Source of the DNA: Baekduia alba
GTDB lineage: Bacteria; Actinomycetota; Thermoleophilia; Solirubrobacterales; Solirubrobacteraceae
Direction: 5' to 3'
DNA: 64,000 nt
NCBI RefSeq assembly: GCF_028416635.1
Contig: NZ_CP114013.1
Coordinates: 4,464,001-4,528,000 of the forward strand
The notes beneath the pieces were generated by a model. The model made no database searches, was not told the origin of the DNA, and worked only from the letters and a program-made list of their open reading frames with translations. Below are positions 1 through 64,000 of this stretch, piece by piece; position 1 is the first letter of the stretch, and every line of letters starts with the position of its first letter. A program made the translations under genes and the position numbers.

Positions 1-778
1 CGTCGAGGTCGGCGAGCGCGGGCGCCGCGTCCGGACCGGTGCCGTCCAGCGCGGCGAGCAGCCGCCGGCAGCGGGCCAGGGCGCCGCGCGCCGCGACGAT
101 GCTGCGCTTCTGCTCCGCCGGCTCCAGCTCGCCCTCGGCGCCCGCCAGCGCGCGGGCCAGCGGCGCCGGGTCCGGCAGGCTCGCGCCGACGGCCGGCAGC
201 GACGGCCGCGTCATCCCCGAGCTGCGCAGCTGGTCGTGGACGATGCCGATCAGCGCCTGGAGCGCGTCGACGCCGTAGGCGGCGACCAGGTCCAGGGCGT
301 CGGAACGGCCGTCGGCGAGGAACGTCGCGAGCGCCTGCTCGAACGCGGTGGCGCGCACGTCGCGCGCGTCGGCGTCCTCCATCACCGCGAACGCCGGGTC
401 CAGCCCGGCCCGGACCGCGTGCGCCCGGAGGATGCGCGCGCACAGCCCGTGGAAGGTGGAGATCCAGGCGGCGTCGAGGTCGCGCGCGCGGTCGCGCCGC
501 CCGAGCTCGACGAACCGCGCGCGCACGCGCGTCCGCAGCTCCCCCGCCGCCTTGTCGGTGAACGTGATCGCCAGGATCCGCCCCGGCTCGACGCCGTCCT
601 CCAGCACCGAGCGGACGAAGCGCTCACTCAACACGGAGGTCTTGCCCGACCCGGCGTTGGCCGACAGCAGCAGCGAGCCCTCGCGGCGCGCGATCGCGCC
701 GGCCTGCTCGGGCGTGAAGGGCAGCCCGGCCCGGCCGATCATCGCGCCGGCGTCGTCGTACAGCGACGCGGCGGTCAC
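1..778 (-). CDS. addA: AddA-type UvrD/Rep helicase-nuclease, N-terminal part (runs off left edge)
   Basis: This is the helicase subunit of an AddAB-type double-strand break resection complex, acting on broken DNA ends in the cytoplasm. Only about 259 N-terminal residues are present. A UvrD-type Q-motif (FTPEQ, residue 25) is followed by Walker A ANAGSGKTS (residues 40-48), then the ITFTDKAA motif Ia region and a WISTFHG segment typical of superfamily 1A helicases. I chose the GTG at 778 because it overlaps the TGA stop of addB by 4 bp (GTGA), implying translational coupling; an upstream in-frame GTG at 790 is possible. The C-terminal nuclease domain would lie beyond base 1. It could be another UvrD-like helicase, but the addB neighbour makes AddA by far the best reading. 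Confidence 0.9.
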   Translation of the reverse strand, partial: MTAASLYDDAGAMIGRAGLPFTPEQAGAIARREGSLLLSANAGSGKTSVLSERFVRSVLEDGVEPGRILAITFTDKAAGELRTRVRARFVELGRRDRARDLDAAWISTFHGLCARILRAHAVRAGLDPAFAVMEDADARDVRATAFEQALATFLADGRSDALDLVAAYGVDALQALIGIVHDQLRSSGMTRPSLPAVGASLPDPAPLARALAGAEGELEPAEQKRSIVAARGALARCRRLLAALDGTGPDAAPALADLD

Positions 779-3690
779 GACGTCACGCACCGGCAGATCG
801 TCGGGTGCGCGCAGCCGCCGGTGTAGGCGCACGCGTCCGGCGCCGGGTCCAGCGCGCCCGCGCGGATCTGCTCGACCGCGGTCCGCGCCGCCTCGGCGCA
901 CGCGCGCAGCAGCGCGTCGAGGTGCTCCTCGTCCAGGCGGTCGTTGCCGAACGCGGCGAGCCCGGGATCGGCGTCGCGCAGGATCGCGCCGCGCGGCCGC
1001 GACTCCGCCCCGCCCAGCGGCTGGTAGAAGCCGCCGACCGGCTCCAGCCCCAACACGTGGCGCAGGGCCAACATGTACAACCCGATCTGGAGCTTGCCCT
1101 TCTCGAGCCACTTGGCCTGCTCGGTCGCGGTCTTGCCCTTGTAGTCGTACACGATGGCCTCGTGACCGGAGGCATCGAGATCGACGCGGTCGATCCGGCC
1201 CGCGAGGCGCAGCGCGCCGCCGTCGAGCTCCAGCGGCGGGTGCGGGTCCTCGGCGTTGCCGAACTGGACCTCGAACCGGGACGGCGCGAACGTGCTGCCG
1301 GCGTGGGCGGCGAACTCGAGGTAGCGCACGAGGTCGACCTCGAGGCGCCGCAGCGCGCTGCGCAGCCGCTCCGGGTTCGGGGAGATCTTGTAGTCCTCGG
1401 CGTGCTCGGCCAGCGCGCCGGCGACCAGCGCGCGTGCCTCGGGCAGCCGCTCCGGCGCCAGGCCGCCCTCGGCGGCCAGCGACGACAGCGCGATCTCCAG
1501 CACGCGGTGCGCCAGCTCGCCGCGGATCATCGGCTCCGGGTCCGGGACGAGCACCGCCGGGCGCAGGTGACGCTCGACGAACCACTTGACCGGGCAGGAC
1601 GCCCAGACCTCCAGCTGCGACGCCGACCACGTGTGGCGCTCGCGCAGCGGCCCGAGCGCGGCGGGCGCGCGGAGGTGGCCGATGACCGGCGGCGTCGCGG
1701 GCGGCGCGGCGGCGGCGGAGAAGCGCGCGGCCTCGCGCTCGGTCGGCGCCTGGTCCGCCGGCCAGCCGGCGGCGCCGAGCTCGCGCCGGCGCGGGCGCGC
1801 GGCCCAGCCTTCGGTTACGAGGTCGGCGACGTCGTCGACCAGCAGCGACCGCACCGCCGGCGCGCCCTCGTCGTCGGCCGCGTGCCAGCTCAAGGCCAAC
1901 AGATCGGTCGGCCGCGACACCGCGGCGTAGAAGAACAGCCGCTCGACGTTCAGCGCGTCCTCGTGCAGGCGCAGCCGCAGGCCGGACGCGGCGTTGATCG
2001 CGCGGCGGTCGTCGTCGCCCAGGAACGGCTCGGCCCGGGCGGGCGCCGGGAAGATCCCCTCGTTGCAGCCGAGGACGAAGAGCGCCCGGACGCGCCGCGC
2101 GCGCAGCGACTGCGGCCGGGTGACGATGACGCGGCCGGCGCCGGCCTGCGACCCGACGTAGACCTCGAGGTTGTTGATGGTGTTGACCAGCGCGGCCGGA
2201 TCGGGTTGGAGCTCGGCAGGCAGTTGGGCCAGCTCGCGCAGCGCCCGGCGAACCTGGGCGGCGACGCGCGCGTCCAGCTCGCCCTCGGCGTCGAAGACGT
2301 GCGCCGCGCGGCGGTAGGGCGCGGCGAGCAGGAGCGCGACCTCGCTCGCGACGCGATCGGCCAGCCCGCGGACGCCGTGGTTCTTGTAGGCCTCGGCGAG
2401 GTGGTCGAGGGTCTCTAGCGACCAGCGCTCCTGCTCCCAGAGCCGGCGCGCCTCGCGTGCGGTGCGGGCGCCCTCGCGCCGGGCGCGCGCCTCCAGCCGG
2501 TCGGCGAACGCCGGCTCGCGCAGGACGCCGGGCGTGCGCAGCCAGGCCAGCAGCTCGTCGGCCGAGGCGTCGAGCAGCGCGCAACGGACCATCGCGACCA
2601 GGCCGCGCCCGAGCGCGGTGTGCCCGACCTTGATCGTCCGCCGGACCGCGGACGGGATGTCGTAGGTGCGGAAGACGAGGTCGATCAGCGGCGCGACCGC
2701 GTCGAGCCCGCGGTGGACGACCGCGATCTCGTCGGCGGCGTAGCCCTCCTCGCGGATCAGGCGCGCGACCTCGGCGGCGACGAGCTCGACCTCGGCGCGC
2801 TCGCCCCCGCCCTCGAGCGCGACGAGCGCGCCGGTCGGGTCGACGCGCGTCGTGTCAGGCTCGTAGAGCGAGCGCTCGACGTGGTGCAGCGCGGCGCGCG
2901 CGGTCGGCGCGTAGTAGTCGGCGACGGCGTCGAGCCGCTCTTCGCTCGCGCCGAGCGCCAGGAGGTCCTGATGCAGCGTGGCGCGTGCAGCGAACGCGGT
3001 CCGGCCGGGCTCGAAGGTCAGCGACAGCAGCACCTCGGCCCCGACGGCGTTGGCGAGCGTGTCGACGACGTCGCGCTGCAGCGGCGAGAGGTCGTCGAAG
3101 CCGTACAGGAAGACCGGCGTCCCGCCCCACCGCGCGGGGTCCGCGCGCAGGGCGTCCAGCGCGGCGGTGACGTGGCCTGGACGGTCGCGGCGGCCGGTGC
3201 GGTCCTGCTCGCGGCGGTAGGCGAGGATCAGCGCGCCGAGCTCCTCGGCGAACGGCGCGCGCGCGGCGTCGCCGGCGGCCCAGGCGCGCAGCGCGACGAC
3301 GAAGCGCGGCGGCTCGACGCGCGCCTCGCCGAGCTCCTCGGCGAAGGCGACGAGCGCCGACGCGAAGCCGGGCGTCGCCGCCGCGGCCCCTAGGCGCTCC
3401 AGCGGCGTGGCGGCGATCGCCGCCGCGGCGACGCGCTCGCGCTGCAGCTCGGTCAGCGTCCGGCCCGGAACGCCGGCGCGGCGGCCCAGGTCGCGCAGCA
3501 GGCCGTCGAAGCGCTCGACCCGGACGCCCAGGACGGCGCCGTCGGCGGCCAGCTCGCGCCGGTAGATCTCGACGTCGGCGGTGGTCGGCACGACGAGCAG
3601 CGGCGACGCGGCCGAGCGCGCGCGGGCGGCGTCCAGGAGGACGCGCGCCTTCGCCGCGTTGGCGGGGCCGGTGACGAGGTGCAGGGGCAT
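775..3690 (-). CDS. addB: AddB-like helicase-exonuclease subunit (PD-(D/E)XK nuclease)
   Basis: This 971-residue protein is the partner of addA in recombinational break repair. The N-terminus (MPLHLVTGPANAAKAR) resembles a UvrD-type start, but the Walker A loop lacks the GK[ST] signature, so ATPase activity is probably lost in this subunit. The C-terminal part carries a RecB-family nuclease: GELAHRVLE, then GRIDRVDLD and YDYKGK. Cysteines bracket the nuclease (WASCPVKWF before it, CAYTGGCAHPTICRC at the extreme C-terminus), the arrangement of the AddB iron-sulfur staple. I chose the ATG at 3690 because family homology starts there; the open frame runs further upstream through low-complexity sequence. 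It is first in a two-gene minus-strand operon with addA. Confidence 0.9.
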   Translation of the reverse strand: MPLHLVTGPANAAKARVLLDAARARSAASPLLVVPTTADVEIYRRELAADGAVLGVRVERFDGLLRDLGRRAGVPGRTLTELQRERVAAAAIAATPLERLGAAAATPGFASALVAFAEELGEARVEPPRFVVALRAWAAGDAARAPFAEELGALILAYRREQDRTGRRDRPGHVTAALDALRADPARWGGTPVFLYGFDDLSPLQRDVVDTLANAVGAEVLLSLTFEPGRTAFAARATLHQDLLALGASEERLDAVADYYAPTARAALHHVERSLYEPDTTRVDPTGALVALEGGGERAEVELVAAEVARLIREEGYAADEIAVVHRGLDAVAPLIDLVFRTYDIPSAVRRTIKVGHTALGRGLVAMVRCALLDASADELLAWLRTPGVLREPAFADRLEARARREGARTAREARRLWEQERWSLETLDHLAEAYKNHGVRGLADRVASEVALLLAAPYRRAAHVFDAEGELDARVAAQVRRALRELAQLPAELQPDPAALVNTINNLEVYVGSQAGAGRVIVTRPQSLRARRVRALFVLGCNEGIFPAPARAEPFLGDDDRRAINAASGLRLRLHEDALNVERLFFYAAVSRPTDLLALSWHAADDEGAPAVRSLLVDDVADLVTEGWAARPRRRELGAAGWPADQAPTEREAARFSAAAAPPATPPVIGHLRAPAALGPLRERHTWSASQLEVWASCPVKWFVERHLRPAVLVPDPEPMIRGELAHRVLEIALSSLAAEGGLAPERLPEARALVAGALAEHAEDYKISPNPERLRSALRRLEVDLVRYLEFAAHAGSTFAPSRFEVQFGNAEDPHPPLELDGGALRLAGRIDRVDLDASGHEAIVYDYKGKTATEQAKWLEKGKLQIGLYMLALRHVLGLEPVGGFYQPLGGAESRPRGAILRDADPGLAAFGNDRLDEEHLDALLRACAEAARTAVEQIRAGALDPAPDACAYTGGCAHPTICRCVTS

Positions 3691-3997
3691 GACGGGGGCC
3701 GCGCGCTCGATGGGCGCGGGCCCGACAGGGTAGGAGCGCGACCCGACGTTGCGACGGCTCGCGGCGGCCGCGGTCCTGACGGCCGGGCGGGCGCGTGGCC
3801 GCTCGCCCGCGGTTTGCCGATGTCCCCGGCGCGGTAGCCGGTGAGGCGAGCCGTCCATCGGCCGGACCGCCGGCAGCACGCTCACATCCCCAGCGTGCAC
3901 GCGAGCCGGCCGAGAGGCCGGCTCGCGGCCTGGGTCGCAGGCGCCGACGCGCCGGGCCTGGCGTGCGTCCGCCACGCCGCGGGTAGCGCGACGAGGC
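3691..3997. other. Divergent intergenic region between addB and uvsE
   Basis: These 307 bases separate two repair genes transcribed away from each other, so promoters for both should lie here. I see no convincing coding frame and no clear -35/-10 pair. The one distinct structure is the perfect hairpin at 3901-3926, described separately. Confidence 0.5.
3901..3926. other. Perfect 11-bp hairpin with GAGA tetraloop
   Basis: GCGAGCCGGCC, loop GAGA, GGCCGGCTCGC. On the plus strand the loop is a GNRA tetraloop. It lies 71 bases upstream of the uvsE start, in a divergent region where a terminator is not expected, so it may be part of the uvsE leader or a small structured RNA. No U-tract follows it on either strand. 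Confidence 0.5.
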
Positions 3998-4960
3998 ATG
4001 CGCCTCGGGTTCGCGGTCAAGGTCCTGGGCGGCGGCGGGTTGCCGTCGCACGACACACGGCGGTGGCAGTCGGAGCCGTCGCTCGGCGTCTCGCTCGACC
4101 GGCTGGCGGCGATCCTCCGCTACGCGGCCGAGAACGCGATCGACATGTACCGGATGCCGACCGGCCTGGCGCCCTACGCGTCGCACCCGGACCTGCCGCG
4201 GTTCCGCGACCAGCCGGCGCGGTTCGCGGAGCGGCTGGCGGAGGTCGGCGCGCTCGCGCGCGAGCTGGACGTCCGGCTCTCGTCGCACCCTGGGCAGTAC
4301 ACCGTCCTGAACTCCGAGGACGCGCACGTCCAGGCACTCGCCGTGGAGGAGCTCGAGGTCCAGGCCGAGCTGCTGGACTTCATGGGGTTGGGCGACGAGG
4401 CGGTCGTCGTCCTGCACGTCGGCGGCGGCGCCGGCGGCCACGCGGCGGCGCTGGACCGCTTCTGCGCCGGCTTCGAGCGGCTGAGCGAGGCCGCGCGCGC
4501 CCGGCTCGTGATCGAGAACGACGACCGCACGTTCGGGCTGCGCGACGTCCTCGCGCTGAGCGAGCGCGTCGGCCGGCCGGTCGTCTGGGACGTCCTGCAC
4601 CACCACTGCCACGACCCCGACCGGATCCCGGACCGCGAGGCGCTGCAACTCGCGCTGGCGACCTGGCCGGCGGGCGTAACGCCCAAGATGCACCACTCGA
4701 CGCCGAAGACCGCGCTGGAGGAGCAGGCGAGGAAGGTTGGGCGCCGCGTCGAGCGGCGGCTCGTCCTGCCCCAGCTCCGCGCGCACGCCGACATGGTCGA
4801 CCCGATCGGCTTCGAGCACTTCGTCTGCGCGACCGCCGCCGGCCTCGACGTCGACGTCATGCTGGAGGCCAAGGGCAAGGACTTGGCGTTGCTCGGGCTG
4901 CGCGACCCCCTCGCGGCGCGCGGCGTGGTGCTGCCGGGCGCGGTGGACATCGAGTCCTAG
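3998..4960 (+). CDS. uvsE: UV damage endonuclease UvsE/UVDE
   Basis: This 320-residue protein has the usual UvsE length. The enzyme nicks DNA 5' of UV photoproducts and other lesions, an excision route independent of UvrABC. It is a TIM-barrel metal enzyme, and the metal-binding motifs appear in order: SSHPGQY, VLHVGG, IENDD, WDVLHHHCHD, KMHHS, AHADMVD and MLEAKGKD. The ATG at 3998 precedes a typical N-terminus (MRLGFAVKVLG). It is divergent from addAB and its 3' end overlaps the convergent secreted-protein gene by 4 bp. The addA, addB, uvsE and topB genes make this end of the window a DNA-maintenance cluster. Confidence 0.95.
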   Translation: MRLGFAVKVLGGGGLPSHDTRRWQSEPSLGVSLDRLAAILRYAAENAIDMYRMPTGLAPYASHPDLPRFRDQPARFAERLAEVGALARELDVRLSSHPGQYTVLNSEDAHVQALAVEELEVQAELLDFMGLGDEAVVVLHVGGGAGGHAAALDRFCAGFERLSEAARARLVIENDDRTFGLRDVLALSERVGRPVVWDVLHHHCHDPDRIPDREALQLALATWPAGVTPKMHHSTPKTALEEQARKVGRRVERRLVLPQLRAHADMVDPIGFEHFVCATAAGLDVDVMLEAKGKDLALLGLRDPLAARGVVLPGAVDIES

Positions 4961-5802
4961 CGGTAGTGCCAGGCCTTCAGGCGCTTGAGCAGCAGCGGGC
5001 CGAAGGATTTGCTGACGCGGCCGGCGCGGAGTTGGTGGGCGATCTCGGCGTGGGCGGTCGCGACGCGGCCCAAGGTGTACTGGTCGGCGACGTAGGCGGC
5101 GAGGACGCCGCGGATGTCGTCGCCGCGGCGCGCCTTGCGCAAGGCCTTCAACAACTTGCCGGCGTCGGCGCGGACGAGCTTGGGGAACTTCCCCGTGGCG
5201 TCGACGACCTTGCCGTGGTCGACCTGGAGCACCTGCACCGGGAAGGCCGAGTCCGCGAAGGCGGTGAAGGCGTAGGAGAAGACCGGGTCCTGGCCGACGA
5301 GCTCGGGCCGGCCGTCGCCGTTGGCGTCCTCGAGCGCGTAGCCGACGTCGCCGTAGGCGACGTCGGTGGGCTGGTAGCCGGTGCCGTCCCAGGTCAGGAC
5401 GCGCGCCGTGAGGCAGCAGTGCGCGCCGCCGGAGTACGTGTCGACGAGCACCTCGGGCTCGCCGTCGCCGTCGAGGTCGGCGACCTTGACGATCGAGGAC
5501 GACGCCGCGGCGCCCGGATCGTCGGGCACGAGGATGCAGCCCTCGCCGCAGATGTCGGCGATCGCCAGGTCGTAACGGGTGCCGTCGCGAACGACGGACA
5601 GGCGCGGGTCGGCGACGCCGGCGCCGTCGGCCGCGGCCCACTCCAGCGTCGCGCTGACCGCGCCCGCGGCGTGGGTGACCGAGCCGGCGTCGTTGGCCAG
5701 CGCCGCGGGCGCGAAGCCCCCGGCGGCCCCACCGGCGCCCGCCGTCAGCGCCGCGGCCGCCGCGGCGACCGCGAGGCGCCGTCTACGCGGCCGCGCTCGC
5801 AC
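4957..5802 (-). CDS. Secreted FG-GAP/VCBS-like protein
   Basis: This 281-residue protein has a basic N-terminus and an alanine-rich hydrophobic stretch (about residues 8-36), consistent with a Sec or Tat-like signal peptide. Two calcium-binding-like repeats follow, VADLDGDGEPEVLVD and LEDANGDGRPELVG, typical of FG-GAP/VCBS blades. Paired cysteines (DICGEGCIL, GGAHCCL) may form disulfides outside the cell. The C-terminal 100 residues are basic and helical. The start at 5802 overlaps the topB 3' end by 20 bp; downstream starts would also work. The function is unknown; an exported binding or adhesion protein is a guess. Confidence 0.7.
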   Translation of the reverse strand: MRARPRRRRLAVAAAAAALTAGAGGAAGGFAPAALANDAGSVTHAAGAVSATLEWAAADGAGVADPRLSVVRDGTRYDLAIADICGEGCILVPDDPGAAASSSIVKVADLDGDGEPEVLVDTYSGGAHCCLTARVLTWDGTGYQPTDVAYGDVGYALEDANGDGRPELVGQDPVFSYAFTAFADSAFPVQVLQVDHGKVVDATGKFPKLVRADAGKLLKALRKARRGDDIRGVLAAYVADQYTLGRVATAHAEIAHQLRAGRVSKSFGPLLLKRLKAWHYR

Positions 5803-8044
5803 CGCTGGCTGCGGTCTCGGTGCCCTTCGCCGCGGCGGTGGCCTCCATCTCGTCGGCCTGGGCCTCCTTGAAGCCCTCCTTCGCCCACGGCTCGTCGAAC
5901 TCGACGCGCATCCGCCCCTCCTCGTTCTGCACGAGGGCGAGGCGCGCGCGGAAGGAGCGGCCGGAGCGGCCCTTGAAGCCCGTGACGGCCTTCTCGGTCT
6001 TGCCGCGCGCGATCAGCTCCTTGGCGACGGCCGGCGGGAGGTTCTTGCCCGCCTTGGACTTCCAGATGACGAACCCGCAGCCCGGATCCTCGCGGCCCCA
6101 GCAGGAGTAGCCCTTGCGGTTCTCGACGATGTCGCGGCCGCAGATCGGGCACGGCCCGAGGTTCGCGCGCGGGATCCGCACGTCCTTGAGCTTGGCGTCC
6201 AGGTCGCCCACCGTGAACTCCGCGAAGCTCGCGATGTCGGCCATGAACTTCTTGCGGTCGACGCCGCCGGCCTCGATCTCGGCCAGCCGCTTCTCCCAGT
6301 CGCCGGTCAGCGACGGCGAGGTCAGCGGATGGTCCCCGAGCAGGCGGATGACGTTCATCCCCTTCTCGGTCGGGACCAGCGAGCGGCCGTCGCGTTCGAC
6401 GTAGCCGACGTCGATCAGGCGCTCGATGATCGCGGCGCGCGTCGCCGGCGTGCCGATCCCCGACTCCTTCATGACCTCGCGCAGCTCGTCGTCGTCGACG
6501 AGCTTGCCCGCGGTCTCCATCGCGCCCAGCAGCGACGCGTCGGAGTAGCGCCGCGGCGGCTTGGTCTCCTTGGCCAGGACCTCGACGGCGAGCGTGTCGA
6601 CGCCCTCGCCCTTCTCGAGCTTGGGCAGCGACTGGTCGCGGCCCTCGTCCTCCTCGTCGCGAGCGGCGCCGTCGTCGGCCAGCTCGCCGTAGACGCCGCG
6701 CCAGCCCGGCACGACCAGGACCTTGCCGCGCGTGCGGAAGATGTGCTCGGCGACCGTCGTCTCGACGCGCGTGTTCTCGAACACGGCTTCGGGATGGAAC
6801 GCCGCAAGGAAGCGCCGGGCGACCATGTCGTAGATGCGACGGTCGTCGTCGCTCATCTTGTCCAGCTTGTGCGACGTGTTGGTCGGGATGATCGCGTGGT
6901 GGTCGCCGACCTTGGCGTCGTCGACGACGCGACCCAGCGGCAGCAGGTCCAGGCCCGTGACGTACTGCGCGGCCTTGCTGTACTCCGGCCGCTCCCCGAC
7001 GTGGCCCGCGACCTCCTTGAGCTCGGGCACCATGTCCGAGGTCAGGTAGCGCGACGACGTACGCGGATAGGTGAGCGCCTTGTGCTCCTCGTAGCAGCGC
7101 TGCGCGGCGGCGAGCGTCCGGCGAGCGCTGAAGCCGAAGCGGGTGTTGGCCTCGCGCTGGAGCGAGGTCAGGTCGTACAGGAGCGGCGCCTTCTCCCGGC
7201 GCGTCGTCTTCTCGAGCTTGGTGATCTCGCCGCGCCCGCCGCGCACCGCGCCGGCGACCGCCTCAGCCTCTTCGGCGGTCGCGATCCGCGGCTGCGCGCC
7301 GGCGTGGAAGCGCCCCTCGTACTGGCGGTTGCCCTCCGCGCCGAACTGCGCGTCCACGAGCCAGTAGGGCTCCGGCACGAAGGCCCGGATCTCCTCCTCG
7401 CGGCGGGTGAGGATCGCGAGCGTGGGCGTCTGCACGCGGCCCAGGGACACGGCCCCGTCGAACGACGAGCGCAGGCGGATCGTCGCCGCACGCGTGGCGT
7501 TCATGCCGACGATCCAGTCGGCCTCCGACCGCGAGCGCGCGGCGTCCTCGAGCTTGGACTGCTCGGCGCCGTCGCGTAGGTGCGCGAAGCCCTCGCGCAT
7601 CGCGTCGTTGGTCATGGAGTTGAGCCACAGCCGCTGCACGGGCTTCTTGGCGCCGGCCTTCTCGAACAGGTAAGCGAAGATCAGCTCGCCTTCGCGGCCG
7701 GCGTCGCAGGCGTTGATGACGAGGTCGACGTCGTCGCGCTTGAGCAGCGTCTTGACGACCGACATCTGCTTCTGGGACCGCTCGTCGCGCACCACGAGCT
7801 TGAACTTCGGCGGCACGATCGGCAGATCGGCCATGCGCCACTTCTTGTACTTCTCGTCGTACTCGTCGGGCTCGGCGAGCTGGACGAGGTGGCCGACGGC
7901 CCAGCTGATGATGTGCTCCGGGCCTTCGAGCCAGCGCTCCGTCTTCTCCCCCGCCCCCGACTTCTTCTCGAAGGGGCCGGGCAGGATGCGCGCCAGGTCT
8001 CGCCCGACGGACGGCTTCTCGGCGATGACGAGCGTCTTTCCCAT
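5783..8044 (-). CDS. topB: DNA topoisomerase III (type IA)
   Basis: This 753-residue type IA topoisomerase makes a transient single-strand break and passes a strand, resolving recombination and replication intermediates. The N-terminal Toprim domain shows LVIAEKPSVGRD and the acidic triad region NACDAGREGELI. The strand-cleaving tyrosine is Y326 in TYPRTSSRYL. The C-terminal 150 residues hold a topoisomerase C-terminal repeat with one zinc-ribbon-like unit (CPICG, then CWGREDPGCGF). The lack of several zinc fingers and the TopB-like order favour topoisomerase III over the housekeeping TopA. ATG at 8044 gives the family start MGKTLVIAEKPS. Confidence 0.92.
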   Translation of the reverse strand: MGKTLVIAEKPSVGRDLARILPGPFEKKSGAGEKTERWLEGPEHIISWAVGHLVQLAEPDEYDEKYKKWRMADLPIVPPKFKLVVRDERSQKQMSVVKTLLKRDDVDLVINACDAGREGELIFAYLFEKAGAKKPVQRLWLNSMTNDAMREGFAHLRDGAEQSKLEDAARSRSEADWIVGMNATRAATIRLRSSFDGAVSLGRVQTPTLAILTRREEEIRAFVPEPYWLVDAQFGAEGNRQYEGRFHAGAQPRIATAEEAEAVAGAVRGGRGEITKLEKTTRREKAPLLYDLTSLQREANTRFGFSARRTLAAAQRCYEEHKALTYPRTSSRYLTSDMVPELKEVAGHVGERPEYSKAAQYVTGLDLLPLGRVVDDAKVGDHHAIIPTNTSHKLDKMSDDDRRIYDMVARRFLAAFHPEAVFENTRVETTVAEHIFRTRGKVLVVPGWRGVYGELADDGAARDEEDEGRDQSLPKLEKGEGVDTLAVEVLAKETKPPRRYSDASLLGAMETAGKLVDDDELREVMKESGIGTPATRAAIIERLIDVGYVERDGRSLVPTEKGMNVIRLLGDHPLTSPSLTGDWEKRLAEIEAGGVDRKKFMADIASFAEFTVGDLDAKLKDVRIPRANLGPCPICGRDIVENRKGYSCWGREDPGCGFVIWKSKAGKNLPPAVAKELIARGKTEKAVTGFKGRSGRSFRARLALVQNEEGRMRVEFDEPWAKEGFKEAQADEMEATAAAKGTETAASGASAAA

Positions 8045-8122
8045 GTGACGCCGGAGCGTAGCGGCAGAACCCCGAAGTCGCCGTGACTGCCACCAAGTTG
8101 TGACGAAATCGCCGCGGTCGCG

Positions 8123-9319
8123 TCACTCGGCGCACGCGCCCGTCGACACCTCGCCACCCGCGGTGGCGGCGGCGTCGAGCGCGTGGCGCACGATCGCGTT
8201 GGGGACGCCGTAGCCGCCGTGGCGCTGGGCCTGGGTGGACTTCGCGAAGACCGTGGCGAGGACGCGGCCGGCGTTGTCGAGGACCGGACCGCCGGAGTTG
8301 CCGGGGCGGACGACGCCGCGGAACGTCGTCATCGACCGCGTGACCGGTCCGCGGCCGTACGCGTCCTCGGAGACGACTACGCGCGTCTGACCCAGTCTCG
8401 CCGCCCGGACGCTGAACGGGCCGTTCTCCGGGAAGCCGAGGATCGCCGCGCTCGCGCCGACCGGCGGCGCGCCGACGAGCGCCAGCGGCCGCGCGTCGGA
8501 CGACAGGCCGGAGACCCGCAGGACCGCGACGTCGTTCTTGGCGTCGAAGGCGACGGGCGTCGCGTCGAGCTTGGGGCCGACCCCGCGCTCCTGCACGACC
8601 GTGTCGTCCTCGCCGGCCACGACGTGCGCGTTGGTGACGACCAGGCCGTCGGCGCCGACCCAGCCGGAGCCCTCGATGCCCAGGCCGCACGCGGTGCCGA
8701 GGACCCGGACGACGCTCGCGCTCGCCGCGCGCACCTCCGGGTCGCGGGCGACGGCGGCGCTCGGCGCCGGGACCTCGGCCTCGGGCCCGTCGATGTGCGG
8801 GAACGGGTCGAAGCGGGCGAGCGCGTTGAGGATCGACCCCGACGGCGGCAGCACCGTGTTCAGGCGCTGCAGGATCTCCGAGCGCTGGATGTCGCGTCGC
8901 AGCTGGCGCACGCCCGGCGTCTGGAGCAGCACGGCGCCGACGATCCAGGCCAGGCCGAGCGCGATCGCGGCCGACAGGACCGCGCCGAGCAGCCCGTCGA
9001 GCGTGCGGACCCCCGGCACCGGAACCGCACGCCGGATGAGGTAGCCGACCGACTCGAACAGCCCGGCGAAGATCGACCCGCCGGTGACCGCGGCGATCAG
9101 CGAGACCAGCGGCGCGTACGGGGACGACGAGCCGTCGGGCAGCAGCGCCGGCCCGATCCGCGAGCCCAGGAACGCGCCGCCCACGAAGCCCACCAGCGCG
9201 AAGGCGCCGGCGACGAACCCCTGCCGCCACCCGATGGTGGCCATCACGACCGTGAAGGCGACGATCAGCCAGTCGATGCGCGTCAACCGCGCCCAGACTA
9301 GGACATTGCGTGCCAACAC
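8123..9319 (-). CDS. MarP-like membrane serine protease (CvpA + trypsin-like domain)
   Basis: The N-terminal half has four hydrophobic segments of a CvpA/colicin V production domain, starting RIDWLIVAFTVVMATIGWRQG. The C-terminal half is a chymotrypsin-fold protease exposed to the periplasm: TNAHVV (His), KNDVAVL (Asp) and RPGNSGGPVL (Ser nucleophile). Mycobacterial MarP has this architecture and supports acid and oxidative-stress resistance by processing a peptidoglycan hydrolase. I prefer the GTG at 9319; an ATG at 9394 would run into the divergent PBP gene, and a TTG at 9286 is also possible. The divergent penicillin-binding protein fits an envelope-stress role. Confidence 0.85.
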   Translation of the reverse strand: MLARNVLVWARLTRIDWLIVAFTVVMATIGWRQGFVAGAFALVGFVGGAFLGSRIGPALLPDGSSSPYAPLVSLIAAVTGGSIFAGLFESVGYLIRRAVPVPGVRTLDGLLGAVLSAAIALGLAWIVGAVLLQTPGVRQLRRDIQRSEILQRLNTVLPPSGSILNALARFDPFPHIDGPEAEVPAPSAAVARDPEVRAASASVVRVLGTACGLGIEGSGWVGADGLVVTNAHVVAGEDDTVVQERGVGPKLDATPVAFDAKNDVAVLRVSGLSSDARPLALVGAPPVGASAAILGFPENGPFSVRAARLGQTRVVVSEDAYGRGPVTRSMTTFRGVVRPGNSGGPVLDNAGRVLATVFAKSTQAQRHGGYGVPNAIVRHALDAAATAGGEVSTGACAE

Positions 9320-9372
9320 CAGGCAATTGCCCTCACCGGCGCCGCAACTCCGACCGGTCGCGAGGTACTTTG

Positions 9373-11115
9373 ATGGCGATGCCACCGTCGCCACGCCCTT
9401 CGCGCGCCCGGACTCACGTGCGCCGTGCCGTGGCGATCGGGGTCGTCGTGGTCGTCGCCGGCGGCGCGTTCCTCGTCATCAGCGGCGGCGCGCCGAGCGA
9501 GCAGGACACGGTCGTGAAGTTCGCCCGCGCCTGGAACGCCGGCGACTACGCGACGATGCGCGCGCAGACCACGGGCGACGACCAGGACCGCTACAGCGCC
9601 CGGGCGTTCGCCGGGCGCTACACCGACGCCGCCGGCACGGCGACCGCGACGAAGGTCGTCGCGGGCCAGCCGCGCGACGACGGCGACGGCCACTGGGAGC
9701 TGCCGGTGACCGTCCAGACGCGGTCGTTCGGCCCGGTGACCGGCCGGCTGCGCTTCGACGTCGTCAAGGACGGCGACGACGAGCGCATCGACTGGAAGCC
9801 GAGCCTCGTCTTCCCCGGCCTGACCGCCGGCGAGCGCCTGCGCCGCACGACGACGATGCCCGCCCGCGCCGACCTGCTCGCGCGCGACGGGACGCCGCTG
9901 GCCCAGGGCGCGGAGCGCTCGTCGCCGCTCGGCGCGACCGCGCAGGCCATCGTCGGCGCGCTCGGCCCGATCCCGGAGACCTACAAGGACAAGGCGCAGG
10001 AGCTCGGCTACCCGAGCGACGCGCAGGTCGGCATCAGCGGCCTGGAGCGCACGTTCGATGAGCGCCTGGCCGGCACGCCCGGCGGCCAGCTGCGCGCCGG
10101 CGTCCGCCTGCTCGCCGAGCGCGACCCGCGCAAGGCCGCCCCGGTACGGACGACGATCGCGCCCAAGGTCCAGGAGGCCGCGGTCACCGCGCTGGCCGGC
10201 CGGCTGGGCGGCGTCGTCGCGCTGCGGCCCAAGACCGGCGAGATCCTGGCCGCCGCCGGCATCGGCTTCAGCGGCCTGCAGCCGCCCGGCTCCACGTTCA
10301 AGATCATCACCGCGACCGGCGTCCTGGCCAACGGCGTCGCCAAGCCGAGCGACGCGTTCCCGGTCCAGACCGCGGCGACGCTCGAGGGCGTCGAGCTGCA
10401 GAACGCCAACGGCGAGTCGTGCGGCGGGACGCTCGCGGAGTCGTTCGCGCTGTCGTGCAACAGCGTCTTCGCGCCGCTCGGCGCCAAGCTCGGCGCGCAG
10501 AAGCTCGTCGCGACCGCCGAGGCCTTCGGCTTCAACCAGCCGACCGGGATCACCGGCGCGGCGACCGCGTCGATCCCGCCGGCCAACGAGATCGGCGACG
10601 ACCTCGCGGTCGGCTCGAGCGCGATCGGCCAGGGCCGCGTGCAGGCGACCGCGCTGCAGATGGCGATCGTCGCGGCGACGATCGGCCTGCGCGGCCGGCG
10701 GCCCGACGTGACGCTCGACCCGGACCGGTGGAAGGGCGCCGCGCCGACGCACGAGGCGACGAGCAGCAAGGTCGCGCGTCAGGTCGAGAAGCTGATGCTC
10801 GGCGTCGTCCGCTACGGCACGGGCAAGGTCGCGGCGATCCCGGACGTCAAGGTCGCGGGCAAGACCGGCACGGCCGAGCTGAAGTCGACGCAGGCCTGCA
10901 AGCCCGAGGACGCCGAGACCGATCCGGAGCGCTGCGGCCCCGACCAGCAGTCCGACACGACCGACACCGACGCCTGGTTCTCGTCCTACGCACCCGCCGG
11001 CAACGGCACGCCCCGCATCGCGGTCGGCGTCCTGCTCGTCGGCGCGGGCGCCGGCGGCGACACCGCCGCACCCGCGGCCCGCCAGGTGCTGCTCACCGGG
11101 CTGAAGAACGACTAG
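9373..11115 (+). CDS. Class B penicillin-binding protein (peptidoglycan transpeptidase)
   Basis: This 580-residue protein is a monofunctional D,D-transpeptidase. One N-terminal membrane anchor (about residues 19-38) is followed by an NTF2-like MecA N-terminal domain (about 45-150), a dimerisation-like region and the transpeptidase domain. The active-site motifs are complete: S307-T-F-K310, S361-C-N363 and K497-T-G499. GAGG at 9362-9365 sits 7 bases before ATG 9373, which decides the start. The cysteines around residue 515 (QACKPEDAE, ERCGPD) could form a disulfide. The gene is divergent from the MarP-like protease, and a structured repeat follows its stop directly. Confidence 0.92.
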   Translation: MAMPPSPRPSRARTHVRRAVAIGVVVVVAGGAFLVISGGAPSEQDTVVKFARAWNAGDYATMRAQTTGDDQDRYSARAFAGRYTDAAGTATATKVVAGQPRDDGDGHWELPVTVQTRSFGPVTGRLRFDVVKDGDDERIDWKPSLVFPGLTAGERLRRTTTMPARADLLARDGTPLAQGAERSSPLGATAQAIVGALGPIPETYKDKAQELGYPSDAQVGISGLERTFDERLAGTPGGQLRAGVRLLAERDPRKAAPVRTTIAPKVQEAAVTALAGRLGGVVALRPKTGEILAAAGIGFSGLQPPGSTFKIITATGVLANGVAKPSDAFPVQTAATLEGVELQNANGESCGGTLAESFALSCNSVFAPLGAKLGAQKLVATAEAFGFNQPTGITGAATASIPPANEIGDDLAVGSSAIGQGRVQATALQMAIVAATIGLRGRRPDVTLDPDRWKGAAPTHEATSSKVARQVEKLMLGVVRYGTGKVAAIPDVKVAGKTGTAELKSTQACKPEDAETDPERCGPDQQSDTTDTDAWFSSYAPAGNGTPRIAVGVLLVGAGAGGDTAAPAARQVLLTGLKND

Positions 11116-11121
11116 CCGCAG

Positions 11122-11238
11122 CCCGGTTCTGCGGCCCGGATCGTCGTGGCTGACGTCGCCGGCCCAGCGGCAGCGTGCACCAGCACGTGAAGCGGGTCGG
11201 CGACCCTCAGGCGCGCGAGACGGCCCGCAGAACCGCGC
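11122..11238 (+). repeat. Convergent-gap structured element, copy 1
   Basis: This roughly 117-bp element fills almost the whole gap between the convergent PBP and lipoprotein genes. It has imperfect terminal inverted repeats of about 17 bp (11122-11138 against 11221-11237, 15/17 complementary). Inside are an 11-pair stem (GTCGCCGGCCC with GGGTCGGCGAC) and an apical hairpin CGTGC-ACCA-GCACG. A second copy, inverted and about 85% identical by eye, lies at 15079-15196. A G-C pair here becomes G-U there, so the stem is kept. It may be a bidirectional terminator or a MITE-like element. Confidence 0.75.
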
Positions 11239-11240
11239 TG

Positions 11241-11801
11241 CTAGACGTCCAGGTCGACGGTGGCGGACTTGCCGCCGTCGGGCGGCGTGATGTCCAGCTC
11301 GAGCGGGCGGCTCGCGTAGGAGGAGTTCTCGACCTTGAAGAGGATCAGGCCGCCCTGCGTCAGGTTCTCGCGGGCCAGCGAGCCCGGGACCGGGATCTGG
11401 TCGCCGCCGTCGACGACGTTCGCGTGGTAGGCGACGCGGTTGATGTTGGTGTTGAGCGCGACCGGCTGGTACTCCTTGCCGGTGGTGTCGCGGATCACGA
11501 ACTGCGACGCCGCCTCGTGCGGCGCCTTGGTCCGGTTGAAGACGCGGACGAAGACCGCGAACCACTCCTGGTTGGGCGCGAGGCGCGCGCCGACGGGCAG
11601 GCCCGTGAGGTAGTCGCGATCTTCGAAGTCCTTCTCGTTGAGCTGGCGCGAGATCTGGACCTGGTAGGCGAGATCGCCCGTGTTGACGTACACGCCCTCG
11701 GTCTTGCCGGCGGTGGGCTCCGAGTCGGAGCCGCAGGCGGCGAGGGACGTCGTGGCGGCGAGCGCGACGGTGGCGAGGGCGACGAGACGGCGGAGCTTCA
11801 T
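11241..11801 (-). CDS. Putative lipoprotein (DUF4352-like)
   Basis: This 186-residue protein has a lipoprotein signal peptide with lipobox LAAC (cysteine about residue 23). The mature part is beta-rich with alternating hydrophobic residues: VYVNTGDLAYQVQIS, EWFAVFVRVFNRT and QFVIRDTTGKEYQPV. This looks like an immunoglobulin-like fold of the DUF4352 type found on the outer face of actinobacterial membranes. ATG at 11801 opens the signal peptide. It is the last of three minus-strand genes (zinc-ribbon, SRPBCC, lipoprotein). No enzymatic function can be assigned. Confidence 0.75.
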   Translation of the reverse strand: MKLRRLVALATVALAATTSLAACGSDSEPTAGKTEGVYVNTGDLAYQVQISRQLNEKDFEDRDYLTGLPVGARLAPNQEWFAVFVRVFNRTKAPHEAASQFVIRDTTGKEYQPVALNTNINRVAYHANVVDGGDQIPVPGSLARENLTQGGLILFKVENSSYASRPLELDITPPDGGKSATVDLDV

Positions 11802-11815
11802 GACGGCGGCGGACT

Positions 11816-12364
11816 CTAGCGATTGACGTCGGTCTGGAACCGGAAGGCCGAAGTCGGCTTCCGCGGGCCGCCCGCGACGGTGGCGCGCGTGCCGCGGTCG
11901 CGGCCCTCCTCGAAGATCGCGCGAAGGCGGTTCAGCGACTTCTTGCTCTGGCGCTTCATCCACAGGCGGCCGACCGGGCCGCCCTCCAGGATCGCGTCGG
12001 TCGGGAGCTTGCGCTTGGTCTCCAGCGTGAACCGCACCCGCGTCGTCCCGGCGCCCGCGTCCTCGAGCTCGTAGACGCCGCGCGTGAGGATGCGGTTGTA
12101 CTTGCCGGCGCGGCCGCGCTCGAGGATCGTGCGCGGGGCGACGACCTCGGTGAACGTCGAGTCCGCCCAGGCGTAGCGGCTGCGGACCGGGAGCTTGATC
12201 CGGTAGCGGGCGCCGGCGCCCGTTCCGTAGGAGTCCTCCCGGGTCAGGTGCCACTTCACGAGGTAGTGGTCGCAGAACTCCGGGTGGTTCGCGATGTCCG
12301 CGAGGTACTCGAAGACCTCCTCACGGGGGCGCGCGATGACGACTTCGACGGTGAAGGGGTCCAC
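11816..12364 (-). CDS. SRPBCC-family (START-like) protein
   Basis: This 182-residue protein fits the polyketide cyclase/dehydrase helix-grip fold: VEVVIARPREEVFEYLADIANHPEF at the start, a central beta-sheet, and a long C-terminal helix (KKSLNRLRAIFEEG). Such proteins bind a hydrophobic ligand in a deep pocket; the ligand here is unknown. I chose the GTG at 12364 because homology begins there (VDPFTVEV); the frame stays open upstream but overlaps the zinc-ribbon gene. The C-terminal 20 residues are basic. Confidence 0.75.
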   Translation of the reverse strand: MDPFTVEVVIARPREEVFEYLADIANHPEFCDHYLVKWHLTREDSYGTGAGARYRIKLPVRSRYAWADSTFTEVVAPRTILERGRAGKYNRILTRGVYELEDAGAGTTRVRFTLETKRKLPTDAILEGGPVGRLWMKRQSKKSLNRLRAIFEEGRDRGTRATVAGGPRKPTSAFRFQTDVNR

Positions 12365-12393
12365 GCGCCGAGATTCTACCCGCGAGCGGGCCG

Positions 12394-12663
12394 CTAGGCG
12401 GCGTGGCGCGCGACGCGCTTGACCGTGTGTCCGCGCTCGAAGTGGCGGACGAGCTCGACCGCGTCGGGCTCGGCGCGGCGCAGCGGCGTGCACAGGGCGC
12501 AGACCGCGGAGTGGCGGCCATAGCGGTACATGCGCTCCCCCACCAGCGGCGTGCGGCCGCAGTCGGCGCAGGTCGAGCGGCCGGCGGTCAGCGAGCCCAC
12601 GGACTTGCGCAGCAGCGCCGCCTCGAGGTCCGTCTCGTGCAGGGTGCGGAGCGTACGTGCCAT
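12394..12663 (-). CDS. Small zinc-ribbon protein
   Basis: This 89-residue protein has two CxxC knuckles, CADC and CALC, about 22 residues apart, forming a likely zinc ribbon. A basic, helical C-terminus follows (HFERGHTVKRVARHAA). No enzymatic domain is visible. It is divergent from the FHA gene, whose product also starts with a zinc ribbon, across a 203-bp gap. That gap holds the hairpin CTGCC-GGTCT-GGCAG (12804-12818) and two copies of CCGGTCAA (12769 and 12842). I do not recognise a characterised family. Confidence 0.6.
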   Translation of the reverse strand: MARTLRTLHETDLEAALLRKSVGSLTAGRSTCADCGRTPLVGERMYRYGRHSAVCALCTPLRRAEPDAVELVRHFERGHTVKRVARHAA

Positions 12664-12866
12664 GTCGGGTGACTTCGTCGCGACCTGGCGCGGTCCTGCA
12701 CCGCAAAGCGGTTTGCCGCCGCGTGCAGGCGGATATGCCGATGGCTGCTGATGACGCGCTGCGAACGGCCGGTCAAAGGATTGACGCCCGGGGTTTTCGT
12801 GCTGCCGGTCTGGCAGTACAGTCGTCGCGAGCGGGTCGCCAACCGGTCAACGAGGGAGTGGTCGAT

Positions 12867-13442
12867 ATGGAGTCCTTGACGTCTGGGACCCTCGCAGGAA
12901 CGGGGTCCTTCCGGTGCGAGCAGTGCGGCTATGTGGTGACGTTGGCCGCCGCGGATGAGCTTCCGGCCTGCCCGGGCTGCCATGGGGCGAGCTTCGTGCG
13001 CGCGTCGCTGTTCGCCGCCGGTCGGTTCCATCGCTCGGGCGAGGCGTCCAGCGAGGAGAGCCGGGCCGCGGTCGTCGCGACGGCCCGCGCCGAGGTCACC
13101 GAGCCGGGCGAGTACCTCGCCTTCGAGGACGGCGGCCGCGTGCGCGTCGTCTCGCTGAGCAAGGAGTGGACGCGGGTCGGCCGGTCGCTGGCCGCCGACG
13201 TGCGCTTCGACGATCCGACCGTGTCGCGCCGGCACGCGCTGATCGTGCGCCAGCCCGACGGCGTGCGCGTCCTCGACGACCGGTCGCTCAACGGCGTGTT
13301 CGTCAACGGCGAGCGCGTGGAATGGCGTGCGCTGGCCGACGGCGACGAGATCGTCGTCGGGCGCTACCGCCTGCAGTACCTGCACCTGACCGCCGAGGCG
13401 CTGGCGCAGCCGGCCGACCTCGACCTCGAGATCAGCGGCTGA
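12867..13442 (+). CDS. Zinc-ribbon FHA-domain protein
   Basis: This 191-residue protein pairs an N-terminal zinc ribbon (C17-x2-C20 and C35-x2-C38) with a C-terminal FHA domain (about residues 100-170). The FHA signatures are present: VGRS, SRRHA and LNGVFVNGE. FHA domains bind phosphothreonine, so the protein probably reads the output of Ser/Thr kinases. ATG 12867 is preceded by GAGGGAG, and the zinc ribbon begins soon after. A ParA-like ATPase follows 44 bp downstream, then an L,D-transpeptidase overlapping parA by 4 bp, so the three form an operon. Confidence 0.85.
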   Translation: MESLTSGTLAGTGSFRCEQCGYVVTLAAADELPACPGCHGASFVRASLFAAGRFHRSGEASSEESRAAVVATARAEVTEPGEYLAFEDGGRVRVVSLSKEWTRVGRSLAADVRFDDPTVSRRHALIVRQPDGVRVLDDRSLNGVFVNGERVEWRALADGDEIVVGRYRLQYLHLTAEALAQPADLDLEISG

Positions 13443-13486
13443 GCGGCGAGCGAGCCGCGCGGGGTGTCTTAGACTCCGCGCGGCCT

Positions 13487-14305
13487 ATGGCCATCAAGCT
13501 CGCGGTCCTCAGCCAGAAGGGCGGCACGGGCAAGACCACCGCCGTCCGCCACCTCGCCGACATGTTCCGGCGGGCGGGGCTGCGTGTCGCGGCGGTGGAC
13601 CTCGATCCGCAGGGCAACCTCAGCGACTACTTCGACGTCGATCCCGCGGCCGATCCCACGATCCGCGACGTCCTCACCGGCTCGGCGAAGGCCAAGGCCG
13701 CGCTGCACGTCGCGCCCGACGGCGTCAGCGTCATCCCGTCCAACCTCCAGCTGGCCGAGGCGGAGGTCGCGCTGGCCGGCAAGATGGGCCGCGAGCTGAC
13801 GCTGCGCCGCGCGCTCAAGCCGATCGACGGCGACTTCGACGTCATCTTCCTGGACTGCCCGCCCAACCTGGGGCTGTTGACGGTCAACGCGCTCGTGGCC
13901 GCCGACCAGGCGCTGCTGAGCGCCGAGGCGCAGTACTTCGCGCTGCAGGGCGTCGAGCAGGCGCTCGAGGTCATCGAGCTGGCGCGCGACGGCCTCAACC
14001 CGGACCTCCAGTGGCTCGGCGTCGTCTTCACGATCGCCGACATGCGGACGGTTCACTCGCGCGAGGCGCAGGCGTCGCTGAAGGCGCACGTCGGCGACAA
14101 GCTGCTCGACACCGTCGTGCGCCAGTCGATCGCCTACGCCGAGTCGGCCGAGCGCGCGGTGTCGATCATCGACCACCGCCCGGACCTGGGCGCCGACTAC
14201 CTCGCGCTGGCCGACGAGCTGCTGCGCCGGCTCGAGCTGACCGCGGCGCGCGCCCAGCTCAAGCCGCTGCTGGACGCCTCGCAGGACGGCGCGCCGGCGC
14301 GATGA
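13487..14305 (+). CDS. ParA/Soj-family ATPase
   Basis: This 272-residue protein has the deviant Walker A of ParA proteins, KGGTGKTT (residues 11-18), switch I VDLDPQGNLS, and the Walker B-like IFLDCPPNLG. ParA ATPases form dimers on the nucleoid or membrane and position DNA or protein cargo. No parB or centromere-like repeat is nearby, and chromosomal parA normally sits near the origin with parB. Here the partners are an FHA protein upstream and an L,D-transpeptidase overlapping by 4 bp. It may therefore be an orphan ParA that positions envelope or signalling proteins; that role is inference. Confidence 0.88.
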   Translation: MAIKLAVLSQKGGTGKTTAVRHLADMFRRAGLRVAAVDLDPQGNLSDYFDVDPAADPTIRDVLTGSAKAKAALHVAPDGVSVIPSNLQLAEAEVALAGKMGRELTLRRALKPIDGDFDVIFLDCPPNLGLLTVNALVAADQALLSAEAQYFALQGVEQALEVIELARDGLNPDLQWLGVVFTIADMRTVHSREAQASLKAHVGDKLLDTVVRQSIAYAESAERAVSIIDHRPDLGADYLALADELLRRLELTAARAQLKPLLDASQDGAPAR

Positions 14306-15078
14306 GCCACCGTCGCCGGGTCGTGACGGGCGCCGCCGCCGCGGCGGCGCTGATGGCGGCCGGCTGCGGCGCGGACGCGACGCCGGAGGCCGGCACGCAG
14401 ACGCAGGGGCCCGCCAAGACGCAGACCGCGCCGGCGCCCGCGCCGGCCTCGACGACGCCGAAGCCCGCGGCCGCCGGGCCGGTGCTCAAGCCGCCGCTGG
14501 CCTTCAGCGTGCGCCGCCGCGCCCAGCTGCGCACCTCGCCCAACGGCAGGGTCGTCGCGACGATCAAGACCAAGACGGAGTTCAAGTCCCCCACGATCCT
14601 CGCCGTCGCCGGCCGCAAGCCGGGCTGGGTGCTGGTCCGCACCGAGGTCGAGAAGCACCACGTCGGCTGGCTGCCGCTGAGCGCGGGCCACCTGTTCAGC
14701 GAGCCGCGGACGATCGTGATCGACCTGTCGGCGCGCAAGTTGTCCGTCTTCCACCGCGGCCGGCTGACCGACACCTACAAGGTGGCGATCGGGACCGACG
14801 CGACGCCGACGCCGCGCGGCAGGTTCGCCGTCACCGACCGGCTGACGACCGGCGACGCCAACGGCGACTACGGCTGCTGCATCCTGGCCCTGACCGCCCA
14901 CCAGCCGAAGATCGCGCAGGGCTGGGGCGGCGGCGACCGCGTCGCGATCCACGCGACGCCGCACACCTGGACGCTCGGCAAGCAGGTCAGCCACGGCTGC
15001 GTCCGCGCCACGAACAAGGCGCTGCGCCAGCTCATGCGCCACGCCCGTCTGGGCATGCCCGTCACGATCCACGCGTAG
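14302..15078 (+). CDS. L,D-transpeptidase lipoprotein (YkuD domain)
   Basis: This 258-residue protein has a lipoprotein-type signal (lipobox MAAGC), a Pro/Ala/Thr-rich linker (about residues 30-65), an SH3-like segment, and a YkuD domain (about 135-257). The catalytic motif is complete: H231-G-C233-V-R. The enzyme makes 3-3 peptidoglycan cross-links or attaches proteins to the wall, outside the membrane. ATG 14302 overlaps the parA stop (ATGA), so translation is coupled. Sitting with ParA and FHA, it may be the wall-synthesis output of a positioned, phosphorylation-responsive module. Confidence 0.9.
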   Translation: MSHRRRVVTGAAAAAALMAAGCGADATPEAGTQTQGPAKTQTAPAPAPASTTPKPAAAGPVLKPPLAFSVRRRAQLRTSPNGRVVATIKTKTEFKSPTILAVAGRKPGWVLVRTEVEKHHVGWLPLSAGHLFSEPRTIVIDLSARKLSVFHRGRLTDTYKVAIGTDATPTPRGRFAVTDRLTTGDANGDYGCCILALTAHQPKIAQGWGGGDRVAIHATPHTWTLGKQVSHGCVRATNKALRQLMRHARLGMPVTIHA

Positions 15079-15196
15079 GGCGGCTCTCCGGGCCGCCTCG
15101 TCGCGCCTGACAGTCGCCAACCCGCTTCACGTGCGGGAGCACGCTGGCCGCTGGGCCGGCGACGTCGGCCACGACGATCCGGGCCGGCGAACCGCC
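15079..15196 (-). repeat. Convergent-gap structured element, copy 2
   Basis: This inverted relative of the element at 11122-11238 occupies exactly the 118 bp between the L,D-transpeptidase stop and the thrB stop. The terminal arms (about 15078-15094 and 15180-15196) are about 14/17 complementary. The inner stem is kept through G-U pairs, and the apical hairpin has the same stem (CGTGC/GCACG) with a changed loop (TCCC instead of ACCA). Substitutions in loops and at wobble positions suggest the fold is conserved. Confidence 0.75.
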
Positions 15197-16057
15197 CTAC
15201 AGCTCGCGTACGTCCGCCCCATGCGGCTCGAACGGGGCCCGGTGCACGGTGGCCCAGCCGGCGGTCTCGCGCCGCAGCGCGTCGAGGACCGCGCCGGTCT
15301 GCTCGTAGTGGCACCAGACCAGGACGGTCGGGCCGGCGCCGGAGATCGTGGCGCCGAGGGCGCCGAGGTCGCGGGCGCGCGCCACGAGGTCGGCGGAGCG
15401 CGGGAACAGGTGCGCGCGGTGGGGCTGGTGGAGGCGGTCGGCGAGGCCGCGGCTGACGAGGTCCCAGTCGCCGCGCGCGAGGCCCAGCACGAGCAGCGAC
15501 GCGTGGGCGATGTTGGCCACCGCGTCGGCCATCGGGACCGCGGCGGGCAGCGCGGCGCGCGCCTCCTTGGTCCGGACCGGCTCGTCCGGGACGACGATGA
15601 TCGCCTCCAGCCCCGTCGGCGCGTCGAACCGGGTGGCCTGGGTCGGCGGGCCCGGCTCGCAGATCACGAAGCCGCCGAGCAGCGCGGCGGCGACGTTGTC
15701 GGGATGGCCCTCGAGCTCGGTCGCGAGCGCCAGGATGTCGGCGTCGAGCTCGAAGAGGTGGTCGGCGGCGAGCAGGCCGCCGACGTAGGCCGCGGCGCTC
15801 GTCCCCAGCCCGCCGCTGAGCGGGATGTCGGAGCGGATCCGGAACTCGAACGCGTCCGGCGGATGCAGCCGCTCGAAGCCGCGCACCGCGAGGTTGCGCC
15901 GGTCCTTGGCGATCGCGAGGTCGGTGACGACGGCGAAGCGCCCGGTCTCGACGACCTCGATCTCGGTGTGCAGCGCGAGCGCGGCGGCGAACGCGTCGAA
16001 GCCCGGCCCGAGGTTGGCCGAGGACGCGGGCACGCGGACGAGGCGGCGACGCTCCAT
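15197..16057 (-). CDS. thrB: Homoserine kinase
   Basis: This 286-residue GHMP kinase phosphorylates L-homoserine, the step before threonine synthase. Motif 1 is VPASSANLGPGFD near the N-terminus, the ATP loop is PLSGGLGTSAAA (about residue 88), and motif 3 is ISGAGPTVLV near the C-terminus. ATG at 16057 gives a normal start. The rest of the pathway (lysA, hom, thrC) is a separate minus-strand operon 4 kb away, with an AraC/FAD-oxidase/MFS group between. The gene stands alone, facing the L,D-transpeptidase. Confidence 0.93.
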   Translation of the reverse strand: MERRRLVRVPASSANLGPGFDAFAAALALHTEIEVVETGRFAVVTDLAIAKDRRNLAVRGFERLHPPDAFEFRIRSDIPLSGGLGTSAAAYVGGLLAADHLFELDADILALATELEGHPDNVAAALLGGFVICEPGPPTQATRFDAPTGLEAIIVVPDEPVRTKEARAALPAAVPMADAVANIAHASLLVLGLARGDWDLVSRGLADRLHQPHRAHLFPRSADLVARARDLGALGATISGAGPTVLVWCHYEQTGAVLDALRRETAGWATVHRAPFEPHGADVREL

Positions 16058-16093
16058 ACGGCGCGGGACCCTACCCGGCCCAGGGTGGCGGCG

Positions 16094-16927
16094 TCAGTGG
16101 CGGTAGTCGACGAGCTGCCGCGGCGACAGGCCCGCGAGCCTGCGGGCCTCGCGGCTGAGGTGGGACTGGTCGGCGTAGCCGGCGAGCGCGGCGGCGCCGG
16201 CCAGCTCGACGCGCAGGCCCCGGGGCGCGCCGGGCTCGCCGTGGAGCACGTGCGGGAGCTGGAGCAGGCTCATGAACCGCTGGAAGCGCAGGACGCGCTG
16301 CAGCGTCTTGGGCGCGTAGCCGACGTCGCGCACGAAGCGGCGCTGGAGCTCGCGCTCGCTGACGTGCGCCGCGGCGGCCGCCCCGGTGACCGTCGCGGCG
16401 GGCGCGTCGAGGGCCGCGATCGCGGCCTGGACGGTCGCGTCGGGCCACTCGGCCTCGGTCAGGTGCCGAGCCAGCTCGCCGGCGAGCGCGCGAAGCGCCG
16501 CCTGCGGCGTGGCGGCGGCGCGCAGGCGCTCGTCGATCCGCCGCGCCAGGCGCGGCTGCACGTCGGCGAGGTGGACGTGCATGTCGACCAGGTCGGACGC
16601 GTCGGTTCGCAGCAGGTACGGCGCGGCGCCCGGCCGGAACCGGACGCCGAAGGCGAGCATCCGCGGCAGCGGCGGCGGCTTCAGGTACCGCTGCGCCGGG
16701 CCGGCGACGCGGACGCCGACGTCGGCGATCCACACCATGTTGACCCGACCGTCGGGCAGCAGGCGCCGGCCCTCCGGCGGGGGCGGGCCGCCGATCCGGT
16801 GCACCCAGAGGCATTCGACGTGGCGGGCCAGCGCCGGCGGCGGCGCGAGCTCCACGTACGCGTCGGCCGATTGGGGCATGGCGGCGAGGCTACCCGGCGC
16901 AGGCGCCGGGATCGCGCTGCTCGTCAT
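16094..16927 (-). CDS. AraC-family transcriptional regulator
   Basis: This 277-residue protein has an N-terminal sensor segment of the DUF6597 type (ARHVECLWVHR, LLPDGRVNMVW, FGVRFRPGAAPYLL). The C-terminal AraC DNA-binding domain has two helix-turn-helix units, VSERELQRRFVRDVGYAPK and AALAGYADQSHLSREARRL. The ATG at 16927 overlaps the TGA of the upstream FAD-oxidase gene (ATGA); an internal ATG at 16879 is also possible. Co-translation with the oxidase and the divergent MFS exporter suggest it controls both. Confidence 0.87.
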   Translation of the reverse strand: MTSSAIPAPAPGSLAAMPQSADAYVELAPPPALARHVECLWVHRIGGPPPPEGRRLLPDGRVNMVWIADVGVRVAGPAQRYLKPPPLPRMLAFGVRFRPGAAPYLLRTDASDLVDMHVHLADVQPRLARRIDERLRAAATPQAALRALAGELARHLTEAEWPDATVQAAIAALDAPAATVTGAAAAAHVSERELQRRFVRDVGYAPKTLQRVLRFQRFMSLLQLPHVLHGEPGAPRGLRVELAGAAALAGYADQSHLSREARRLAGLSPRQLVDYRH

Positions 16928-18279
16928 GTCCGGTGCGCCGCGAGGATCAGGCCGTCGGGGTCGTAGGCGGCGTGGATCCGCGCCAGCCGCGCCCACGTCT
17001 CGGGCGCGAACGCACGCGCCGGGTCGACACCGGCCGCGGTGGAGTTCAGCAGCACCTGCTCGGCGGCGTACGGCGCCAGGCCCTCGCGGATGCCGGCGGC
17101 CGCGGCGACGATCGCGTCCGCCGCAGCCGCGTCGGGCGCCGAGCCGCCGGCGAAGACCGCCCAGCCCGCGTCTACGCGGTCCAGCGCGCCGTGGCCGGCA
17201 GGCGCCGGGCGTCCCAGCGCGCCGCCGAGCTGGCGGAGCTCCAGGATCGTCAGCGCGTCGAACGCCGCACCGCCGACGAGCGCCTCGACCGCCGCGACCG
17301 CGTCCGGCGTCAGGTCCTTCAGCAGCAGGCCGTCGCCGCGCGCCGGCCCCGGGGCCTCGGGGTCGCCGGCGACCGTGACGAGGTCGGCGATCGCGATCGG
17401 GCCGAAGGTGTCGACGAGCGTCCCGCCACCGCCGCGCAGCGGGGCGATCAGCCGCTCGGCGTCGTGGTGCGGGCCGAGGTAGGCGGCGACGACCGCGACG
17501 ATGCGCCGGCCGCGGATCGGCGCCGGGATCGCCTCGATCGGCGGCAGCGACAGGACGCGCACGACCGCGCTCAGCGCCTCGGGCGCGTCGCGCGTCCAGC
17601 GGCGCACCTGCTCGAGCACCTCGCCGGTCGCCTCGGCCGGCCACGCCAGCATGCCCGCCGAGACCGCGTCGACCGGATGCAGCGCCAGCTCCAGGCCGGT
17701 GACGATCGCGAAGCGCCCGCCGCCGCCGCGCAGCGCGAAGAACAGGTCGGGGTCGCGGTCGGCGTCGACGGTCCGGGCCGCGCCGTCGGCCGTGACGACG
17801 TCGATCGACCTGATGGCGTTGGACGCCAGGCCGTGCACCCGGCTCAGCCAGCCGATGCCGCCGCCGAGCGCCAGGCCGGCGACGCCGACCGACGGCGCGA
17901 GGCCGAGCGTCGCGGCCAGGCCGTGCTCGGCGGCGGCGCGGGCGAGCGCGCCGCCGGTGACGCCCGCGCCGATGCGCGCGGTCCGCGCCTCGGCGTCGAC
18001 GGCGATCGCGTTGAGCCGCGACGTGCGCAGCAGGATCGCGCCGCGCAGGTCGACGGCCAGGGCCTCGGCGCCGTGGCCGGTGGACTGGGGAGCGACGTGC
18101 AGGCCGTTGGCGCGCGCGTGGCGCACCACGGCCTGCACGTCGGCGACGGACGCCGCTTCGACGACCGCGGCCGGCCGCTGGTCGATCGCGGTGTTCCAGG
18201 GGCGGCGGGCGTCGTCGTAGCCGTCGTCGCTGGGGAGCACGTGACGGCCGTCGAGATCGGGGAGGAGATCGGTGGTCAT
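16924..18279 (-). CDS. FAD-binding oxidoreductase, BBE/PCMH type
   Basis: This 451-residue protein is of the berberine-bridge/VAO type. The PCMH FAD domain includes VRHARANGLHVAPQSTGHGAEAL, where the histidine in GHGAEA could carry covalent flavin, then GGGIGWLSRVHGLASN and FALRGGGGRFAIVT. The C-terminal BBE-like tail ends IHAAYDPDGLI. Such enzymes oxidise alcohols, sugars or aromatic natural products with O2. It is the first gene of a coupled pair with the AraC regulator and is divergent from a DHA2-type MFS pump, which suggests processing and export of a small molecule. The substrate is unknown. Confidence 0.88.
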   Translation of the reverse strand: MTTDLLPDLDGRHVLPSDDGYDDARRPWNTAIDQRPAAVVEAASVADVQAVVRHARANGLHVAPQSTGHGAEALAVDLRGAILLRTSRLNAIAVDAEARTARIGAGVTGGALARAAAEHGLAATLGLAPSVGVAGLALGGGIGWLSRVHGLASNAIRSIDVVTADGAARTVDADRDPDLFFALRGGGGRFAIVTGLELALHPVDAVSAGMLAWPAEATGEVLEQVRRWTRDAPEALSAVVRVLSLPPIEAIPAPIRGRRIVAVVAAYLGPHHDAERLIAPLRGGGGTLVDTFGPIAIADLVTVAGDPEAPGPARGDGLLLKDLTPDAVAAVEALVGGAAFDALTILELRQLGGALGRPAPAGHGALDRVDAGWAVFAGGSAPDAAAADAIVAAAAGIREGLAPYAAEQVLLNSTAAGVDPARAFAPETWARLARIHAAYDPDGLILAAHRT

Positions 18280-18313
18280 GGGTCGGATCCTGCCAGCCGG
18301 CGGCCTCGGGCTC

Positions 18314-18337
18314 TTGAACGAATCGGACGGAATCGGA
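18314..18337. promoter_or_regulatory. Direct repeat GAATCGGA x2 in divergent promoter region
   Basis: Two copies of GAATCGGA start at 18320 and 18330, exactly one helical turn apart. They directly follow TTGAAC (18314-18319), which could be a -35 box for the plus-strand MFS gene. AraC regulators commonly bind direct repeats next to -35 elements, and an AraC gene lies in the divergent operon. No clear -10 box is visible, so the assignment is tentative. Confidence 0.4.
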
Positions 18338-18438
18338 GGCTGATCGCCGACCGCGGTCACATCCTCGCGCCGGCGGTCGTCAACGGGATGACGACACAGC
18401 ACCCACCCCATGTGACACCGGAAGGCCTCACGACCCCT

Positions 18439-19935
18439 ATGACATCTCCCCCATCACCCAACGGCAACGGCGCGGACCCCGCCGCGCTCTCGACCCAGCG
18501 CGGCAAGCTCACGCTCGCGCTGCTCTGCACGATCGCGTTCCTCGACTTCGTCGACGCGTCGATCGTCAACGTGGCCCTGCCGTCGATCCGCGACGACCTT
18601 GACTTCTCAGTGCAGTCGCTGCAATGGGTCCTCAGCGGCTACCTGCTGACCTACGGCGGGTTCATGCTGCTCGGCGGCCGCGCCGCGGACCTGTTCGGCC
18701 GGCGCCGCGTGCTCGTCGCCGGGACCACCCTCTTCGCGCTCGCGTCGCTGACCGGCGGCCTGGCGCAGAGCAGCGGCATGCTGGTCGCCGCCCGGCTGGC
18801 GCAGGGCATCGGCGCGGCCATGATGCTGCCCGCCGCGCTGTCGCTGCTGACGACGACGTTCACCGGCACCGACCGGCACAAGGCGCTCGGCGTCTGGGGC
18901 GGCGTGGCCGGCCTGGCCTCCGCGGTCGGCGTGCTGCTCGGCGGCGTGCTGTCGGAGGGCCCGGGCTGGCGCTGGGTCCTGCTCGTCAACGAGCCGGTCT
19001 GCATCGTCGCCGTCGTGTGCGTGTACCTGCTCTTCGCCGACGACCGGCGCACCCCGGACCTGCGCAAGCTCGACCTGCGCGGCGCGCTGCTGAGCACCAC
19101 CGGCATGTTGTTGTTGGTCTACACGCTGATCAAGGCACCCGACGTCGGCTGGGGCGAGACGCGCACGATCGCCGGGCTGGCGGGCGCGGTCGCGCTGCTG
19201 GCGGTCTTCGTGCTCAACGAGGCGCGCAGCGCCAACCCGCTGCTGCCGCTCTCGATCTTCCGGATCAAGGGCCTGGCCGCCGCCGACGTCACGCAGCTCA
19301 TCGGCATCGCCGGGATCATCGCGATGTTCTTCTTCCTGACGTTGTACATGCAGAACGTCCTCGGCTACTCGCAGATCAAGACCGGGCTGTCCTACCTGCC
19401 GCTGTGCTTCGGCGTCGGGATCGCGGCGGGCGTCGCGTCCGGCCTGCTGGCCAAGGTGGGCACCAAGCCGGTGATGGTCGTCGGCGCACTGCTGGCCTCC
19501 GGCGGCGTGTTCTGGCTCTCGAGGGTGCCGGTCGACGGCTCGTTCCTGGCCGACCTCCTGCCCGGGATGATGCTCGCGGCGTTCGGCCTCGGCGCGGTCT
19601 TCGTGTCCGTGACGACCGCGGCCAACGAGGGCGTGCCGGCCCATCAGGCCGGGCTGGCCGCCTCGCTGCTCAACGCCTCCCAGCAGGTCGGCGGCGCGCT
19701 GGGCCTGGCGGTGTTCTCCGCCCTGGCGACCTCACGCACGCAGGACCAGCTCGCCGCCCGCGTCCCGCCGCCCGAGGCCTTGACGGCCGGCTTCCAGCGC
19801 GCGCTGCTGGCCTGCTCGATCTGCCTCGCCGCCGCGGCGCTCGTCGCGCTGCGGACCGCCAACACGCGCGGCGAGGCCGCCGAGGTCGAGGAGGCCGAGG
19901 CGCGCCGGTCGCTCGCCGTGCCCGACCCCGTCTAG
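18439..19935 (+). CDS. MFS multidrug exporter, DHA2 (14-TM) type
   Basis: This protein of about 498 residues has 14 predicted membrane segments, starting TLALLCTIAFLDFVDASIVNVALPSI. It carries the loop motif GGRAADLFGRRRV and motif C-like glycines in the fifth segment, as in proton-driven EmrB/QacA drug exporters. ATG 18439 is chosen because GGAAGG lies upstream; an in-frame ATG at 18388 would add 17 residues. It is divergent from the FAD oxidase/AraC pair and probably exports the oxidase product or the regulator's inducer. Confidence 0.88.
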   Translation: MTSPPSPNGNGADPAALSTQRGKLTLALLCTIAFLDFVDASIVNVALPSIRDDLDFSVQSLQWVLSGYLLTYGGFMLLGGRAADLFGRRRVLVAGTTLFALASLTGGLAQSSGMLVAARLAQGIGAAMMLPAALSLLTTTFTGTDRHKALGVWGGVAGLASAVGVLLGGVLSEGPGWRWVLLVNEPVCIVAVVCVYLLFADDRRTPDLRKLDLRGALLSTTGMLLLVYTLIKAPDVGWGETRTIAGLAGAVALLAVFVLNEARSANPLLPLSIFRIKGLAAADVTQLIGIAGIIAMFFFLTLYMQNVLGYSQIKTGLSYLPLCFGVGIAAGVASGLLAKVGTKPVMVVGALLASGGVFWLSRVPVDGSFLADLLPGMMLAAFGLGAVFVSVTTAANEGVPAHQAGLAASLLNASQQVGGALGLAVFSALATSRTQDQLAARVPPPEALTAGFQRALLACSICLAAAALVALRTANTRGEAAEVEEAEARRSLAVPDPV

Positions 19936-20041
19936 TGTGGCCTGAGTCGGAAGCTCGGGCGCACCAGCCGTGATGCTCAGCCCCGGACTTCAGACGGCGG
20001 CGAGCGCGCGGAAGCGGCCCGCGAACATCTGACCCAGGCCA
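19936..20041. repeat. Convergent gap with terminal inverted repeat
   Basis: These 106 bp between the convergent MFS and thrC stops start with TGTGGCCTGAGTC and end with the near-complement GACCCAGGCCACT (11/13), so the whole gap can fold as a long hairpin. A short inner stem CGCGG/CCGCG is also present. The internal GCACCAGCCGTGA resembles the apical part of the element at 11122-11238. It probably acts as a bidirectional terminator. Confidence 0.5.
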
Positions 20042-21064
20042 CTAGTCCAGGACGGCGTGCTCGACGGCGTCGAGCTCGGGCTCGCACGGGACCACGGAGC
20101 CGGCGCGCATCAGCGCCGTCTGCGGGTCCTTGAGCCCGTGGCCGGTGAGCACGCACACGATCCGCGAGACGCCCTCGGGCGCGCCGTACTTCAGCAGGCC
20201 GGCGACGCCCGAGGCGCTCGCCGGCTCGCAGAAGACGCCCTCGACCGACGCGAGGAACTTGTAGGCGTCGAGGATCTCCTCGTCGGTCACGGCGCGCACC
20301 ATGCCGTGCGACGAGGTCATCGCCGCCATCGCCTCCTCCCAGCGCGCCGGGTTCCCGATCCGGATCGCGCTGGCGATCGTCTCCGGGTTCTCGATCACGC
20401 GGCCCTCGACCAGCGGCGCGGCGCCCGCGGCCTGGAAGCCGAGCATGCGGGGCGCCCACCCCATCTCCTGGAAGCCCTTCCAGTAGGCGGTGATGTTGCC
20501 GGCGTTGCCGACCGGGATGCACAGGGCGTCGATCGGGTGGGTGGGGCCGAATTCGTCGACGATCTCGAACGACGCGGTCTTCTGGCCCTCGACGCGGAAC
20601 GGGTTGACGGAGTTGACCAGCGCGATCGGCTGGCGGTCGCAGACCTCGCGCACGAGCTTGAGCGCGACGTCGAAGTTGCCGCGCAGCGCGATGACGCGCG
20701 CGCCGTGCATGAGCGCCTGGGCGAGCTTGCCGGTCGCGATCTTGCCCTCCGGCACGATCACCGCGCCACGCAGCCCGGCGCGCGCCGCGTAGGCGGCCAG
20801 CGACGCCGCGGTGTTGCCGGTCGAGGCGCAGAGCACGGCCTCGGCGCCGTTGCGCACCGCGTCGCTCACCGCGCACGTCATCCCACGGTCCTTGAAGGAG
20901 CCGGTCGGGTTGGCGCCCTCGATCTTCAGCCAGACGTCGGCGCCGACGCGCTCGCCCAGCGTGGGCGCGGGCACCAGCGGCGTGGAGCCCTCCTGGAGGG
21001 ACACGACGGGATCGTCGGGCGCGAACGGGAGGCGCTCGCGGTAGCGCTCGATGAGGCCGGGCAC
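20042..21064 (-). CDS. thrC: Threonine synthase
   Basis: This 340-residue PLP enzyme converts O-phosphohomoserine to threonine. The PLP lysine is K58 in GSFKDRGMT; the phosphate-binding loop PVGNAGN and the ASTGNTAAS motif are present. The length fits the short bacterial form. The gene is third in the minus-strand operon lysA-hom-thrC, 7 bp after hom, so two aspartate-family branches (lysine and threonine) are co-transcribed. Start is ATG 21064. Confidence 0.95.
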
Positions 21065-21071
21065 GGTGCTT

Positions 21072-22292
21072 CTAGAACTCCTCGTCGAGGACGCGGATGG
21101 CGCGCGGACGCGCGCGGACGAACTCCAGGCCGGCGATCATCTCGACGGCCGCGAACAACTTGGACTCCAAGACCGGGTGCACCACCATCACCAACCGCGC
21201 GTTGGTGCCCAGGCCCTTCTGCACGAACGACTTCACGCTGATGCCCTGAAGGCCCAGGATCTGGGCGAGCTGGGCCAGGACGCCGGGCTCGTCGGCGACC
21301 TCGACGTGCAGGTAGAACGCGCTGGTGACGTCGGCGATCAGCGCCAGCTCGTCGGCCGGCTCCGGCGTGGAGGCGGGCGGGATCATCGCGCTGATGACGT
21401 CACCCAGGACGGCGCTCGCGGTCTGCGGGCCGCCGGCGCCCGGGCCGCTCAGCGTGATCTCGGTGATCGCCGGCGACTCGATCGTCACCGCGTTGAACGG
21501 GCCGTTGATCGACGCCAGCGGGTGCGCGCCGTAGAGGAACGCGGGATGGACGCGGACGCTGAGGCCGCCGTCGACGCGCTCGGCCGTCCCGATCAGCTTG
21601 AGGCCCAGGCCGAGGTCGCGGGCGTACTCGAGGTCGTCGGCCGTCAGGTGCTCGATGCCCTCGTACGGGATCTCCGACAACTTGACCGGCGTGTCGAAGG
21701 CCAGCCGCGCGAGGATCGCCATCTTGGCGGCGGCGTCCTTGCCGGTGACGTCGTCGGTCGGGTCGGCCTCGGCGTAGCCGAGCTGCTGGGCCTCGGCCAG
21801 CGCGTCGGCGTACTCGGCGCCGGTCTCGGCCATCCGGCTGAGGATGAAGTTCGTGGTGCCGTTGACGATCCCGTGCAGCCGCTCGACGTGCGCGCCGGCC
21901 AGCGACTCCTGCAGGACGCGGACGACCGGCACGACGCCGCCGACGGCGGCCTCGAAGCGCAGCTGGACGCCGTGCTCGCGCGCCGCGGCCCACAGCTCCT
22001 CGCCGTGCTCGGCCAGCAGCTGCTTGTTGGCGGTGACGACGTGCTTGCCGGCGGCCATCGCGCGCAGCACGTAGTCGCGGGCCGGGTCCAGGCCGCCGAT
22101 CAGCTCGACGACGAGGTCGGAGCCTTCGAGGATCGCGTCGAAGTCGCCCGACGAGCGGCGCAGCACGCCGGAGACCTCGGGGCGCAGGCCGGTGACGTTG
22201 GCGACGTGGTCGGCGCGGTCGGCGACGAGCTCGGCGAACGCGCCGCCCACGGTGCCGTGGCCCAGCAGGCCGATGCGGAAGGTCTCAGGCAT
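21072..22292 (-). CDS. hom: Homoserine dehydrogenase
   Basis: This 406-residue enzyme reduces aspartate semialdehyde to homoserine with NAD(P)H. The Rossmann motif is [12 protein letters not shown]; the catalytic domain has the family signature with [28 protein letters not shown] and the K of VTANKQL. The C-terminal 80 residues form an ACT domain (about 325-406), the usual site of threonine feedback inhibition. It starts 2 bp after the lysA stop, so it is coupled or nearly so. ATG 22292 gives a typical N-terminus. Confidence 0.95.
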
Positions 22293-22294
22293 GG

Positions 22295-23575
22295 TCAGCC
22301 GACGTCCCGTCGGGTCAGGTCCTCGTAGGTCTCGCGGCGCACGACCGTGCGGGCCTCGCCGCCGCCGACGAACACGATCGGCGGCCGCGGCTGACCGTTG
22401 TAGTTGTTGGCCATCGCGTGACCATAGGCCCCGGTGACCGGCACCGCGATCAGGTCGCCCGGCTGCGGGTCCGGGAGGTCGACGTCGTGGATCAGGACGT
22501 CGGAGGACTCGCAGTGCTTGCCGGCGAGGTGCACGGGGCGCGCCGGGTGGTCCGCGGTGCCGTGCGGGCGCCCCACCACCATCGCCTCGTAACGCGCGTC
22601 GTAGAGCATCGGGCGCAGGTTGTCCGACATGCCGCCGTCGGTCGCGACGTAGGTCACCACGTTGTGCTTGACCGACTCCACCGAGTACAGCGTGACGGTC
22701 GAGTGCGCGACCAGCGCGCGGCCCGGCTCGTCGGCGATCCGCTTGTCCGGGCCGAGCAGCTCGTGCATCAACGACACCTTGCGGGCGACGTAGTCCTCGA
22801 TCTCCGGCGCCGACTGCTCGTGCGTGTAGGCGACGCCGAGGCCGCCGCCCATGTTGTAGGTCCGGAAGTCGCCGAGGCGCGCGACGGCCTCCAGCGCGGC
22901 GCGGAACGGCGCGAGGTCCAGGATCTGCGAGCCGATGTGGAAGTGCAGGCCGTCGAGGTCGAGCCGGTCGGACCGCTGCGCGCGCTCGATCGCGATCGCG
23001 GCGTCGTCGAGGTTGAACCCGAACTTGGTGTTCGGCCCGCCGGTGGAGATCTTCGGATGCGTGTCGGGCGAGACGCCGGGCGCGACGCGCAGCAGGATGC
23101 GCTGGCGCCGCCCGGCCGGGACGAGCGCGATGAGGCGATCGAGCTCGACCAGGTTGTCCACCACGATGTCTCCGATGCCCGCGTCGAGCGCCATCTGCAG
23201 CTCGGCGTTGGACTTGGCGTTGCCGTGCAGGTGGACCTTGTCGGGGCGGAAGCCGGCGTTGAGCGCGAGGTGCAGCTCGCCGCCGGAGGCGACGTCGCAG
23301 GCCAGGCCCTCGTCGGCGAAGAGCCGCAGCACCGCGGTCGCCGGGAACGACTTGGAGGCGAAGTGGACCTCGTAGTCGCGCGTGCGTGCCGCGAACGCGT
23401 CGAGGAAGCGGCGGGCGCGCGTCCGGAGGTCGTCCTCGACCACGACGTAGGCCGGCGTGCCGAACGCGCGGGCGAGCTCGCGGGCGTCGCAGCCGCCGAG
23501 CTGCAGGACGCCGTCGGCGTCGAGGGTCGTGCCCAGGGGCCAGACGTGGGAGACGGAGGTCTGAGTGGTCGCCAT
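22295..23575 (-). CDS. lysA: Diaminopimelate decarboxylase
   Basis: This 426-residue fold-type III PLP enzyme performs the last step of lysine synthesis. The PLP lysine is K75 in HFASKSF; the HIGSQ, GGGLGVAY and AGKHCESSD motifs, the last holding the subunit-crossing cysteine, are all present. It heads the lysA-hom-thrC operon. Only 25 bp separate its start from the divergent hydrolase, so the promoters must overlap. Confidence 0.96.
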   Translation of the reverse strand: MATTQTSVSHVWPLGTTLDADGVLQLGGCDARELARAFGTPAYVVVEDDLRTRARRFLDAFAARTRDYEVHFASKSFPATAVLRLFADEGLACDVASGGELHLALNAGFRPDKVHLHGNAKSNAELQMALDAGIGDIVVDNLVELDRLIALVPAGRRQRILLRVAPGVSPDTHPKISTGGPNTKFGFNLDDAAIAIERAQRSDRLDLDGLHFHIGSQILDLAPFRAALEAVARLGDFRTYNMGGGLGVAYTHEQSAPEIEDYVARKVSLMHELLGPDKRIADEPGRALVAHSTVTLYSVESVKHNVVTYVATDGGMSDNLRPMLYDARYEAMVVGRPHGTADHPARPVHLAGKHCESSDVLIHDVDLPDPQPGDLIAVPVTGAYGHAMANNYNGQPRPPIVFVGGGEARTVVRRETYEDLTRRDVG

Positions 23576-23600
23576 CGGCGGGGCGGCATGATGTCACGCC

Positions 23601-24320
23601 ATGCGCACCGTCCGACCTGAGGGGCCCGCCGAGACCGGCCGGTCCGACGGCCTGGCCTGGACGCGGTTCGAGCCGATCCGCGCCGTCCCCGACCGCGCCG
23701 GCGCCGGCGTCGTGGTCCTGCACGGCGCCGCCTCCAGCACGGACAGCCACCTCGACTTCCTGCGCGTCTGCGCGGCCGGCGGGCTGCACGCGCTGGCCTT
23801 CGACGCCCGCGGCCACGGCGCGTCGGACGGTCCGCTGGACGGGCGCGCGCTCGACGACGTCGCCCGGATGGCCGACCTGCTGCGCGAGCGCGCGGGCATC
23901 GAGCGGGTCGGGTTGCGCGGCGCCTCGATGGGCGGCTACTTCGCGCTGGCCGCGGCGCTCGAGGCGCGCGCCGGCGCCGTCGTGGCGATCTGCCCGGCGT
24001 CCGCGGCAGGACTGAGCGCCGGCGTCCGCGCCCGCCGCTTCCCGTTCGGGAGCGACCGCGACGCGGTGGTCGCCCTGCTGGCCGCCAACGACGAGACCGA
24101 CGCCGTGCAGGCGCTCGACGCCGCGGGCGTGCCGGTGCTGCTGATGCACGCCGAGGGCGACGAGGTCGTCCCCGCCGACCACTCGCGCGCGCTGCACAGA
24201 GCCGCTCCCGGCTCCAAGCTCGTCGTCGTCCCGGGCGGTCACCACCGCTCGGTCGCGCACGACGCCGAGCTGCAGGGCGTGATGGTCCGGTTCCTCAGCC
24301 GTGCGATGCGCCCATCCTGA
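23601..24320 (+). CDS. Alpha/beta hydrolase
   Basis: This 239-residue serine hydrolase has the oxyanion segment VVLHGAASST, the nucleophile elbow GASMGG (serine about residue 113), the acid in MHAEGDEVV and the histidine near PGGHHRSV. There is no signal peptide, so it acts in the cytoplasm. The small cap region suggests an esterase or thioesterase-like enzyme, but the substrate cannot be inferred. It is divergent from lysA and ends before a strong hairpin. Confidence 0.85.
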   Translation: MRTVRPEGPAETGRSDGLAWTRFEPIRAVPDRAGAGVVVLHGAASSTDSHLDFLRVCAAGGLHALAFDARGHGASDGPLDGRALDDVARMADLLRERAGIERVGLRGASMGGYFALAAALEARAGAVVAICPASAAGLSAGVRARRFPFGSDRDAVVALLAANDETDAVQALDAAGVPVLLMHAEGDEVVPADHSRALHRAAPGSKLVVVPGGHHRSVAHDAELQGVMVRFLSRAMRPS

Positions 24321-24405
24321 GCAAACGACCAGCGTTGCGGTCCGATCAGATCCCTACACTGGGTCCCGCGATCTCGTTATCGGTAAGGCGGTGAGATCGC
24401 CGCGC

Positions 24406-24437
24406 GACGGCCGCCCGGCATCCCCTGGGCGGCTGTC
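24406..24437. terminator. Strong hairpin between convergent genes
   Basis: A 13-pair stem (24406-24418 with 24425-24437, including G-U pairs) closes a 6-base loop, between the hydrolase and the M23 peptidase. A second perfect 8-bp inverted repeat, GCGATCTC/GAGATCGC with a 17-base loop, lies just before it at 24368-24400. No long U-tract follows, as is usual in high-GC actinobacteria. It can serve both convergent transcripts. Confidence 0.6.
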
Positions 24438-24454
24438 GTCGTTCTGGGCCCGTC

Positions 24455-25678
24455 CTAGAGGTAGTTCATGGGGTTGGTCACCGCGCCGTTGATGCGCGCC
24501 TCGAAGTGGAGGTGCGGGCCGGTGGAGAACCCCGTGGAGCCGGAGAGGCCGATGATCTGGCCCTGGCTGACGTGCTGGCCGACGCTCACCTTCAGCACCG
24601 ACTGGTGGCCGTAGCAGGACGACAGCGACGCGGTGTGCTGGATGCAGGTGTAGTTGCCGTAGCCGCCGACCCAGCCGGCGATGCGGACCGTGCCGCCGTC
24701 GGCCGCGTGGATCGGCGTGCCGGTCGGGACCGCGATGTCCATGCCCGGGTGGCACGCCTCCCAGGAGCGCTTCTCGCAGAACGGCGCGGTGATCGGGCCG
24801 TTGACCGGCCAGATGAAGCGCCCGCTGCCGCCCTTGATCGGGCCGGCCGGCAGGCCGGAGGTGCCCTGGAGCTGGGCCTGGACCTTGTCGGACTCCTTCT
24901 GGAGCTCGTCGAGGTGGTCCTCCAGCGACTTGCGCTCGCCGCGCACCTTGGTCAGCGCGTTCTGCTTGCCCGCCTTCGTGCTCTGGTAGCCGACGCGCGT
25001 GCCGATCAGCTGGTTCTTGACCTGGGCGACCTCGTCGCGGCGCTGCAGCACGATCTTCGTCAGCTGCTGCTGGCGGCGCTCGAGCTTGTCGAGGCGCGCG
25101 GCGGTCGACGTCGCGTCCTTCTTGGCGTTGCGGACGAGCGTGATGATCTGGTTGTCCTGGTCCTGGATGCGGCCCAGGAACTCGCCGCGCTCGAGCAGGT
25201 CGGCGAAGCCCTTGGAGTTCAGAATCACCGTGACGAGGTCGGGCTTGTCGGCCTGGTAGAGCTCGCGCAGGCGCTGGGCCAGGATCCGGCGGCCGTTGGC
25301 GAGCTTGACCTTCAGCCGCGCGAGGCGCGCGCGCTCGGAGCGCAGGTCGGTCTGGGTCTGCGCCAGCTCGGCGCGGCGGGCGTCGAGGTCGGTCTGGATG
25401 CGCTGCTCGCGGGTCTGGAGCGTCGTGATCGAGCCCTGCAGCCTGCGGATCTTCGACGAGTACTGCTGGATGTCGGACGACAGGACGCGCTCGGTGCCCT
25501 TGCGGCGGCCGATCTTCCCGCGGGTGGTCTCGATCTTCTGCTGGAGGGAGGCGGCGCGCCCCTGCGGCGTGGAGTCCGCCTCCGAGCCCAGCGGCAGGAC
25601 CAGCCACAGGCCCACGGAGAGCACCACGGGAAGGAGCGCAGCGGCCAGCACGTTGCGCAGGCGCATGCGGCCGAGCAT
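24455..25678 (-). CDS. M23-family peptidoglycan endopeptidase with coiled coil (EnvC-like)
   Basis: This 407-residue exported protein has a signal peptide or anchor at about residues 6-34. A long coiled coil follows (about 40-280, rich in Lys/Arg/Glu/Gln heptads), then a C-terminal LytM domain. The zinc motifs are complete: H-x3-D in CHPGMDIAV and HLHFEA. It is either a peptide cross-link hydrolase or, like EnvC, an activator of amidases in cell separation. A pair of cysteines lies near the active site (CEKRSWEACHPG). ATG 25678 was chosen; an ATG at 25666 would also give a signal peptide. Confidence 0.9.
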   Translation of the reverse strand: MLGRMRLRNVLAAALLPVVLSVGLWLVLPLGSEADSTPQGRAASLQQKIETTRGKIGRRKGTERVLSSDIQQYSSKIRRLQGSITTLQTREQRIQTDLDARRAELAQTQTDLRSERARLARLKVKLANGRRILAQRLRELYQADKPDLVTVILNSKGFADLLERGEFLGRIQDQDNQIITLVRNAKKDATSTAARLDKLERRQQQLTKIVLQRRDEVAQVKNQLIGTRVGYQSTKAGKQNALTKVRGERKSLEDHLDELQKESDKVQAQLQGTSGLPAGPIKGGSGRFIWPVNGPITAPFCEKRSWEACHPGMDIAVPTGTPIHAADGGTVRIAGWVGGYGNYTCIQHTASLSSCYGHQSVLKVSVGQHVSQGQIIGLSGSTGFSTGPHLHFEARINGAVTNPMNYL

Positions 25679-25780
25679 GGTAGGCGGCGCAGGGCTTCGG
25701 GCCTGCAACTCCGCATGCGCGCGGGCCTCGCACAGCCGACCTTCAGGAAGCCCTAATGCGGGGTGACTACTCTTCCCTGC

Positions 25781-26707
25781 ATGAACAAGTCGTTCGGTCG
25801 GGACACGGGTCTGCAGATCCGGATGCTCGTGACGATGCTGCTGCTGGGCCTCGTCTACGTCATCTTCGCGGGCGTGCTGTTCGCCAGCGTCGGCGGGGCG
25901 GTCGCGCTGATCGGCGTCGCGCTGCTCCTGTCGTTCCAGTTCTTCGCGTCCGACAAGCTCGCGCTGCGCTCGATGGGCGCCCGCCAGGTCACCCCGCAGG
26001 AGGCCCCCGAGCTGCACGCGATGATCGAGCGGCTCTGCATCCAGGCCGACATCCCGAAGCCGAAGATCGCCGTCGTCAACTCGCCGATCCCGAACGCGTT
26101 CGCGCTCGGCCGCTCGCCGAAGACCGCGTCGGTGTGCGCGACGACCGGGATCATGGACCTGCTGTCGCCGAGCGAGCTCGAGGGCGTCATGGCCCACGAG
26201 ATCACGCACATCGTCAACCGCGACGTGATGATCATGACGCTGTGCGGGTTCTTCGCCTCGATCGCGGCGACGATCGTGCAGTTCGGCTTCCTCTTCGGTG
26301 GCGGCGGCTACGGCGGCGGCTACTCCGACGACGACGACAACGGCCCGAGCTTCATGGCCGTCATCCTGGTCTCGGCCATCGTCTGGCTCGTGTCGTTCTT
26401 CCTGATGCAGGCGCTGTCGCGCTACCGCGAGTTCGCGGCCGACCGCGGCGCCGCGGTGATCACCGGCCGCCCCAGCGCGCTGGCGAGCGCGCTGCTGAAG
26501 ATCAGCGGCATCAACGAGCGGATCCCGCAGAACGACCTGCGCGCGCACGCCGAGATGAACGCCTTCTACATCGTGCCGGTCAAGGTGAAGGAGTCGGTCT
26601 ACAACCTGTTCTCGACGCACCCGCCGATGGACCAGCGGATCGCGGCGCTCGGGCGGCTGGAGTCCCAGCTGCAGGGCTCGGGTCCGGTCCGGCCGGCGCT
26701 GGCGTAG
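25781..26707 (+). CDS. htpX: HtpX-family membrane zinc metalloprotease
   Basis: This 308-residue M48 protease has two N-terminal membrane segments (about residues 15-55), the zinc motif H139-E-I-T-H143, and two further segments after it (FFASIAATIVQFGFLF and AVILVSAIVWLVSFFLMQ). The third ligand is in YREFAADRGAA. It degrades damaged membrane proteins. A Gly/Asp-rich loop (GGGGYGGGYSDDDDNG) links the membrane segments. In actinobacteria this gene often neighbours the Psp genes, and pspAB follows 6 bp later. Confidence 0.93.
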   Translation: MNKSFGRDTGLQIRMLVTMLLLGLVYVIFAGVLFASVGGAVALIGVALLLSFQFFASDKLALRSMGARQVTPQEAPELHAMIERLCIQADIPKPKIAVVNSPIPNAFALGRSPKTASVCATTGIMDLLSPSELEGVMAHEITHIVNRDVMIMTLCGFFASIAATIVQFGFLFGGGGYGGGYSDDDDNGPSFMAVILVSAIVWLVSFFLMQALSRYREFAADRGAAVITGRPSALASALLKISGINERIPQNDLRAHAEMNAFYIVPVKVKESVYNLFSTHPPMDQRIAALGRLESQLQGSGPVRPALA

Positions 26708-26713
26708 CGGTCG

Positions 26714-27286
26714 ATGGGCTTCCTCGACTCGCTCCTGGGCCGCAGCAAGGTCAAGGGCCCCGCGCCCGACCGGCTGTTCGCGATCACCACCGCGGCGGTC
26801 GCGCTGGAGACCGGGCCGGGGATCAGCACGCGCGGCACCGCCGCGATCGTCTTCCAGCCGCTGGCGACGGGCGACTTCGCCCAGATCGTCACCGAGATGG
26901 AGGAGGTCGTCCGCGGCACCGGCGAGGAGACCGGGACGACGCTGGAGACCAGCGACGACTCCTACGGCTACCGCTGGATGGTCCTGCGCGACGACGACAT
27001 CGAGGACCTCGCGGTCGGCGTCAACGCGGTCAGCGACGCGCTGGCGCTCGGCGGCTACGGCAACCGCGTGCTGTGCGCGGTCTTCGCGTTCCAGCAGGCC
27101 GACGGCCAGCCGGTGCACTTCATCTACAACTACAAGCGCGGCACCTGGTACCCGTTCGTGCCCGCCGGCGGCGAGCAGCAGCGGTCCACCGAGCGCGAGC
27201 TGCAGATCAAGGCGCAGATCGGCGCCGAGCTGCCGATCGAGCCCGAGCTCGAGCGCTGGTTCCCCCTCTGGGGCATCCCGCTCTAG
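26714..27286 (+). CDS. pspAB: PspA-associated protein PspAB
   Basis: This 190-residue protein starts MGFLDSLLGRSKVKGPAPDRLFAIT and matches my memory of the actinobacterial PspAB family, which is linked to PspA and HtpX. There is no membrane segment; the fold is mixed alpha/beta with an aromatic C-terminus (LERWFPLWGIPL). It overlaps no other gene but sits 6 bp after htpX, forming an operon. Its stop codon lies in a TAGCC-AGCG-GGCTA palindrome (27284-27297) shared with the stop of the convergent gene. The molecular role is not established. Confidence 0.85.
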   Translation: MGFLDSLLGRSKVKGPAPDRLFAITTAAVALETGPGISTRGTAAIVFQPLATGDFAQIVTEMEEVVRGTGEETGTTLETSDDSYGYRWMVLRDDDIEDLAVGVNAVSDALALGGYGNRVLCAVFAFQQADGQPVHFIYNYKRGTWYPFVPAGGEQQRSTERELQIKAQIGAELPIEPELERWFPLWGIPL

Positions 27287-27294
27287 CCAGCGGG

Positions 27295-27785
27295 CTACCC
27301 CTCGCGCAGGACCGCGAGGAGCGCGACGTCGTCGGGCCAGGCCTCGACGTCGGGCGCGAGCGCGTCGAGGACGCGGTCGCACATCGCGTCGAGCGTCGGG
27401 GCGGCGCTGGCGGCGACGACGCGCAGCGCCTCGAGGCTGAGGTCGAGCCGCTCGTCGCGGCGCTCGACCAGGCCGTCGGTGTAGAGCAGCATCCGCGCGC
27501 CGGCCGGCATCCGGTGGTGCTCGACGCCGCGGTGCTCGACGCCCGCGCCCAGCGGCGGCCCCAGCGCGCCGGTGATGAGGCGGGCGCCGCCGGCGTCGAC
27601 GAGCACCGCCGGCGGATGGCCGGCGCTGGCGACCACCATCTCGCCGTCGGCGTCGACGGTGACGAACATCGCCGTGGCCGTCGCGTCCATCGCGGCGACG
27701 AAGCGGTCCAGGCGCTCCAGCACCGCGCCCGGCTCCGGGTCCTCCAAGGCGTAGGCGTGCAGCGCGGCGCGCACCACGCGAGGTC
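27295..27785 (-). pseudogene. SpoIIE/PP2C-type phosphatase, 5'-truncated remnant
   Basis: About 160 residues of the C-terminal part of a SpoIIE-type phosphatase remain: VRAALHAYA, FVTVDADGEMVVASAGHPPAVLV, LLYTDGLVERRDE and a final WPDDVALLAVLREG. The N-terminal half with the first metal-binding aspartates is missing. Homology stops just upstream of VRAALHA, where the family motif with a conserved Gly-x-Gly should be; the reading gives GSGRPR instead. The break coincides with the start of a 5'-truncated glycosyltransferase on the other strand. Nothing here could be catalytically active alone. Confidence 0.8.
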
Positions 27786-27799
27786 GGCCACTGCCCGCC

Positions 27800-28372
27800 C
27801 GGAGGTCGCGTCAGGCAGTCCCGCATGGAGATGTCGTCATCGGCTGGATCGCCGGCCTCGAGCACGCGCCCGACATGCGCGCGCTGCGACTGACCGAGAC
27901 GCTACGTGCCCTGCAGGCACAGCACCCTCAGCTCTGGGTGACGACGATCGGCGTGCCGCTCGCCCTCCGCGAGCGCTACCGACACGCGTCCTTCATCGCC
28001 TTCGATCAGCTGCCCGCGGCGACGGTCAACTTCGACATCGGGATCGCCCCGCTGCTCGATACGCCGTTCAACCGCGCACGCTCCAACATCAAGGTCAAGG
28101 AGTACGCAGCGTCACGCGTTGCGTGGTTGGCATCGCCTGTCGGCCCGTACGCCACCCTTGGGGAGCATGCGGGCAGTCAGCTCGTGGCCGATGACGCGTG
28201 GCCCGAAGCGCTCGACGCGTTGATCCGCGATGCAGAGCGCCGACAGGTGCTGGCCCGCACGGCTTACACCTGGTCACGGTCGCAGACCATCGACGCGGCC
28301 GTGGACGAGTACCAGTCGGTCTTTGCCGCTGCGATCAAGCGCGCGGGCAACCCGGCGTTGACCTCCGTGTAG
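27800..28372 (+). pseudogene. Glycosyltransferase, 5'-truncated paralogue
   Basis: About 190 codons align closely with the C-terminal half of the intact glycosyltransferase downstream: QAVPHGDVVIGWIAGLEHA against QARPHDGVVVGWIAGLEHA, then RERYRHA, FDIGIAPLLDTPFNRARS and KVKEYAAS. The first 150 or so residues are missing. An internal ATG at 27875 could start a 165-residue product, but it would lack the N-terminal domain. The stop is intact and no frameshift is seen in the remaining part. It is a tandem duplicate whose 5' half was lost at the breakpoint near 27790. Confidence 0.8.
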
Positions 28373-28435
28373 GTCGGAAGCCAGCTGTCAGGGGCTGCCG
28401 TTGTCGACGCACGAGCGGCTGGGCAAGCTCTGACG

Positions 28436-29446
28436 ATGCGCATCGGAGTGTTGACCGAGCTGAGCCCAGCGGCGCGCTATCGCGTCCACTACCCGTTGGA
28501 CGCGATGCAGCGACGAGGTCACGACATCGTGTGGCCCAACGACGACGGCTCACCCCGCGTCGACGCGTTCCCCTCGTGCGACGCGCTCCTGGTGTATCGC
28601 AGCCATGGCTCCGCCGTGCGCAACCTCCTCAAGCGGCTACGTGCGTCCGGCATAGCGATCGTGTGGGACAACGACGATGACCTCCGTCACCTGCCTCGCG
28701 ACCGCGCGACGCGGCGCCGCGCAGGTGGCTTTAGTAATCAGGCGATCTTCGACGAGACGGCGCGGACCGCGAAGCTCGCCCATGTCGCCATCGCGACGAG
28801 CGAGCCGATCGCAGCGGCCTACCGTGGCGCTGGCGTTCGTGACGTCCGCGTCATCGCGAACTACTTGGCGTCCGGAACTGCGCGCCAGGCACGCCCGCAT
28901 GACGGCGTCGTCGTGGGATGGATCGCGGGGCTCGAACACGCGTCCGACGTTCAGCCGCTGCGTCTGAATGAGACGTTCCGCGCGTTGCAGGTCGAACATC
29001 CCGACCTAAACGTCATCACCATCGGTGTGAGGCTCGCGCTGCGCGAGCGCTACCGGCACGCGCCGCACGTGGTGTTCGACAAGCTGCCCGCGGTGATGGC
29101 CGGCTTCGACATCGGGCTCGCTCCGTTGCTCGATACGCCGTTCAACCGAGCGCGTTCGGACATCAAGATCAAGGAGTACGCCGCCTCCGGCGTCCCCTGG
29201 CTGGCGTCACCTGTCGGCCCATACGCCGAACTCGGAGAGGACGCGGGTGGCCGACTCGTGCCCGTCGGTTCGTGGCATGAGGTGCTGAACAAGCTCATCG
29301 GCGACGCGAACGCCCGACGGCACCTGGCCCAGACCGGGCGCGACTGGGCGCGAGGGCAGACGATCGACGCGGTGGTCGATCGCTACGAGACGGCGTTCGC
29401 CGATGCAGTTGGGCGCGTCGGCGAAGCTGCCTTCGCCTCCGCATAG
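28436..29446 (+). CDS. Glycosyltransferase (GT4-like)
   Basis: This 336-residue protein looks like a GT-B glycosyltransferase. The N-terminal domain (MRIGVLTELSPAARYRVHYPL, VYRSHG, IVWDNDDDL) is followed by a C-terminal nucleotide-sugar domain with FDIGLAPLLDTPFNRARS, KEYAASGVPWLASPVGPY and DAGGRLV. The donor and acceptor are unknown. The gene has less extreme GC and more varied codons (for example AGTAAT near 28735) than its neighbours, which may mark transfer. It follows its truncated paralogue and separates htpX-pspAB from pspA-pspAA. Confidence 0.8.
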   Translation: MRIGVLTELSPAARYRVHYPLDAMQRRGHDIVWPNDDGSPRVDAFPSCDALLVYRSHGSAVRNLLKRLRASGIAIVWDNDDDLRHLPRDRATRRRAGGFSNQAIFDETARTAKLAHVAIATSEPIAAAYRGAGVRDVRVIANYLASGTARQARPHDGVVVGWIAGLEHASDVQPLRLNETFRALQVEHPDLNVITIGVRLALRERYRHAPHVVFDKLPAVMAGFDIGLAPLLDTPFNRARSDIKIKEYAASGVPWLASPVGPYAELGEDAGGRLVPVGSWHEVLNKLIGDANARRHLAQTGRDWARGQTIDAVVDRYETAFADAVGRVGEAAFASA

Positions 29447-29479
29447 GGCGGCGGACGCAGTCCTCTACTCACTGACCCC

Positions 29480-29764
29480 CTACGCCGGGTCCGGGACCAG
29501 GCCTTCTCCGGTGAAGTCCTCGCCGGCCTCGGCGAAGGTCAGGTCGGCTGGAGGCAGGATGATGTCGGAGCCGAAGAGGTCGTCGTCTTCGACGGGGGTG
29601 CCTTCGGTGCGGACGAAGGTCAGCAGGGCCTCGAAGGAGGACGCGTAGGCCGCCTCGTCGTCGGCGTCGACGGCGGCGACCGTCGCGTCGTCGAGCTCGT
29701 TGAGCTTGGCGTGCAGCTCGTCGGGGAGCGCGTACTGGCCCTCTTCGGAGATCCGGACGATCAC
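29480..29764 (-). CDS. pspAA: PspA-associated protein PspAA
   Basis: This 94-residue acidic protein, MIVRISEEGQYALPDELHAKLNELDD, matches the short PspAA family that accompanies PspA in actinobacteria. There are no membrane segments and no cysteines. The start ATG overlaps the pspA stop by 4 bp (29761-29764), so the two are translationally coupled. The C-terminal region is unusually acidic. It probably binds or tunes PspA in the membrane-stress response; this is family-level inference. Confidence 0.85.
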   Translation of the reverse strand: MIVRISEEGQYALPDELHAKLNELDDATVAAVDADDEAAYASSFEALLTFVRTEGTPVEDDDLFGSDIILPPADLTFAEAGEDFTGEGLVPDPA

Positions 29765-30519
29765 GCCTGGCCCTCCTCGAGCTGCTTGGCGTCGCCGCCC
29801 GTGGCGCCGCCCGTGCCCAGCTCGGCCTTCATCTTGGCCAGCTCGTCGTCGACGACCGCGCCGCTGGAGAGCTCACGGAGCTGCTTGTCGATGTCGTCCT
29901 CACCGGAGCCGAGCGCGGTGAGGTCGTCGAACGTCCCGGCCTCCTCGAGCTCCTGCACCGCGTCGGCGCGGGCGCGCATCTGTTCGGTCTTGTCGACCGC
30001 GCGCTGCATCGCCAGGCCGACGTCGGCCATCTGCTCGCCCACGCCGGTCGCGGCCTCGGAGATCCGGACCTGCGCCTCGGCGGCGCTGTACTGCGCCTTG
30101 ATGACTTCCTTCTTGGTGCGGAAGGTCTCGATCTTCGTGCGCAGCTTCGCCTCGCTGTCGGTCAGCTTCTGCTGCTGAGCCTCGAGCTCGGTCACCTGCT
30201 GATCGAGCGACTGCAGCTCGGTCTGCGCGACGTTCTTGCGCTCCAGCGCGACGCGCGCGAGCTCCTCGTTGCCCTGCGACAGCGCCTGGCGAGCCTGCGT
30301 GTCGAGCTTGACGACGGACTGCTCGAGCTTCGTGGACTGCATCTGCAACCGCTTCTTGGCGGTGACGACGTCCGCGATGCCCTTCTTGACGTTCTGCAGC
30401 GACTCGAGCTGCTTCTGGTAGCTGTAGTCGAGCGTCTCCGCCGGGTCTTCGGCGCGGTCGAGCAGCTTCGAGATCTTCGCCTTCACAACCGTCGAGAAAC
30501 GGCCACTCACACCCGGCAT
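29761..30519 (-). CDS. pspA: PspA/IM30 membrane-stress protein
   Basis: This 252-residue protein is almost entirely coiled coil (residues about 20-215), in the ESCRT-III-like PspA/Vipp1 family. It polymerises on stressed inner membranes and limits proton leakage. Typical sequence includes LLDRAEDPAETLDYSYQKQLE and the C-terminal helix DDIDKQLREL. ATG 30519 starts MPGVSGRF, lacking the longer amphipathic helix of proteobacterial PspA. It is coupled to pspAA. htpX and pspAB lie 2.5 kb away, facing it, across a rearranged segment. Confidence 0.92.
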   Translation of the reverse strand: MPGVSGRFSTVVKAKISKLLDRAEDPAETLDYSYQKQLESLQNVKKGIADVVTAKKRLQMQSTKLEQSVVKLDTQARQALSQGNEELARVALERKNVAQTELQSLDQQVTELEAQQQKLTDSEAKLRTKIETFRTKKEVIKAQYSAAEAQVRISEAATGVGEQMADVGLAMQRAVDKTEQMRARADAVQELEEAGTFDDLTALGSGEDDIDKQLRELSSGAVVDDELAKMKAELGTGGATGGDAKQLEEGQA

Positions 30520-30596
30520 CGGGCCTCCGTACAGATCGCGGGTAAGGGGTCTGCCCCTAGCCTACCCCGCCCGCGATCGATGTCCGGAGCCGGTGG

Positions 30597-31247
30597 CTAG
30601 AAGCCGACCGGATGACGGGCCGTGAAGCCCTTGGTGCTGCGCAGCACCGGGCGCCAACGCGGGCCCTTGGCGCCGCTCGGGTCGCCGGCGGCGCTGGTGT
30701 CGAGCCGCAGGCCCGCGATGATCGCGAACGCATGGCCGGGGTTGGTGTAGATCGTGAACCACGTGCCCGGGCCCCGGGCGCCCCACTTCATGAAGGACGA
30801 GGAGTCCAGCGGCGCCTTGAGCATGTTCGCGCCGTGGAGCGCGTAGGACACGGTGCCGGAGCAGTCGTAGCCGCCCTTGCCGGTCGAGCCTGCGAACTTC
30901 AGGTTGTGCCCGCCGCCGTAGACGTAGGGCTTGCCGATGATCTCGTTGGCCGCGGCGATCGCGGCCTGGACCTCGACCGGCGCCGACTCGGGCGCGGCGG
31001 CCAAGCCGGTGGGCAGGACGGTGGCCGTCTGCTCGGGGGTCAGCTGCGTCGTCGCCGGGTTGGGCTGCCCGTAGGCCACGCCGCCCGTGGCGGGAACGGG
31101 GACGGTGGGGGCCGCGGGGGCCGCCGTCGTCGCCGGGTCGCTGCTGGTGGTGCTGTCGTCTGCGCCGCCGGTCGGGGTCTGGGCCAGCGCCGCAGGGGCG
31201 GCGACCAGCACAGCAACCATCGACAGCACAAGGGCGAGTGCCCGCAA
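30597..31247 (-). CDS. NlpC/P60-domain secreted protein, riboswitch-controlled
   Basis: This 216-residue protein has a signal peptide (cleavage after APAALAQ), a Thr/Pro/Ala-rich linker (to about residue 65), and an NlpC/P60 domain: PYVYGGG, then GGYDCSGTVSYAL with the catalytic cysteine, and GHAFAII with the histidine. It should cut peptidoglycan stem peptides, or be a related amidase, outside the cell. I choose TTG 31247 because AGAGG lies 8 bases upstream; TTG 31253 would leave only 2 bases. A c-di-AMP riboswitch sits directly in front, tying wall hydrolysis to c-di-AMP. Confidence 0.88.
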   Translation of the reverse strand: MRALALVLSMVAVLVAAPAALAQTPTGGADDSTTSSDPATTAAPAAPTVPVPATGGVAYGQPNPATTQLTPEQTATVLPTGLAAAPESAPVEVQAAIAAANEIIGKPYVYGGGHNLKFAGSTGKGGYDCSGTVSYALHGANMLKAPLDSSSFMKWGARGPGTWFTIYTNPGHAFAIIAGLRLDTSAAGDPSGAKGPRWRPVLRSTKGFTARHPVGF

Positions 31248-31258
31248 AACCAAATCCT

Positions 31259-31419
31259 CTTTCGTCGGCCTGCGGGGTTAGCTGACGGGCTAGCGCGGAA
31301 AGAGCCTGCGCTTCCCAGGAAAACTCCTGGAATTCGCCCCAAACAACCTTTGGGTCCCCCGCCCCAGGCTCCTCACCTGGGTTCGGCGTGGTCGGAAACC
31401 TACACGACCGGGACGAAAG
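31259..31419 (-). promoter_or_regulatory. Cyclic-di-AMP riboswitch (ydaO/yuaA class)
   Basis: Read on the minus strand, the leader carries the class hallmarks in order: GCCGAACCCAGG, GGGGCGGGGGACCC, TTGGGGCGAATTCC, and CCCGTCAGCTAACCCCGCAGG. The closing helix P1 pairs CTTTCGTC (31419-31412) with GACGAAAG (31266-31259). The last two bases of P1 are the first two of the AGAGG Shine-Dalgarno (31260-31256). Ligand-stabilised P1 would therefore mask the ribosome site, consistent with the OFF switches known for this class in front of actinobacterial wall hydrolases. Confidence 0.92.
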
Positions 31420-31578
31420 ATGCACATCCACGTCCCGCAATGCAGGTTGCACCCTGAGCTTCGGCGTCGCGAGTACCCATTCGAGCCAATTTGTTCGCCC
31501 CCGGACAGATGTTCCCCCGGTCCGGGGAGGCAGCGGAATGACGCGTGACGGCGGACCCACACCGTAGCCTGCCCGGCG

Positions 31579-32799
31579 ATGCCCTCCCGCCGTCGCCTCG
31601 TCGCGCTGCTCGCCGTCGCGCTCCTCGGCCTCCTCACGGCCGCCGGCTGCGGCCGCGGCTCCGGCACCGACGACAACAGCGACAAGACGCCCCACACGAC
31701 GCCGACCACCGGCGCCAAGGGCACCGAGACGACCGCGGCGCAGGACCTCGGCTTCCCGACCTTCGCCACGAAGAACACGACGCGCATCGGCGGCGCCGAC
31801 CCGATCGCCGACGCGGCCGCCGCCGCCCGTGCCGTGTACACGGCCACCTCGGCGATCACGCGCCCGAAGGCCGTCGTGCTCGCCGACGTGAAGGACTGGC
31901 GCGTCGGGCTGGCCGCCTCGGTGCTGATGAGCGCGCCGATCCGCGCCCCGCTGCTCTACGCCGACGGCCCGGACAAGCTGCCCGGCGCGACCCAGGACGC
32001 GCTCGCCGCGCTCGCGCCCAAGGGCTCCAAGGACGCGGGTGGCGCCCAGGTCATCCGCGTCGGCGACGTCCCCAAGGTCGAGGGGTCCAAGACCACCGAC
32101 CTGCGCGGCGCCAGCCCGTTCGCGCTCGCCCGCGCGATCGACGCCTTCCAAGCCGCCGCCCACGGGACGACGAGCGACCGCGTCGTCGTGGTCGGCGCCG
32201 ACGCCCCGCAGTACGCGATGCCCGCCGCCGCCTGGGCCGCCAAGGGCGGCGACCCGATCCTCTTCGTGCGCAAGGACAGCGTCCCCGAGGACACGCGCGC
32301 GGCGATCGCCGCCCACCAGCAGCCCAAGATCTACGTGCTGGGCAACCAGAGCGCGGTCTCCGACAAGACGCTGACCCAGTTGCGCAAGCTCGGCAGCGTC
32401 ACGCGCATCGCCGGCGCCACGCCGGCCGCCTCCTCGGTGGCGTTCGCGCGCTTCGTCGACGGCGCGTTCGGCTGGGGCGTCGTCGACCCCGGCCACGGCT
32501 TCGTCTTCGCCAACGCGCAGCGCCCCGCCGACGCCGGCGCCGTCGCGCCCCTGTCGGCCAGCGGCAGCTACGGCCCGATGCTGGTCGTCGAGGACCCGGA
32601 CAAGCTGCCGTCCGCCATCCAGGGCTACCTGCTCGACGTCCAGCCCGGGTACAGCCGAGATCCGGTGCGCGGCGTCTACAATCACGGCTGGATCGTCGGC
32701 GACGAGAGCGCGATCTCCGTTCCTGTCCAGTCGCAGATCGACGCCCTCCTCGAGATCGTCCCCGTCAACGAACGCGCGAGCACCCCTTCCTCACCATGA
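31579..32799 (+). CDS. Lipoprotein with cell-wall-binding repeat 2 (CWB2) domains
   Basis: This 406-residue exported lipoprotein has lipobox LTAAGC (cysteine about residue 24) and a Thr/Asp-rich linker. Repeats of the putative cell-wall-binding type 2 family follow: TTRIGGADPIADAAAAA at about 65-82, then alternating Rossmann-like units such as PKAVVLADVKDWRVGLAAS and DRVVVVGADAPQYAMPAAA. In clostridial S-layer proteins three such repeats anchor proteins to wall polymers. The gene is divergent from the riboswitch-controlled NlpC/P60 gene and overlaps the next small gene (ATGA), so it heads an operon. Confidence 0.85.
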   Translation: MPSRRRLVALLAVALLGLLTAAGCGRGSGTDDNSDKTPHTTPTTGAKGTETTAAQDLGFPTFATKNTTRIGGADPIADAAAAARAVYTATSAITRPKAVVLADVKDWRVGLAASVLMSAPIRAPLLYADGPDKLPGATQDALAALAPKGSKDAGGAQVIRVGDVPKVEGSKTTDLRGASPFALARAIDAFQAAAHGTTSDRVVVVGADAPQYAMPAAAWAAKGGDPILFVRKDSVPEDTRAAIAAHQQPKIYVLGNQSAVSDKTLTQLRKLGSVTRIAGATPAASSVAFARFVDGAFGWGVVDPGHGFVFANAQRPADAGAVAPLSASGSYGPMLVVEDPDKLPSAIQGYLLDVQPGYSRDPVRGVYNHGWIVGDESAISVPVQSQIDALLEIVPVNERASTPSSP

Positions 32800-33137
32800 G
32801 CCAGGCCGAGAGCCCCGACCGCCTCAACCGCGACGTGACCGTCGACGACGTCCGTCAGCTCATGGGCGCTTCGACCCCGCACTTCGCGCTCCAACTGCGC
32901 AACCGCATCGCGCGCCTGATCGCTCCGCTGCCCGCCGGCCACCCGGCGCGCGCGCTCGGCGAGCAGGAGATCGCGCGGCTCACCGCCCTCGGCTTCAGCG
33001 GCGAGACGCGCGGCCACCACGCCGAAGCGGGCATGCGCACCCTGCGCTCGGTCAGCGACGCCGGCGACCCGCACGAGCCGCGCGTCACCGGCGGCCCGGG
33101 CGCCGAGGCGCCCGCGCCGAACACCACGATCGCCTAG
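32796..33137 (+). CDS. Small hypothetical protein, coupled to CWB2 lipoprotein
   Basis: This 113-residue protein starts at ATG 32796, overlapping the stop of the upstream gene by 4 bp. A helical segment (VDDVRQLMGASTPHFALQLRNRIARLI, then GHPARALGEQEIARLTALGF) occupies residues 17-75; the C-terminal 35 residues are polar, Pro/Gly-rich and probably disordered. There is no signal peptide or membrane segment. I do not recognise the family. Coupling to a wall-binding lipoprotein suggests a shared function. Confidence 0.7.
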   Translation: MSQAESPDRLNRDVTVDDVRQLMGASTPHFALQLRNRIARLIAPLPAGHPARALGEQEIARLTALGFSGETRGHHAEAGMRTLRSVSDAGDPHEPRVTGGPGAEAPAPNTTIA

Positions 33138-33146
33138 CGGGAGACC

Positions 33147-33941
33147 ATGGGCGACGACGCGATCGCCCGTGCCCTGCCGCTGCTCCAGCCCGCGGCGCGC
33201 GCCGGGGCCGGTGGGTCGTCCGCGTCCGCGCACGGCTACCTCGACCTGCTCGGCGACGACGACGAGCCGGTGGGCATGGCGCCCGGGCCCGCGGGCCGGC
33301 TCATGGTCACCCGCGCCCTGCCCGTCGTCTACGAGCGCTGGTGGCGCCCGGCCTGGGGGCGCGTGCTGCGCGGCGCGATGGCCGGCGGGATGCGCGACGA
33401 GCACCGGATCGCCCGGCTGCTGCTGGGCCTGACGCCGGGCGACGGCGTCCTGGACGTCGCCTGCGGGCCGGGCAACTTCACGCGCGAGTTCGCGGCGATC
33501 GTCGGGCCCGGCGGCCTCGCGATCGGGATCGACGCGTCCGCCACGATGCTCGCGCGCGCCGTGCAGGACACCGGCACCGGCCCCGAGGCCGAGCAGATCG
33601 GCTACGTCCGCGGCGACGCGGTCGCGCTGCCGTTCCGCGACGCCTCGTTCGACGCGGTCTGCTGCTTCGCCGCGCTGCACCTCTTCGCCGACCCCGACGC
33701 CGCGCTGGACCACATGACGCGCGTGCTCACGCCCGGCGGCCGGTTGGCGATCCTGACCAGCTGCCGCCTGCGGTCGGTCCCCGGCCGGACCGTCAACGAC
33801 CTCGCCGGCACCCGCAGCGGCATGCGCATCTTCGGGCCCGACGACATCGTCGACGGCCTGCGCGAGCGCGGCTACGCGGAGATCTCCCAGCGCATCGCCG
33901 GCCTCACGCAGTTCGTCGGCGGCCGCCTCGGCGCGAGCTGA
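33147..33941 (+). CDS. SAM-dependent methyltransferase
   Basis: This 264-residue class I methyltransferase of the UbiE/Methyltransf_11 type has motif I VLDVACGPGNF (about residue 105), an acidic residue ending strand 2 (IGIDAS), and the post-motif GDAVALPFRDASFDAVCCFAALH. The N-terminal 80 residues form a substrate cap with a YLDLLGDDDE segment. Small lipid or quinone-like acceptors are typical for this family; the substrate is unknown. A purine-rich GGGAGACC precedes ATG 33147, nine bases after the previous stop. Confidence 0.85.
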   Translation: MGDDAIARALPLLQPAARAGAGGSSASAHGYLDLLGDDDEPVGMAPGPAGRLMVTRALPVVYERWWRPAWGRVLRGAMAGGMRDEHRIARLLLGLTPGDGVLDVACGPGNFTREFAAIVGPGGLAIGIDASATMLARAVQDTGTGPEAEQIGYVRGDAVALPFRDASFDAVCCFAALHLFADPDAALDHMTRVLTPGGRLAILTSCRLRSVPGRTVNDLAGTRSGMRIFGPDDIVDGLRERGYAEISQRIAGLTQFVGGRLGAS

Positions 33942-33973
33942 GCGCCGGCGGGCGCCGATACCCTGGACCGCTG

Positions 33974-35008
33974 ATGCGCGCAGGAGTCTTCCTCGCCTAC
34001 TGGCCGTGGTTCACGCCTGCCGAGCAGGTCGATCTCGCCATGCTCGCCGACCGCCTGGGGCTGGACTCCGCGTGGGTCGCCGAGGCGTGGGGGCAGGACG
34101 CCGTGTCGGTGCTCGGGCTGCTGGCCGGCAAGACCGACCGGATCGGCCTCGGCTCCGGCCTGATGCAGATCCCGGCCCGCAAGCCGACCGCGACGGCGAT
34201 GGCCGCCGCGACGCTCGACGTGCTCAGCGACGGGCGCTTCCGGCTCGGCCTCGGGCTCAGCGGGCCGCAGGTCAGCGAGGGCTGGTACGGCGTGCCGTTC
34301 ACGCGCAACCTCGCGCGGACGCGCGAGTACGTCGACGTGGTCCGGCGCACGCTCGCGCGCGAGAAGATCCTGATGGACTTGGACGGCGGCACGGACCCGG
34401 CCCACCCACCGACCGGCCTGGGCAAGCCGCTCAAGCTGCTGACCCGGCCGGTCCAGGACCCGTTGCCGATCTACCTCGGCGCGATCGGGCCGAAGGCCGT
34501 CAAGCAGGCCGGCGCGCTGGCCGACGGCTGGCTGCCGTTCATGCTCGACCCCTCCGACCCCGACGTGCTGATGGCGCCGCTGCGCGAGGGCGCCGCGGCG
34601 GCGGGCCGCTCGCTGGCCGACATCGACATCGCGCCCGTCGTCCCGGTGGCGGTCGACGAGGACCTCGCCGCCGCGCGCGACGCCGTCCGACCGTGGCTGG
34701 CCTTCTACCTCGGCGCGATGGGCGCCAAGGACAAGAACTTCTACGTCGACCTCGCCGAGCGTCAGGGCCACGGCGAGGCGGCGCGCCACGTGCAGGAGCT
34801 CGGCCTGGCCGGCGACCGCCTCGGCGCGGTGGCCGCCGTGACCGACGGGCTGGTCGACGCGGGCGGGATCGCCACGACGCCCGCCGGCCTGGACGAGCAC
34901 CTGGCGGCCTACGAGCGCGCAGGCGTGAACACGCTCGTCGCCGTGCCGTGCGGCGACGACAAGCCCGGCGTGCTGCGCGCGCTGGCGGCGGCGACGGTGA
35001 CGCGCTGA
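33974..35008 (+). CDS. LLM-class F420-dependent oxidoreductase
   Basis: This 344-residue protein has the luciferase-like monooxygenase TIM barrel. The N-terminal strand MRAGVFLAYWPWF and the segments SAWVAEAW, IGLGSGLMQIPARKP and FRLGLGLSGPQVSEGWYG are typical of F420-binding members, as is LPIYLGAIGPKAV. It probably transfers hydride with F420; the substrate is unknown. Its TGA stop overlaps the ATG of a small repeated ORF (TGATG at 35006-35010). A second, only distantly similar LLM gene lies at 40049-41008. Confidence 0.88.
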   Translation: MRAGVFLAYWPWFTPAEQVDLAMLADRLGLDSAWVAEAWGQDAVSVLGLLAGKTDRIGLGSGLMQIPARKPTATAMAAATLDVLSDGRFRLGLGLSGPQVSEGWYGVPFTRNLARTREYVDVVRRTLAREKILMDLDGGTDPAHPPTGLGKPLKLLTRPVQDPLPIYLGAIGPKAVKQAGALADGWLPFMLDPSDPDVLMAPLREGAAAAGRSLADIDIAPVVPVAVDEDLAAARDAVRPWLAFYLGAMGAKDKNFYVDLAERQGHGEAARHVQELGLAGDRLGAVAAVTDGLVDAGGIATTPAGLDEHLAAYERAGVNTLVAVPCGDDKPGVLRALAAATVTR

Positions 35009-35097
35009 TGGACGCGCGAAGGACCTCGCCTGGCGGCTCGGCTTCCGGGCGGATGCTCGCCCAGGGACTCGCGTCCGCGGTGGTGGGCTGCCGATGA
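35008..35097 (+). CDS. 29-residue micro-ORF 1 of the xseA leader array
   Basis: It starts at an ATG overlapping the LLM stop (TGATG) and ends with TGA overlapping the next ATG. The peptide starts MDARRTSPGGSASGR and ends ASAVVGCR. No known family; it may be a real peptide or only a device for translational coupling. Confidence 0.35.
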   Translation: MDARRTSPGGSASGRMLAQGLASAVVGCR

Positions 35098-35183
35098 GCG
35101 CGCGAAAGACCTCGCCTGGCGGCTCGGCTTCCGGGCGGATGCTCGCCCAGGGGCTCGCCTCCGCGGTGGTGGGCTGCCGATGA
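35094..35183 (+). CDS. 29-residue micro-ORF 2 of the xseA leader array
   Basis: Second unit of the array. The peptide differs from the first only near its start (MSARKTS for MDARRTS). It overlaps its neighbours by 4 bp at both ends through ATGA, and has the GGTGGTGGG ribosome-site-like stretch 6 bases upstream. Confidence 0.35.
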   Translation: MSARKTSPGGSASGRMLAQGLASAVVGCR

Positions 35184-35269
35184 GCGCGCGAAAGACCTCG
35201 CCTGGCGGCTCGGCTTCCGGGCGGATGCTCGCCCAGGGGCTCGCCTCCGCGGTGGTGGGCTGCCGATGA
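35180..35269 (+). CDS. 29-residue micro-ORF 3 of the xseA leader array
   Basis: Third unit, identical to the second in protein sequence. Its TGA (35267-35269) overlaps the xseA start codon ATG (35266-35268), so ribosomes finishing this ORF are positioned to start xseA. Confidence 0.35.
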   Translation: MSARKTSPGGSASGRMLAQGLASAVVGCR

Positions 35270-36591
35270 GCGTCCAGCCTCGCCCCGAGGGCATCGCCGG
35301 CTCGTCGCTGGCCGGCCCGTTCCCGGTCGGCGCCTACGCGGAGAAGCTGCGCGAGGAGCTGCGCAAGCGCGCGCGGGTCCAGCTGTTCGGCGAGGTGTGG
35401 AACTTCCGCGCGAGCAAGGCCAAGATCTACTTCGAGTTGCGCGACGGCGACGGCGCGGTGCCCTGCTCGATGTGGCGCAACGACTTCGAGCGCCTGGGCC
35501 TCCAGCTCGGGTCGTTCACCGACGGCTGCCAGGTCGTGGTCGCCGGCGGGCCGGGCTACTACCCCGGCTCGCGCACGTCGTCGCCGTCGTTCTCGTTCGA
35601 CGTCAGCGGCCTGCGGATCGCCGGCGACGGCGACCTGCTCGCGCAGATGGAGGCGCTGCGCCGCGCGCTCGGCGCCGCCGGCCTCTTCGAGCCGCAGCGG
35701 CGGCTGCCGCGCCCGGCGCTGCCGCGCTGCATCGGCGTCGTCACCGGCGAAGGCGGCAAGGCGCGCGACGACGTGCTCGCCGGGCTGCGCCGGCGCGGCT
35801 GGGCGGGCAGGCTCGTGTGGGCGTTCGCGCCGGTGCAGGACCGCCACGCCGCGCCGCGCATCACCCAGGCGCTCCAGGACCTCGCCGCCGTCGAGGAGGT
35901 CGAGGTCGTGATCGTCGCGCGCGGCGGCGGCTCGCTGGCGGACCTGTTCGCGTTCTGCGACGAGACGCTGTGCCGGACCGTGGCGATGCTGCGCGTGCCG
36001 GTCGTCGCGAGCGTCGGCCACCACACCGACCGCACGCTGATCGACGACGTCGCGGCCGTCAGCTGCTCGACGCCGACGCACGCCGCCGAGGCGGCGGTGC
36101 CGACGCATCCGGTCGAGGCCCGCGCCGCGCTGGCGCGCTGCGCCGCGTCGCTGCAGACCCACGGCCGCCGCGCCGTCGTCACCCGCGCGCGGCATCTCGC
36201 GGCGCTCTCGCGCGCGCCCGCGCAGGCGATCGCGCGCCACCGCGTCGCGCTGCACCAGCGGCTGAAGGAGCTGCGCGCCGCGACGCGCCGGCGCGTGGTC
36301 GACGACCGCGAGCGCGTGACGCGCCGCGCCGGCGCCCTCCAGCGCAAGGCCGGCGCCGCCGCCGGCGCGCAGGACCGCGCGCGCCGCACCGCGCTGGACT
36401 CGCTGGCCGCGGCGCTCGCCGCCCACGATCCGGAGCGCACCGTCGCTCGCGGCTACGCGATCGTCGACGACGGCGCGGGCGCCATCGTCACCTCCGCCGA
36501 GCAGGCGCGCGCGCTCGGCGACGTCCGGCTGTTCTTCGCCGACGGGCCGGCGGACGCCAAGATCATCAACAAGAGGGAGGGCTCGTCGTGA
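35266..36591 (+). CDS. xseA: Exodeoxyribonuclease VII large subunit
   Basis: This 441-residue protein is the catalytic subunit of ExoVII, which degrades single-stranded DNA from both ends. An N-terminal OB-fold (about residues 15-110: VQLFGEVWNFRASKAKIYFELRD) precedes the catalytic domain with IGVVTGEGGKARDD, VIVARGGGSLADLFAFCDE and VASVGHHTDRTLIDDVA. A long basic coiled coil (about 270-395) ends in the beta-strand tail (RGYAIVDD). ATG 35266 lies at the end of a tandem-repeat leader, and xseB overlaps the 3' end by 4 bp (GTGA). Confidence 0.95.
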   Translation: MSVQPRPEGIAGSSLAGPFPVGAYAEKLREELRKRARVQLFGEVWNFRASKAKIYFELRDGDGAVPCSMWRNDFERLGLQLGSFTDGCQVVVAGGPGYYPGSRTSSPSFSFDVSGLRIAGDGDLLAQMEALRRALGAAGLFEPQRRLPRPALPRCIGVVTGEGGKARDDVLAGLRRRGWAGRLVWAFAPVQDRHAAPRITQALQDLAAVEEVEVVIVARGGGSLADLFAFCDETLCRTVAMLRVPVVASVGHHTDRTLIDDVAAVSCSTPTHAAEAAVPTHPVEARAALARCAASLQTHGRRAVVTRARHLAALSRAPAQAIARHRVALHQRLKELRAATRRRVVDDRERVTRRAGALQRKAGAAAGAQDRARRTALDSLAAALAAHDPERTVARGYAIVDDGAGAIVTSAEQARALGDVRLFFADGPADAKIINKREGSS

Positions 36592-36812
36592 GCGAGACCA
36601 TGACCTACGAGGGCGCGACCGCGCGGCTCGAGGCCATCATCAAGCGCCTGGACTCCGGCGAGGCCGGGCTGCGCGAGACGCTCGACCTCTGCCAGGAGGG
36701 GCGCGGGCTCGTCGAGTTCTGCGCCGGCGAGCTCGACGCCGTCGGCAAGGGGCTGGAGGAGCTGCGGCTCGACGAGCTCGTCGCGCGCCTCGAGCAGCGG
36801 CCGCCGGCATGA
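36588..36812 (+). CDS. xseB: Exodeoxyribonuclease VII small subunit
   Basis: This 74-residue helical protein has the typical XseB pattern: YEGATARLEAIIKRLDSGEAGLRETLDLCQEG, then a second helix ending GLEELRLDEL. Several copies coat the coiled coil of each XseA. The GTG start at 36588 overlaps the xseA TGA, and its own stop overlaps the next ATG, so three genes are chained by 4-bp overlaps. Confidence 0.93.
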   Translation: MSETMTYEGATARLEAIIKRLDSGEAGLRETLDLCQEGRGLVEFCAGELDAVGKGLEELRLDELVARLEQRPPA

Positions 36813-37876
36813 GCGAGGACCGCGGGATGCTCTGGTCGCGGGTCGCCGACCTGCCGCTGGAGATCGAGGACTACGCCTTGGAGCGCCTGGAGCGCGACGT
36901 GTCGTCGGACTTCACGCGCGTGTCGACCGTCCTGCGCCTGCGCGGCGGCGACGGCCACGAGGGCCTCGGGGAGGACGTCAGCTACGACGCCGAGGACCAG
37001 CTGGCGCTCCAGAACGCCGGCCCGACGCAGCCGCTGGCGGGCTCCTGGACGCTCGAGTCGTTCTGCGACCACCTCGCGACGCTCGACCTCTGGCCCGAGC
37101 CGGCCCGCCACGACGCGTCGGTGCTCTACCGCGTGTGGGCCTATGAGTCGGCGGCGCTGGACCTCGCGCTCCGCCAGGCGGGGCTGTCGATCACCGCCGC
37201 GCTTCAGCGCGAGGCGCGGCCGCTGACGTTCGTCGTGTCCCTGCGGCTCGGCGAGCCCGCGACGCTCGGCCCGCTGCGCGCCCGCCTGGACCCCTACCCC
37301 ACCACGCGCTTCAAGCTCGACCCGACGGCGTCGTGGGACGACGCGCTCGTCGCCCAGCTCGTCACCACCGGCGCGGTCGACACGGTGGACTTGAAGGGGC
37401 TGTACGTGGGGTCGGTCGTCGACAACCTGCCCGACCCGGCGCTCTACCGCCGCGTGGCCGAGGGCTTCCCGGACGCGTGGATCGAGGACCCGGCGATCGA
37501 CGACGCCACCTGGCCGGTGCTCGAGCCCCACCAGGACCGCATCACGTGGGACGCGAACATCCACAGCGTCGACGACATCGTCGCGCTGCCGTTCACGCCG
37601 CGGATGGTCAACGTCAAGCCCTCTCGGCTCGGCGGCCTGCGCCCGCTCTTCAAGGCCTATGAGTACTGCGAGGCCAACGACATCATGATGTACGGCGGCG
37701 GCCAGTTCGAGCTCGGCGTCGGCCGCGGCCACATCCAGTACCTCGCGGCGATCTTCCACCCCGACGGCCCCAACGACGTCGCGCCGGGCGGCTACAACCT
37801 CGTGGACCCACCCGCGGGCCTGCCGTCCTCGCCGCTGCCGGTGCTGGCGAGCCCCACCGGCTTCAGCTGGGGCTAG
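36809..37876 (+). CDS. Enolase-superfamily (MR/MLE-type) enzyme
   Basis: This 355-residue TIM-barrel enzyme has the mandelate racemase/muconate lactonising architecture. In order: capping domain (about 1-130), a lysine in RFKLDPT, metal ligands in VDLKG, WIEDPA and WDANIHS, and the second-side lysine in NVKPSRLGG. Members abstract a proton next to a carboxylate; o-succinylbenzoate synthases, epimerases and racemases all fit, so the reaction is undetermined. It overlaps xseB by 4 bp, an unusual partner for ExoVII. A strong terminator follows 12 bp after its stop. Confidence 0.82.
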   Translation: MSEDRGMLWSRVADLPLEIEDYALERLERDVSSDFTRVSTVLRLRGGDGHEGLGEDVSYDAEDQLALQNAGPTQPLAGSWTLESFCDHLATLDLWPEPARHDASVLYRVWAYESAALDLALRQAGLSITAALQREARPLTFVVSLRLGEPATLGPLRARLDPYPTTRFKLDPTASWDDALVAQLVTTGAVDTVDLKGLYVGSVVDNLPDPALYRRVAEGFPDAWIEDPAIDDATWPVLEPHQDRITWDANIHSVDDIVALPFTPRMVNVKPSRLGGLRPLFKAYEYCEANDIMMYGGGQFELGVGRGHIQYLAAIFHPDGPNDVAPGGYNLVDPPAGLPSSPLPVLASPTGFSWG

Positions 37877-37887
37877 CCCGGAACGCG

Positions 37888-37919
37888 GAAGGGCCCGCAC
37901 GCGAGCGCGCGGGCCCTTC
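37888..37919 (+). terminator. Intrinsic terminator after the xse operon
   Basis: A perfect 11-bp stem, GAAGGGCCCGC with GCGGGCCCTTC, closes a 10-base loop and is followed by a pyrimidine-rich stretch (ACGCCTCTCCTCC). It lies 12 bp after the stop of the enolase-superfamily gene and ends the operon that includes xseA and xseB. Confidence 0.85.
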
Positions 37920-38104
37920 ACGCCTCTCCTCCTCCGGGAAGACGCGCGAGAGCCTACAGGCGGGCTGCGCATCCGACCACCCGCGCGGGAAGGTCGCGAG
38001 GTTGCCTCCGCGGCGGCGCGTCCCTAGATTCGGCCCGACGGGCGCGACCGAGGCTCGGCTGTGCGGGACGGTGGCGCCGCCAACCACCCACGAGGAGCAG
38101 CATC

Positions 38105-38722
38105 ATGGACATGAAGCTCGAGGTCGTCGTGATCCCCGTCTCCGACGTGGACCGCGCCAAGGCGTTCTACGAGCAGCTCGGCTGGCGGCTGGACGCCGAC
38201 TTCGCCACCGACGCGACGTTCCGCGTCGTGCAGCTCACGCCACCGGGCTCGGACGCGTCGATCATCTTCGGCACGGGCCTCACCGACGCGACCCCCGGCT
38301 CCTACGACGGCCTCCAGCTCGTCGTCGAAGACATCGCGGCCGCCCACGACGAGCTCGCCGCTCGCGGCGTCGCGGTCGACGACGTCTTCCACGACGCCGG
38401 CGGGATCTTCCACCACGCCGGCACGACCGACCGTGTCCCCGGCCCCGCCCCGGACAACGGCACCTACGGCTCGTTCCTGTCGTTCGCCGACCCGGACGGC
38501 AACGGCTGGATCGTCCAGGAGGTCACGACGCGCCTCCCCGGCCGCGTCGAGGACAAGCCCGCGAGCTACGCGTCGACGCCCGACCTCGTCGACGCGCTGA
38601 AGCGCGCGGCGGCCGCCCACGGCGAGCACGAGGCCCGCACCGGCGAGGCCGACGCCGACTGGCCGGAGTGGTACGCCGACTACATGGTGCGCGAGCGGAC
38701 CGGGCAGGAGCTGCCGTCGTGA
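38105..38722 (+). CDS. VOC-family (glyoxalase-like) protein
   Basis: This 205-residue protein has a glyoxalase/bleomycin-resistance fold at residues 3-145: VVIPVSDVDRAKAFYEQLGWRLD, then FADPDGNGWIVQEV with the C-terminal metal-ligand position. A C-terminal extension of about 60 residues contains DADWPEWYADYMVRE, seen in some dioxygenase-like members. GAGGAG upstream supports ATG 38105. It overlaps the next gene by 4 bp (GTGA), so a redox pathway with that flavoenzyme is possible. The substrate is unknown. Confidence 0.85.
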   Translation: MDMKLEVVVIPVSDVDRAKAFYEQLGWRLDADFATDATFRVVQLTPPGSDASIIFGTGLTDATPGSYDGLQLVVEDIAAAHDELAARGVAVDDVFHDAGGIFHHAGTTDRVPGPAPDNGTYGSFLSFADPDGNGWIVQEVTTRLPGRVEDKPASYASTPDLVDALKRAAAAHGEHEARTGEADADWPEWYADYMVRERTGQELPS

Positions 38723-40059
38723 GCGCCGACTACGACGCGATCGTGCTCGGCGCCGGCTCGCCCGGCGAGCACTGCGCGGGCGCCCTCGCGGAGGGCGGCC
38801 TGCGGGTCGCCGTCGTCGAGCGCCAGCTGGTCGGCGGCGAGTGCTCCTACTGGGCGTGCATCCCGTCCAAGACGCTGCTGCGCCCCGGCGAGGCCGCGCA
38901 CGCCGCCCGCGAGGCGGCGGTGCCCGACGCGCAGGTCGACGTCACCGCCGCGCTGGGCTGGCGCGACTTCATGGTGTCCAACTACTCCGACGACGGCGCG
39001 GCGCAGTGGCTGAAGGACACGGGCATCGACCTGGTGCGCGGCCACGGGCGGCTCGCCGGACCGGGCGCGGTCGAGGTCGACGGCGTCCGCTACACCGCCG
39101 ACCACGTGGTCCTCGCCACCGGCGCGGACCCGTTCATCCCGCCGATCCACGGCCTCCGCGAGCTCGAAGGGATCTGGACCAATCGCGAGGTGACCGGCAT
39201 GAAGGCCGTCCCGCGCCGGCTGCTGATCCTCGGCGGCGGGGCGGTCGGCGTGGAGATGGCGCAGGCCGTGCGCCGCCTGGGCGGCGAGGTCGCCGTCGTC
39301 GAGGGCGCCGAGCGCGTCCTCGCCCACGAGGCGGCGCCGCTGGGCCACGCGGTCGGCGAGGTCCTGCGCCGCGACGGTGTCGAGCTCGCGCTCGGCGTGC
39401 ACGCGGTCCAGGCGCGGCGCGTGGACGACGACTACCTCCTCGTGCTCGACGACGGGCGCGAGCTGCGCGGCGACCAGCTGCTCGTCGCCACCGGCCGGCG
39501 CCCGCGGGTCGCCGACGTCGGCCTGGAGACCGTGGGCGTCGCGCCCGACCCGCACGGGGTCGCCGTCGACCCGCACATGCGCGTGAGCGAGCAGCTGTGG
39601 GCGCTCGGCGACGTCGTCGGGATCTGGCCGACCACGCACGTCGGCAAGTACCAGGGCGAGATCGTGGCCGCCAACGTCCTGGGCGAGTCGCGGACCGCCA
39701 ACTACGACGCGGTCCCGCGCGTGGTGTACACCGACCCGCAGGCCGCGGCGGTCGGCGCCACCGAGGCGCCGTTCAGCGCGACGGCCGCGCTGAACGCCAT
39801 CGCCAAGACCGAGACCTACACGCGGGCCTACGCCGAGTCGAACGGCTACCTGACGCTGCTCAGCGACGGCGAGCGGCTGACCGGCGCCCACGCGCTCGGC
39901 CCGGAGGCCGGCGAGTGGCTGCAGCAGGCGACGCTGGCCATCCGCGCCGGCGTGCCGCTCGACGTCCTGCGCGACACCATCCAGCCGTTCCCGACGTTCT
40001 CGGAGATCTACGTCGGCGCGCTCGCCGCGCTGCGCACCGCCGCCGCCGCTAGGGGTTGA
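38719..40059 (+). CDS. FAD-dependent pyridine nucleotide-disulfide oxidoreductase
   Basis: This 446-residue protein has the class I disulfide reductase fold. FAD motif AIVLGAGSPGEHCA, redox pair C43-x4-C48 in GGECSYWACIPSK, NAD(P) motif LLILGGGAVGVEMA, and FAD site ALGDVVG are present. The C-terminal dimerisation domain (about 330-446) lacks the usual His-x4-Glu end: the region reads IQPFPTFSEIY, as in mercuric-reductase-like relatives. It is not a normal lipoamide dehydrogenase, as no 2-oxoacid complex genes are near. GTG 38719 is coupled to the VOC gene; the 3' end overlaps the convergent LLM gene by 11 bp. Confidence 0.87.
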   Translation: MSADYDAIVLGAGSPGEHCAGALAEGGLRVAVVERQLVGGECSYWACIPSKTLLRPGEAAHAAREAAVPDAQVDVTAALGWRDFMVSNYSDDGAAQWLKDTGIDLVRGHGRLAGPGAVEVDGVRYTADHVVLATGADPFIPPIHGLRELEGIWTNREVTGMKAVPRRLLILGGGAVGVEMAQAVRRLGGEVAVVEGAERVLAHEAAPLGHAVGEVLRRDGVELALGVHAVQARRVDDDYLLVLDDGRELRGDQLLVATGRRPRVADVGLETVGVAPDPHGVAVDPHMRVSEQLWALGDVVGIWPTTHVGKYQGEIVAANVLGESRTANYDAVPRVVYTDPQAAAVGATEAPFSATAALNAIAKTETYTRAYAESNGYLTLLSDGERLTGAHALGPEAGEWLQQATLAIRAGVPLDVLRDTIQPFPTFSEIYVGALAALRTAAAARG

Positions 40060-41008
40060 GCACCGGCGCGAGCGTCGCGCCGGCGAGCGCGATCGCGTCG
40101 AGGTCGTGGACGTCCGGCATCGAGAACGTCACGCCCTCGATCCCGACGTCGCGGAGGGCTCCGACGCGCTCGAGCAGCTGGTCGGGCGTGCCGGCGAACG
40201 TGTTGGCGATCCGGTCGGCCGGCAGGCCGGCGTCGCGCATCCCCTGGACCTTGGCCTTCACGCCTTCCTCGGTCTCGGCGACCGCGAGGCTCATCATCGC
40301 GGTCTTGGTGATCTCGGCCGGGTCGCGGCCGACGGTCTCGCAGTGCCCCGCGAGGACGCCGAGGAGGTGCTCGGCCCGCTCGGCGTCGCCGAAGAGGTTG
40401 CAGCCGTCGGCGTACTGGGCGACCATCCGCAGGGTCTTCTTCTCGCCGCTGCCGCCGACGAGGATCGGGATGTCGCCGCGCAGCGGCTTCGGGTTGTTGT
40501 AGGCGTCGGCGACGGAGTGGCGGTCACCGGCGACGGTCGCCTGCCCCTGGGTGAACATCGCGCGCGCGATCTTCAGGTGGTCCTCGAGGCGCTCGAAGCG
40601 CTCCTTCAGCGACGGGAACGCGTAGCCGTAGGCGTCGTGCTCGGCCTCGAACCAGCCGGCGCCGATGCCGTGGAAGGCGCGGCCGCCCGAGATGATGTCC
40701 AACGTCGTCGTGATCTTCGCGTGCTGGGCGGGGTTGCGGTACGTCACGCCACCGACGAGCAGGCCCAGGTTGATGGTCTTGGTCCGCGCGGCGATGCCGG
40801 CCAGCATCGTGTTGCCCTCGAACATCCAGTTCTGCGGTGGCCCGACGGGCGGGATCTGGTGGTAGTGGTCCATCAGCGTCACCGCCGAGCAGCCCGCGGC
40901 CTCCGCCGCCGTCGCGATGTCCACCAGCTTGTCGAACACGGCCTCGGGTCCGATTCCGGGGTAGTTGAAGTTCGGCAGGTGGAGGTCGAGCTGGACAGGA
41001 GCGCGCAT
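40049..41008 (-). CDS. LLM-class F420-dependent oxidoreductase
   Basis: This 319-residue luciferase-like protein shows VTLMDHYHQIPPVG, INLGLLVGGVTYRNPAQHAK, GRAFHGIGAGWFEAEHDAYGYAFP and IPILVGGSGEKKTLR, typical of F420-dependent members. The reaction and substrate are unknown. ATG 41008 starts MRAPVQLDLHLPNF. It is convergent with the disulfide oxidoreductase (11-bp overlap) and divergent from the 3-hydroxyacyl-CoA dehydrogenase, 56 bp away. Confidence 0.9.
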   Translation of the reverse strand: MRAPVQLDLHLPNFNYPGIGPEAVFDKLVDIATAAEAAGCSAVTLMDHYHQIPPVGPPQNWMFEGNTMLAGIAARTKTINLGLLVGGVTYRNPAQHAKITTTLDIISGGRAFHGIGAGWFEAEHDAYGYAFPSLKERFERLEDHLKIARAMFTQGQATVAGDRHSVADAYNNPKPLRGDIPILVGGSGEKKTLRMVAQYADGCNLFGDAERAEHLLGVLAGHCETVGRDPAEITKTAMMSLAVAETEEGVKAKVQGMRDAGLPADRIANTFAGTPDQLLERVGALRDVGIEGVTFSMPDVHDLDAIALAGATLAPVLNP

Positions 41009-41064
41009 GGCCTGACCGTACCCCGCGACGCCCGACCCGTCCCACCCGGTAGAACTCCCGCCCT

Positions 41065-41862
41065 ATGCACGAGCGACTTGGCATCGTCGGCAGCGGCGCG
41101 ATCGCCTGTGGGCTGGCGGCCGCGGCCGCCCGGCACGGTGAGGTCGTCCTCTGGGCGCGGTCCGACGGTTCGGCCCAGCGCGCGCGGGCGGCCGTCGAGA
41201 AGGCGTGCGGGAAGCTCAGCGGCGAGGTCAACGCCGAGCACGTCTCGATCGTGCAGGACCTCGACGCGCTGGGCGGCGTGACCGCCGTCGTCGAGGCGGT
41301 CGTCGAGGACGTCGCCGCCAAGGCGCAGCTGTGGGGCGCGCTCGGCCAGGTCGTCGACGACGGCGCGCTGCTCGGCTCGACCACCTCGTCGCTCTCGGTC
41401 GCCGACCTCGCGCAGGCCAGCGGCGCGCCCGAGCGCTTCGTCGGCCTCCACGTCTTCAACCCGGTCCCGAAGATGAAGCTCGTCGAGCTCGCGTTCCCGG
41501 CGGAGGCCTCGGAGGACACGCGCGCGCGGTCGGTCGCGTTGTGCGAGGGGTTGGGCAAGACCGCGGTCGTCGTGCCCGACATCCCCGGCTTCGTCGTCAA
41601 CCGGCTGCTGTTCCCCTACCTCTTCAGCGCCGTCGCGCTGCAGGAGGAGACCGGCCTGCCCGCCGAGTCCATCGACACCTGCATGCAGCTCGGCGCCGGC
41701 CACCCGATGGGGCCGCTGGCGCTCCTGGACTTCGTCGGCCTCGACGTCGCCCAGGCGATCGGCGACGCGATCGGCTCCGCGGTCCCGGCGTCGCTCACCG
41801 CGCTGGTCGACGACGGCAGGCTCGGCCGCAAGTCCGGCGCCGGCTTCTACGCGTACGACTGA
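41065..41862 (+). CDS. 3-hydroxyacyl-CoA dehydrogenase family protein
   Basis: This 265-residue protein has the Rossmann motif LGIVGSGAIACGLAAAAARHG, the catalytic histidine region FVGLHVFNPVPKMKLVE, and the C-terminal dimerisation domain GFVVNRLLFPYLF, GAGHPMGPLALLDFVGLD and RKSGAGFYAYD. It is shorter than the usual 280 residues. It oxidises 3-hydroxyacyl-CoA (for example 3-hydroxybutyryl-CoA) with NAD+. It stands alone and overlaps the convergent LysR gene by 16 bp. Confidence 0.9.
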   Translation: MHERLGIVGSGAIACGLAAAAARHGEVVLWARSDGSAQRARAAVEKACGKLSGEVNAEHVSIVQDLDALGGVTAVVEAVVEDVAAKAQLWGALGQVVDDGALLGSTTSSLSVADLAQASGAPERFVGLHVFNPVPKMKLVELAFPAEASEDTRARSVALCEGLGKTAVVVPDIPGFVVNRLLFPYLFSAVALQEETGLPAESIDTCMQLGAGHPMGPLALLDFVGLDVAQAIGDAIGSAVPASLTALVDDGRLGRKSGAGFYAYD

Positions 41863-42764
41863 ACGCCCAGCAGCGTCCGCGCGGCCTCGACCAGGACGTC
41901 GACCAGCGCGGTCGCGCTCGCCGGCCGCGGCCCTTCGGGCACGGTGATCGCGCACAGCGTGCGCGACGGCGGGTCGTCGCCGGCGATCGGGCGCGCGACC
42001 ACGCGGTCCTGACCCGTCAGCGCCAGGTACGGCACCAGCGCCACGCCGGCGCCCGCGGCGACGAAGCCCTGCACGGCGCCGTAGTCGGCGCTGGAGAACA
42101 CGACCTCGGGCTCGAAGCCCGCGGCCGCGCACGCCCCGCGCACGAGGCCCGCGCAGAACGCGGTCGGCGCGACCCACGGCTCGGCCGCCAGCGACGCCAG
42201 CTCGATCGGGCCCTCGCCGACCAGCGGGTGACCCACGGGCAGCACGACCCACAGCGGGTCCTCGGCGACGACCGTCCGCGCCAGCCCGTCGAGCACCTCG
42301 ACGCCGTTGGGCTCGAAGACCACCGCGACGTCGCAGGCGCCGGCCCGCACGGCGGCGACCGCCGGGACCGGGTCCTCCTCGGCCAGGTGCAGCTCGACGT
42401 CGGGGAAGCGCTCGCGGTAGCGCGACACCGCCGCCGGCACCAGCGCGGTCCAGGACGACTCGAACGCCGCCAGCCGCACCAACCCGCCGCGCAGCCGGGC
42501 GAGCTCGTCGAGCTCGGCGCGCGCCGCCGCGAGCTGGCCGAGGACGATCGCGGCGTGCCGGTCCAGGACCGCGCCCGCCTGCGTCAGCCGGGCGCCGCGC
42601 GCGCCGCGCTCGACCAGCACGGCGCCGACCTCGCGCTCGAGCGCCGCGACCTGCTGCGAGATCGCCGACGGCGTGTACTGGAGCTCGACGGCGGCCGCGG
42701 CGAACGAGCCGTGCTCGGCGACGGCGCGCAGGACGCGCAGGCGGCGGACGTCGGGCTCGGGCAT
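41847..42764 (-). CDS. LysR-family transcriptional regulator
   Basis: This 305-residue regulator has an N-terminal winged helix (LRVLRAVAEHGSFAAAAVELQYTPSAISQQVAALE) and a periplasmic-binding-like effector domain from about residue 90. It is divergent from the GST gene over a 72-bp gap that holds the LysR-box-like GTT-N7-AAC (GTTAGCCGTCAAC, about 42778-42790). It may regulate itself and the GST gene. ATG 42764 gives the normal start. Confidence 0.9.
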   Translation of the reverse strand: MPEPDVRRLRVLRAVAEHGSFAAAAVELQYTPSAISQQVAALEREVGAVLVERGARGARLTQAGAVLDRHAAIVLGQLAAARAELDELARLRGGLVRLAAFESSWTALVPAAVSRYRERFPDVELHLAEEDPVPAVAAVRAGACDVAVVFEPNGVEVLDGLARTVVAEDPLWVVLPVGHPLVGEGPIELASLAAEPWVAPTAFCAGLVRGACAAAGFEPEVVFSSADYGAVQGFVAAGAGVALVPYLALTGQDRVVARPIAGDDPPSRTLCAITVPEGPRPASATALVDVLVEAARTLLGVQSYA

Positions 42765-42836
42765 GAAGCGCAGCTTACGTTAGCCGTCAACAACAACAGT
42801 CGCGCTTGGCTCAGGACTCCGGCAGGGTCCCGGCCC

Positions 42837-43457
42837 ATGCGGATTCACGCCATCCCCCACTCCACGAACGTCCACCGCGTCGCGCTCGCGCTCGGCCTCA
42901 AGGGCGTCGCGGTCGACGCGTGGGTCCAGCACGCGCCCGACGACCGCGCGGCCATCCGCGCCGTCTCCGGCCAGGATCTCGTCCCGGTGGTCGAGACCGA
43001 CGACGGCCGGATCCTCACCGACTCGATGTCGATCGTCGCGTGGATCGACGCGACCTGGCCCGAGCCGGCCCGGCTGTATCCAGAGGATCCCGCCCTGCGC
43101 GCCCAGATCGACGCCTTCATCACGTTCTTCAACGTCGTGTGGAAGCTTCCGCCGAACGCGATCGAGGCCGAGCGGCGCAGAGCGCGGCCCGACGCGGCGC
43201 GGATCGCGGCCTGGGTGGCTCAGCTGCAAGGCTGGCAGCACGGCTTCGAGGGGCTGCTGCACGGCCGGCCCTACCTGTTCGGGACCGACGGCCCGAGCGC
43301 CGCCGACATCTGCGCCTATCCGTTCCTGCGCTTCACGACCTCGTCGGACCCCGACGACGACGACCTCTTCCACGGCGTGCTGTTGGAGCACCTGCCCGGC
43401 GACTTCCCGGACCTCGCCGCGTGGATCGCGCGAATGGCTCGACTCCCGCTGTCCTAG
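42837..43457 (+). CDS. Glutathione S-transferase-like protein
   Basis: This 206-residue protein has an N-terminal thioredoxin-like GST domain (MRIHAIPHSTNVHRVALAL, with DLVPVVETDDGRILTDSMSIVAWID) and a helical C-terminal domain with SAADICAYPFL. The serine and asparagine after PHS are plausible thiol-activating residues. Actinobacteria usually lack glutathione, so the thiol may differ or the protein may act otherwise. The divergent LysR is a likely regulator. The stop is directly followed by a 59-bp tandem repeat array. Confidence 0.85.
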   Translation: MRIHAIPHSTNVHRVALALGLKGVAVDAWVQHAPDDRAAIRAVSGQDLVPVVETDDGRILTDSMSIVAWIDATWPEPARLYPEDPALRAQIDAFITFFNVVWKLPPNAIEAERRRARPDAARIAAWVAQLQGWQHGFEGLLHGRPYLFGTDGPSAADICAYPFLRFTTSSDPDDDDLFHGVLLEHLPGDFPDLAAWIARMARLPLS

Positions 43458-43667
43458 AAATCGAACCGGCCCGCCTAGAGGAGGGCTCCTCAGCCGGACG
43501 AGCGCCACGGCCCCCAAAATCGAACCGGCCCGCCTAGAGGAGGGCTCCTCAGCCGGACGAGCGCCACGGCCCCCAAAATCGAACCGGCCCGCCTAGAGGA
43601 GGGCTCCTCAGCCGGACGAGCGCCAGGCCCCCCAAAATCGAACCGGCCCGCCTGAGGAGCGGGCCGG
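43458..43667 (+). repeat. 59-bp tandem repeat array of hairpins after GST gene
   Basis: Units start at 43458, 43517, 43576 and 43635, exactly 59 bp apart; the first begins at the base after the GST stop codon. Three units are full, the fourth is partial. Each full unit can fold: outer stem CCGGC/GCCGG enclosing GAGGAG/CTCCTC. The fourth instead has a perfect 9-bp terminator-like stem. Units are nearly identical (the third ends CAGGCCCC instead of CACGGCCC). There is no spacer pattern, so it is not CRISPR. Confidence 0.9.
43643..43667 (+). terminator. Terminator-like hairpin closing the 59-bp array
   Basis: CCGGCCCGC pairs perfectly with GCGGGCCGG across the loop CTGAGGA, followed by ATCGTGCTTCT. 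It ends the repeat array and probably stops transcription from the GST gene. Confidence 0.75.
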
Positions 43668-43988
43668 ATCGTGCTTCTGGGAGGAGGTGCACGTGCGAGT
43701 ACGTTCGCGAGAGCGATTCTCTGCCCGCTTCCTGAAGCCGCCCTAAAAGTTGACTTCAGATTGACCAAGAGCAGACGCTCCGGGCGGTCGGGCCCACAGG
43801 AGAGGGCCCAACCGCCCGTAAGGCGTGCAGGTGGACCCACCCCGGTCCGACCTGTACCACTCGCGCCGCCCCACCGTCCCACGGGAGAGCCGACGCAGAA
43901 CCCCGCTCCGTCCGTCCACTTCGCGGGGGCCGTTCCAGAAGCTCCCAACGCACGCCGCGCGCGGAACTTGCGCCTACCGCGAGCGCGC
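43668..43988. other. Intergenic region between GST repeat array and CorC gene
   Basis: No convincing gene is visible in these 321 bases. A strong hairpin lies at 43782-43817 (separate entry). TTGACT and TTGACC (about 43750-43765) resemble -35 boxes but no matching -10 is seen. The last 110 bases before the CorC stop look like degraded or non-coding sequence with no family match that I recognise. Confidence 0.5.
43782..43817. terminator. Long hairpin downstream of CorC gene
   Basis: GGGCGGT-C-GGGCCC pairs with GGGCCC-A-ACCGCCC: 13 pairs with one internal mismatch and an 8-base loop. It lies 172 bp downstream of the CorC-type gene (minus strand) and may end that transcript; with the plus-strand hairpins it makes this convergent gap strongly insulated. 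Confidence 0.6.
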
Positions 43989-45320
43989 TCAGGCGTTGCG
44001 TTGTTCGTCGCCGGACACCGCGCCCTGCTGAGCGCGGCGCTCGCGGATGCGGACGGCCTCGATGCGGTTCTCGCGCACCGACTCCACGCGGATCGAGTAG
44101 CCGTCGGCGGTGATCTGGTCGCCGCGCTTGGGCAACCGACCGAGCTCGGCGAAGACGAAGCCGCCGACCGAGTTGTAGGCGTCGGTGTCGATCGGCAGCT
44201 CGACGCCGTAGTCGAGCAGGTCGGTGACCGCGACGTGGCCCCGGACGAACCAGTCGCCGTTGGCCAGGCGCCGGATCTCGCCGCCCGCCGGGTCGGTCTC
44301 GTCGTCGATCTCGCCGACGACCTCCTCGATGATGTCCTCGACGGTGACGATGCCGACGACGCGGCCGTACTCGTCCACGACCACGGCCATCGACGAGCGC
44401 TGGCGCTGCAGGTCGGCGAGCAGGTCGTCCAGCGGCTTGGTCTCCGGGACGATCACGGCCTCGCGGACGAGCGGGCCGATCGACGCGTTCGGGCCCTCGG
44501 CCATCAGCGCCCGGGCCAGCGAGTTGGAGTGCACGATGCCGCGCACGCGGTCGCGGTTCTCGTCCTCGGTCACGACGAGCCGCGTGTGGCCGGAGGAGAT
44601 GCAGCGGCGCAGCGCGGTCTCGACGTCCTCGCTCACGTCGACGGTGACGACCGCCGGGATCGGCGTCATCACCTGGCGCGCCTCCTGCTCGTGCAGGTGG
44701 AAGACGCCGGTGAGCATGCCGGCCTCGCCCGGGTCGAGCTTGCCGCCGGCGCGCGCCTGGCCGATCAGGATCCGCAGCTCCTCGGGCGTCGCGCCCTCCT
44801 CGGACGCGGCCTCCGGGTCGACGCGCAGCAGCCGCAGGATCGCGTTGGACACCATGTTCAGCAGCGAGATGAACGGCTTCATCCCGGTGTCGAAAGCCTT
44901 CAGCGGCCGCGCCACGAGGATCGCGATCCGATCCGGGTGGATGATCGAGTAGATCTTCGGCACCTGCTCGCCGAGCACGACGTGCGTGCCCGTGACGATG
45001 ATGTACGCGATCGCGACCGAGATCCCGATCTTGACGTTGTGCGAGAAGCTGCCGAACAGCGGCTCGAAGATCGTCGCGATCGCCGGCTCGCCGAGGAAGC
45101 CGATACCCAGCGAGGCGAGCGTGATGCCGAACTGGCAGGCGCTCAGGTACTCGTTGAGGTCGTCGTGCAGCGCGAGCGCGCGGCGGGCGCCGGCGCTGCC
45201 CTCGTCGGCCTGGTCCTGCAGCGAGGAACGGCGTGAACGGACCAGCCCGAACTCCGCCGCGACGAAGAAGCCGTTGATGGCGATGAGCACCATCACCGCT
45301 AGGAGCAGGAGGGCGGTCAC
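43989..45320 (-). CDS. CorC/HlyC-family membrane protein (DUF21 + CBS pair)
   Basis: This 443-residue protein has a DUF21/CNNM membrane domain (about residues 1-190, segments such as [21 protein letters not shown] and [19 protein letters not shown]), a CBS pair (about 210-335: [37 protein letters not shown]) and a CorC_HlyC domain at the C-terminus (about 345-430). Relatives transport or sense magnesium or cobalt. The charged N-terminal loop follows the first segment. ATG 45320 starts within the first membrane helix, as usual for the family. Confidence 0.9.
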
Positions 45321-45444
45321 GCGGTGAGGCCGGGTCCGAGCCCGGCGCTACTTCGAGAAGGGTCGTCGTTCATGGAGCGACGCGCAGAACGGTACCAGCG
45401 TCGCGGTGGTCCCACGACACGGGCACCGCCACGCGCCGCCGCGC

Positions 45445-45735
45445 CTAGCCGCCGGGCAGCGCGTCGATCGTGGCCGCGAGGTCGAAGTCGGCCCGCGTCA
45501 GGCCGCCCGCGCTGTGGTTGGTCACGCTCAGGCGGACCTTGTTCCAGCCGTGGATCAGGATGTCGGGATGGTGGTTGGCGGCCTCGGCCTCCTGCCCCAC
45601 CGCGTTGACCCAGGCCAGCGCGGCGGCGAAGTCGGCGAGCTCGCGCTCGCGGACGATCGCGTCGCCGTCGCGGGTCCAGCCGTCCAGATCGGCCAGCCGC
45701 GCGTCGATGTCGGGGTCCGTCAGCAGGTCTGCCAT
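45445..45735 (-). CDS. Pterin-4a-carbinolamine dehydratase
   Basis: This 96-residue protein matches the PCD/DCoH family in length and motif: the catalytic cluster EAANHHPDI with two adjacent histidines, and VRLSVTNHSAGGLTRADF near the C-terminus. It dehydrates 4a-hydroxytetrahydropterin during recycling of pterin cofactors. No aromatic amino-acid hydroxylase is in the window, so its role here is open. It is divergent from the BtuF-like gene with only 15 bp between starts. Confidence 0.92.
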   Translation of the reverse strand: MADLLTDPDIDARLADLDGWTRDGDAIVRERELADFAAALAWVNAVGQEAEAANHHPDILIHGWNKVRLSVTNHSAGGLTRADFDLAATIDALPGG

Positions 45736-45750
45736 ATCCTCGCCTCCAAG

Positions 45751-46641
45751 ATGCGGATCGTGAGCCTCGTGCCCCACGCTACCGAGCTGCTCTTCGCGCT
45801 CGGCCTCGGCGACAGCGTCGTCGGCGTCACCCACGAATGCGACTACCCGCCGGCGACGGCGGAGCTGCCGCGGATCACGCGCGACGTCCTGCCCGCCGGG
45901 CTGAGCGCCGCCGAGATCGACGCGGCGGTCCGCGAGCGCACCGAGAAGGGCGACGCGATCTACGCGCTGGACGAGGACCTGCTCGCCGACCTCGCGCCGG
46001 ACCTCATCGTCACCCAGGAGCTGTGCCCGGTGTGCGCGGTCTCCTACGACGAGGTCAAGGAAGTCGCGCAGAAGCTCGACCCGTGCCCTGAGGTCATCGC
46101 GCTGGACCCCAAGACGTTCGGCGAGACGATGGGCGACATCCGGACGCTGGCGCAGGCGACCGACAGCCGCGACGCCGCGCTGGACCTCGTCACCCGCCAG
46201 CGCGCTCGCGTCGACCGGGTCCGGCTCGCGGTCCGCGGCGCCAAGCGGCGCTCGGTCGTCGCGATCGAGTGGTTCGACCCGGTCTTCGTCGCCGGCCACT
46301 GGACGCCGCAGCTGATCGAGCTGGCCGGCGGCAGCGACCTGCTGGGCTTCGCCGGCGAGCACTCCGAGCAGCTGCCGTGGGAGGCGGTCGCGGCCGCCCA
46401 GCCCGACGTCGTGCTCTGCATCCCCTGCGGCTACGACGGCCCGCGCGCGCTCGCCGAGGCCGAGCAGTTCACGGAGGACCTGCGGCGCGTCGGCGCGGCG
46501 GAGACGATCGCGCTGGACGCCGCCGCCTACTTCTCGCGCCCCGGCCCGCGGCTGGTCGACGGGCTGGAGACGCTGGCCCACGCGCTGCACCCCGAGCGCG
46601 TGCCCGAGGCGCCGGGCCGGGTGCACCGCGTCATGTTGTAG
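45751..46641 (+). CDS. BtuF-like cobalamin/metal-chelate binding protein
   Basis: This 296-residue protein has the class III periplasmic-binding fold of helical-backbone metal receptors: MRIVSLVPHATELLFALGLGDSVVGVTHECDYP, then a long helix and VVLCIPCGYDG. No signal peptide or lipobox is visible (ATG 45751 opens strand 1 directly), and no BtuC/BtuD permease or ATPase gene is next to it. A cytoplasmic or non-classical role is therefore likely. Its stop codon lies in a palindrome shared with the convergent rhomboid stop. Confidence 0.87.
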   Translation: MRIVSLVPHATELLFALGLGDSVVGVTHECDYPPATAELPRITRDVLPAGLSAAEIDAAVRERTEKGDAIYALDEDLLADLAPDLIVTQELCPVCAVSYDEVKEVAQKLDPCPEVIALDPKTFGETMGDIRTLAQATDSRDAALDLVTRQRARVDRVRLAVRGAKRRSVVAIEWFDPVFVAGHWTPQLIELAGGSDLLGFAGEHSEQLPWEAVAAAQPDVVLCIPCGYDGPRALAEAEQFTEDLRRVGAAETIALDAAAYFSRPGPRLVDGLETLAHALHPERVPEAPGRVHRVML

Positions 46642-46651
46642 GCCCTACAAC
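46635..46651. terminator. Palindrome holding both convergent stop codons
   Basis: GTTGTAG-GCC-CTACAAC is a perfect 7-bp inverted repeat with a 3-base centre. Each arm contains the TTG TAG end of one gene (BtuF-like plus strand, rhomboid minus strand), so both transcripts would form the same small hairpin at their stop codon. It may be a minimal bidirectional signal or a chance outcome of identical ends. Confidence 0.4.
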
Positions 46652-47481
46652 TTGTAGTTGTGGATGTCGCCGCTGATGGCGATCGCGCCGAGCACGGCCG
46701 CCACGGCGATGACGCCGCAGGCGGCGTAGCCCAGCCACGGCTGCCGCATCCGGTCGGCCTGGTGGAACGCCAGGCCCGCCAGCGCGCCCGCGATCAGCCC
46801 TGCGATGTGCGCGCCGACCGCGATGTTGAACGACGGGATGAAGCCGATGACCAGGTTGATGAGGATCAGCCCGCCCAGCCCGCCGGCGAACGCGTCGTGG
46901 CCGCGGCGGAACTGCTCGACCGCGAGCACGGCCATGAGGCCGAAGACCGCGCCCGACGCGCCGACGATGACGGCGGTCGTCGTCTGCACCAGGCCGCCGA
47001 ACGAGCCGGCCAGCAGCGCCGTGAAGTAGACCGTCGCGAAGCGCGCCGACCCCATCACCGGCTCGAGCTGGCGGCCGAGGATCCACAGCAGGTACATGTT
47101 GAACCCGATGTGGAAGATGCCGGCGTGCAGGAACCCGCTGGTGACCAGGCGCCAGTAGTCGTGGCCGAAGTGGATCGTCGTGAAGCCCTGCAGCGCGAAG
47201 TGCTGGTAGATCCAGCCGGTGCCGGAGGACTGCACGCCGATCCCGCTGCCCGAGGCCAGGAACAGCACCACGCACGTGATGATGATCGTGGTCGTGACGA
47301 CCGGGTTGTCGGACCGCGCGCGGATCTGCGCGGCCGTGCGCACCTTGGTCTTCTGCTTGGCGCACTCCGGGCAGCGCATCCCGACCGACGTCGGCGTCAT
47401 GCAGTCCGGGCAGATCGGACGGCCGCAGTTCGAGCACGAGACGCCCGTCTCGCGATTGGGATGGCGGTAGCAGGTGGCCAT
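46645..47481 (-). CDS. Rhomboid intramembrane serine protease with N-terminal zinc finger
   Basis: This 278-residue protein has an N-terminal cysteine-rich zinc-binding segment (C4, then CSNCGRPICPDC and CPEC, residues 4-40). A rhomboid domain follows with about seven membrane segments: WRLVTSGFLHAGIFHIGFNMYLLWILG, the catalytic serine in GASGAVFG, and the histidine in VGAHIAGLIAGAL. It cleaves membrane proteins within the bilayer. ATG 47481 places the zinc finger in the cytoplasm. Confidence 0.93.
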   Translation of the reverse strand: MATCYRHPNRETGVSCSNCGRPICPDCMTPTSVGMRCPECAKQKTKVRTAAQIRARSDNPVVTTTIIITCVVLFLASGSGIGVQSSGTGWIYQHFALQGFTTIHFGHDYWRLVTSGFLHAGIFHIGFNMYLLWILGRQLEPVMGSARFATVYFTALLAGSFGGLVQTTTAVIVGASGAVFGLMAVLAVEQFRRGHDAFAGGLGGLILINLVIGFIPSFNIAVGAHIAGLIAGALAGLAFHQADRMRQPWLGYAACGVIAVAAVLGAIAISGDIHNYKL

Positions 47482-47520
47482 TGAGGCGCCGCACGCTACC
47501 AGCGGCGCATCAAGCCCCGC

Positions 47521-48249
47521 TCAGCTCAACTTCGCGCCGGCGACGACCTTGCCGGTCGGCGCCGGGCTGCCGCCCGGCGGCTCGTCGGAGACCAGCACCT
47601 GGTCGGTGCCCTTCAGCGACTCGGGGATGTCGATGCTGGCGCTGCCGTCCTCGGAGACGCTGAACAGCGCGTGCGTCGGACGCGGGCTGTCCTGGCCCGA
47701 GACGAGCCACACCTGGTAGACGCGACCGTCGGGCGGCGCCGGCATGTGCTCCAGCTTGAGCTGGCCGTGCTCGTCGTCGCGCACCGCCAGCGCGACCTGC
47801 GCGCCGCTGGGGCCGGTGCCGCGAATGGTGGTGGTCGACTCGCCGCCGCCGGTGGCCAGGACGCCGGCGACCACGCCGACGGCCAGGATCGCGCTGGCGA
47901 GCGCCGCGGCGGGCACGGGGCGCAGCCGGCCGAGCCAGCCGAAGCGCCCGACGCGCTCGCGCTTGGCGGGCGTCGGGACGCGGTCGGCCTCCGGCCCGGC
48001 GGCGCGCAGCAGCTCGGCCTCGGCGTTGACCACCGACATGATCCGGCTCTTGAGCTCCGGCGGCGGGAGGACCTGCGGCGCGGCCATCGGCAGGACGTCG
48101 GCGACGACCTGCAGCTCGGCGACCTCACGGCGGCAGTCGTCGCACGCCTCCAGGTGCGTGGCGAACGCGGCCGCGTCCGGCTCGGCCAGCGCGCCGAGGA
48201 CCCACGGCCCGACGTCGTCGCGGAACCGGCAGTCGTCGTGTCCGCTCAT
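47521..48249 (-). CDS. Anti-sigma factor, RskA-like with zinc motif
   Basis: This 242-residue membrane protein has an N-terminal zinc anti-sigma domain (H-x3-C-x2-C in HLEACDDCRRE, about residues 32-42), a basic linker, one membrane segment (AALASAILAVGVVAGVLA, about 120-138), and an extracytoplasmic anti-sigma-K (RskA) domain with YQVWLVSGQDSPRPTHALFSV. It should hold the upstream ECF sigma factor until its outer domain is cleaved. ATG 48249 overlaps the sigma stop by 4 bp, as in coupled sigma/anti-sigma pairs. Confidence 0.9.
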   Translation of the reverse strand: MSGHDDCRFRDDVGPWVLGALAEPDAAAFATHLEACDDCRREVAELQVVADVLPMAAPQVLPPPELKSRIMSVVNAEAELLRAAGPEADRVPTPAKRERVGRFGWLGRLRPVPAAALASAILAVGVVAGVLATGGGESTTTIRGTGPSGAQVALAVRDDEHGQLKLEHMPAPPDGRVYQVWLVSGQDSPRPTHALFSVSEDGSASIDIPESLKGTDQVLVSDEPPGGSPAPTGKVVAGAKLS

Positions 48250-48866
48250 GTCGGCACCTCCGAGAACTGGCCGAGTTGCCCGCGCAGCTTCTCGAGCCCG
48301 AGGCGGATGCGTCCCTTCACGGTGCCGATGGGCGTCTCCAACATGTTCGCGATCTCCGAATGGGAGAAGCCTCCAAAATAAGCGAGTTCGATGGCGCGCG
48401 ACTGCTCGGCCGGCAGCGTGGCGAGCGCCGTGCGCACCTCGTTGGCCTCTTCGCGGTGCGCGACCTGGACGTCGGTGCGCTCCTTGGCCTCGAAGCGCTC
48501 CTCGATGCCCTCGTCGCTCGCGCGGTGCGAGTCGTGCCGGATCCCGCGCCGCAGCGCGTCGATCGCGCGATGGTGGACGACGGCCAGGACCCAGGTCCGG
48601 ACGCTGCCGCGCGTGTGGTCGTAGCGGGCGCCGGAGCGCCAGAGCGCCAGGAACGCCTCCTGGACGACGTCCTCGGCCGCGCCGCGGCGGCCCATCATCC
48701 GGTAGGCCAGCGAGAACGCGGCGCTGGAGTGGCGCTCGTAGATCACCTCGAACGCCGCGGCGTCGCCCTGGCGGACGAGCTGCATGAGGTCCTCGTCGGC
48801 GAGCAGGGTCACGCTGCGCGCGTCCTGCGGCGGCGTCGACGGGCGTTGACGGTCGAAGCGTCCCAC
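48246..48866 (-). CDS. ECF sigma factor (SigK-type)
   Basis: This 206-residue sigma factor has region 2 (LMQLVRQGDAAAFEVIYERHSSAAFSLAYRMMG, then AEDVVQEAFLALWRS) and region 4 (LPAEQSRAIELAYFGGFSHSEIANMLETPIGTVKGRIRLGLEKLR). The RskA-like partner overlaps it downstream, giving the SigK/RskA arrangement. Its regulon cannot be read from the window. ATG 48866 starts MGRFDRQRPS; a later start near LMQLV is possible. Confidence 0.93.
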   Translation of the reverse strand: MGRFDRQRPSTPPQDARSVTLLADEDLMQLVRQGDAAAFEVIYERHSSAAFSLAYRMMGRRGAAEDVVQEAFLALWRSGARYDHTRGSVRTWVLAVVHHRAIDALRRGIRHDSHRASDEGIEERFEAKERTDVQVAHREEANEVRTALATLPAEQSRAIELAYFGGFSHSEIANMLETPIGTVKGRIRLGLEKLRGQLGQFSEVPT

Positions 48867-48937
48867 GGCGGGTACTTACGCGCAGGGCACCGGACCGGAT
48901 CAGCGCGCGACGCGCCAACTTGTGGACCCACGTCGCG

Positions 48938-49285
48938 CTAGCGATCCAGGATCTTGCGGGTCTCGTCGGCGACCGCGTGCAGCGTGCGCTCGGCGAGATC
49001 GATCGGGCCGGACGCCTTCGCGGCGCGCCGGCGGTGCTGCTGGCGCACGCGCAGCAGGACCAGCGCCGCGCCCGCGGTGGTGCCGATCGCGGCCGCGGCG
49101 ACCGGGCGCACCCAGTTGCGCGGGTCGCGCATCGTCGACAGCTCCCAGCTCTCGAGCTCGTCCTGGGCGAGCTCGGTCAGCTCGGTCAGCGTCGACTCCA
49201 GCCGCATGTTGAGGTCCGCCGGCGGGTCGACCGGCGTCAGGGCGCGCTTGAGCAGGTGCTCGAAGTCTCCGAAGGTCTCGCTCAT
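48938..49285 (-). CDS. Small single-pass membrane protein, possible anti-sigma factor
   Basis: This 115-residue protein has a helical, acidic N-terminal 50 residues (LTPVDPPADLNMRLESTLTELTELAQDELESW), one membrane segment (VAAAAIGTTAGAALVLLRV, about 61-80) and a basic tail. It has no zinc-binding cysteines. It starts 10 bp after the upstream ECF sigma gene, the position of an anti-sigma factor, which makes that role plausible but unproven. Confidence 0.65.
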   Translation of the reverse strand: MSETFGDFEHLLKRALTPVDPPADLNMRLESTLTELTELAQDELESWELSTMRDPRNWVRPVAAAAIGTTAGAALVLLRVRQQHRRRAAKASGPIDLAERTLHAVADETRKILDR

Positions 49286-49295
49286 CGCTGCGTGC

Positions 49296-49826
49296 TCACC
49301 CCGTTCCCTGTCGTGTGGCGACGATCTCTTCCAGCTGCTTGATGGCGCGGTGCAGCAGCACCTTGGTGGCGCCGTCGGTCTTGCCCATGGCGCGCGCGAT
49401 CTCGCGGTTGTCCATGCCCAGCGCGAAGCGCATGATCAGCGCCTCGCGGCGGTCGTCCGGCAGCTCCTTGACTCCCTCCAGGATGCGCGCCAGCTCGTCC
49501 CGACCCTCCACGAGGTCCTCCGTGGTGTGGGTCGTGCGCAGCGACTCGGAGTCCTCGATCGGCGTCTGCGGCTTGCGCGAGCGGTCGCGGTAGAGGTTCG
49601 CGGCGAGGTTGTGCGCGATCCGGATCAGCCACGGCCGCAGCGGTCGCCCGTCGGACTCGGCCACCGCGCGCTCGTAATGGCGATAGGCCTGGAGGAACGT
49701 CTGCTCCGTCAGGTCCTCGGCGTCGTGGTGGTTGCCTACCCGGTAGTAGGCATAGGAGTAGACGTCCTTGAGGTGTGCTCGGTAGAGCTCCGAGAAGTCC
49801 GCATCCAGCTGGGCCTTGTCCGGCAC
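49296..49826 (-). CDS. ECF sigma factor
   Basis: This 176-residue sigma factor has region 2 (FSELYRAHLKDVYSYAYYRVGNHHDAEDLTEQTFLQAYRH) and region 4 (LPDDRREALIMRFALGMDNREIARAMGKTDGATKVLLHRAIKQL). It differs clearly from the SigK-type factor 430 bp away. It starts a two-gene unit with the 115-residue membrane protein, 10 bp downstream. ATG 49826 gives the family start. Confidence 0.92.
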   Translation of the reverse strand: MPDKAQLDADFSELYRAHLKDVYSYAYYRVGNHHDAEDLTEQTFLQAYRHYERAVAESDGRPLRPWLIRIAHNLAANLYRDRSRKPQTPIEDSESLRTTHTTEDLVEGRDELARILEGVKELPDDRREALIMRFALGMDNREIARAMGKTDGATKVLLHRAIKQLEEIVATRQGTG

Positions 49827-49848
49827 GCACGGCAGCCTATCCCGCGGG

Positions 49849-51510
49849 TCACGCGGCCCGGACGAAACGCTTGCCCTTGGCCCGCGGCGGCGCGGTGATG
49901 GTGGCGGCCCAGTCGGTCGCGTCCGCGCGACCTTCGACGACCGCGGCGAGGCCGGAGACCGTGGGCGCGTCGACGCCGGCGGTGGTCAGCGCGTGGGCGA
50001 GCAGCGGCAGCGCGTCGAGCGACTCGGCGGCCTGGCCGAGCGCGGTCTCGATGTCGTCGGGATGGGTGCCGGAGGCGAGCAGCTCGCCGGCGCGGCGGTT
50101 GCGCGAGCCGGAGGCCAGGACGGTCGCGACGAGGTCGCCGGCGCCGGCGAGGCCCGCGAACGTCTCGGCGTGCGCGCCGGAGCGCCTGGCGTAGGCGTCG
50201 ATCTCGGCGAACACCCGGCCGGCGGCGGCGCCGACGGCGTTGGGGCCGGCGGGCGCGGCGGTGGCGGCGGCCAGCGCGGCGGCGTTCTTGGCGGCGCCCG
50301 CGAGCTCGACGCCGACGGTGTCGGCCGACGGCTCGGCGTAGAGGCCGGCCTTGGTCAGCAGGTCGCAGAGCTGGCGGCGGAAGCCGCGGTCGGCGGAGGC
50401 GACGACCAGCGCGGCGCCGTGGTCCAGCGCGTCGGCGGCGTGGGCCGGGCCGCCGAGCGCCGCCATCGCGCGGGCTTGCGTGCGCTGCGCCAGGAAGCGC
50501 GACGGGACCAAGCCGTGCGGCGCGACCAGGCCCTTGGCGGCGACCAGGAGGCCGGCGCGCTGCGGGATCTGCGCGCCGTGCGCGGCGACGACCTCGGGCA
50601 GCGCCCGGGCCGGGACGGCGAGCACGACGAGGTCGTGGCGGCCGAGCTCGAGGTCGGCGCAGCGGACGACGTTGACGGTGTCCGGCAGGACCTCGCCCGG
50701 GAGGTAGCGGTCGTTGACGCGGGCGGCGGCCAGCGTGTCGGCCTGCGCGCCGGTGCGGGTCCCGAGGTCGACCTCGACCCCGGCGCGCGCGAGCGCGACC
50801 GCGAGGCCCGTGCCCCACGAGCCGGCGCCGATGACGGCGGCGCGGCGGATCGGCGGCAGGCCGCCCAGCCACTCCCACTGGAGCATGACGCAGGGCCAGA
50901 TGCGCTCGGTGACCGCGCCGGCCAGCTCGGCCGACGGGTTGTCGACGCGCGGGAAGCGCAGCGGCGCGCCGGCGCGGATCGCGACCTTGTGCGGCCGGAT
51001 GCGCCAGCCGCGGCGGATGTTCTCGGTGCCGATGACCGCGACCGGGATGACCGGCGCGCCGGTCTCCAGCGCCAGGCGGCCGACGCCGCGCTTGGGCGTG
51101 CCGAGCGTGCCGGGGCGGATGCGCGTGCCCTCGGGGAAGATCAGGACGGAGTCGCCGCGCTCGAGGATCTGGCGGGCCGTGGACATCGCTTCGTGGTCGG
51201 CCGCGCCGCGGTCGATCGGGAACGCGCCGAGCGCGTTGAGGAACCACGCGGTGACCTTGTGCGCGAAGAGCTCCTTCTTCGCGACGTAGTACAGCGGCCG
51301 GCGCGACATGCACGCGATGACGAACGGGTCCAGGAACGAGCGGTGGTTGGCGGCGAGGATGACCGGGCCGTCGGTGGGGATGTGCTCCCGCCCGATCCGC
51401 GACATCCGGAAGTAGAGGTGGAAGAACGGCTGGAAGAGCGCGCGGACGATCCAGTAGACGAACGGGTTGACGCCCTCGGTGCGCGCGCGGGACAGGTGAC
51501 GGTTCTCCAT
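49849..51510 (-). CDS. PlsC-GpsA fusion: acylglycerophosphate acyltransferase + glycerol-3-phosphate dehydrogenase
   Basis: This 553-residue protein joins two lipid-synthesis enzymes in one frame with no break. Residues 1 to about 215 are a PlsC-type acyltransferase: H56-x4-D61 in NHRSFLD, FPEGTRIRPG, and a C-terminal PVIPVAVIG segment. From about residue 222 a GpsA domain follows: AAVIGAGSWGTGLAVALARAG (NAD-binding), VAAKGLV, the catalytic-lysine motif GAAKNAAAL, and GDLVATVLASGSRNRR. GpsA makes glycerol 3-phosphate; PlsC acylates lysophosphatidate, two steps later. The intervening PlsB/PlsY activity is not in the window. ATG 51510 was chosen. Confidence 0.92.
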   Translation of the reverse strand: MENRHLSRARTEGVNPFVYWIVRALFQPFFHLYFRMSRIGREHIPTDGPVILAANHRSFLDPFVIACMSRRPLYYVAKKELFAHKVTAWFLNALGAFPIDRGAADHEAMSTARQILERGDSVLIFPEGTRIRPGTLGTPKRGVGRLALETGAPVIPVAVIGTENIRRGWRIRPHKVAIRAGAPLRFPRVDNPSAELAGAVTERIWPCVMLQWEWLGGLPPIRRAAVIGAGSWGTGLAVALARAGVEVDLGTRTGAQADTLAAARVNDRYLPGEVLPDTVNVVRCADLELGRHDLVVLAVPARALPEVVAAHGAQIPQRAGLLVAAKGLVAPHGLVPSRFLAQRTQARAMAALGGPAHAADALDHGAALVVASADRGFRRQLCDLLTKAGLYAEPSADTVGVELAGAAKNAAALAAATAAPAGPNAVGAAAGRVFAEIDAYARRSGAHAETFAGLAGAGDLVATVLASGSRNRRAGELLASGTHPDDIETALGQAAESLDALPLLAHALTTAGVDAPTVSGLAAVVEGRADATDWAATITAPPRAKGKRFVRAA

Positions 51511-51557
51511 CGCATCTGACGTACACGCGCCAGGGGACCGCGGTTACAGTGCTGGGC

Positions 51558-52091
51558 ATGGCCATCGACCGTGCCCGCACCGCCCGTGGAGCCCTCGCCG
51601 GAGCGGTTGCCGCCGGCGTCTGGGCCGCGCAGCAACCCCTGGACATGAAGGTCTTCGGGGTCCGGTACGACGACACCGAGCTGCTCGGCAAGGCCGTGAC
51701 CCGCAGGCCCGCGTGGCGGGCCGTCGGCCTGGCGATGCACGTGGCCAACGGCGCGGTCTTCGGGGCGGTCTACGCGAACGTCGCGCGGCGCGTCCCGCTG
51801 CCCTCCTGGATGCGCGGCCCCGCCGCCGGGCTCGGCGAGCACGTGACGTCCTGGCCGCTGGTGATCGTCACCGACCGCGTGCACCCCGCCCGCGACGAGC
51901 TGCCGACCCTCGGCACCTCCGCCGCCGCCTTCGCCCAGGCGACCTGGCGCCACCTCCTCTTCGGCACGATCCTCGGCGAGCTCGAACGGCGGCTCAACGA
52001 CGAGCCCGACGACGACCTGCCCTCCTACGAGCACGTCGTGTCCACCAACGGCCACGGCAACATCGAGCACGCCATCACGGGCGCGGCCTAG
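51558..52091 (+). CDS. Hypothetical membrane-associated protein
   Basis: This 177-residue protein has three hydrophobic Gly/Ala-rich segments (ALAGAVAAGVWAAQQPLDMKVFG, VGLAMHVANGAVFGAVYANV, AAAFAQATWRHLLFGTILG), suggesting a small integral membrane protein. The C-terminal 30 residues are acidic and polar. I do not recognise a characterised family. It is divergent from the PlsC-GpsA fusion (47-bp gap) and precedes the tRNA gene on the same strand. Confidence 0.65.
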   Translation: MAIDRARTARGALAGAVAAGVWAAQQPLDMKVFGVRYDDTELLGKAVTRRPAWRAVGLAMHVANGAVFGAVYANVARRVPLPSWMRGPAAGLGEHVTSWPLVIVTDRVHPARDELPTLGTSAAAFAQATWRHLLFGTILGELERRLNDEPDDDLPSYEHVVSTNGHGNIEHAITGAA

Positions 52092-52103
52092 ACTCCGGCC
52101 GAC

Positions 52104-52177
52104 GCCGGGGTAGCTCAGCTGGCCAGAGCAGCTGTCTTGTAAACAGCAGGTCACGGGTTCGAATCCCGTCCCCGGCT
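52104..52177 (+). tRNA. tRNA-Thr (anticodon TGT)
   Basis: A complete cloverleaf: acceptor stem GCCGGGG/CCCCGGC, D-stem GCTC/GAGC, anticodon stem GCTGT/ACAGC around loop CTTGTAA with anticodon TGT, and T-stem ACGGG/CCCGT with loop TTCGAAT. The discriminator is T and CCA is not encoded. No duplicated 3' end was seen downstream, so there is no sign of an integrated element using it as an attachment site. Confidence 0.97.
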
Positions 52178-52226
52178 TCCGGGCCATCGGCCCGAGCGGG
52201 GGGCGAGTTCCGGTCCGTGTCGACCT

Positions 52227-53165
52227 ATGGAGGGCATGGAGCCTTCTCTCGACACGGATCATCGGATCGCGCGCCTCGCGGCCGCGCAGGAAGGGGTTGT
52301 CCGGCATCGAGACCTCCTCGACCTCGGCCTGACGCAGCCGCAGATCCGCCACCGACGGGAGGCCGGCCGGCTGATCGACCTGCTTCCCGAGGTCAACGCG
52401 GTCGGCCACGACCGGCTGAGCCGCACCGGTCGGCGGCTCGCGGCGGTGTGGAGCTACGGACCCAAGGCCGCGCTCAGCCACCGCAGCGCAGCGGCGGCGT
52501 GGAGCCTGCGCGCGGGCGGAGCGCAGCGGTTCGACGTGACCGTCGCCACGACCGCCGGCCTCGTGCAGCGCGCGGGAACGCGGCTGCGACGCACCGGCGG
52601 CGTGCTCGAGACGACGCGGTTGGGCCTCCTGCCCGTCACCACGCCGGCCCGGACGCTGCTCGACCTCGCTGCCGTCGTTCCCGCCCATCAGGTCGACGCC
52701 GCGCTCAAGCAGGCCGACGTGCTCGGCCTGTTCGACCTCGTCGCCCTGCGCGCCGTGCTCGCCGCCCACCCGCGGCATCGCGGTCGCCGGCGCCTGACGG
52801 CGATCCTCGACACCGCGGCGCGGACCGAGCTGGCGCTCACGCTCAGCGAGCTCGAGGATCGCTTCCGCGCGCTCTGCGCCCACCACGGCCTGCCGATGCC
52901 GGCGGCCAACGCGGCGCCGCTCGGCTGGCGTGTCGACTTCCTCTGGCCGCGAGAGCGTCTGGTCGTCGAGACCGACGGCTGGCGCACGCACCGCACGCGC
53001 GCGGCGTTCGAGGACGATCGCGCCCGCGACCAGCGGCTGGCCGTCGCCGGCTACCGCGTCGTGCGCTTTACGCACCGCCAGGTCGTCGACGCCCCGGACG
53101 CGGTGGCCAGGACGGTCGCCGAGCTCTTACGTGGGTTCGACTCCGGCGTCACTGAGCAACGCTGA
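52227..53165 (+). CDS. AbiEi-antitoxin-like N-domain fused to DUF559 nuclease-like domain
   Basis: This 312-residue protein starts with a winged-helix like the type IV antitoxin AbiEi N-terminal domain (AAAQEGVVRHRDLLDLGLTQPQIRHR), followed by a middle segment with ALSHRSAAAAW. The C-terminal 110 residues are a DUF559/Vsr-like endonuclease fold: SELEDRFRALC, VDFLWPRERLVVETDGWRTH, FEDDRARDQRLAVAGYRVVRFTHRQV. The E, D and Q/E residues of that core are present. No AbiEii toxin gene is adjacent. Such genes are numerous in actinobacteria and their role is unknown. ATG 52236 is an equally possible start. Confidence 0.82.
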   Translation: MEGMEPSLDTDHRIARLAAAQEGVVRHRDLLDLGLTQPQIRHRREAGRLIDLLPEVNAVGHDRLSRTGRRLAAVWSYGPKAALSHRSAAAAWSLRAGGAQRFDVTVATTAGLVQRAGTRLRRTGGVLETTRLGLLPVTTPARTLLDLAAVVPAHQVDAALKQADVLGLFDLVALRAVLAAHPRHRGRRRLTAILDTAARTELALTLSELEDRFRALCAHHGLPMPAANAAPLGWRVDFLWPRERLVVETDGWRTHRTRAAFEDDRARDQRLAVAGYRVVRFTHRQVVDAPDAVARTVAELLRGFDSGVTEQR

Positions 53166-53185
53166 TCGGCTACAACCGGTGGTGC

Positions 53186-54397
53186 ATGGAGTTGCTGCGG
53201 ACACCCGGCCCGATCAGGACGTTCTCCGCCGTCACGCTGGTCAACACCATCGGCAACGGGTTGCTGGCGACCGCGGTGGTCCTGTACTTCACGCAGGTCG
53301 TGGGGCTCAGCGCCGCGCATGTCGGCGTCGGGTTGACGGTGGCGGGCGCGTTGGGGCTGCTGGTCGGCGTGCCGCTCGGGCATCTCGCGGATCGGACGGG
53401 GCCGCGGGAGGTGCTGTTCGTCCTCCTGATCGCCGAGGGTCTGACGACGGCGTCCTACGTCCTCGTCCACAGCTACGTCGCGTTCCTCGTCGCCTCGGCG
53501 CTGGTCGTCACGTGCAACCGCGGGTCGAGCGCGGTCCGGCAGGGGTTGATCGCGCAGGTGCTCGACCCCGCGCAGCGCGTCAAGGGCCGGGCGTTCCTGC
53601 GTTCGGTGACGAACGTCGGGTTCGCGATCGGCTCGACGATCGCCGGCTTCGCGATCGTGCTGAACACGCACGCCGCCTACGACGCGCTGATCCTCGCCGA
53701 CGCGCTCACCTTCGGCGGCGCCGCGCTCCTGCTCCTCCGCCTCCCCCGCGTCGCGCCGCAGCCCGCGTCGACCGAGGACGGCCCGCGGCTGATCGTCCTG
53801 CGCGACCGCCCCTACGTCCTCGTGACGCTCCTCGTCGCGATCATGACCATGCACTTCAGCCTGCTCGACGTCGGCATCCCGCTCTGGGTCTCCGGCCACA
53901 CCGACGCACCGCGGGCGATCATCGCGGTGATCTTCGTCCTCAACTGCGTGTTCGTCGCGCTCCTGTCGGTGCCGATGGCGCGCGGCAGCGACTCGGTCGA
54001 GGGCGCGGCGCGCGCCGCCGTGCGCGCGAGCTTCCTGCTGGCGGCGTCGTGCGTCGTCTTCGCGCTCGCGTCGGGCCCGGGCGCGACCGTGGCGTCGGTG
54101 ATCCTCGTCGTGGCGGGGATCGTGGAGGTGTTCGGCGAGATGGCGCAGGCGGCCAGCGGCTGGGGCCTCAGCTTCGGCCTCGCCCCCGACCACGCCCAAG
54201 GCCAATATCAAGGTCTGTCGTCCACCGGCTTCGCGCTCGCGACCATGGTCGGCCCGGCGCTGATGGCCGCCATCACCGCCGCGGGCACCGCCGGCTGGCT
54301 GGCGTTCGGCGCGCTGTTCCTCGTCACGGGCGCGGCGACCGTGCCCGTCGCGCGCTGGGCCGAGAACCACCGCGGGCAGGCCGTCAGCACCGTCTGA
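53186..54397 (+). CDS. MFS transporter (12-TM)
   Basis: This 403-residue protein has about 12 membrane segments. The conserved loop between segments 2 and 3 reads GVPLGHLADRTGPREVLF. Its first segment, FSAVTLVNTIGNGLLATAVVLYFTQVVGL, and segment 5 region fit MFS drug or metabolite exporters. The substrate cannot be inferred. It starts 20 bp after the AbiEi/DUF559-like gene and 71 bp precede the lipase. Confidence 0.85.
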   Translation: MELLRTPGPIRTFSAVTLVNTIGNGLLATAVVLYFTQVVGLSAAHVGVGLTVAGALGLLVGVPLGHLADRTGPREVLFVLLIAEGLTTASYVLVHSYVAFLVASALVVTCNRGSSAVRQGLIAQVLDPAQRVKGRAFLRSVTNVGFAIGSTIAGFAIVLNTHAAYDALILADALTFGGAALLLLRLPRVAPQPASTEDGPRLIVLRDRPYVLVTLLVAIMTMHFSLLDVGIPLWVSGHTDAPRAIIAVIFVLNCVFVALLSVPMARGSDSVEGAARAAVRASFLLAASCVVFALASGPGATVASVILVVAGIVEVFGEMAQAASGWGLSFGLAPDHAQGQYQGLSSTGFALATMVGPALMAAITAAGTAGWLAFGALFLVTGAATVPVARWAENHRGQAVSTV

Positions 54398-54468
54398 ACC
54401 GGCGCCGTCCCGCGCGCGTCTTGTGTACGGTCCGGTTCAACTACTCCTCGGGAGGGAGAGAGGCCGTG

Positions 54469-55809
54469 ATGCGTCGCAGGGGTGTGTCGGCATCGCATGT
54501 CCGTCCATGGGCGGCTGCGCTTGCCATGTTCATCATCTTGGTCGTCGGAGGGGCGACCGCGGCAGGGGCTGCGCCACCGCCGCCGGGCCAGGACCCGTTC
54601 TACCGCTACGACGACCCCACGCCGCTCGAGCAGCTCGCGCCGGGCACGGTGCTCAAGGCGCGGACCACGTCGCTGCACGTGGTCGGCGTCCCGACGCCGG
54701 TCAAGGCCGTGCAGCTGCTGTACCGCTCGACCGGCCAGCGCGGCCAGGCGACGTCCAACGTCACGTCGGTGCTGCTGCCGCCCCTGCGCATCGGCGCGCC
54801 CAAGCTCGTCTCCTACCAGTCGTTCTACGACTCGCTCAACCCCGACGACGAGCCGTCCTACACGGTGTCCGGCGGCGGGCTGTCGATCGGCGGCGCGATC
54901 CCGCAGCTGGAGTCCGGTCTCGTCGCGCCGCTGCTGCTGGCCGGCTATACGATCGCGGTCCCGGACACCGAGGGCCAGGCCGCCGACTTCGCCGCCGGGC
55001 CCGAGTACGGGTACAACACGCTCGACGGCCTGCGGGCGGCTTACAACGCGCCGGCCGTCGGGGTGACGCCCGCGACCAAGGCCGGGATGATCGGCTACTC
55101 GGGCGGGGCGATCGCGACCGAGTGGGCCGCCGAGCTCGCGCCGAGCTACGCGCCCGACGTCAACGGCAAGCTCGTCGGCGCCGCGATGGGCGGCGTGCTC
55201 GTCGACCCCGCCCACAACCTCCACTACGTGGACGGCAGCAGCGTCTGGGCCGGCGTCATGCCGATGGCGATCGTCGGCGTCGCGCGCGCCTTCGCCATCG
55301 ACCTCACGCCCTACCTCAGCGCGAAGGGCCTCGAGATCTACAACAAGCTCCAGAAGGCCACGATCGCCCAGGTGCTGGGCGCCTACCCGGGGCTGACCTG
55401 GGCGCAGCTGGCCAAGCCGGAGTACGCGACGCCCGAGAGCGTGCCCGAGTACGTCCACGCGGCCAACCAGCTGATCATGGGCACGGGCGGCACGCCGACC
55501 GCGCCGCTGTTCGTCGGCCAGGGCGCCGGCGGCGAGCTCGAGGGCACGCCGGGCGACAAGCCCGGGATCGGCAAGGGCGACGGCGTGATGATCGCCGGCG
55601 ACGTGCGCACGCTCGCCCGCCAGCACTGCGGCCACGGCGTCAAGGTCCAGTACCAGCAGTACGACGCGCTGAGCCACGTCACCAGCGCGGTGCCGTGGCT
55701 GGCCCAGGCGGTGCCGTGGCTAACGGCGCGCTTCACCGGGCTGCCGGCGCCGCAGAACTGCTCGGCGATCGCGCCCGGCAATCCGTTGGATCCGATCCCC
55801 GAGGGCTGA
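54469..55809 (+). CDS. Secreted lipase (secretory lipase/LIP family)
   Basis: This 446-residue protein has a signal peptide (hydrophobic core AAALAMFIILVVGGATAAGAA). The alpha/beta hydrolase domain resembles the Candida-type secretory lipases found also in actinobacteria: DPFYRYDDPTPLEQLAPGTVL, SYQSFYDS, the nucleophile elbow GYSGGA, and a late acid/histidine pair near LFVGQGAGG and DALSHVTS. It hydrolyses triglycerides or esters outside the cell. A very purine-rich GGGAGGGAGAGAGG (54450-54463) sits just upstream; a GTG one codon earlier (54466) is an alternative start. Confidence 0.9.
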   Translation: MRRRGVSASHVRPWAAALAMFIILVVGGATAAGAAPPPPGQDPFYRYDDPTPLEQLAPGTVLKARTTSLHVVGVPTPVKAVQLLYRSTGQRGQATSNVTSVLLPPLRIGAPKLVSYQSFYDSLNPDDEPSYTVSGGGLSIGGAIPQLESGLVAPLLLAGYTIAVPDTEGQAADFAAGPEYGYNTLDGLRAAYNAPAVGVTPATKAGMIGYSGGAIATEWAAELAPSYAPDVNGKLVGAAMGGVLVDPAHNLHYVDGSSVWAGVMPMAIVGVARAFAIDLTPYLSAKGLEIYNKLQKATIAQVLGAYPGLTWAQLAKPEYATPESVPEYVHAANQLIMGTGGTPTAPLFVGQGAGGELEGTPGDKPGIGKGDGVMIAGDVRTLARQHCGHGVKVQYQQYDALSHVTSAVPWLAQAVPWLTARFTGLPAPQNCSAIAPGNPLDPIPEG

Positions 55810-55822
55810 CCGCCCCCGGGCC

Positions 55823-55850
55823 GCGACCGGCTCTGGCTAGAGCCGGTCGC
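55823..55850. terminator. 12-bp perfect hairpin after the lipase gene
   Basis: GCGACCGGCTCT pairs perfectly with AGAGCCGGTCGC across the loop GGCT. It lies 13 bp after the lipase stop and overlaps the first unit of the 58-bp array. It should end the lipase transcript and perhaps also the convergent one. Confidence 0.8.
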
Positions 55851-56010
55851 GCCAGGTGACGGCGGCCGACGCGACCGGTGCCGCGCTGGTCGCCCTACAG
55901 GCGATCGCGCCAGGTGACCGCGGCGCCGGCGACCTGTGCCGCGCTGGTCGCCCTACAGGCGATCGCGCCAGGTGACGGCGGCCGACGCGACCTGTGCCGC
56001 GCTGGTCGCC
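55837..56010 (-). repeat. 58-bp tandem copies of the coiled-coil gene's 3' end
   Basis: Units start at 55837, 55895 and 55953; a fourth (56011-56068) is the true end of the neighbouring gene. Read on the minus strand each unit repeats that gene's end, coding (A/G)QVA-x-AAVTWRDRL and a stop. Units alternate between two types (GACCGCGGCGCCGGCG and GACGGCGGCCGACGCG), suggesting duplication of a two-unit block. The period of 58 puts each copy in a new frame. An inner stem GGCGACC/GGTCGCC is kept in each unit. Confidence 0.88.
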
Positions 56011-57150
56011 CTACAGGCGATCGCGCCAGGTGACCGCGGCGCCGGCGACCTGTGCCAGCGCCTCTTCCAGCTTGAAGCGGTTGTCCGTGCGGCGCGCGAC
56101 GCCAAGCGCCTTGAGCGCGTCGGCCAGGAGTGCCGGACCGGCCGGCCCGTCGGAGCGCAGCTCGTCGAGCTCGGCGGACGTGAGCTTGCGCGACGCGCCC
56201 GTCGCGGCGACCGCGACCTCGGCGTACTCGCGCTCGGCCCGGGCCGCGCGGGCCTCGGCGCGCGCGGCGGCGTCCTCGGCGGCGGCCGCGCGGGCCAGCG
56301 CCTCGTCGATCACGACCTGCTCCGGCGGCGCCTCGACGACGCGCTCGACGCGCACCGTCGTCGCCGCGGCCTGCGCGGCGCGCTGCTCGGCGTCCTCCGC
56401 GCGCGCCTCGGCGCGCTCGGCGGCCGCCTGGGCCTCGGCCAGCTCGGCCCCGACGCCGCGCTTCTGGGCGCGCGCGTCGGTGATCGTCGCCTCGGCGCGC
56501 TCCAGGCGCGACGCCAGCTTGGCGGCCGTACGGCGCGCCTCGGCGGCGTCCATCTTGGCCTCGGCCAGCTCGCTCTTGAGCGCGACCGCGCGCGCCTCGG
56601 CGGCCTCGCGGGCCCGGGTGACCCGGGCCAGCGCGGCGGCGTCGGTGACGCGCTCGCGGACGATCTTGGTCTTGACCTTCGGCGCCGCGGCGGCGCGCGT
56701 GCGCGCACGCTCCAGCTGGACGGCCAGGCGCTCCGCCCGCGTCTCGGCGTCGGCGGCGCGCGCCAGCGCGGCGTCGACCGCCACGCGCGCGTCGTGCTCG
56801 AGCCGCGCGGTCGCGCGCTCGCTCAGGTCCACCTCGGTGCGGCGGCGCGGGCCGCGCTTGGCGGGCTCGAAGCCGGCCGCGCGGATCGCGAGCTCGAGCG
56901 AGCCGTCGAAGCAGCGTCGCGCGGCGTTCGCCGACGGGTAGGCCGAGCCGCAGACGGGGCAGCCGGCGCGGTAGCGATCGATGCGCCACACCTGGCCGGT
57001 GATCTTCGCCTGGCCGGGGTTGAGGTCCGCCAAGCGCGGAACCTCGCCGTGAGCCTCGACGAAGTGCTGGATCTCGGTGATGACGGACTCGGGGGTCCAC
57101 TGCGGGGTCTTGCCCCGGCGTGGGGCCCCCGCGACCTGCACGGGGGCCAT
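56011..57150 (-). CDS. Homing-endonuclease-repeat + coiled-coil protein
   Basis: This 379-residue protein has an N-terminal segment like the homing-endonuclease-associated repeat (WTPESVITEIQHFVEAHGEVPRLADLN, about residues 18-44). A zinc-like pair (CPVCGSAYPSANAARRCF) follows, then a long Ala/Arg/Glu coiled coil (about 105-320) and a short globular C-terminus ending AVTWRDRL. There is no membrane segment. DNA binding through the repeat and structural dimerisation through the coil are inferences. The last 15 codons with the stop are tandemly repeated downstream, a rare pattern. Confidence 0.72.
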   Translation of the reverse strand: MAPVQVAGAPRRGKTPQWTPESVITEIQHFVEAHGEVPRLADLNPGQAKITGQVWRIDRYRAGCPVCGSAYPSANAARRCFDGSLELAIRAAGFEPAKRGPRRRTEVDLSERATARLEHDARVAVDAALARAADAETRAERLAVQLERARTRAAAAPKVKTKIVRERVTDAAALARVTRAREAAEARAVALKSELAEAKMDAAEARRTAAKLASRLERAEATITDARAQKRGVGAELAEAQAAAERAEARAEDAEQRAAQAAATTVRVERVVEAPPEQVVIDEALARAAAAEDAAARAEARAARAEREYAEVAVAATGASRKLTSAELDELRSDGPAGPALLADALKALGVARRTDNRFKLEEALAQVAGAAVTWRDRL

Positions 57151-57205
57151 GTGAAGCAGGCCTCCCTAGTGCAGGCGCCGAGCAGGGCTCGACGGTCCGG
57201 TGCAG

Positions 57206-57248
57206 CGCGCCGCATCCGGCGCGAGCGGTCCGGGCTCAGGCCCGGACC
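57206..57248. other. Twin perfect hairpins downstream of tag
   Basis: CGCGCCG-CATC-CGGCGCG (57206-57223) and GGTCCGGGC-TCAG-GCCCGGACC (57227-57248) stand 3 bases apart. They lie about 95 bp downstream of the tag stop and upstream of the coiled-coil gene, both on the minus strand. They may be tandem terminators of the tag operon or a structured leader of the next gene. Confidence 0.6.
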
Positions 57249-57342
57249 GGTGTGAAGGGGAGTTGGGGTGCTTCATGTGCACGTCCACCGTATCGACACC
57301 GAAGCCGCGATCCAACATCCGGACGTCAGATCGCACATTTCT

Positions 57343-57927
57343 TCATGGAGAAACGGCCTTCTGGGCCTTCTCGGTGGCCTTGCGCGACACGCATCCGTCA
57401 AGGTGGTCGTTGACCAGCCCGCAGGCCTGCATCGCCGCGTACGCGGTGGTCGGGCCGACGAAGCGGAAGCCGTGCTTCTTGAGCGTCTTGGCCAGCGCCG
57501 TCGACTCCGGCGTCAGGGCCGGGACGTCGCCCCAGCCGGCCGGCGCGGGGCGCGCCGGGTCCGGCCGGTGGGCCCAGACGACCTCGTCCAGCGACGTCCC
57601 GCCGTCGCGCAGGTCCAGCACGGCCCGCGCGTTGGCGATCGTCGCCTCGACCTTCAGGCGGTTGCGGACGATCCCGGCGTCGGCGAGCAGGCGGGCCACG
57701 TCGTCGGCGCCGTAGCGCGCGACGACCTCCGGGTCGAACCCGTCGAACGCCGCGCGGAAGTTGTCGCGCTTGCGCAGGATCGTGATCCACGCCAGCCCGG
57801 ACTGGAACGCCTCGAGCGAGATCCGCTCGTACAGCCCGCGCTCGTCGAGCACGGGCCGGCCCCACTCGGTGTCGTGGTACTCGCGGTAGAGCGGATCGTC
57901 CGCCCCGAAGCACCGCACCTCCGCCAT
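57343..57927 (-). CDS. tag: DNA-3-methyladenine glycosylase I
   Basis: This 194-residue base-excision enzyme removes 3-methyladenine from DNA. The Tag fold and zinc site are visible: C6 and H18 near the N-terminus (RCFGADDPLYREYHDTEWG), the catalytic region LEAFQSGLAWITILRKR, and the last ligands in DHLDGCVSRK. The length fits the family. It follows directly on the cupredoxin gene stop, so it is co-transcribed with the copper-protein operon although functionally unrelated. Confidence 0.94.
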   Translation of the reverse strand: MAEVRCFGADDPLYREYHDTEWGRPVLDERGLYERISLEAFQSGLAWITILRKRDNFRAAFDGFDPEVVARYGADDVARLLADAGIVRNRLKVEATIANARAVLDLRDGGTSLDEVVWAHRPDPARPAPAGWGDVPALTPESTALAKTLKKHGFRFVGPTTAYAAMQACGLVNDHLDGCVSRKATEKAQKAVSP

Positions 57928-58305
57928 CTAGGAGGGCTTCTTCTTGACCGTGATCGTCATCTTCATCTCCTCCTCGTGGAAGGTGCAGATGATCTTGTAG
58001 GTGCCGGGCACGGTGAGCTTGCGCTTGAAGTCCTCGCCGGCCGCGAGCGGGTCGGACGCGAACGCCTTCGCGCCCTTCGGCTTGGTCTTCAGCGAGACGT
58101 CGTGGACGTCGGTCTCGTCCTCGGACCAGTGCCAGTCGACCGTGTCGCCGGCGTGGATCGTCAGCTTCGACGGCCCGTAGTAGTTGTCGTTGACGGAGAC
58201 CTTGCGCGTCTTGCCCTTGCTGGTGGCGCCGAGCGCCAGGGCGGTCGGGGCCGCGGCGAACGCCGCGGCCCCCACCATCGCAAGGGTGGACTTGCGGCCG
58301 ATCAC
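57928..58305 (-). CDS. Secreted cupredoxin (plastocyanin-like)
   Basis: This 125-residue protein has a signal peptide (LAMVGAAAFAAAPTALALG) and a single cupredoxin domain. The type 1 copper ligands are visible: His in DVHDVSL, then Cys-x2-x-His in ICTFHEEEM, with the methionine after. It should carry electrons to or from the multicopper oxidase encoded in the same operon, outside the membrane. GTG 58305 overlaps the beta-helix gene stop (GTGA). Confidence 0.87.
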   Translation of the reverse strand: MIGRKSTLAMVGAAAFAAAPTALALGATSKGKTRKVSVNDNYYGPSKLTIHAGDTVDWHWSEDETDVHDVSLKTKPKGAKAFASDPLAAGEDFKRKLTVPGTYKIICTFHEEEMKMTITVKKKPS

Positions 58306-59642
58306 GGGGCCTTGGTCCCCGTGTAGTCGCTGTAGTGGAACAGCGGGACGACGCCGGCCTTGGTCGCGTGCGGATGCTGCACGAGGAACTTCTCGTGGTC
58401 CGCGTCGACCGCCCAGTTGACCATGTCGGTCTGCCCGGCCTGCGAGTACGTGTTGGCCCCGGAGAACGGGCACGCCGGCCAGCCGGAGACGTCGGCCGCG
58501 CCGACCACCGACTGCACGCCGGTGTTGCCGGAGATGCAGTTGTCCGAGCCCGTGCCGTCGTAGGCGAGGTCACGGCCGTTGAGGTCGGTGCCGTTGGCGC
58601 CGAACTGGTTGTTGGTGATCTGGTTGCCGATGAGGTTGGACACCTCGGGCAGCTTGGGCAGCAGGATGATCTGCTGGATCATGCCGGCGCCCGACAGCCA
58701 GTTGCCGTAGACGCGGTTGTTGTCGATCCGGTTGTGACGGCCGCCGAACAGCAGCACGCCGACCCCGACCGGGTACGGCGTGGAGTCCGCCGCGTTCTTC
58801 TGCACCTTGAACGGCGCGCCCGCGTAGTAGTTGAAGTTGTTCCAGAAGATGTCGTTGTCGGTGATGACGTTGTCCTCTTCCGGCGGGTACTTCTCCGAGC
58901 TGAGCGTGTTCGGGACGATGCCCGTGCCGTTGTTGTAGAACTGCGACTTGGAGATCGTCACGTACCGCATGTTGGTCCCGGACCAGCCGAGGACGTTGCC
59001 GTACGACTTGATGTTCTTGACGATCGAGCGCACCGGCTTGGCCTGCGGCGGGGTCTCGCCGATGTAGAAGCCGGAGTCGCTGTTCCAGGCGGCCTCGGAG
59101 TTCTCCATCGTGCCGCCGACCGTGTGGAAGGCGTAGATGCCGTACACGCCGACCAGGTAGGACCGCAGGTGGTTGAACGTGTAGTTGTCGGCCCGCAGCG
59201 CGAAGAAGCCGTTGGCCTTGTAGTGCTGGGCGGTGAAGCCGTCGACCGTCACGTGGACGGCGTCGGTGATCCGCAGGCCGTTGGACTTGTTCTTGGCGCC
59301 CTTGGCCTCGAGCACGACCTTGCTCGGGTCGGTCGGGTTGCCGACCAGCCTGATGTAGCGCTTGCTCGCGCCCGAGACGACGACGCCTTCCTTGTAGGTG
59401 CCGTTGGCGACCTTGATCTTGTCGCCCGGCTTGGCCTTGTTGACCGCCGACTGGATCGTCGGGAAGCAGGACTTCTTGTTCTTGCAGACGTTGAGCGTCT
59501 GGAACGGCCCCTTGGGCTTGGTCGTCGCGCTCTTGGGGTTCGAGGGCGGCGGGTAGTCGACCGCCCCGGCGACCGGGACGGAGGCCGCCAGCGCGGCCAC
59601 GGCGGTGGCGGCGACGACGGTGATTGACCTGCGGTGGGACAT
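58302..59642 (-). CDS. Secreted right-handed parallel beta-helix protein
   Basis: This 446-residue protein has a signal peptide (VVAATAVAALAASVPVAGA) followed by a pectate-lyase-like/NosD parallel beta-helix. Repeating Asn/Asp-rich coils are seen throughout: RITDAVHVTVDGFTAQ, ADNYTFNHLRSY, NVITDNDIFWNNF, NRIDNNRVYGNW, GNQITNNQF. Two cysteine pairs (NVCKNKKSC, and NCISGN with PACPFS) suggest extracellular disulfides. Polysaccharide binding or lyase activity is possible; a NosD-like copper role is suggested by the oxidase and cupredoxin on either side. Catalytic residues were not identifiable. Confidence 0.82.
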   Translation of the reverse strand: MSHRRSITVVAATAVAALAASVPVAGAVDYPPPSNPKSATTKPKGPFQTLNVCKNKKSCFPTIQSAVNKAKPGDKIKVANGTYKEGVVVSGASKRYIRLVGNPTDPSKVVLEAKGAKNKSNGLRITDAVHVTVDGFTAQHYKANGFFALRADNYTFNHLRSYLVGVYGIYAFHTVGGTMENSEAAWNSDSGFYIGETPPQAKPVRSIVKNIKSYGNVLGWSGTNMRYVTISKSQFYNNGTGIVPNTLSSEKYPPEEDNVITDNDIFWNNFNYYAGAPFKVQKNAADSTPYPVGVGVLLFGGRHNRIDNNRVYGNWLSGAGMIQQIILLPKLPEVSNLIGNQITNNQFGANGTDLNGRDLAYDGTGSDNCISGNTGVQSVVGAADVSGWPACPFSGANTYSQAGQTDMVNWAVDADHEKFLVQHPHATKAGVVPLFHYSDYTGTKAP

Positions 59643-59656
59643 GCGTGCTCCTCCTA

Positions 59657-60775
59657 CTACTCGACGAGGTACCAGCCAGCCATCCCCGCGTCCTGATGGG
59701 AGAAGACATGGCAGTGGTAGAGCCACCGACCGGGGTTGTCCTCGACGAACTCCACCGTGATGGTCTCATTGGGACCGACCGACGGGGTGTCGACGAACGC
59801 ACCGGCTTCGTCCTTCCAGCGGTGGCCGTGGATGTGGAAGTCGTGAAAGTTGTTGTCCATGCCGATGATGTGGAACCCGACGCGCTGGCCGGCCTTGGCG
59901 CGCAGGATCGGCGTGTTGCCGGCGTAGGCGCGACCGTTGAAACACTGGTAAGAGCGCTTCAGACCGGTGACCGGCGGCTGCAGCTGGTGCATGAACAGGA
60001 CCTGCTCGACGTCGGGGCCGGGATCGCCCTTCTCGCGGATCGTCAGCGAGCCGAACATGCCGCGGAACGTGTTGAGCGTGTGGTTGGGGCCGTGGTCGTG
60101 ATACGGCCAGGTCCCGACCGCCTCGGGCACGCACTCCCAGGTGTAGGTGAACTCCTCACCGGGCGCGATGAAGCCACCGGCCCGCGTGTAGTCGCCGATG
60201 TAGACCCCGTCGTACTCCGGGTTGTACTTCACCCCGTGCGGGTGCATCGTGACCGGCTGGGCGAGCTTGCCCTGCAGGTTGTTGCGGAAGTGCACGACGA
60301 GCGTGTCGCCGACCTCGGCGCGCAGCCGCGGGCCCGGGATCTGCGCCGGGCCGAACGGGGCGGCGAAGCCCTCGGTCATCTGCTGGTAGACGGTCGCGGT
60401 GAACGTCGACGGACCCGGGATCGCGACGCCGTGCCAGTCGTCGCGCTTGGTCGGCACGATCGTCCACTGCACGGTCGTGGCCTGGATCCAGTACTCGACC
60501 GCGCGGCCGCCGGGCTGCGGCGACGGCGTCACGTAGGTCTGGCGCTCGGTCGGCTCGACCGCGGCCTTCGGCTTGGCGGCCGCGGCGCGAGCGCGGGCGA
60601 GCGGCGGCCGCGCGACGTTGCGCGCGGCGGCGTCGGCCTTGGCGGCGTCGCCGGCCTTGCCGAGCACGACGTCCTGGCCGCCGATCGAGCAGAGGAAGGC
60701 ACCAGCGGCGCCGACCTGCAGAAAGCGGCGGCGGCCAAGCGTGGGGTCGAACGGGTCGAGCGGATCCGGCGTCAT
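59657..60775 (-). CDS. Multicopper oxidase, two-domain, Tat-exported
   Basis: This 372-residue protein has a twin-arginine signal (GRRRFLQVGAAGAF). The copper motifs are complete: MHPHG, YHDHGPN, HDFHIHGHRW and WLYHCHVFSHQDAGM, giving the type 1 site (H-C-H, M) and the type 2/3 cluster. The length fits a two-domain enzyme; such proteins act as trimers and oxidise metals, phenols or, in nitrite-reductase relatives, small ions. It heads the minus-strand operon MCO, beta-helix, cupredoxin, tag. A promoter and a TetR-like operator precede it. Confidence 0.92.
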   Translation of the reverse strand: MTPDPLDPFDPTLGRRRFLQVGAAGAFLCSIGGQDVVLGKAGDAAKADAAARNVARPPLARARAAAAKPKAAVEPTERQTYVTPSPQPGGRAVEYWIQATTVQWTIVPTKRDDWHGVAIPGPSTFTATVYQQMTEGFAAPFGPAQIPGPRLRAEVGDTLVVHFRNNLQGKLAQPVTMHPHGVKYNPEYDGVYIGDYTRAGGFIAPGEEFTYTWECVPEAVGTWPYHDHGPNHTLNTFRGMFGSLTIREKGDPGPDVEQVLFMHQLQPPVTGLKRSYQCFNGRAYAGNTPILRAKAGQRVGFHIIGMDNNFHDFHIHGHRWKDEAGAFVDTPSVGPNETITVEFVEDNPGRWLYHCHVFSHQDAGMAGWYLVE

Positions 60776-60858
60776 GTGGGGAACGGCGCCGGGATTCGGG
60801 ACGACGAGCCTGGGTGGACGCCCGACACCGGGCGCCGGCTCTCCTCGGCAGCGCGTCG

Positions 60859-60887
60859 ATCCTACACGAACCTGGACACTTGTCCAA
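60859..60887 (-). promoter_or_regulatory. Promoter of the multicopper oxidase operon
   Basis: On the minus strand, TTGGAC (60887-60882) and TAGGAT (60864-60859) are separated by exactly 17 bases, a good sigma-70-type promoter. The near-palindrome GGACA-AG-TGTCC (60885-60874) overlaps the -35 box and spacer, so a bound repressor would block the polymerase. Confidence 0.7.
60874..60885. promoter_or_regulatory. Candidate TetR operator
   Basis: GGACA-CT-TGTCC is a 5-bp inverted repeat with a 2-base centre, placed between the divergent tetR and multicopper oxidase genes and across the oxidase promoter. The position suggests the TetR protein represses the oxidase operon, and perhaps its own gene. 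Confidence 0.55.
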
Positions 60888-60921
60888 GACATTTGAACGA
60901 GAGTCCGGTACGGTGGCCCCG

Positions 60922-61551
60922 ATGGCCGGCCCGCCCACCACGCCCGCGCCGACGCGCGGGCGACGCGACCGCCGCGGCGAGCAGCGCCGCGCCGAGCTGC
61001 TGGAGGCCGCCATCCACCTGATCGGCGCCCACGGCCTGGACGCCGTGACGCACCGCGCGGTCGCGGCCGAGGCTGGCGTGCCGGCCGCGTCCACGTCTTA
61101 CTACTTCCGCTCCAAGGACGAGCTGATCGACGAGGCGCTCAACACGCTCGCGACGCGGGAGATCGCGCTGCTGCGCGCCCGTCGCGAGGCGCTCGGCGAG
61201 CGCGTAGCCGACCTCGCGGAGACGACCGAGGCCCTCAGCGGATGGATCGAGGAGCAGCTGACGCCGGAGGGCCGGATCGCGATGCTCGCCCAGTACCAGC
61301 TGCAGCTCGAGGCGGCCCGCCGGCCCGCGGCGCGGCAGATCCTCGCCGCCTGGAAGGACGGCACCGACGACCTCGCCGAGACCGCGATGTCCTCGCTGGG
61401 CGCCGCCGACGTGCGCACCGCCGGCATCCTGCTCGTCTGCGCGATCGACGGCCTGCGCCTGCGGCTGATGGCCTCCGGCCACGACCCGCTCTCGCCCCAG
61501 CAGCTGCGCGCGACGATCCGCGCGTTGTTGGCGGGGTTGGTCGGGTCCTAG
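60922..61551 (+). CDS. TetR-family transcriptional regulator
   Basis: This 209-residue regulator has an N-terminal TetR helix-turn-helix (RRAELLEAAIHLIGAHGLDAVTHRAVAAEAGVPAASTSYYFRSKDELIDEAL). The C-terminal ligand domain resembles the TetR_C_6 type. The ATG at 60922 is chosen because the 20 residues before the HTH are basic and typical. It is divergent from the multicopper oxidase operon with the operator between, so it is the likely local repressor. The effector is unknown. Confidence 0.9.
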   Translation: MAGPPTTPAPTRGRRDRRGEQRRAELLEAAIHLIGAHGLDAVTHRAVAAEAGVPAASTSYYFRSKDELIDEALNTLATREIALLRARREALGERVADLAETTEALSGWIEEQLTPEGRIAMLAQYQLQLEAARRPAARQILAAWKDGTDDLAETAMSSLGAADVRTAGILLVCAIDGLRLRLMASGHDPLSPQQLRATIRALLAGLVGS

Positions 61552-61563
61552 CGGCCCGCGGGC

Positions 61564-61947
61564 CTAGACCGCGACCCAGGCGCCGTCGCGGCGGCCGAGC
61601 GTCACGGTCGACTCGCTGCCGTCGGCGTGCACGGCGCGGAAGATCGCCTGGTCGGCGTCGGTGCCGGGCTTGTCGACGACCTGGACGAGGTGGAGCTGGT
61701 CCACGTCGCGCGGGGCGACCGCGGCGCGCGCCGCGGCCTCGATCGTCTCCCGCTCCCAGCCGCGGTCCTGCGCGCGGGCGTCGGCGAGCGCGGCGTCGGC
61801 CGCCTCGATGCGGGTGCGCAGCTCGGCGTCCATGGCCTCGCGACGGCGGCCGAGCACGATGTAGCCGCCGACGAAGAAGACGACGATCAGCACGACGATG
61901 ACGCCGACGACGATGCCGACCACGGTTCCGGCGCTGGCGAGGATCAC
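61564..61947 (-). CDS. Single-pass membrane protein of unknown function
   Basis: This 127-residue protein has an N-terminal membrane segment (VVGIVVGVIVVLIVVFFVGGYIVL, residues 9-32), a charged helix (RRREAMDAELRTRIEAADAALADARAQ) and a C-terminal beta-rich domain (FRAVHADGSESTVTLGRRDGAWVAV). It starts 10 bp after the stop of the SigH-like sigma gene, so they may be co-transcribed. I do not recognise the family. Confidence 0.7.
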   Translation of the reverse strand: MILASAGTVVGIVVGVIVVLIVVFFVGGYIVLGRRREAMDAELRTRIEAADAALADARAQDRGWERETIEAAARAAVAPRDVDQLHLVQVVDKPGTDADQAIFRAVHADGSESTVTLGRRDGAWVAV

Positions 61948-61957
61948 AGGGAGAGTC

Positions 61958-62605
61958 TTACAGCAGGACGTTGCGCGCGGTGAGGTGGGTGCCGACTTTG
62001 CGCTTGACGCGCTGGAGGGCGTTGTCGACCGTCTTGGTGTCGCAGCCCAGCCGCTCGCCGACCTGCTCGTAGCTGTAGCCGTCGAGGTAGAGCGACAGGA
62101 CGCGGGACTCGAGCTCGCTCAGCGCGGTCGAGAGGCAGCTGACCAGCGACTGCAGCTCCTCGGAGCTGATCACCTGGTTGACCGGGTCGTGGACCGGCGA
62201 GCCGGGGATGACCTCGTCGAGCGTCGGCTCGCCGTCCTGAGCGGAGGCGGGCGACGCCGAGAACGACACGTACTGGTTCAGCGGCGTGTGCTTGTTGCGC
62301 GTCGCCGTCTTGACCGCGGTGATGATCTGGCGCGTGATGCAGAGCTCGGCGAAGTTGCGGAACGACGACTCACGGTCGGTCCGGTAGTCGCGCACGGCCT
62401 TGTAGAGCCCGACGAGCCCTTCCTGGATCAGGTCGTCGGAGTCGCCGCCGGCCAGGAAGTACGAGGACGCCTTCAGACGGACGAAGCCGTAGTAGCGCCG
62501 CACGATGCGGTCATAGGCGATCGGATCGCCCTGCTTGGCAAGGGCGATCAGGTAGCCATCATCGACCTGAACCTGCCCTTGAGGGTTGAAGGAGAGACGT
62601 GCCAC
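61958..62605 (-). CDS. SigH-like sigma-70 factor (sporulation-type, region 2-3-4)
   Basis: This 215-residue sigma factor resembles Firmicutes SigH (the sporulation/transition-phase type) in length and sequence: region 2 (LIALAKQGDPIAYDRIVRRYYGFV, DSDDLIQEGLVGLYKAVRDYR) and region 4 (LSELESRVLSLYLDGYSYEQVGERLGCDTKTVDNALQRVKRKV). A serine-rich linker lies between. AAAGGA 7 bases upstream decides the GTG start at 62605. Its leader carries a hairpin next to the ribosome site. Many Thermoleophilia carry a SigH-like gene near cysS-rlmB. Confidence 0.9.
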   Translation of the reverse strand: MARLSFNPQGQVQVDDGYLIALAKQGDPIAYDRIVRRYYGFVRLKASSYFLAGGDSDDLIQEGLVGLYKAVRDYRTDRESSFRNFAELCITRQIITAVKTATRNKHTPLNQYVSFSASPASAQDGEPTLDEVIPGSPVHDPVNQVISSEELQSLVSCLSTALSELESRVLSLYLDGYSYEQVGERLGCDTKTVDNALQRVKRKVGTHLTARNVLL

Positions 62606-62618
62606 GAGCGAATCCTTT

Positions 62619-62632
62619 CTGCACGAATGCAG
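62619..62632 (-). promoter_or_regulatory. UUCG hairpin beside the sigma gene's ribosome site
   Basis: On the minus strand CTGCA-TTCG-TGCAG forms a 5-bp stem with a UUCG tetraloop, ending directly before the Shine-Dalgarno AAAGGA (62618-62613). The stem could modulate ribosome access or stabilise the mRNA 5' part. Confidence 0.55.
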
Positions 62633-62706
62633 GGGAAATTGCTCAGTGGCGCACTCCTCCCCTGGCGCCATCTGAAATCTTCTCGACCCGAAGTCCTCAA
62701 CCTCAG

Positions 62707-62745
62707 GTCGACCGTTATGTGGGCGGACCCTCCCACAGTTATGAA
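62707..62745. promoter_or_regulatory. Inverted repeat flanked by direct repeats upstream of SigH-like gene
   Basis: TGTGGG (62718-62723) and CCCACA (62732-62737) form a 6-bp inverted repeat. It is overlapped and flanked by GTTATG at 62714-62719 and 62738-62743, a 24-bp direct repeat (CATAAC on the gene's strand). TTGACG (62756-62751, minus strand) may be a -35 box. This is a plausible regulator site for the sigma gene; no clear -10 box is seen. Confidence 0.4.
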
Positions 62746-62828
62746 GCCCCGTCAAGGCTGTGCAGGGATTCTTGCGCGGGCGCCGGAGCGACCACCACGG
62801 GTTCGAGCCGTCGTTCGGGTGTGGACGA

Positions 62829-63698
62829 CTACTGCGCCGCGCCGCGCGCGTCCAGGATCCCGTACAGCAGCACGGCCGCGGCGGCCGACACGTTGAGCGA
62901 GTCGACCCGGCCGCGCATCGGCAGCGAGACGATGTCGTCGCACATCGCGCGCACGCGCGGGCGCAGGCCCGTGCCCTCCGCGCCGAGCACGAGGACGACG
63001 CCACCGGTGTAGTCCGGCTGGCGGTACGGCGTGCCCTTCGCGGCCGCGCCGTAGACCCAGCAGCCGGCGGTCTTGGCCTCGGCCAGGTAGTCCGCGACGT
63101 TGCGGACCTGGGCGATCTTGAGGTGCTCGACCGCGCCGGCCGAGGCCTTGGCCGCCGCAGCGGTCACCTCGGCGGAGCGATGGCGCGGGATGACGATCCC
63201 CGACGCGCCCGCCGCCTCGGCCGACCGCGCGATCGCCCCGAGGTTGCGCGGGTCCTGGATCTCGTCGAGCGCGATGATCAGCGGCGCCGGGCCGGTGAGC
63301 AGGCTCGCCGGATCCGCGTAGGGGTACGGGCCGACGTCGGCGACCAGGCCCTGGTGGGCGTCGCTGCCGGCGCGCTGGGTCAGCCAGTCGCCGTCGGCCG
63401 GCTCGAGGTGGATGCCGTCGAGCCACGGCTCCTTCGCCGCGCCCTGCGTCGCCCAGATGCGCTGGACCTCGCGCCGCCCGGACCGCAGCGCCTCGAAGAT
63501 CGGGTTGCGGCCGTAGAGGACGTCGGGCTTCTCGCGCGGCTCGGCGGGCGTCGCCTCCGCCCCGCGCGGGACGGCCCGGTTGCGCCGGGCCCGCGTCTCG
63601 TCGCCGCGCGCGCCGCTGCCGCGGCCCGTCCGCTGCGGCTTGGGCCGGCTCCCGCCGGAGGGCTTGCGCCCGCTGCCGCCCCGCTCACCCGGGCTCAT
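62829..63698 (-). CDS. rlmB: 23S rRNA (guanosine-2'-O)-methyltransferase RlmB / TrmH family
   Basis: This 289-residue SPOUT methyltransferase has a basic, disordered N-terminal tail (residues 1-55), a substrate-binding domain (LYGRNPIFEALRSGRREVQRIWAT) and the knotted SAM domain: ALDEIQDPRNLGAIARSAEAAG, LVLGAEGTGLRPRV and SLNVSAAAAVLLYGI. It methylates the ribose of a guanosine in 23S rRNA. The ATG at 63698 overlaps the cysS stop (ATGA), the usual cysS-rlmB order. Confidence 0.92.
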   Translation of the reverse strand: MSPGERGGSGRKPSGGSRPKPQRTGRGSGARGDETRARRNRAVPRGAEATPAEPREKPDVLYGRNPIFEALRSGRREVQRIWATQGAAKEPWLDGIHLEPADGDWLTQRAGSDAHQGLVADVGPYPYADPASLLTGPAPLIIALDEIQDPRNLGAIARSAEAAGASGIVIPRHRSAEVTAAAAKASAGAVEHLKIAQVRNVADYLAEAKTAGCWVYGAAAKGTPYRQPDYTGGVVLVLGAEGTGLRPRVRAMCDDIVSLPMRGRVDSLNVSAAAAVLLYGILDARGAAQ

Positions 63699-64000
63699 GC
63701 CTCCACCAGCTCGGCGCCGTCGGGGCCGTCGCGGACGACCCAGCCGGCGTCGCGCAGCGCGTCGCGGAGGCGGTCGGCCTCGGCCCAGTCCTTGCCGGCG
63801 CGCGCGTTCTCGCGCGCGGCCAGCAGCTCCAGCGCCTCCGGCGGCGGGCCGTCGCCGTTGGCGCCGCCCCGCGCCAGCTCGGCCAGGCCGAAGACGTCGA
63901 GCATCTCGACCAGGTCGTCGCGGCCGACCTCGGCGAGCTTGTTGGCCTCGCTCACCCACGCGGCCAGCGCGGCGAGCGCGGTCGCGGTGTTGAAGTCGTT
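63695..64000 (-). CDS. cysS: Cysteinyl-tRNA synthetase, C-terminal part (runs off right edge)
   Basis: The visible 101 codons start NDFNTATALAALAAWVSEANKL and continue with a helical tail (LLAARENARAGKDWAEADRLRDALRDAGWVVRDGPDGAELVE). This matches the C-terminal helical domain of CysRS, where DDFNTP-like and RAxKDWAxADxLRDxL motifs are characteristic. The catalytic part lies outside the window. Its stop overlaps the rlmB start by 4 bp. Confidence 0.9.
   Translation of the reverse strand, partial: NDFNTATALAALAAWVSEANKLAEVGRDDLVEMLDVFGLAELARGGANGDGPPPEALELLAARENARAGKDWAEADRLRDALRDAGWVVRDGPDGAELVEA

What the first reader, a model, noticed from the sequence alone, without database searches (positions are those of the whole stretch)
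11116..15196. Dispersed ~117-bp foldable element filling two convergent gaps
Seen: 11122-11238 and the reverse complement of 15079-15196 agree at about 85% by eye, with terminal inverted repeats, an 11-pair stem conserved through G-C to G-U changes, and an apical hairpin whose loop differs. Each copy exactly fills the space between two convergent stop codons. It could be a MITE-like element used as a bidirectional terminator, or a structured RNA. Both lie beside a peptidoglycan transpeptidase gene.
Basis: partly seen in the sequence, partly recalled or inferred. Interest (0 to 1): 0.75.

Follow-up and report, generated by a model that had tools for sequence, protein, structure and literature searches.

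The report
Mobile hairpin repeats at stop codons
The two matching stretches are copies of a small jumping DNA hairpin that occurs about 36 times in this bacterium's genome and often lands on the stop signals at the ends of genes, which its own ends can rebuild, so it can spread without breaking them.

Summary
Both copies (window 11113-11243 +, 15076-15199 -) belong to a dispersed family with 36 strong places in the 5.86-Mb genome. It forms one long imperfect hairpin: 28 of 46 pairs have double-sided changes, and the covariation score is 0.414 against 0.149 shuffled. One strand folds better in 93 of 95 copies.

It has moved. Of 75 regions fetched from sister species, none matches; three sites already known to be occupied were left out beforehand. 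In 41 of the 75 both flanking genes are conserved. At two loci the empty site is one CTAG shared by two convergent stop codons. CTAG is scarce, and 19 of 33 window sites are stop codons, which explains the exact fit.

It resembles REP/ERIC-type palindromes but is longer (about 117-160 nt). The mobiliser is unproven: a RAYT-like gene occurs in four of six genomes with at least six copies, but in only 4 of 12 carriers of the class search, no more than background. DDE transposase domains are nearly absent. A terminator or regulatory-RNA role is unsupported, not excluded.

The parts
11113..11243 (+). copy 1 of the hairpin element, from stop codon to stop codon (subfamily A)
15076..15199 (-). copy 2 of the hairpin element, from stop codon to stop codon (subfamily A)
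11113..11115 (+). TAG stop of the penicillin-binding protein gene; part of CTAG 11112-11115 at the left edge
11241..11243 (-). TAG stop (CTA on +) of the convergent gene; part of CTAG 11241-11244 at the right edge
15076..15078 (+). TAG stop of the L,D-transpeptidase gene, at the paired base of the hairpin
15197..15199 (-). TAG stop (CTA on +) of the GHMP-kinase gene, at the paired base of the hairpin
11145..11152 (+). conserved 5' core CGTGGCTG, with G.G mismatch and U.G pairs
11208..11215 (+). conserved 3' core CAGGCGCG
11173..11188 (+). apical hairpin GCGTGC-ACCA-GCACGT
15166..15173 (-). 5' core of copy 2 (variant CGTGGCCG)
15102..15109 (-). 3' core of copy 2 (CAGGCGCG)
9418..11115 (+). flanking gene: penicillin-binding protein transpeptidase (context; start chosen by my gene caller)
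11241..11963 (-). flanking gene, no Pfam match at E<=0.001 (context)
14302..15078 (+). flanking gene: YkuD L,D-transpeptidase (context; start chosen by eye inside the ORF 14011-15078)
15197..16057 (-). flanking gene: GHMP kinase (context)

Best explanation
A non-autonomous mobile palindromic repeat. SHOWN: it is dispersed, it varies in number between related species, and it is absent from many conserved gene pairs of sister species. SHOWN: it folds into one long imperfect hairpin whose pairing is kept by paired changes while specific mismatches (G.G, C.C, A.G) stay fixed, and one strand is favoured. SHOWN at some loci: it sits in a CTAG or similar site. INFERRED: it gathers at gene ends because CTAG is scarce except at stop codons, and because copies that begin AG and end CT rebuild TAG in both directions, so insertion into overlapping stop codons is harmless. 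INFERRED and less sure: it is handled as a single-stranded DNA hairpin by an enzyme like the REP-associated tyrosine transposases (RAYT, HUH class). That would explain the fixed mismatches, the strand preference and the CT at borders. It has no fixed role for the genes beside it.
For: Copies: 36 places at E<=2.8e-12 in the genome, two of them partial. Same genus (places after merging both-strand hits): 11 in G006, 7 in G003, 1 in G004, none in G001. Empty sites: 0 of 75 fetched relative regions match at E<=0.01; 41 of them, for 22 loci, have both flanking orthologs in the same arrangement. At L004 and L012 the two G006 genes share one CTAG where this genome has CTAG-element-CTAG. At L014 and L015 the flanking frame runs into the element and ends in an element-coded tail; the G006 ortholog matches only to residue 45 or 51 of 60. 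Structure. Strand: 156 G.U against 23 A.C cells; 93 of 95 copies fold better on the same strand with RNA and with DNA parameters. Mismatches: G.G 29/32, C.C 28/32, A.G 30/32. Edges: CTAG on both sides in 16 of 72 copies; 22 of 48 short copies begin AG and 22 end CT. CTAG: 33 in the window, 19 at stop codons. RAYT-like gene in G000, G006, G017, G318. E. coli and S. maltophilia TnpA_REP act on one strand of the REP and cut at CT; E. coli's needs the stem bulge (PMC8266576, passages seen).
Against: Of the 12 element-positive genomes of the class search only 4 have a Y1 (RAYT-type) domain, against 125 of 399 overall: no association. Of six genomes with at least six copies, G289 and G003 (68% complete) have none found. 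A RAYT profile finds nothing in 12 of 15 further genomes, including carriers 95-99% complete (G011, G115, G193, G213, G244). No match to the element at E<=0.2 lies in the 3.3-kb RAYT loci. Four non-CTAG copies have matching tetramers on both sides (CTAA, CTGA, CGAG, CCAG), which favours a target duplication and a DDE enzyme. The 3' end of guaA holds an element in four genomes, which could mean local function or a very old insertion. The strand test is partly circular, because the model chose each copy's orientation.
Confidence: 0.55

Rival explanations
1. A classical MITE moved by a DDE transposase that prefers CTAG (IS630-type, TA duplicated inside CTAG; or another family with such a target). 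The hairpin is only its long terminal inverted repeats.
For: CTAG on both sides in 16 of 72 copies; matching non-CTAG tetramers CTAA, CTGA, CGAG, CCAG. IS630 prefers TA in CTAG (title of Tenzen and Ohtsubo 1991, seen in the reference list of PMC2170065).
Against: IS701-like PF13546: 0 of 7 genomes. IS4/IS5 PF01609: only G244 of 7. IS630 PF13358: one match each in G000 (E 1.5e-7) and in G001, which lacks the element; none in G003, G005, G006, G017, G318. DNA searches showed no longer element with these ends in G000 or in G017/G318; ends under about 17 bp would escape. It does not explain fixed mismatches, strand preference or arms that vary yet stay paired. Several borders differ by 1-2 bases.
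Confidence: 0.22
2. A cis-acting RNA or bidirectional terminator kept by selection at gene ends.
For: Strong covariation and G.U tolerance. Convergent gaps enriched: 17 of 32 copies against 11 of 57 adjacent pairs of the window, Fisher p 0.0017; none of the 32 in a divergent gap. Element at the guaA end in four genomes.
Against: No T-run after either copy. In 14 of 15 tandem pairs here the mRNA would carry the less stable strand; the same-genus set is 4:4 and the longer form 7:4. Sister species lack a match at 41 regions with both genes conserved. No Rfam match at the elements.
Confidence: 0.15
3. Integron attC-like folded recombination sites, each tied to the gene before it.
For: Single-strand fold with unpaired bases just after a stop codon (recalled analogy).
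Against: Dispersed over the genome beside unrelated genes and in both orientations. attC core motifs and integrases were not searched.
Confidence: 0.02

Closest known systems
REP (repetitive extragenic palindrome) with RAYT/TnpA_REP, GTAG superfamily (PMC3733652: abstract and sections 15 and 16 read; PMC8266576: passages seen)
   Same: Dispersed imperfect palindromes; stem irregularities; one strand recognised; next to 3' ends in convergent and tandem gaps, with ends that often supply TAG to flanking genes; CT beside the hairpin.
   Different: About 117-160 nt in one hairpin instead of 20-40; CTAG rather than an unpaired GTAG; about 36 copies; the RAYT gene is not beside copies and was not found in many carriers.
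ERIC/IRU, a 127-bp enterobacterial repeat (RU-1 in PMC2759123: abstract start seen in a listing; rest recalled)
   Same: Similar length, intergenic, MITE-like; imperfect palindrome with TA-centred target (recalled).
   Different: Not compared by sequence here; this family has its own core and is found in relatives of Solirubrobacter.
IS630-type MITEs (recalled)
   Same: CTAG target preference.
   Different: No matching autonomous element found; fixed mismatches and strand-biased fold.
Correia/NEMIS, RUP, BOX and similar small repeats (recalled)
   Same: Small, dispersed, gene-flanking.
   Different: No sequence comparison made.

Membership tests
GTAG REP / REPtron | 20-40 bp palindrome | tested here: not met
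   116-118 bp (short form) and 158-161 bp (long form) between matching borders
GTAG REP / REPtron | unpaired GTAG at one end | tested here: not met
   CTAG is the common border word and pairs with the other end; GTAG in L006 and L013
GTAG REP / REPtron | conserved mismatches in the stem (E. coli type) | tested here: met
   G.G 29/32, C.C 28/32, A.G 30/32
GTAG REP / REPtron | associated RAYT gene flanked by the repeats | tested here: not met
   RAYT-like gene in G000, G006, G017, G318, below the curated cut-off of NCBI's model; not flanked; no co-occurrence in the class
GTAG REP / REPtron | at 3' ends of genes in convergent and tandem gaps | tested here: met
   17 convergent, 15 tandem, 0 divergent of 32 in this genome (own gene calls)
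GTAG REP / REPtron | cleavage at CT by the transposase | tested here: inconclusive
   CT at the right end in 22 of 48 short copies and 12 of 19 long ones (read); biochemistry not testable here
MITE of a DDE insertion sequence | terminal inverted repeats | tested here: met
   The whole element is palindromic
MITE of a DDE insertion sequence | target site duplication | tested here: inconclusive
   CTAG both sides in 16 of 72; single CTAG in the empty sites of L004 and L012; other borders differ
MITE of a DDE insertion sequence | autonomous relative with the same ends | tested here: not met
   None seen in G000, G017 or G318 by DNA search; few DDE domains
structured cis-regulatory RNA | covariation supporting the fold | tested here: met
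structured cis-regulatory RNA | fixed orientation to the regulated gene | tested here: not met
   biased in this genome, mixed in others
structured cis-regulatory RNA | match to a curated family | tested here: not met
intrinsic terminator | hairpin followed by a T-run | tested here: not met
   sequence of both window copies; the other copies were not scanned for it
intrinsic terminator | transcripts end there | not testable with these tools
   needs 3'-end RNA-seq
integron attC | attC core motifs and an integrase nearby | not tested
   considered by analogy only

The most novel reading that the evidence does not exclude
A class of large (about 117-160 nt) non-autonomous transposons that move as a folded single strand. 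Their arms change freely as long as they stay paired, while a small mismatch-bearing core is conserved across genera of one order. They prefer CTAG, and their terminal AG/CT rebuild amber stop codons on both strands, giving them a near-harmless niche at gene ends.
Probability: 0.3. Interest if true: 0.65.

Novelty: new variant of a known kind. Interest (0 to 1): 0.45.

Why it matters
It turns a curious pair of gaps into a family with a simple rule for its placement: a scarce target word that survives mainly in stop codons, plus ends that can rebuild the stop. The strand-biased covariation suggests that a single-stranded fold is what is recognised, which a purified enzyme and synthetic oligonucleotides could test. 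It also warns that covariation plus a position after genes is not enough to call a structured RNA or a terminator.

Tried and rejected
Clean 4-bp duplication: the automatic search for matching tetramers lists at most three candidates per copy and is confounded by the palindrome. A fixed-anchor version misplaced anchors in several copies and its counts are not used. TA duplication, CTAG duplication, and no duplication with AG...CT ends all fit the CTAG copies; I could not separate them.

IS630, IS701 and IS4/IS5 domains: tested. Half element near L002/L022 as an autonomous copy: one search lists a 384-aa frame there that looks like N-acetylglucosamine-6-phosphate deacetylase (by eye) and none that I recognised as a transposase. 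Two half-matches 1.7 kb apart in G017: one is a mini element, the other a short match in a coding stretch.

Orientation to transcription (14:1 in tandem pairs here) is not shared by other genomes, so it is not used as evidence for function. GC skew was too weak to test a replication bias. The first gene caller was replaced; the second still misses genes, for example the L,D-transpeptidase, so context counts are approximate.

Rows dropped: from the 32-copy context count, tandem duplicates L035-L037, half or mini copies L022, L039, L042, and partial L034. From the empty-site fetch: of 34 query pieces 28 loci were followed, the list was itself cut short, and three orthologous sites already known to carry an element (G006 at L008; G003 and G004 at guaA) were left out, so '0 of 75' is not an unbiased rate. 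L006 was left out of the count of 41, because its left gene had been missed. Searches over more than 40 genomes use stricter filters and scored few candidates per genome, so their counts are lower bounds.
Full report
WHAT IS THERE. The window lies in a single-contig genome of 5,863,246 bases with no name given. The nearest named relatives of its penicillin-binding protein are Solirubrobacter records at 52% identity, so a relative of that genus is likely (inference; records very near the own genome may be left out of that search). A DNA search with copy 1 gives a graded series of matches. A covariance model built from 32 copies finds 36 places at E<=2.8e-12, two of them partial, and weaker ones. 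There are two subfamilies, differing in the middle and apical helices, some head-to-tail copies (1745501-1745702, 1848610-1848825, 5412164-5412578) and internally deleted minis (L039, L042; L080 in G006).

STRUCTURE. RNAalifold gives 46 pairs, 28 with changes on both sides. On that structure 94.0% of cells pair (shuffled mean 78.8), 202 cells carry double changes (shuffled 64.7) and the covariation score is 0.414 (shuffled 0.149, 0 of 500 as high); sliding the partner by 1-3 columns destroys it. The structure came from the same alignment, and the copies are related, so these numbers are not probabilities. Mismatches are about as conserved as pairs: G.G in 29 of 32, C.C in 28, A.G in 30. G.U cells outnumber A.C cells 156 to 23, mostly in the inner part (140:11); the outer arms show little of this (16:12). 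The matching strand folds more stably than its complement in 34 of 36 copies here and 59 of 59 elsewhere, with RNA and with DNA parameters (the model chose the orientation, so this is partly circular). The core CGTGGCTG / CAGGCGCG is kept with at most one change in 90 and 83 of 95 copies.

SPREAD. Same genus: 11 places in G006, 7 in G003 (68% complete; two are partial and at contig ends), 1 in G004, 2 weak in G005, 1 weak in G002, none in G001 (E<=0.001). Of 399 genomes of the class 12 match at E<=0.0001, all in one order (a lower bound). In several other genera the element is longer, 158-161 nt between matching borders, with the same core and other arms; one such copy, L086, is in this genome. 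G017 and G318 hold at least 6 and 13 copies of the long form.

MOBILITY. For 28 loci I fetched 75 orthologous regions from five sister genomes, leaving out three sites already known to be occupied: G006 at L008, and G003 and G004 at guaA. None of the 75 holds a model match at E<=0.01. In 41, covering 22 loci, both flanking genes lie in the same arrangement (at least 60% identity over at least 60 residues, within 400 nt). At L004 and L012 the two convergent genes of G006 overlap in a single CTAG, whereas here each side of the element has its own CTAG. At L014 and L015 the neighbouring frame runs into the element and ends in an element-coded tail that the ortholog lacks. The gap of copy 1 is 9 bp in G006 and 81-83 bp in G003, G004 and G001, with no model match there. 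Against a purely transient life: the 3' end of guaA (GMP synthase, NF000848) carries an element in four genomes of two genera (G000, G003, G004, G009), although the G006, G001 and G005 regions there have no match. At L008/L077 the same gene end carries elements in opposite orientation in two species.

WHY AT STOP CODONS. CTAG occurs 33 times in the window, against 154 expected from base composition and 78 from a second-order model; 19 are stop codons of called genes, 5 lie in coding sequence and 9 between genes. CTAG flanks the element on both sides in 16 of 72 copies. In 19 long-form copies the left border is CTAG in 13 and both borders are CTAG in 5, and 15 of the 19 have a called stop codon within 8 nt of an end (read). 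22 of 48 short copies begin AG, 22 end CT and 20 do both; in the long form it is 16 and 12 of 19 (read). Where both hold, an insertion between T and A remakes TAG in both directions (inference). A survey of REPs reports the same habit: GTAG REP ends often supply the TAG stop, and in two species examined most convergent REPs lie within 20 bp of both genes (PMC3733652, section 15 read). So the exact fit is a known behaviour of palindromic repeats, here with a clear cause. Of 32 full copies 17 lie in convergent, 15 in tandem and 0 in divergent gaps, against 11 convergent of 57 pairs in the window (Fisher p 0.0017). Gene calls are my own and approximate.

WHAT MOVES IT. Matching borders that are not CTAG (CTAA, CTGA, CGAG, CCAG) point to a target duplication. 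Borders such as CTAG/CTAC or CTAG/CTCT do not, and I could not decide. DDE domains are few: IS630-type one match in G000, one in G001, none in five others; IS701-type 0 of 7 genomes; IS4/IS5-type only in G244 of 7. A RAYT-like gene is in G000, G006, G017 and G318, below the curated cut-off of NCBI's RAYT model but at E 1.6e-15 to 1.5e-21, with the HxH motif and a tyrosine conserved in five sequences (that these are the catalytic ones is recalled). E. coli and S. maltophilia TnpA_REP act on the REP strand and not its inverse and cut at CT, the Marinomonas enzyme also at CA, and E. coli's needs the stem bulge (PMC8266576, passages seen). Fixed mismatches, one-strand folding and CT borders therefore fit. 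Against it: two of six genomes with six or more copies (G289; G003, 68% complete) have no RAYT found; among the 12 positive genomes of the class search only 4 have a Y1 domain, no more than the background of 125 of 399; the profile search found it in only 3 of 15 further genomes; and copies do not flank it. I hold the single-strand route as the likeliest of several, not as shown.

NOT A TERMINATOR ON THIS EVIDENCE. No T-run follows either window copy. In this genome 14 of 15 tandem copies put the less stable strand into the mRNA, while other genomes are mixed: 4:4 and 7:4. No Rfam family matches at the elements. Some copies may still end transcripts, as any strong hairpin can.

LITERATURE. Full-text searches listed REP and MITE work in other bacteria; among the listed titles and abstract beginnings I saw none on such repeats in relatives of Solirubrobacter. 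The REP survey PMC3733652 and the HUH survey PMC6006769 hold none of the actinobacterial names I looked for. Most subscription journals are missing from this library.

Noticed in passing
window 31252-31398, - strand: c-di-AMP riboswitch (RF00379, 81.4 bits).
   Followed up: no
L151, L152, L183, L184 (sister-species gaps): By eye, sequences starting CTCGCCCAG with a following inverted copy occupy some gaps of sister species that lack this element; possibly another hairpin family.
   Followed up: no
tandem gaps of G000, e.g. L003, L018, L031: In this genome 14 of 15 elements between co-directional genes face against transcription; other genomes show no such bias. Unexplained.
   Followed up: partly
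L025, L047, L051, L057: The 3' end of guaA carries an element in four genomes of two genera.
   Followed up: partly
L035 (5412164-5412578 of the genome): Head-to-tail partial copies with a period of 101 bp ending in a complete element.
   Followed up: no
window 43454-43596: Four CTAG sites spaced 21, 59 and 59 bp in an apparently intergenic stretch.
   Followed up: no
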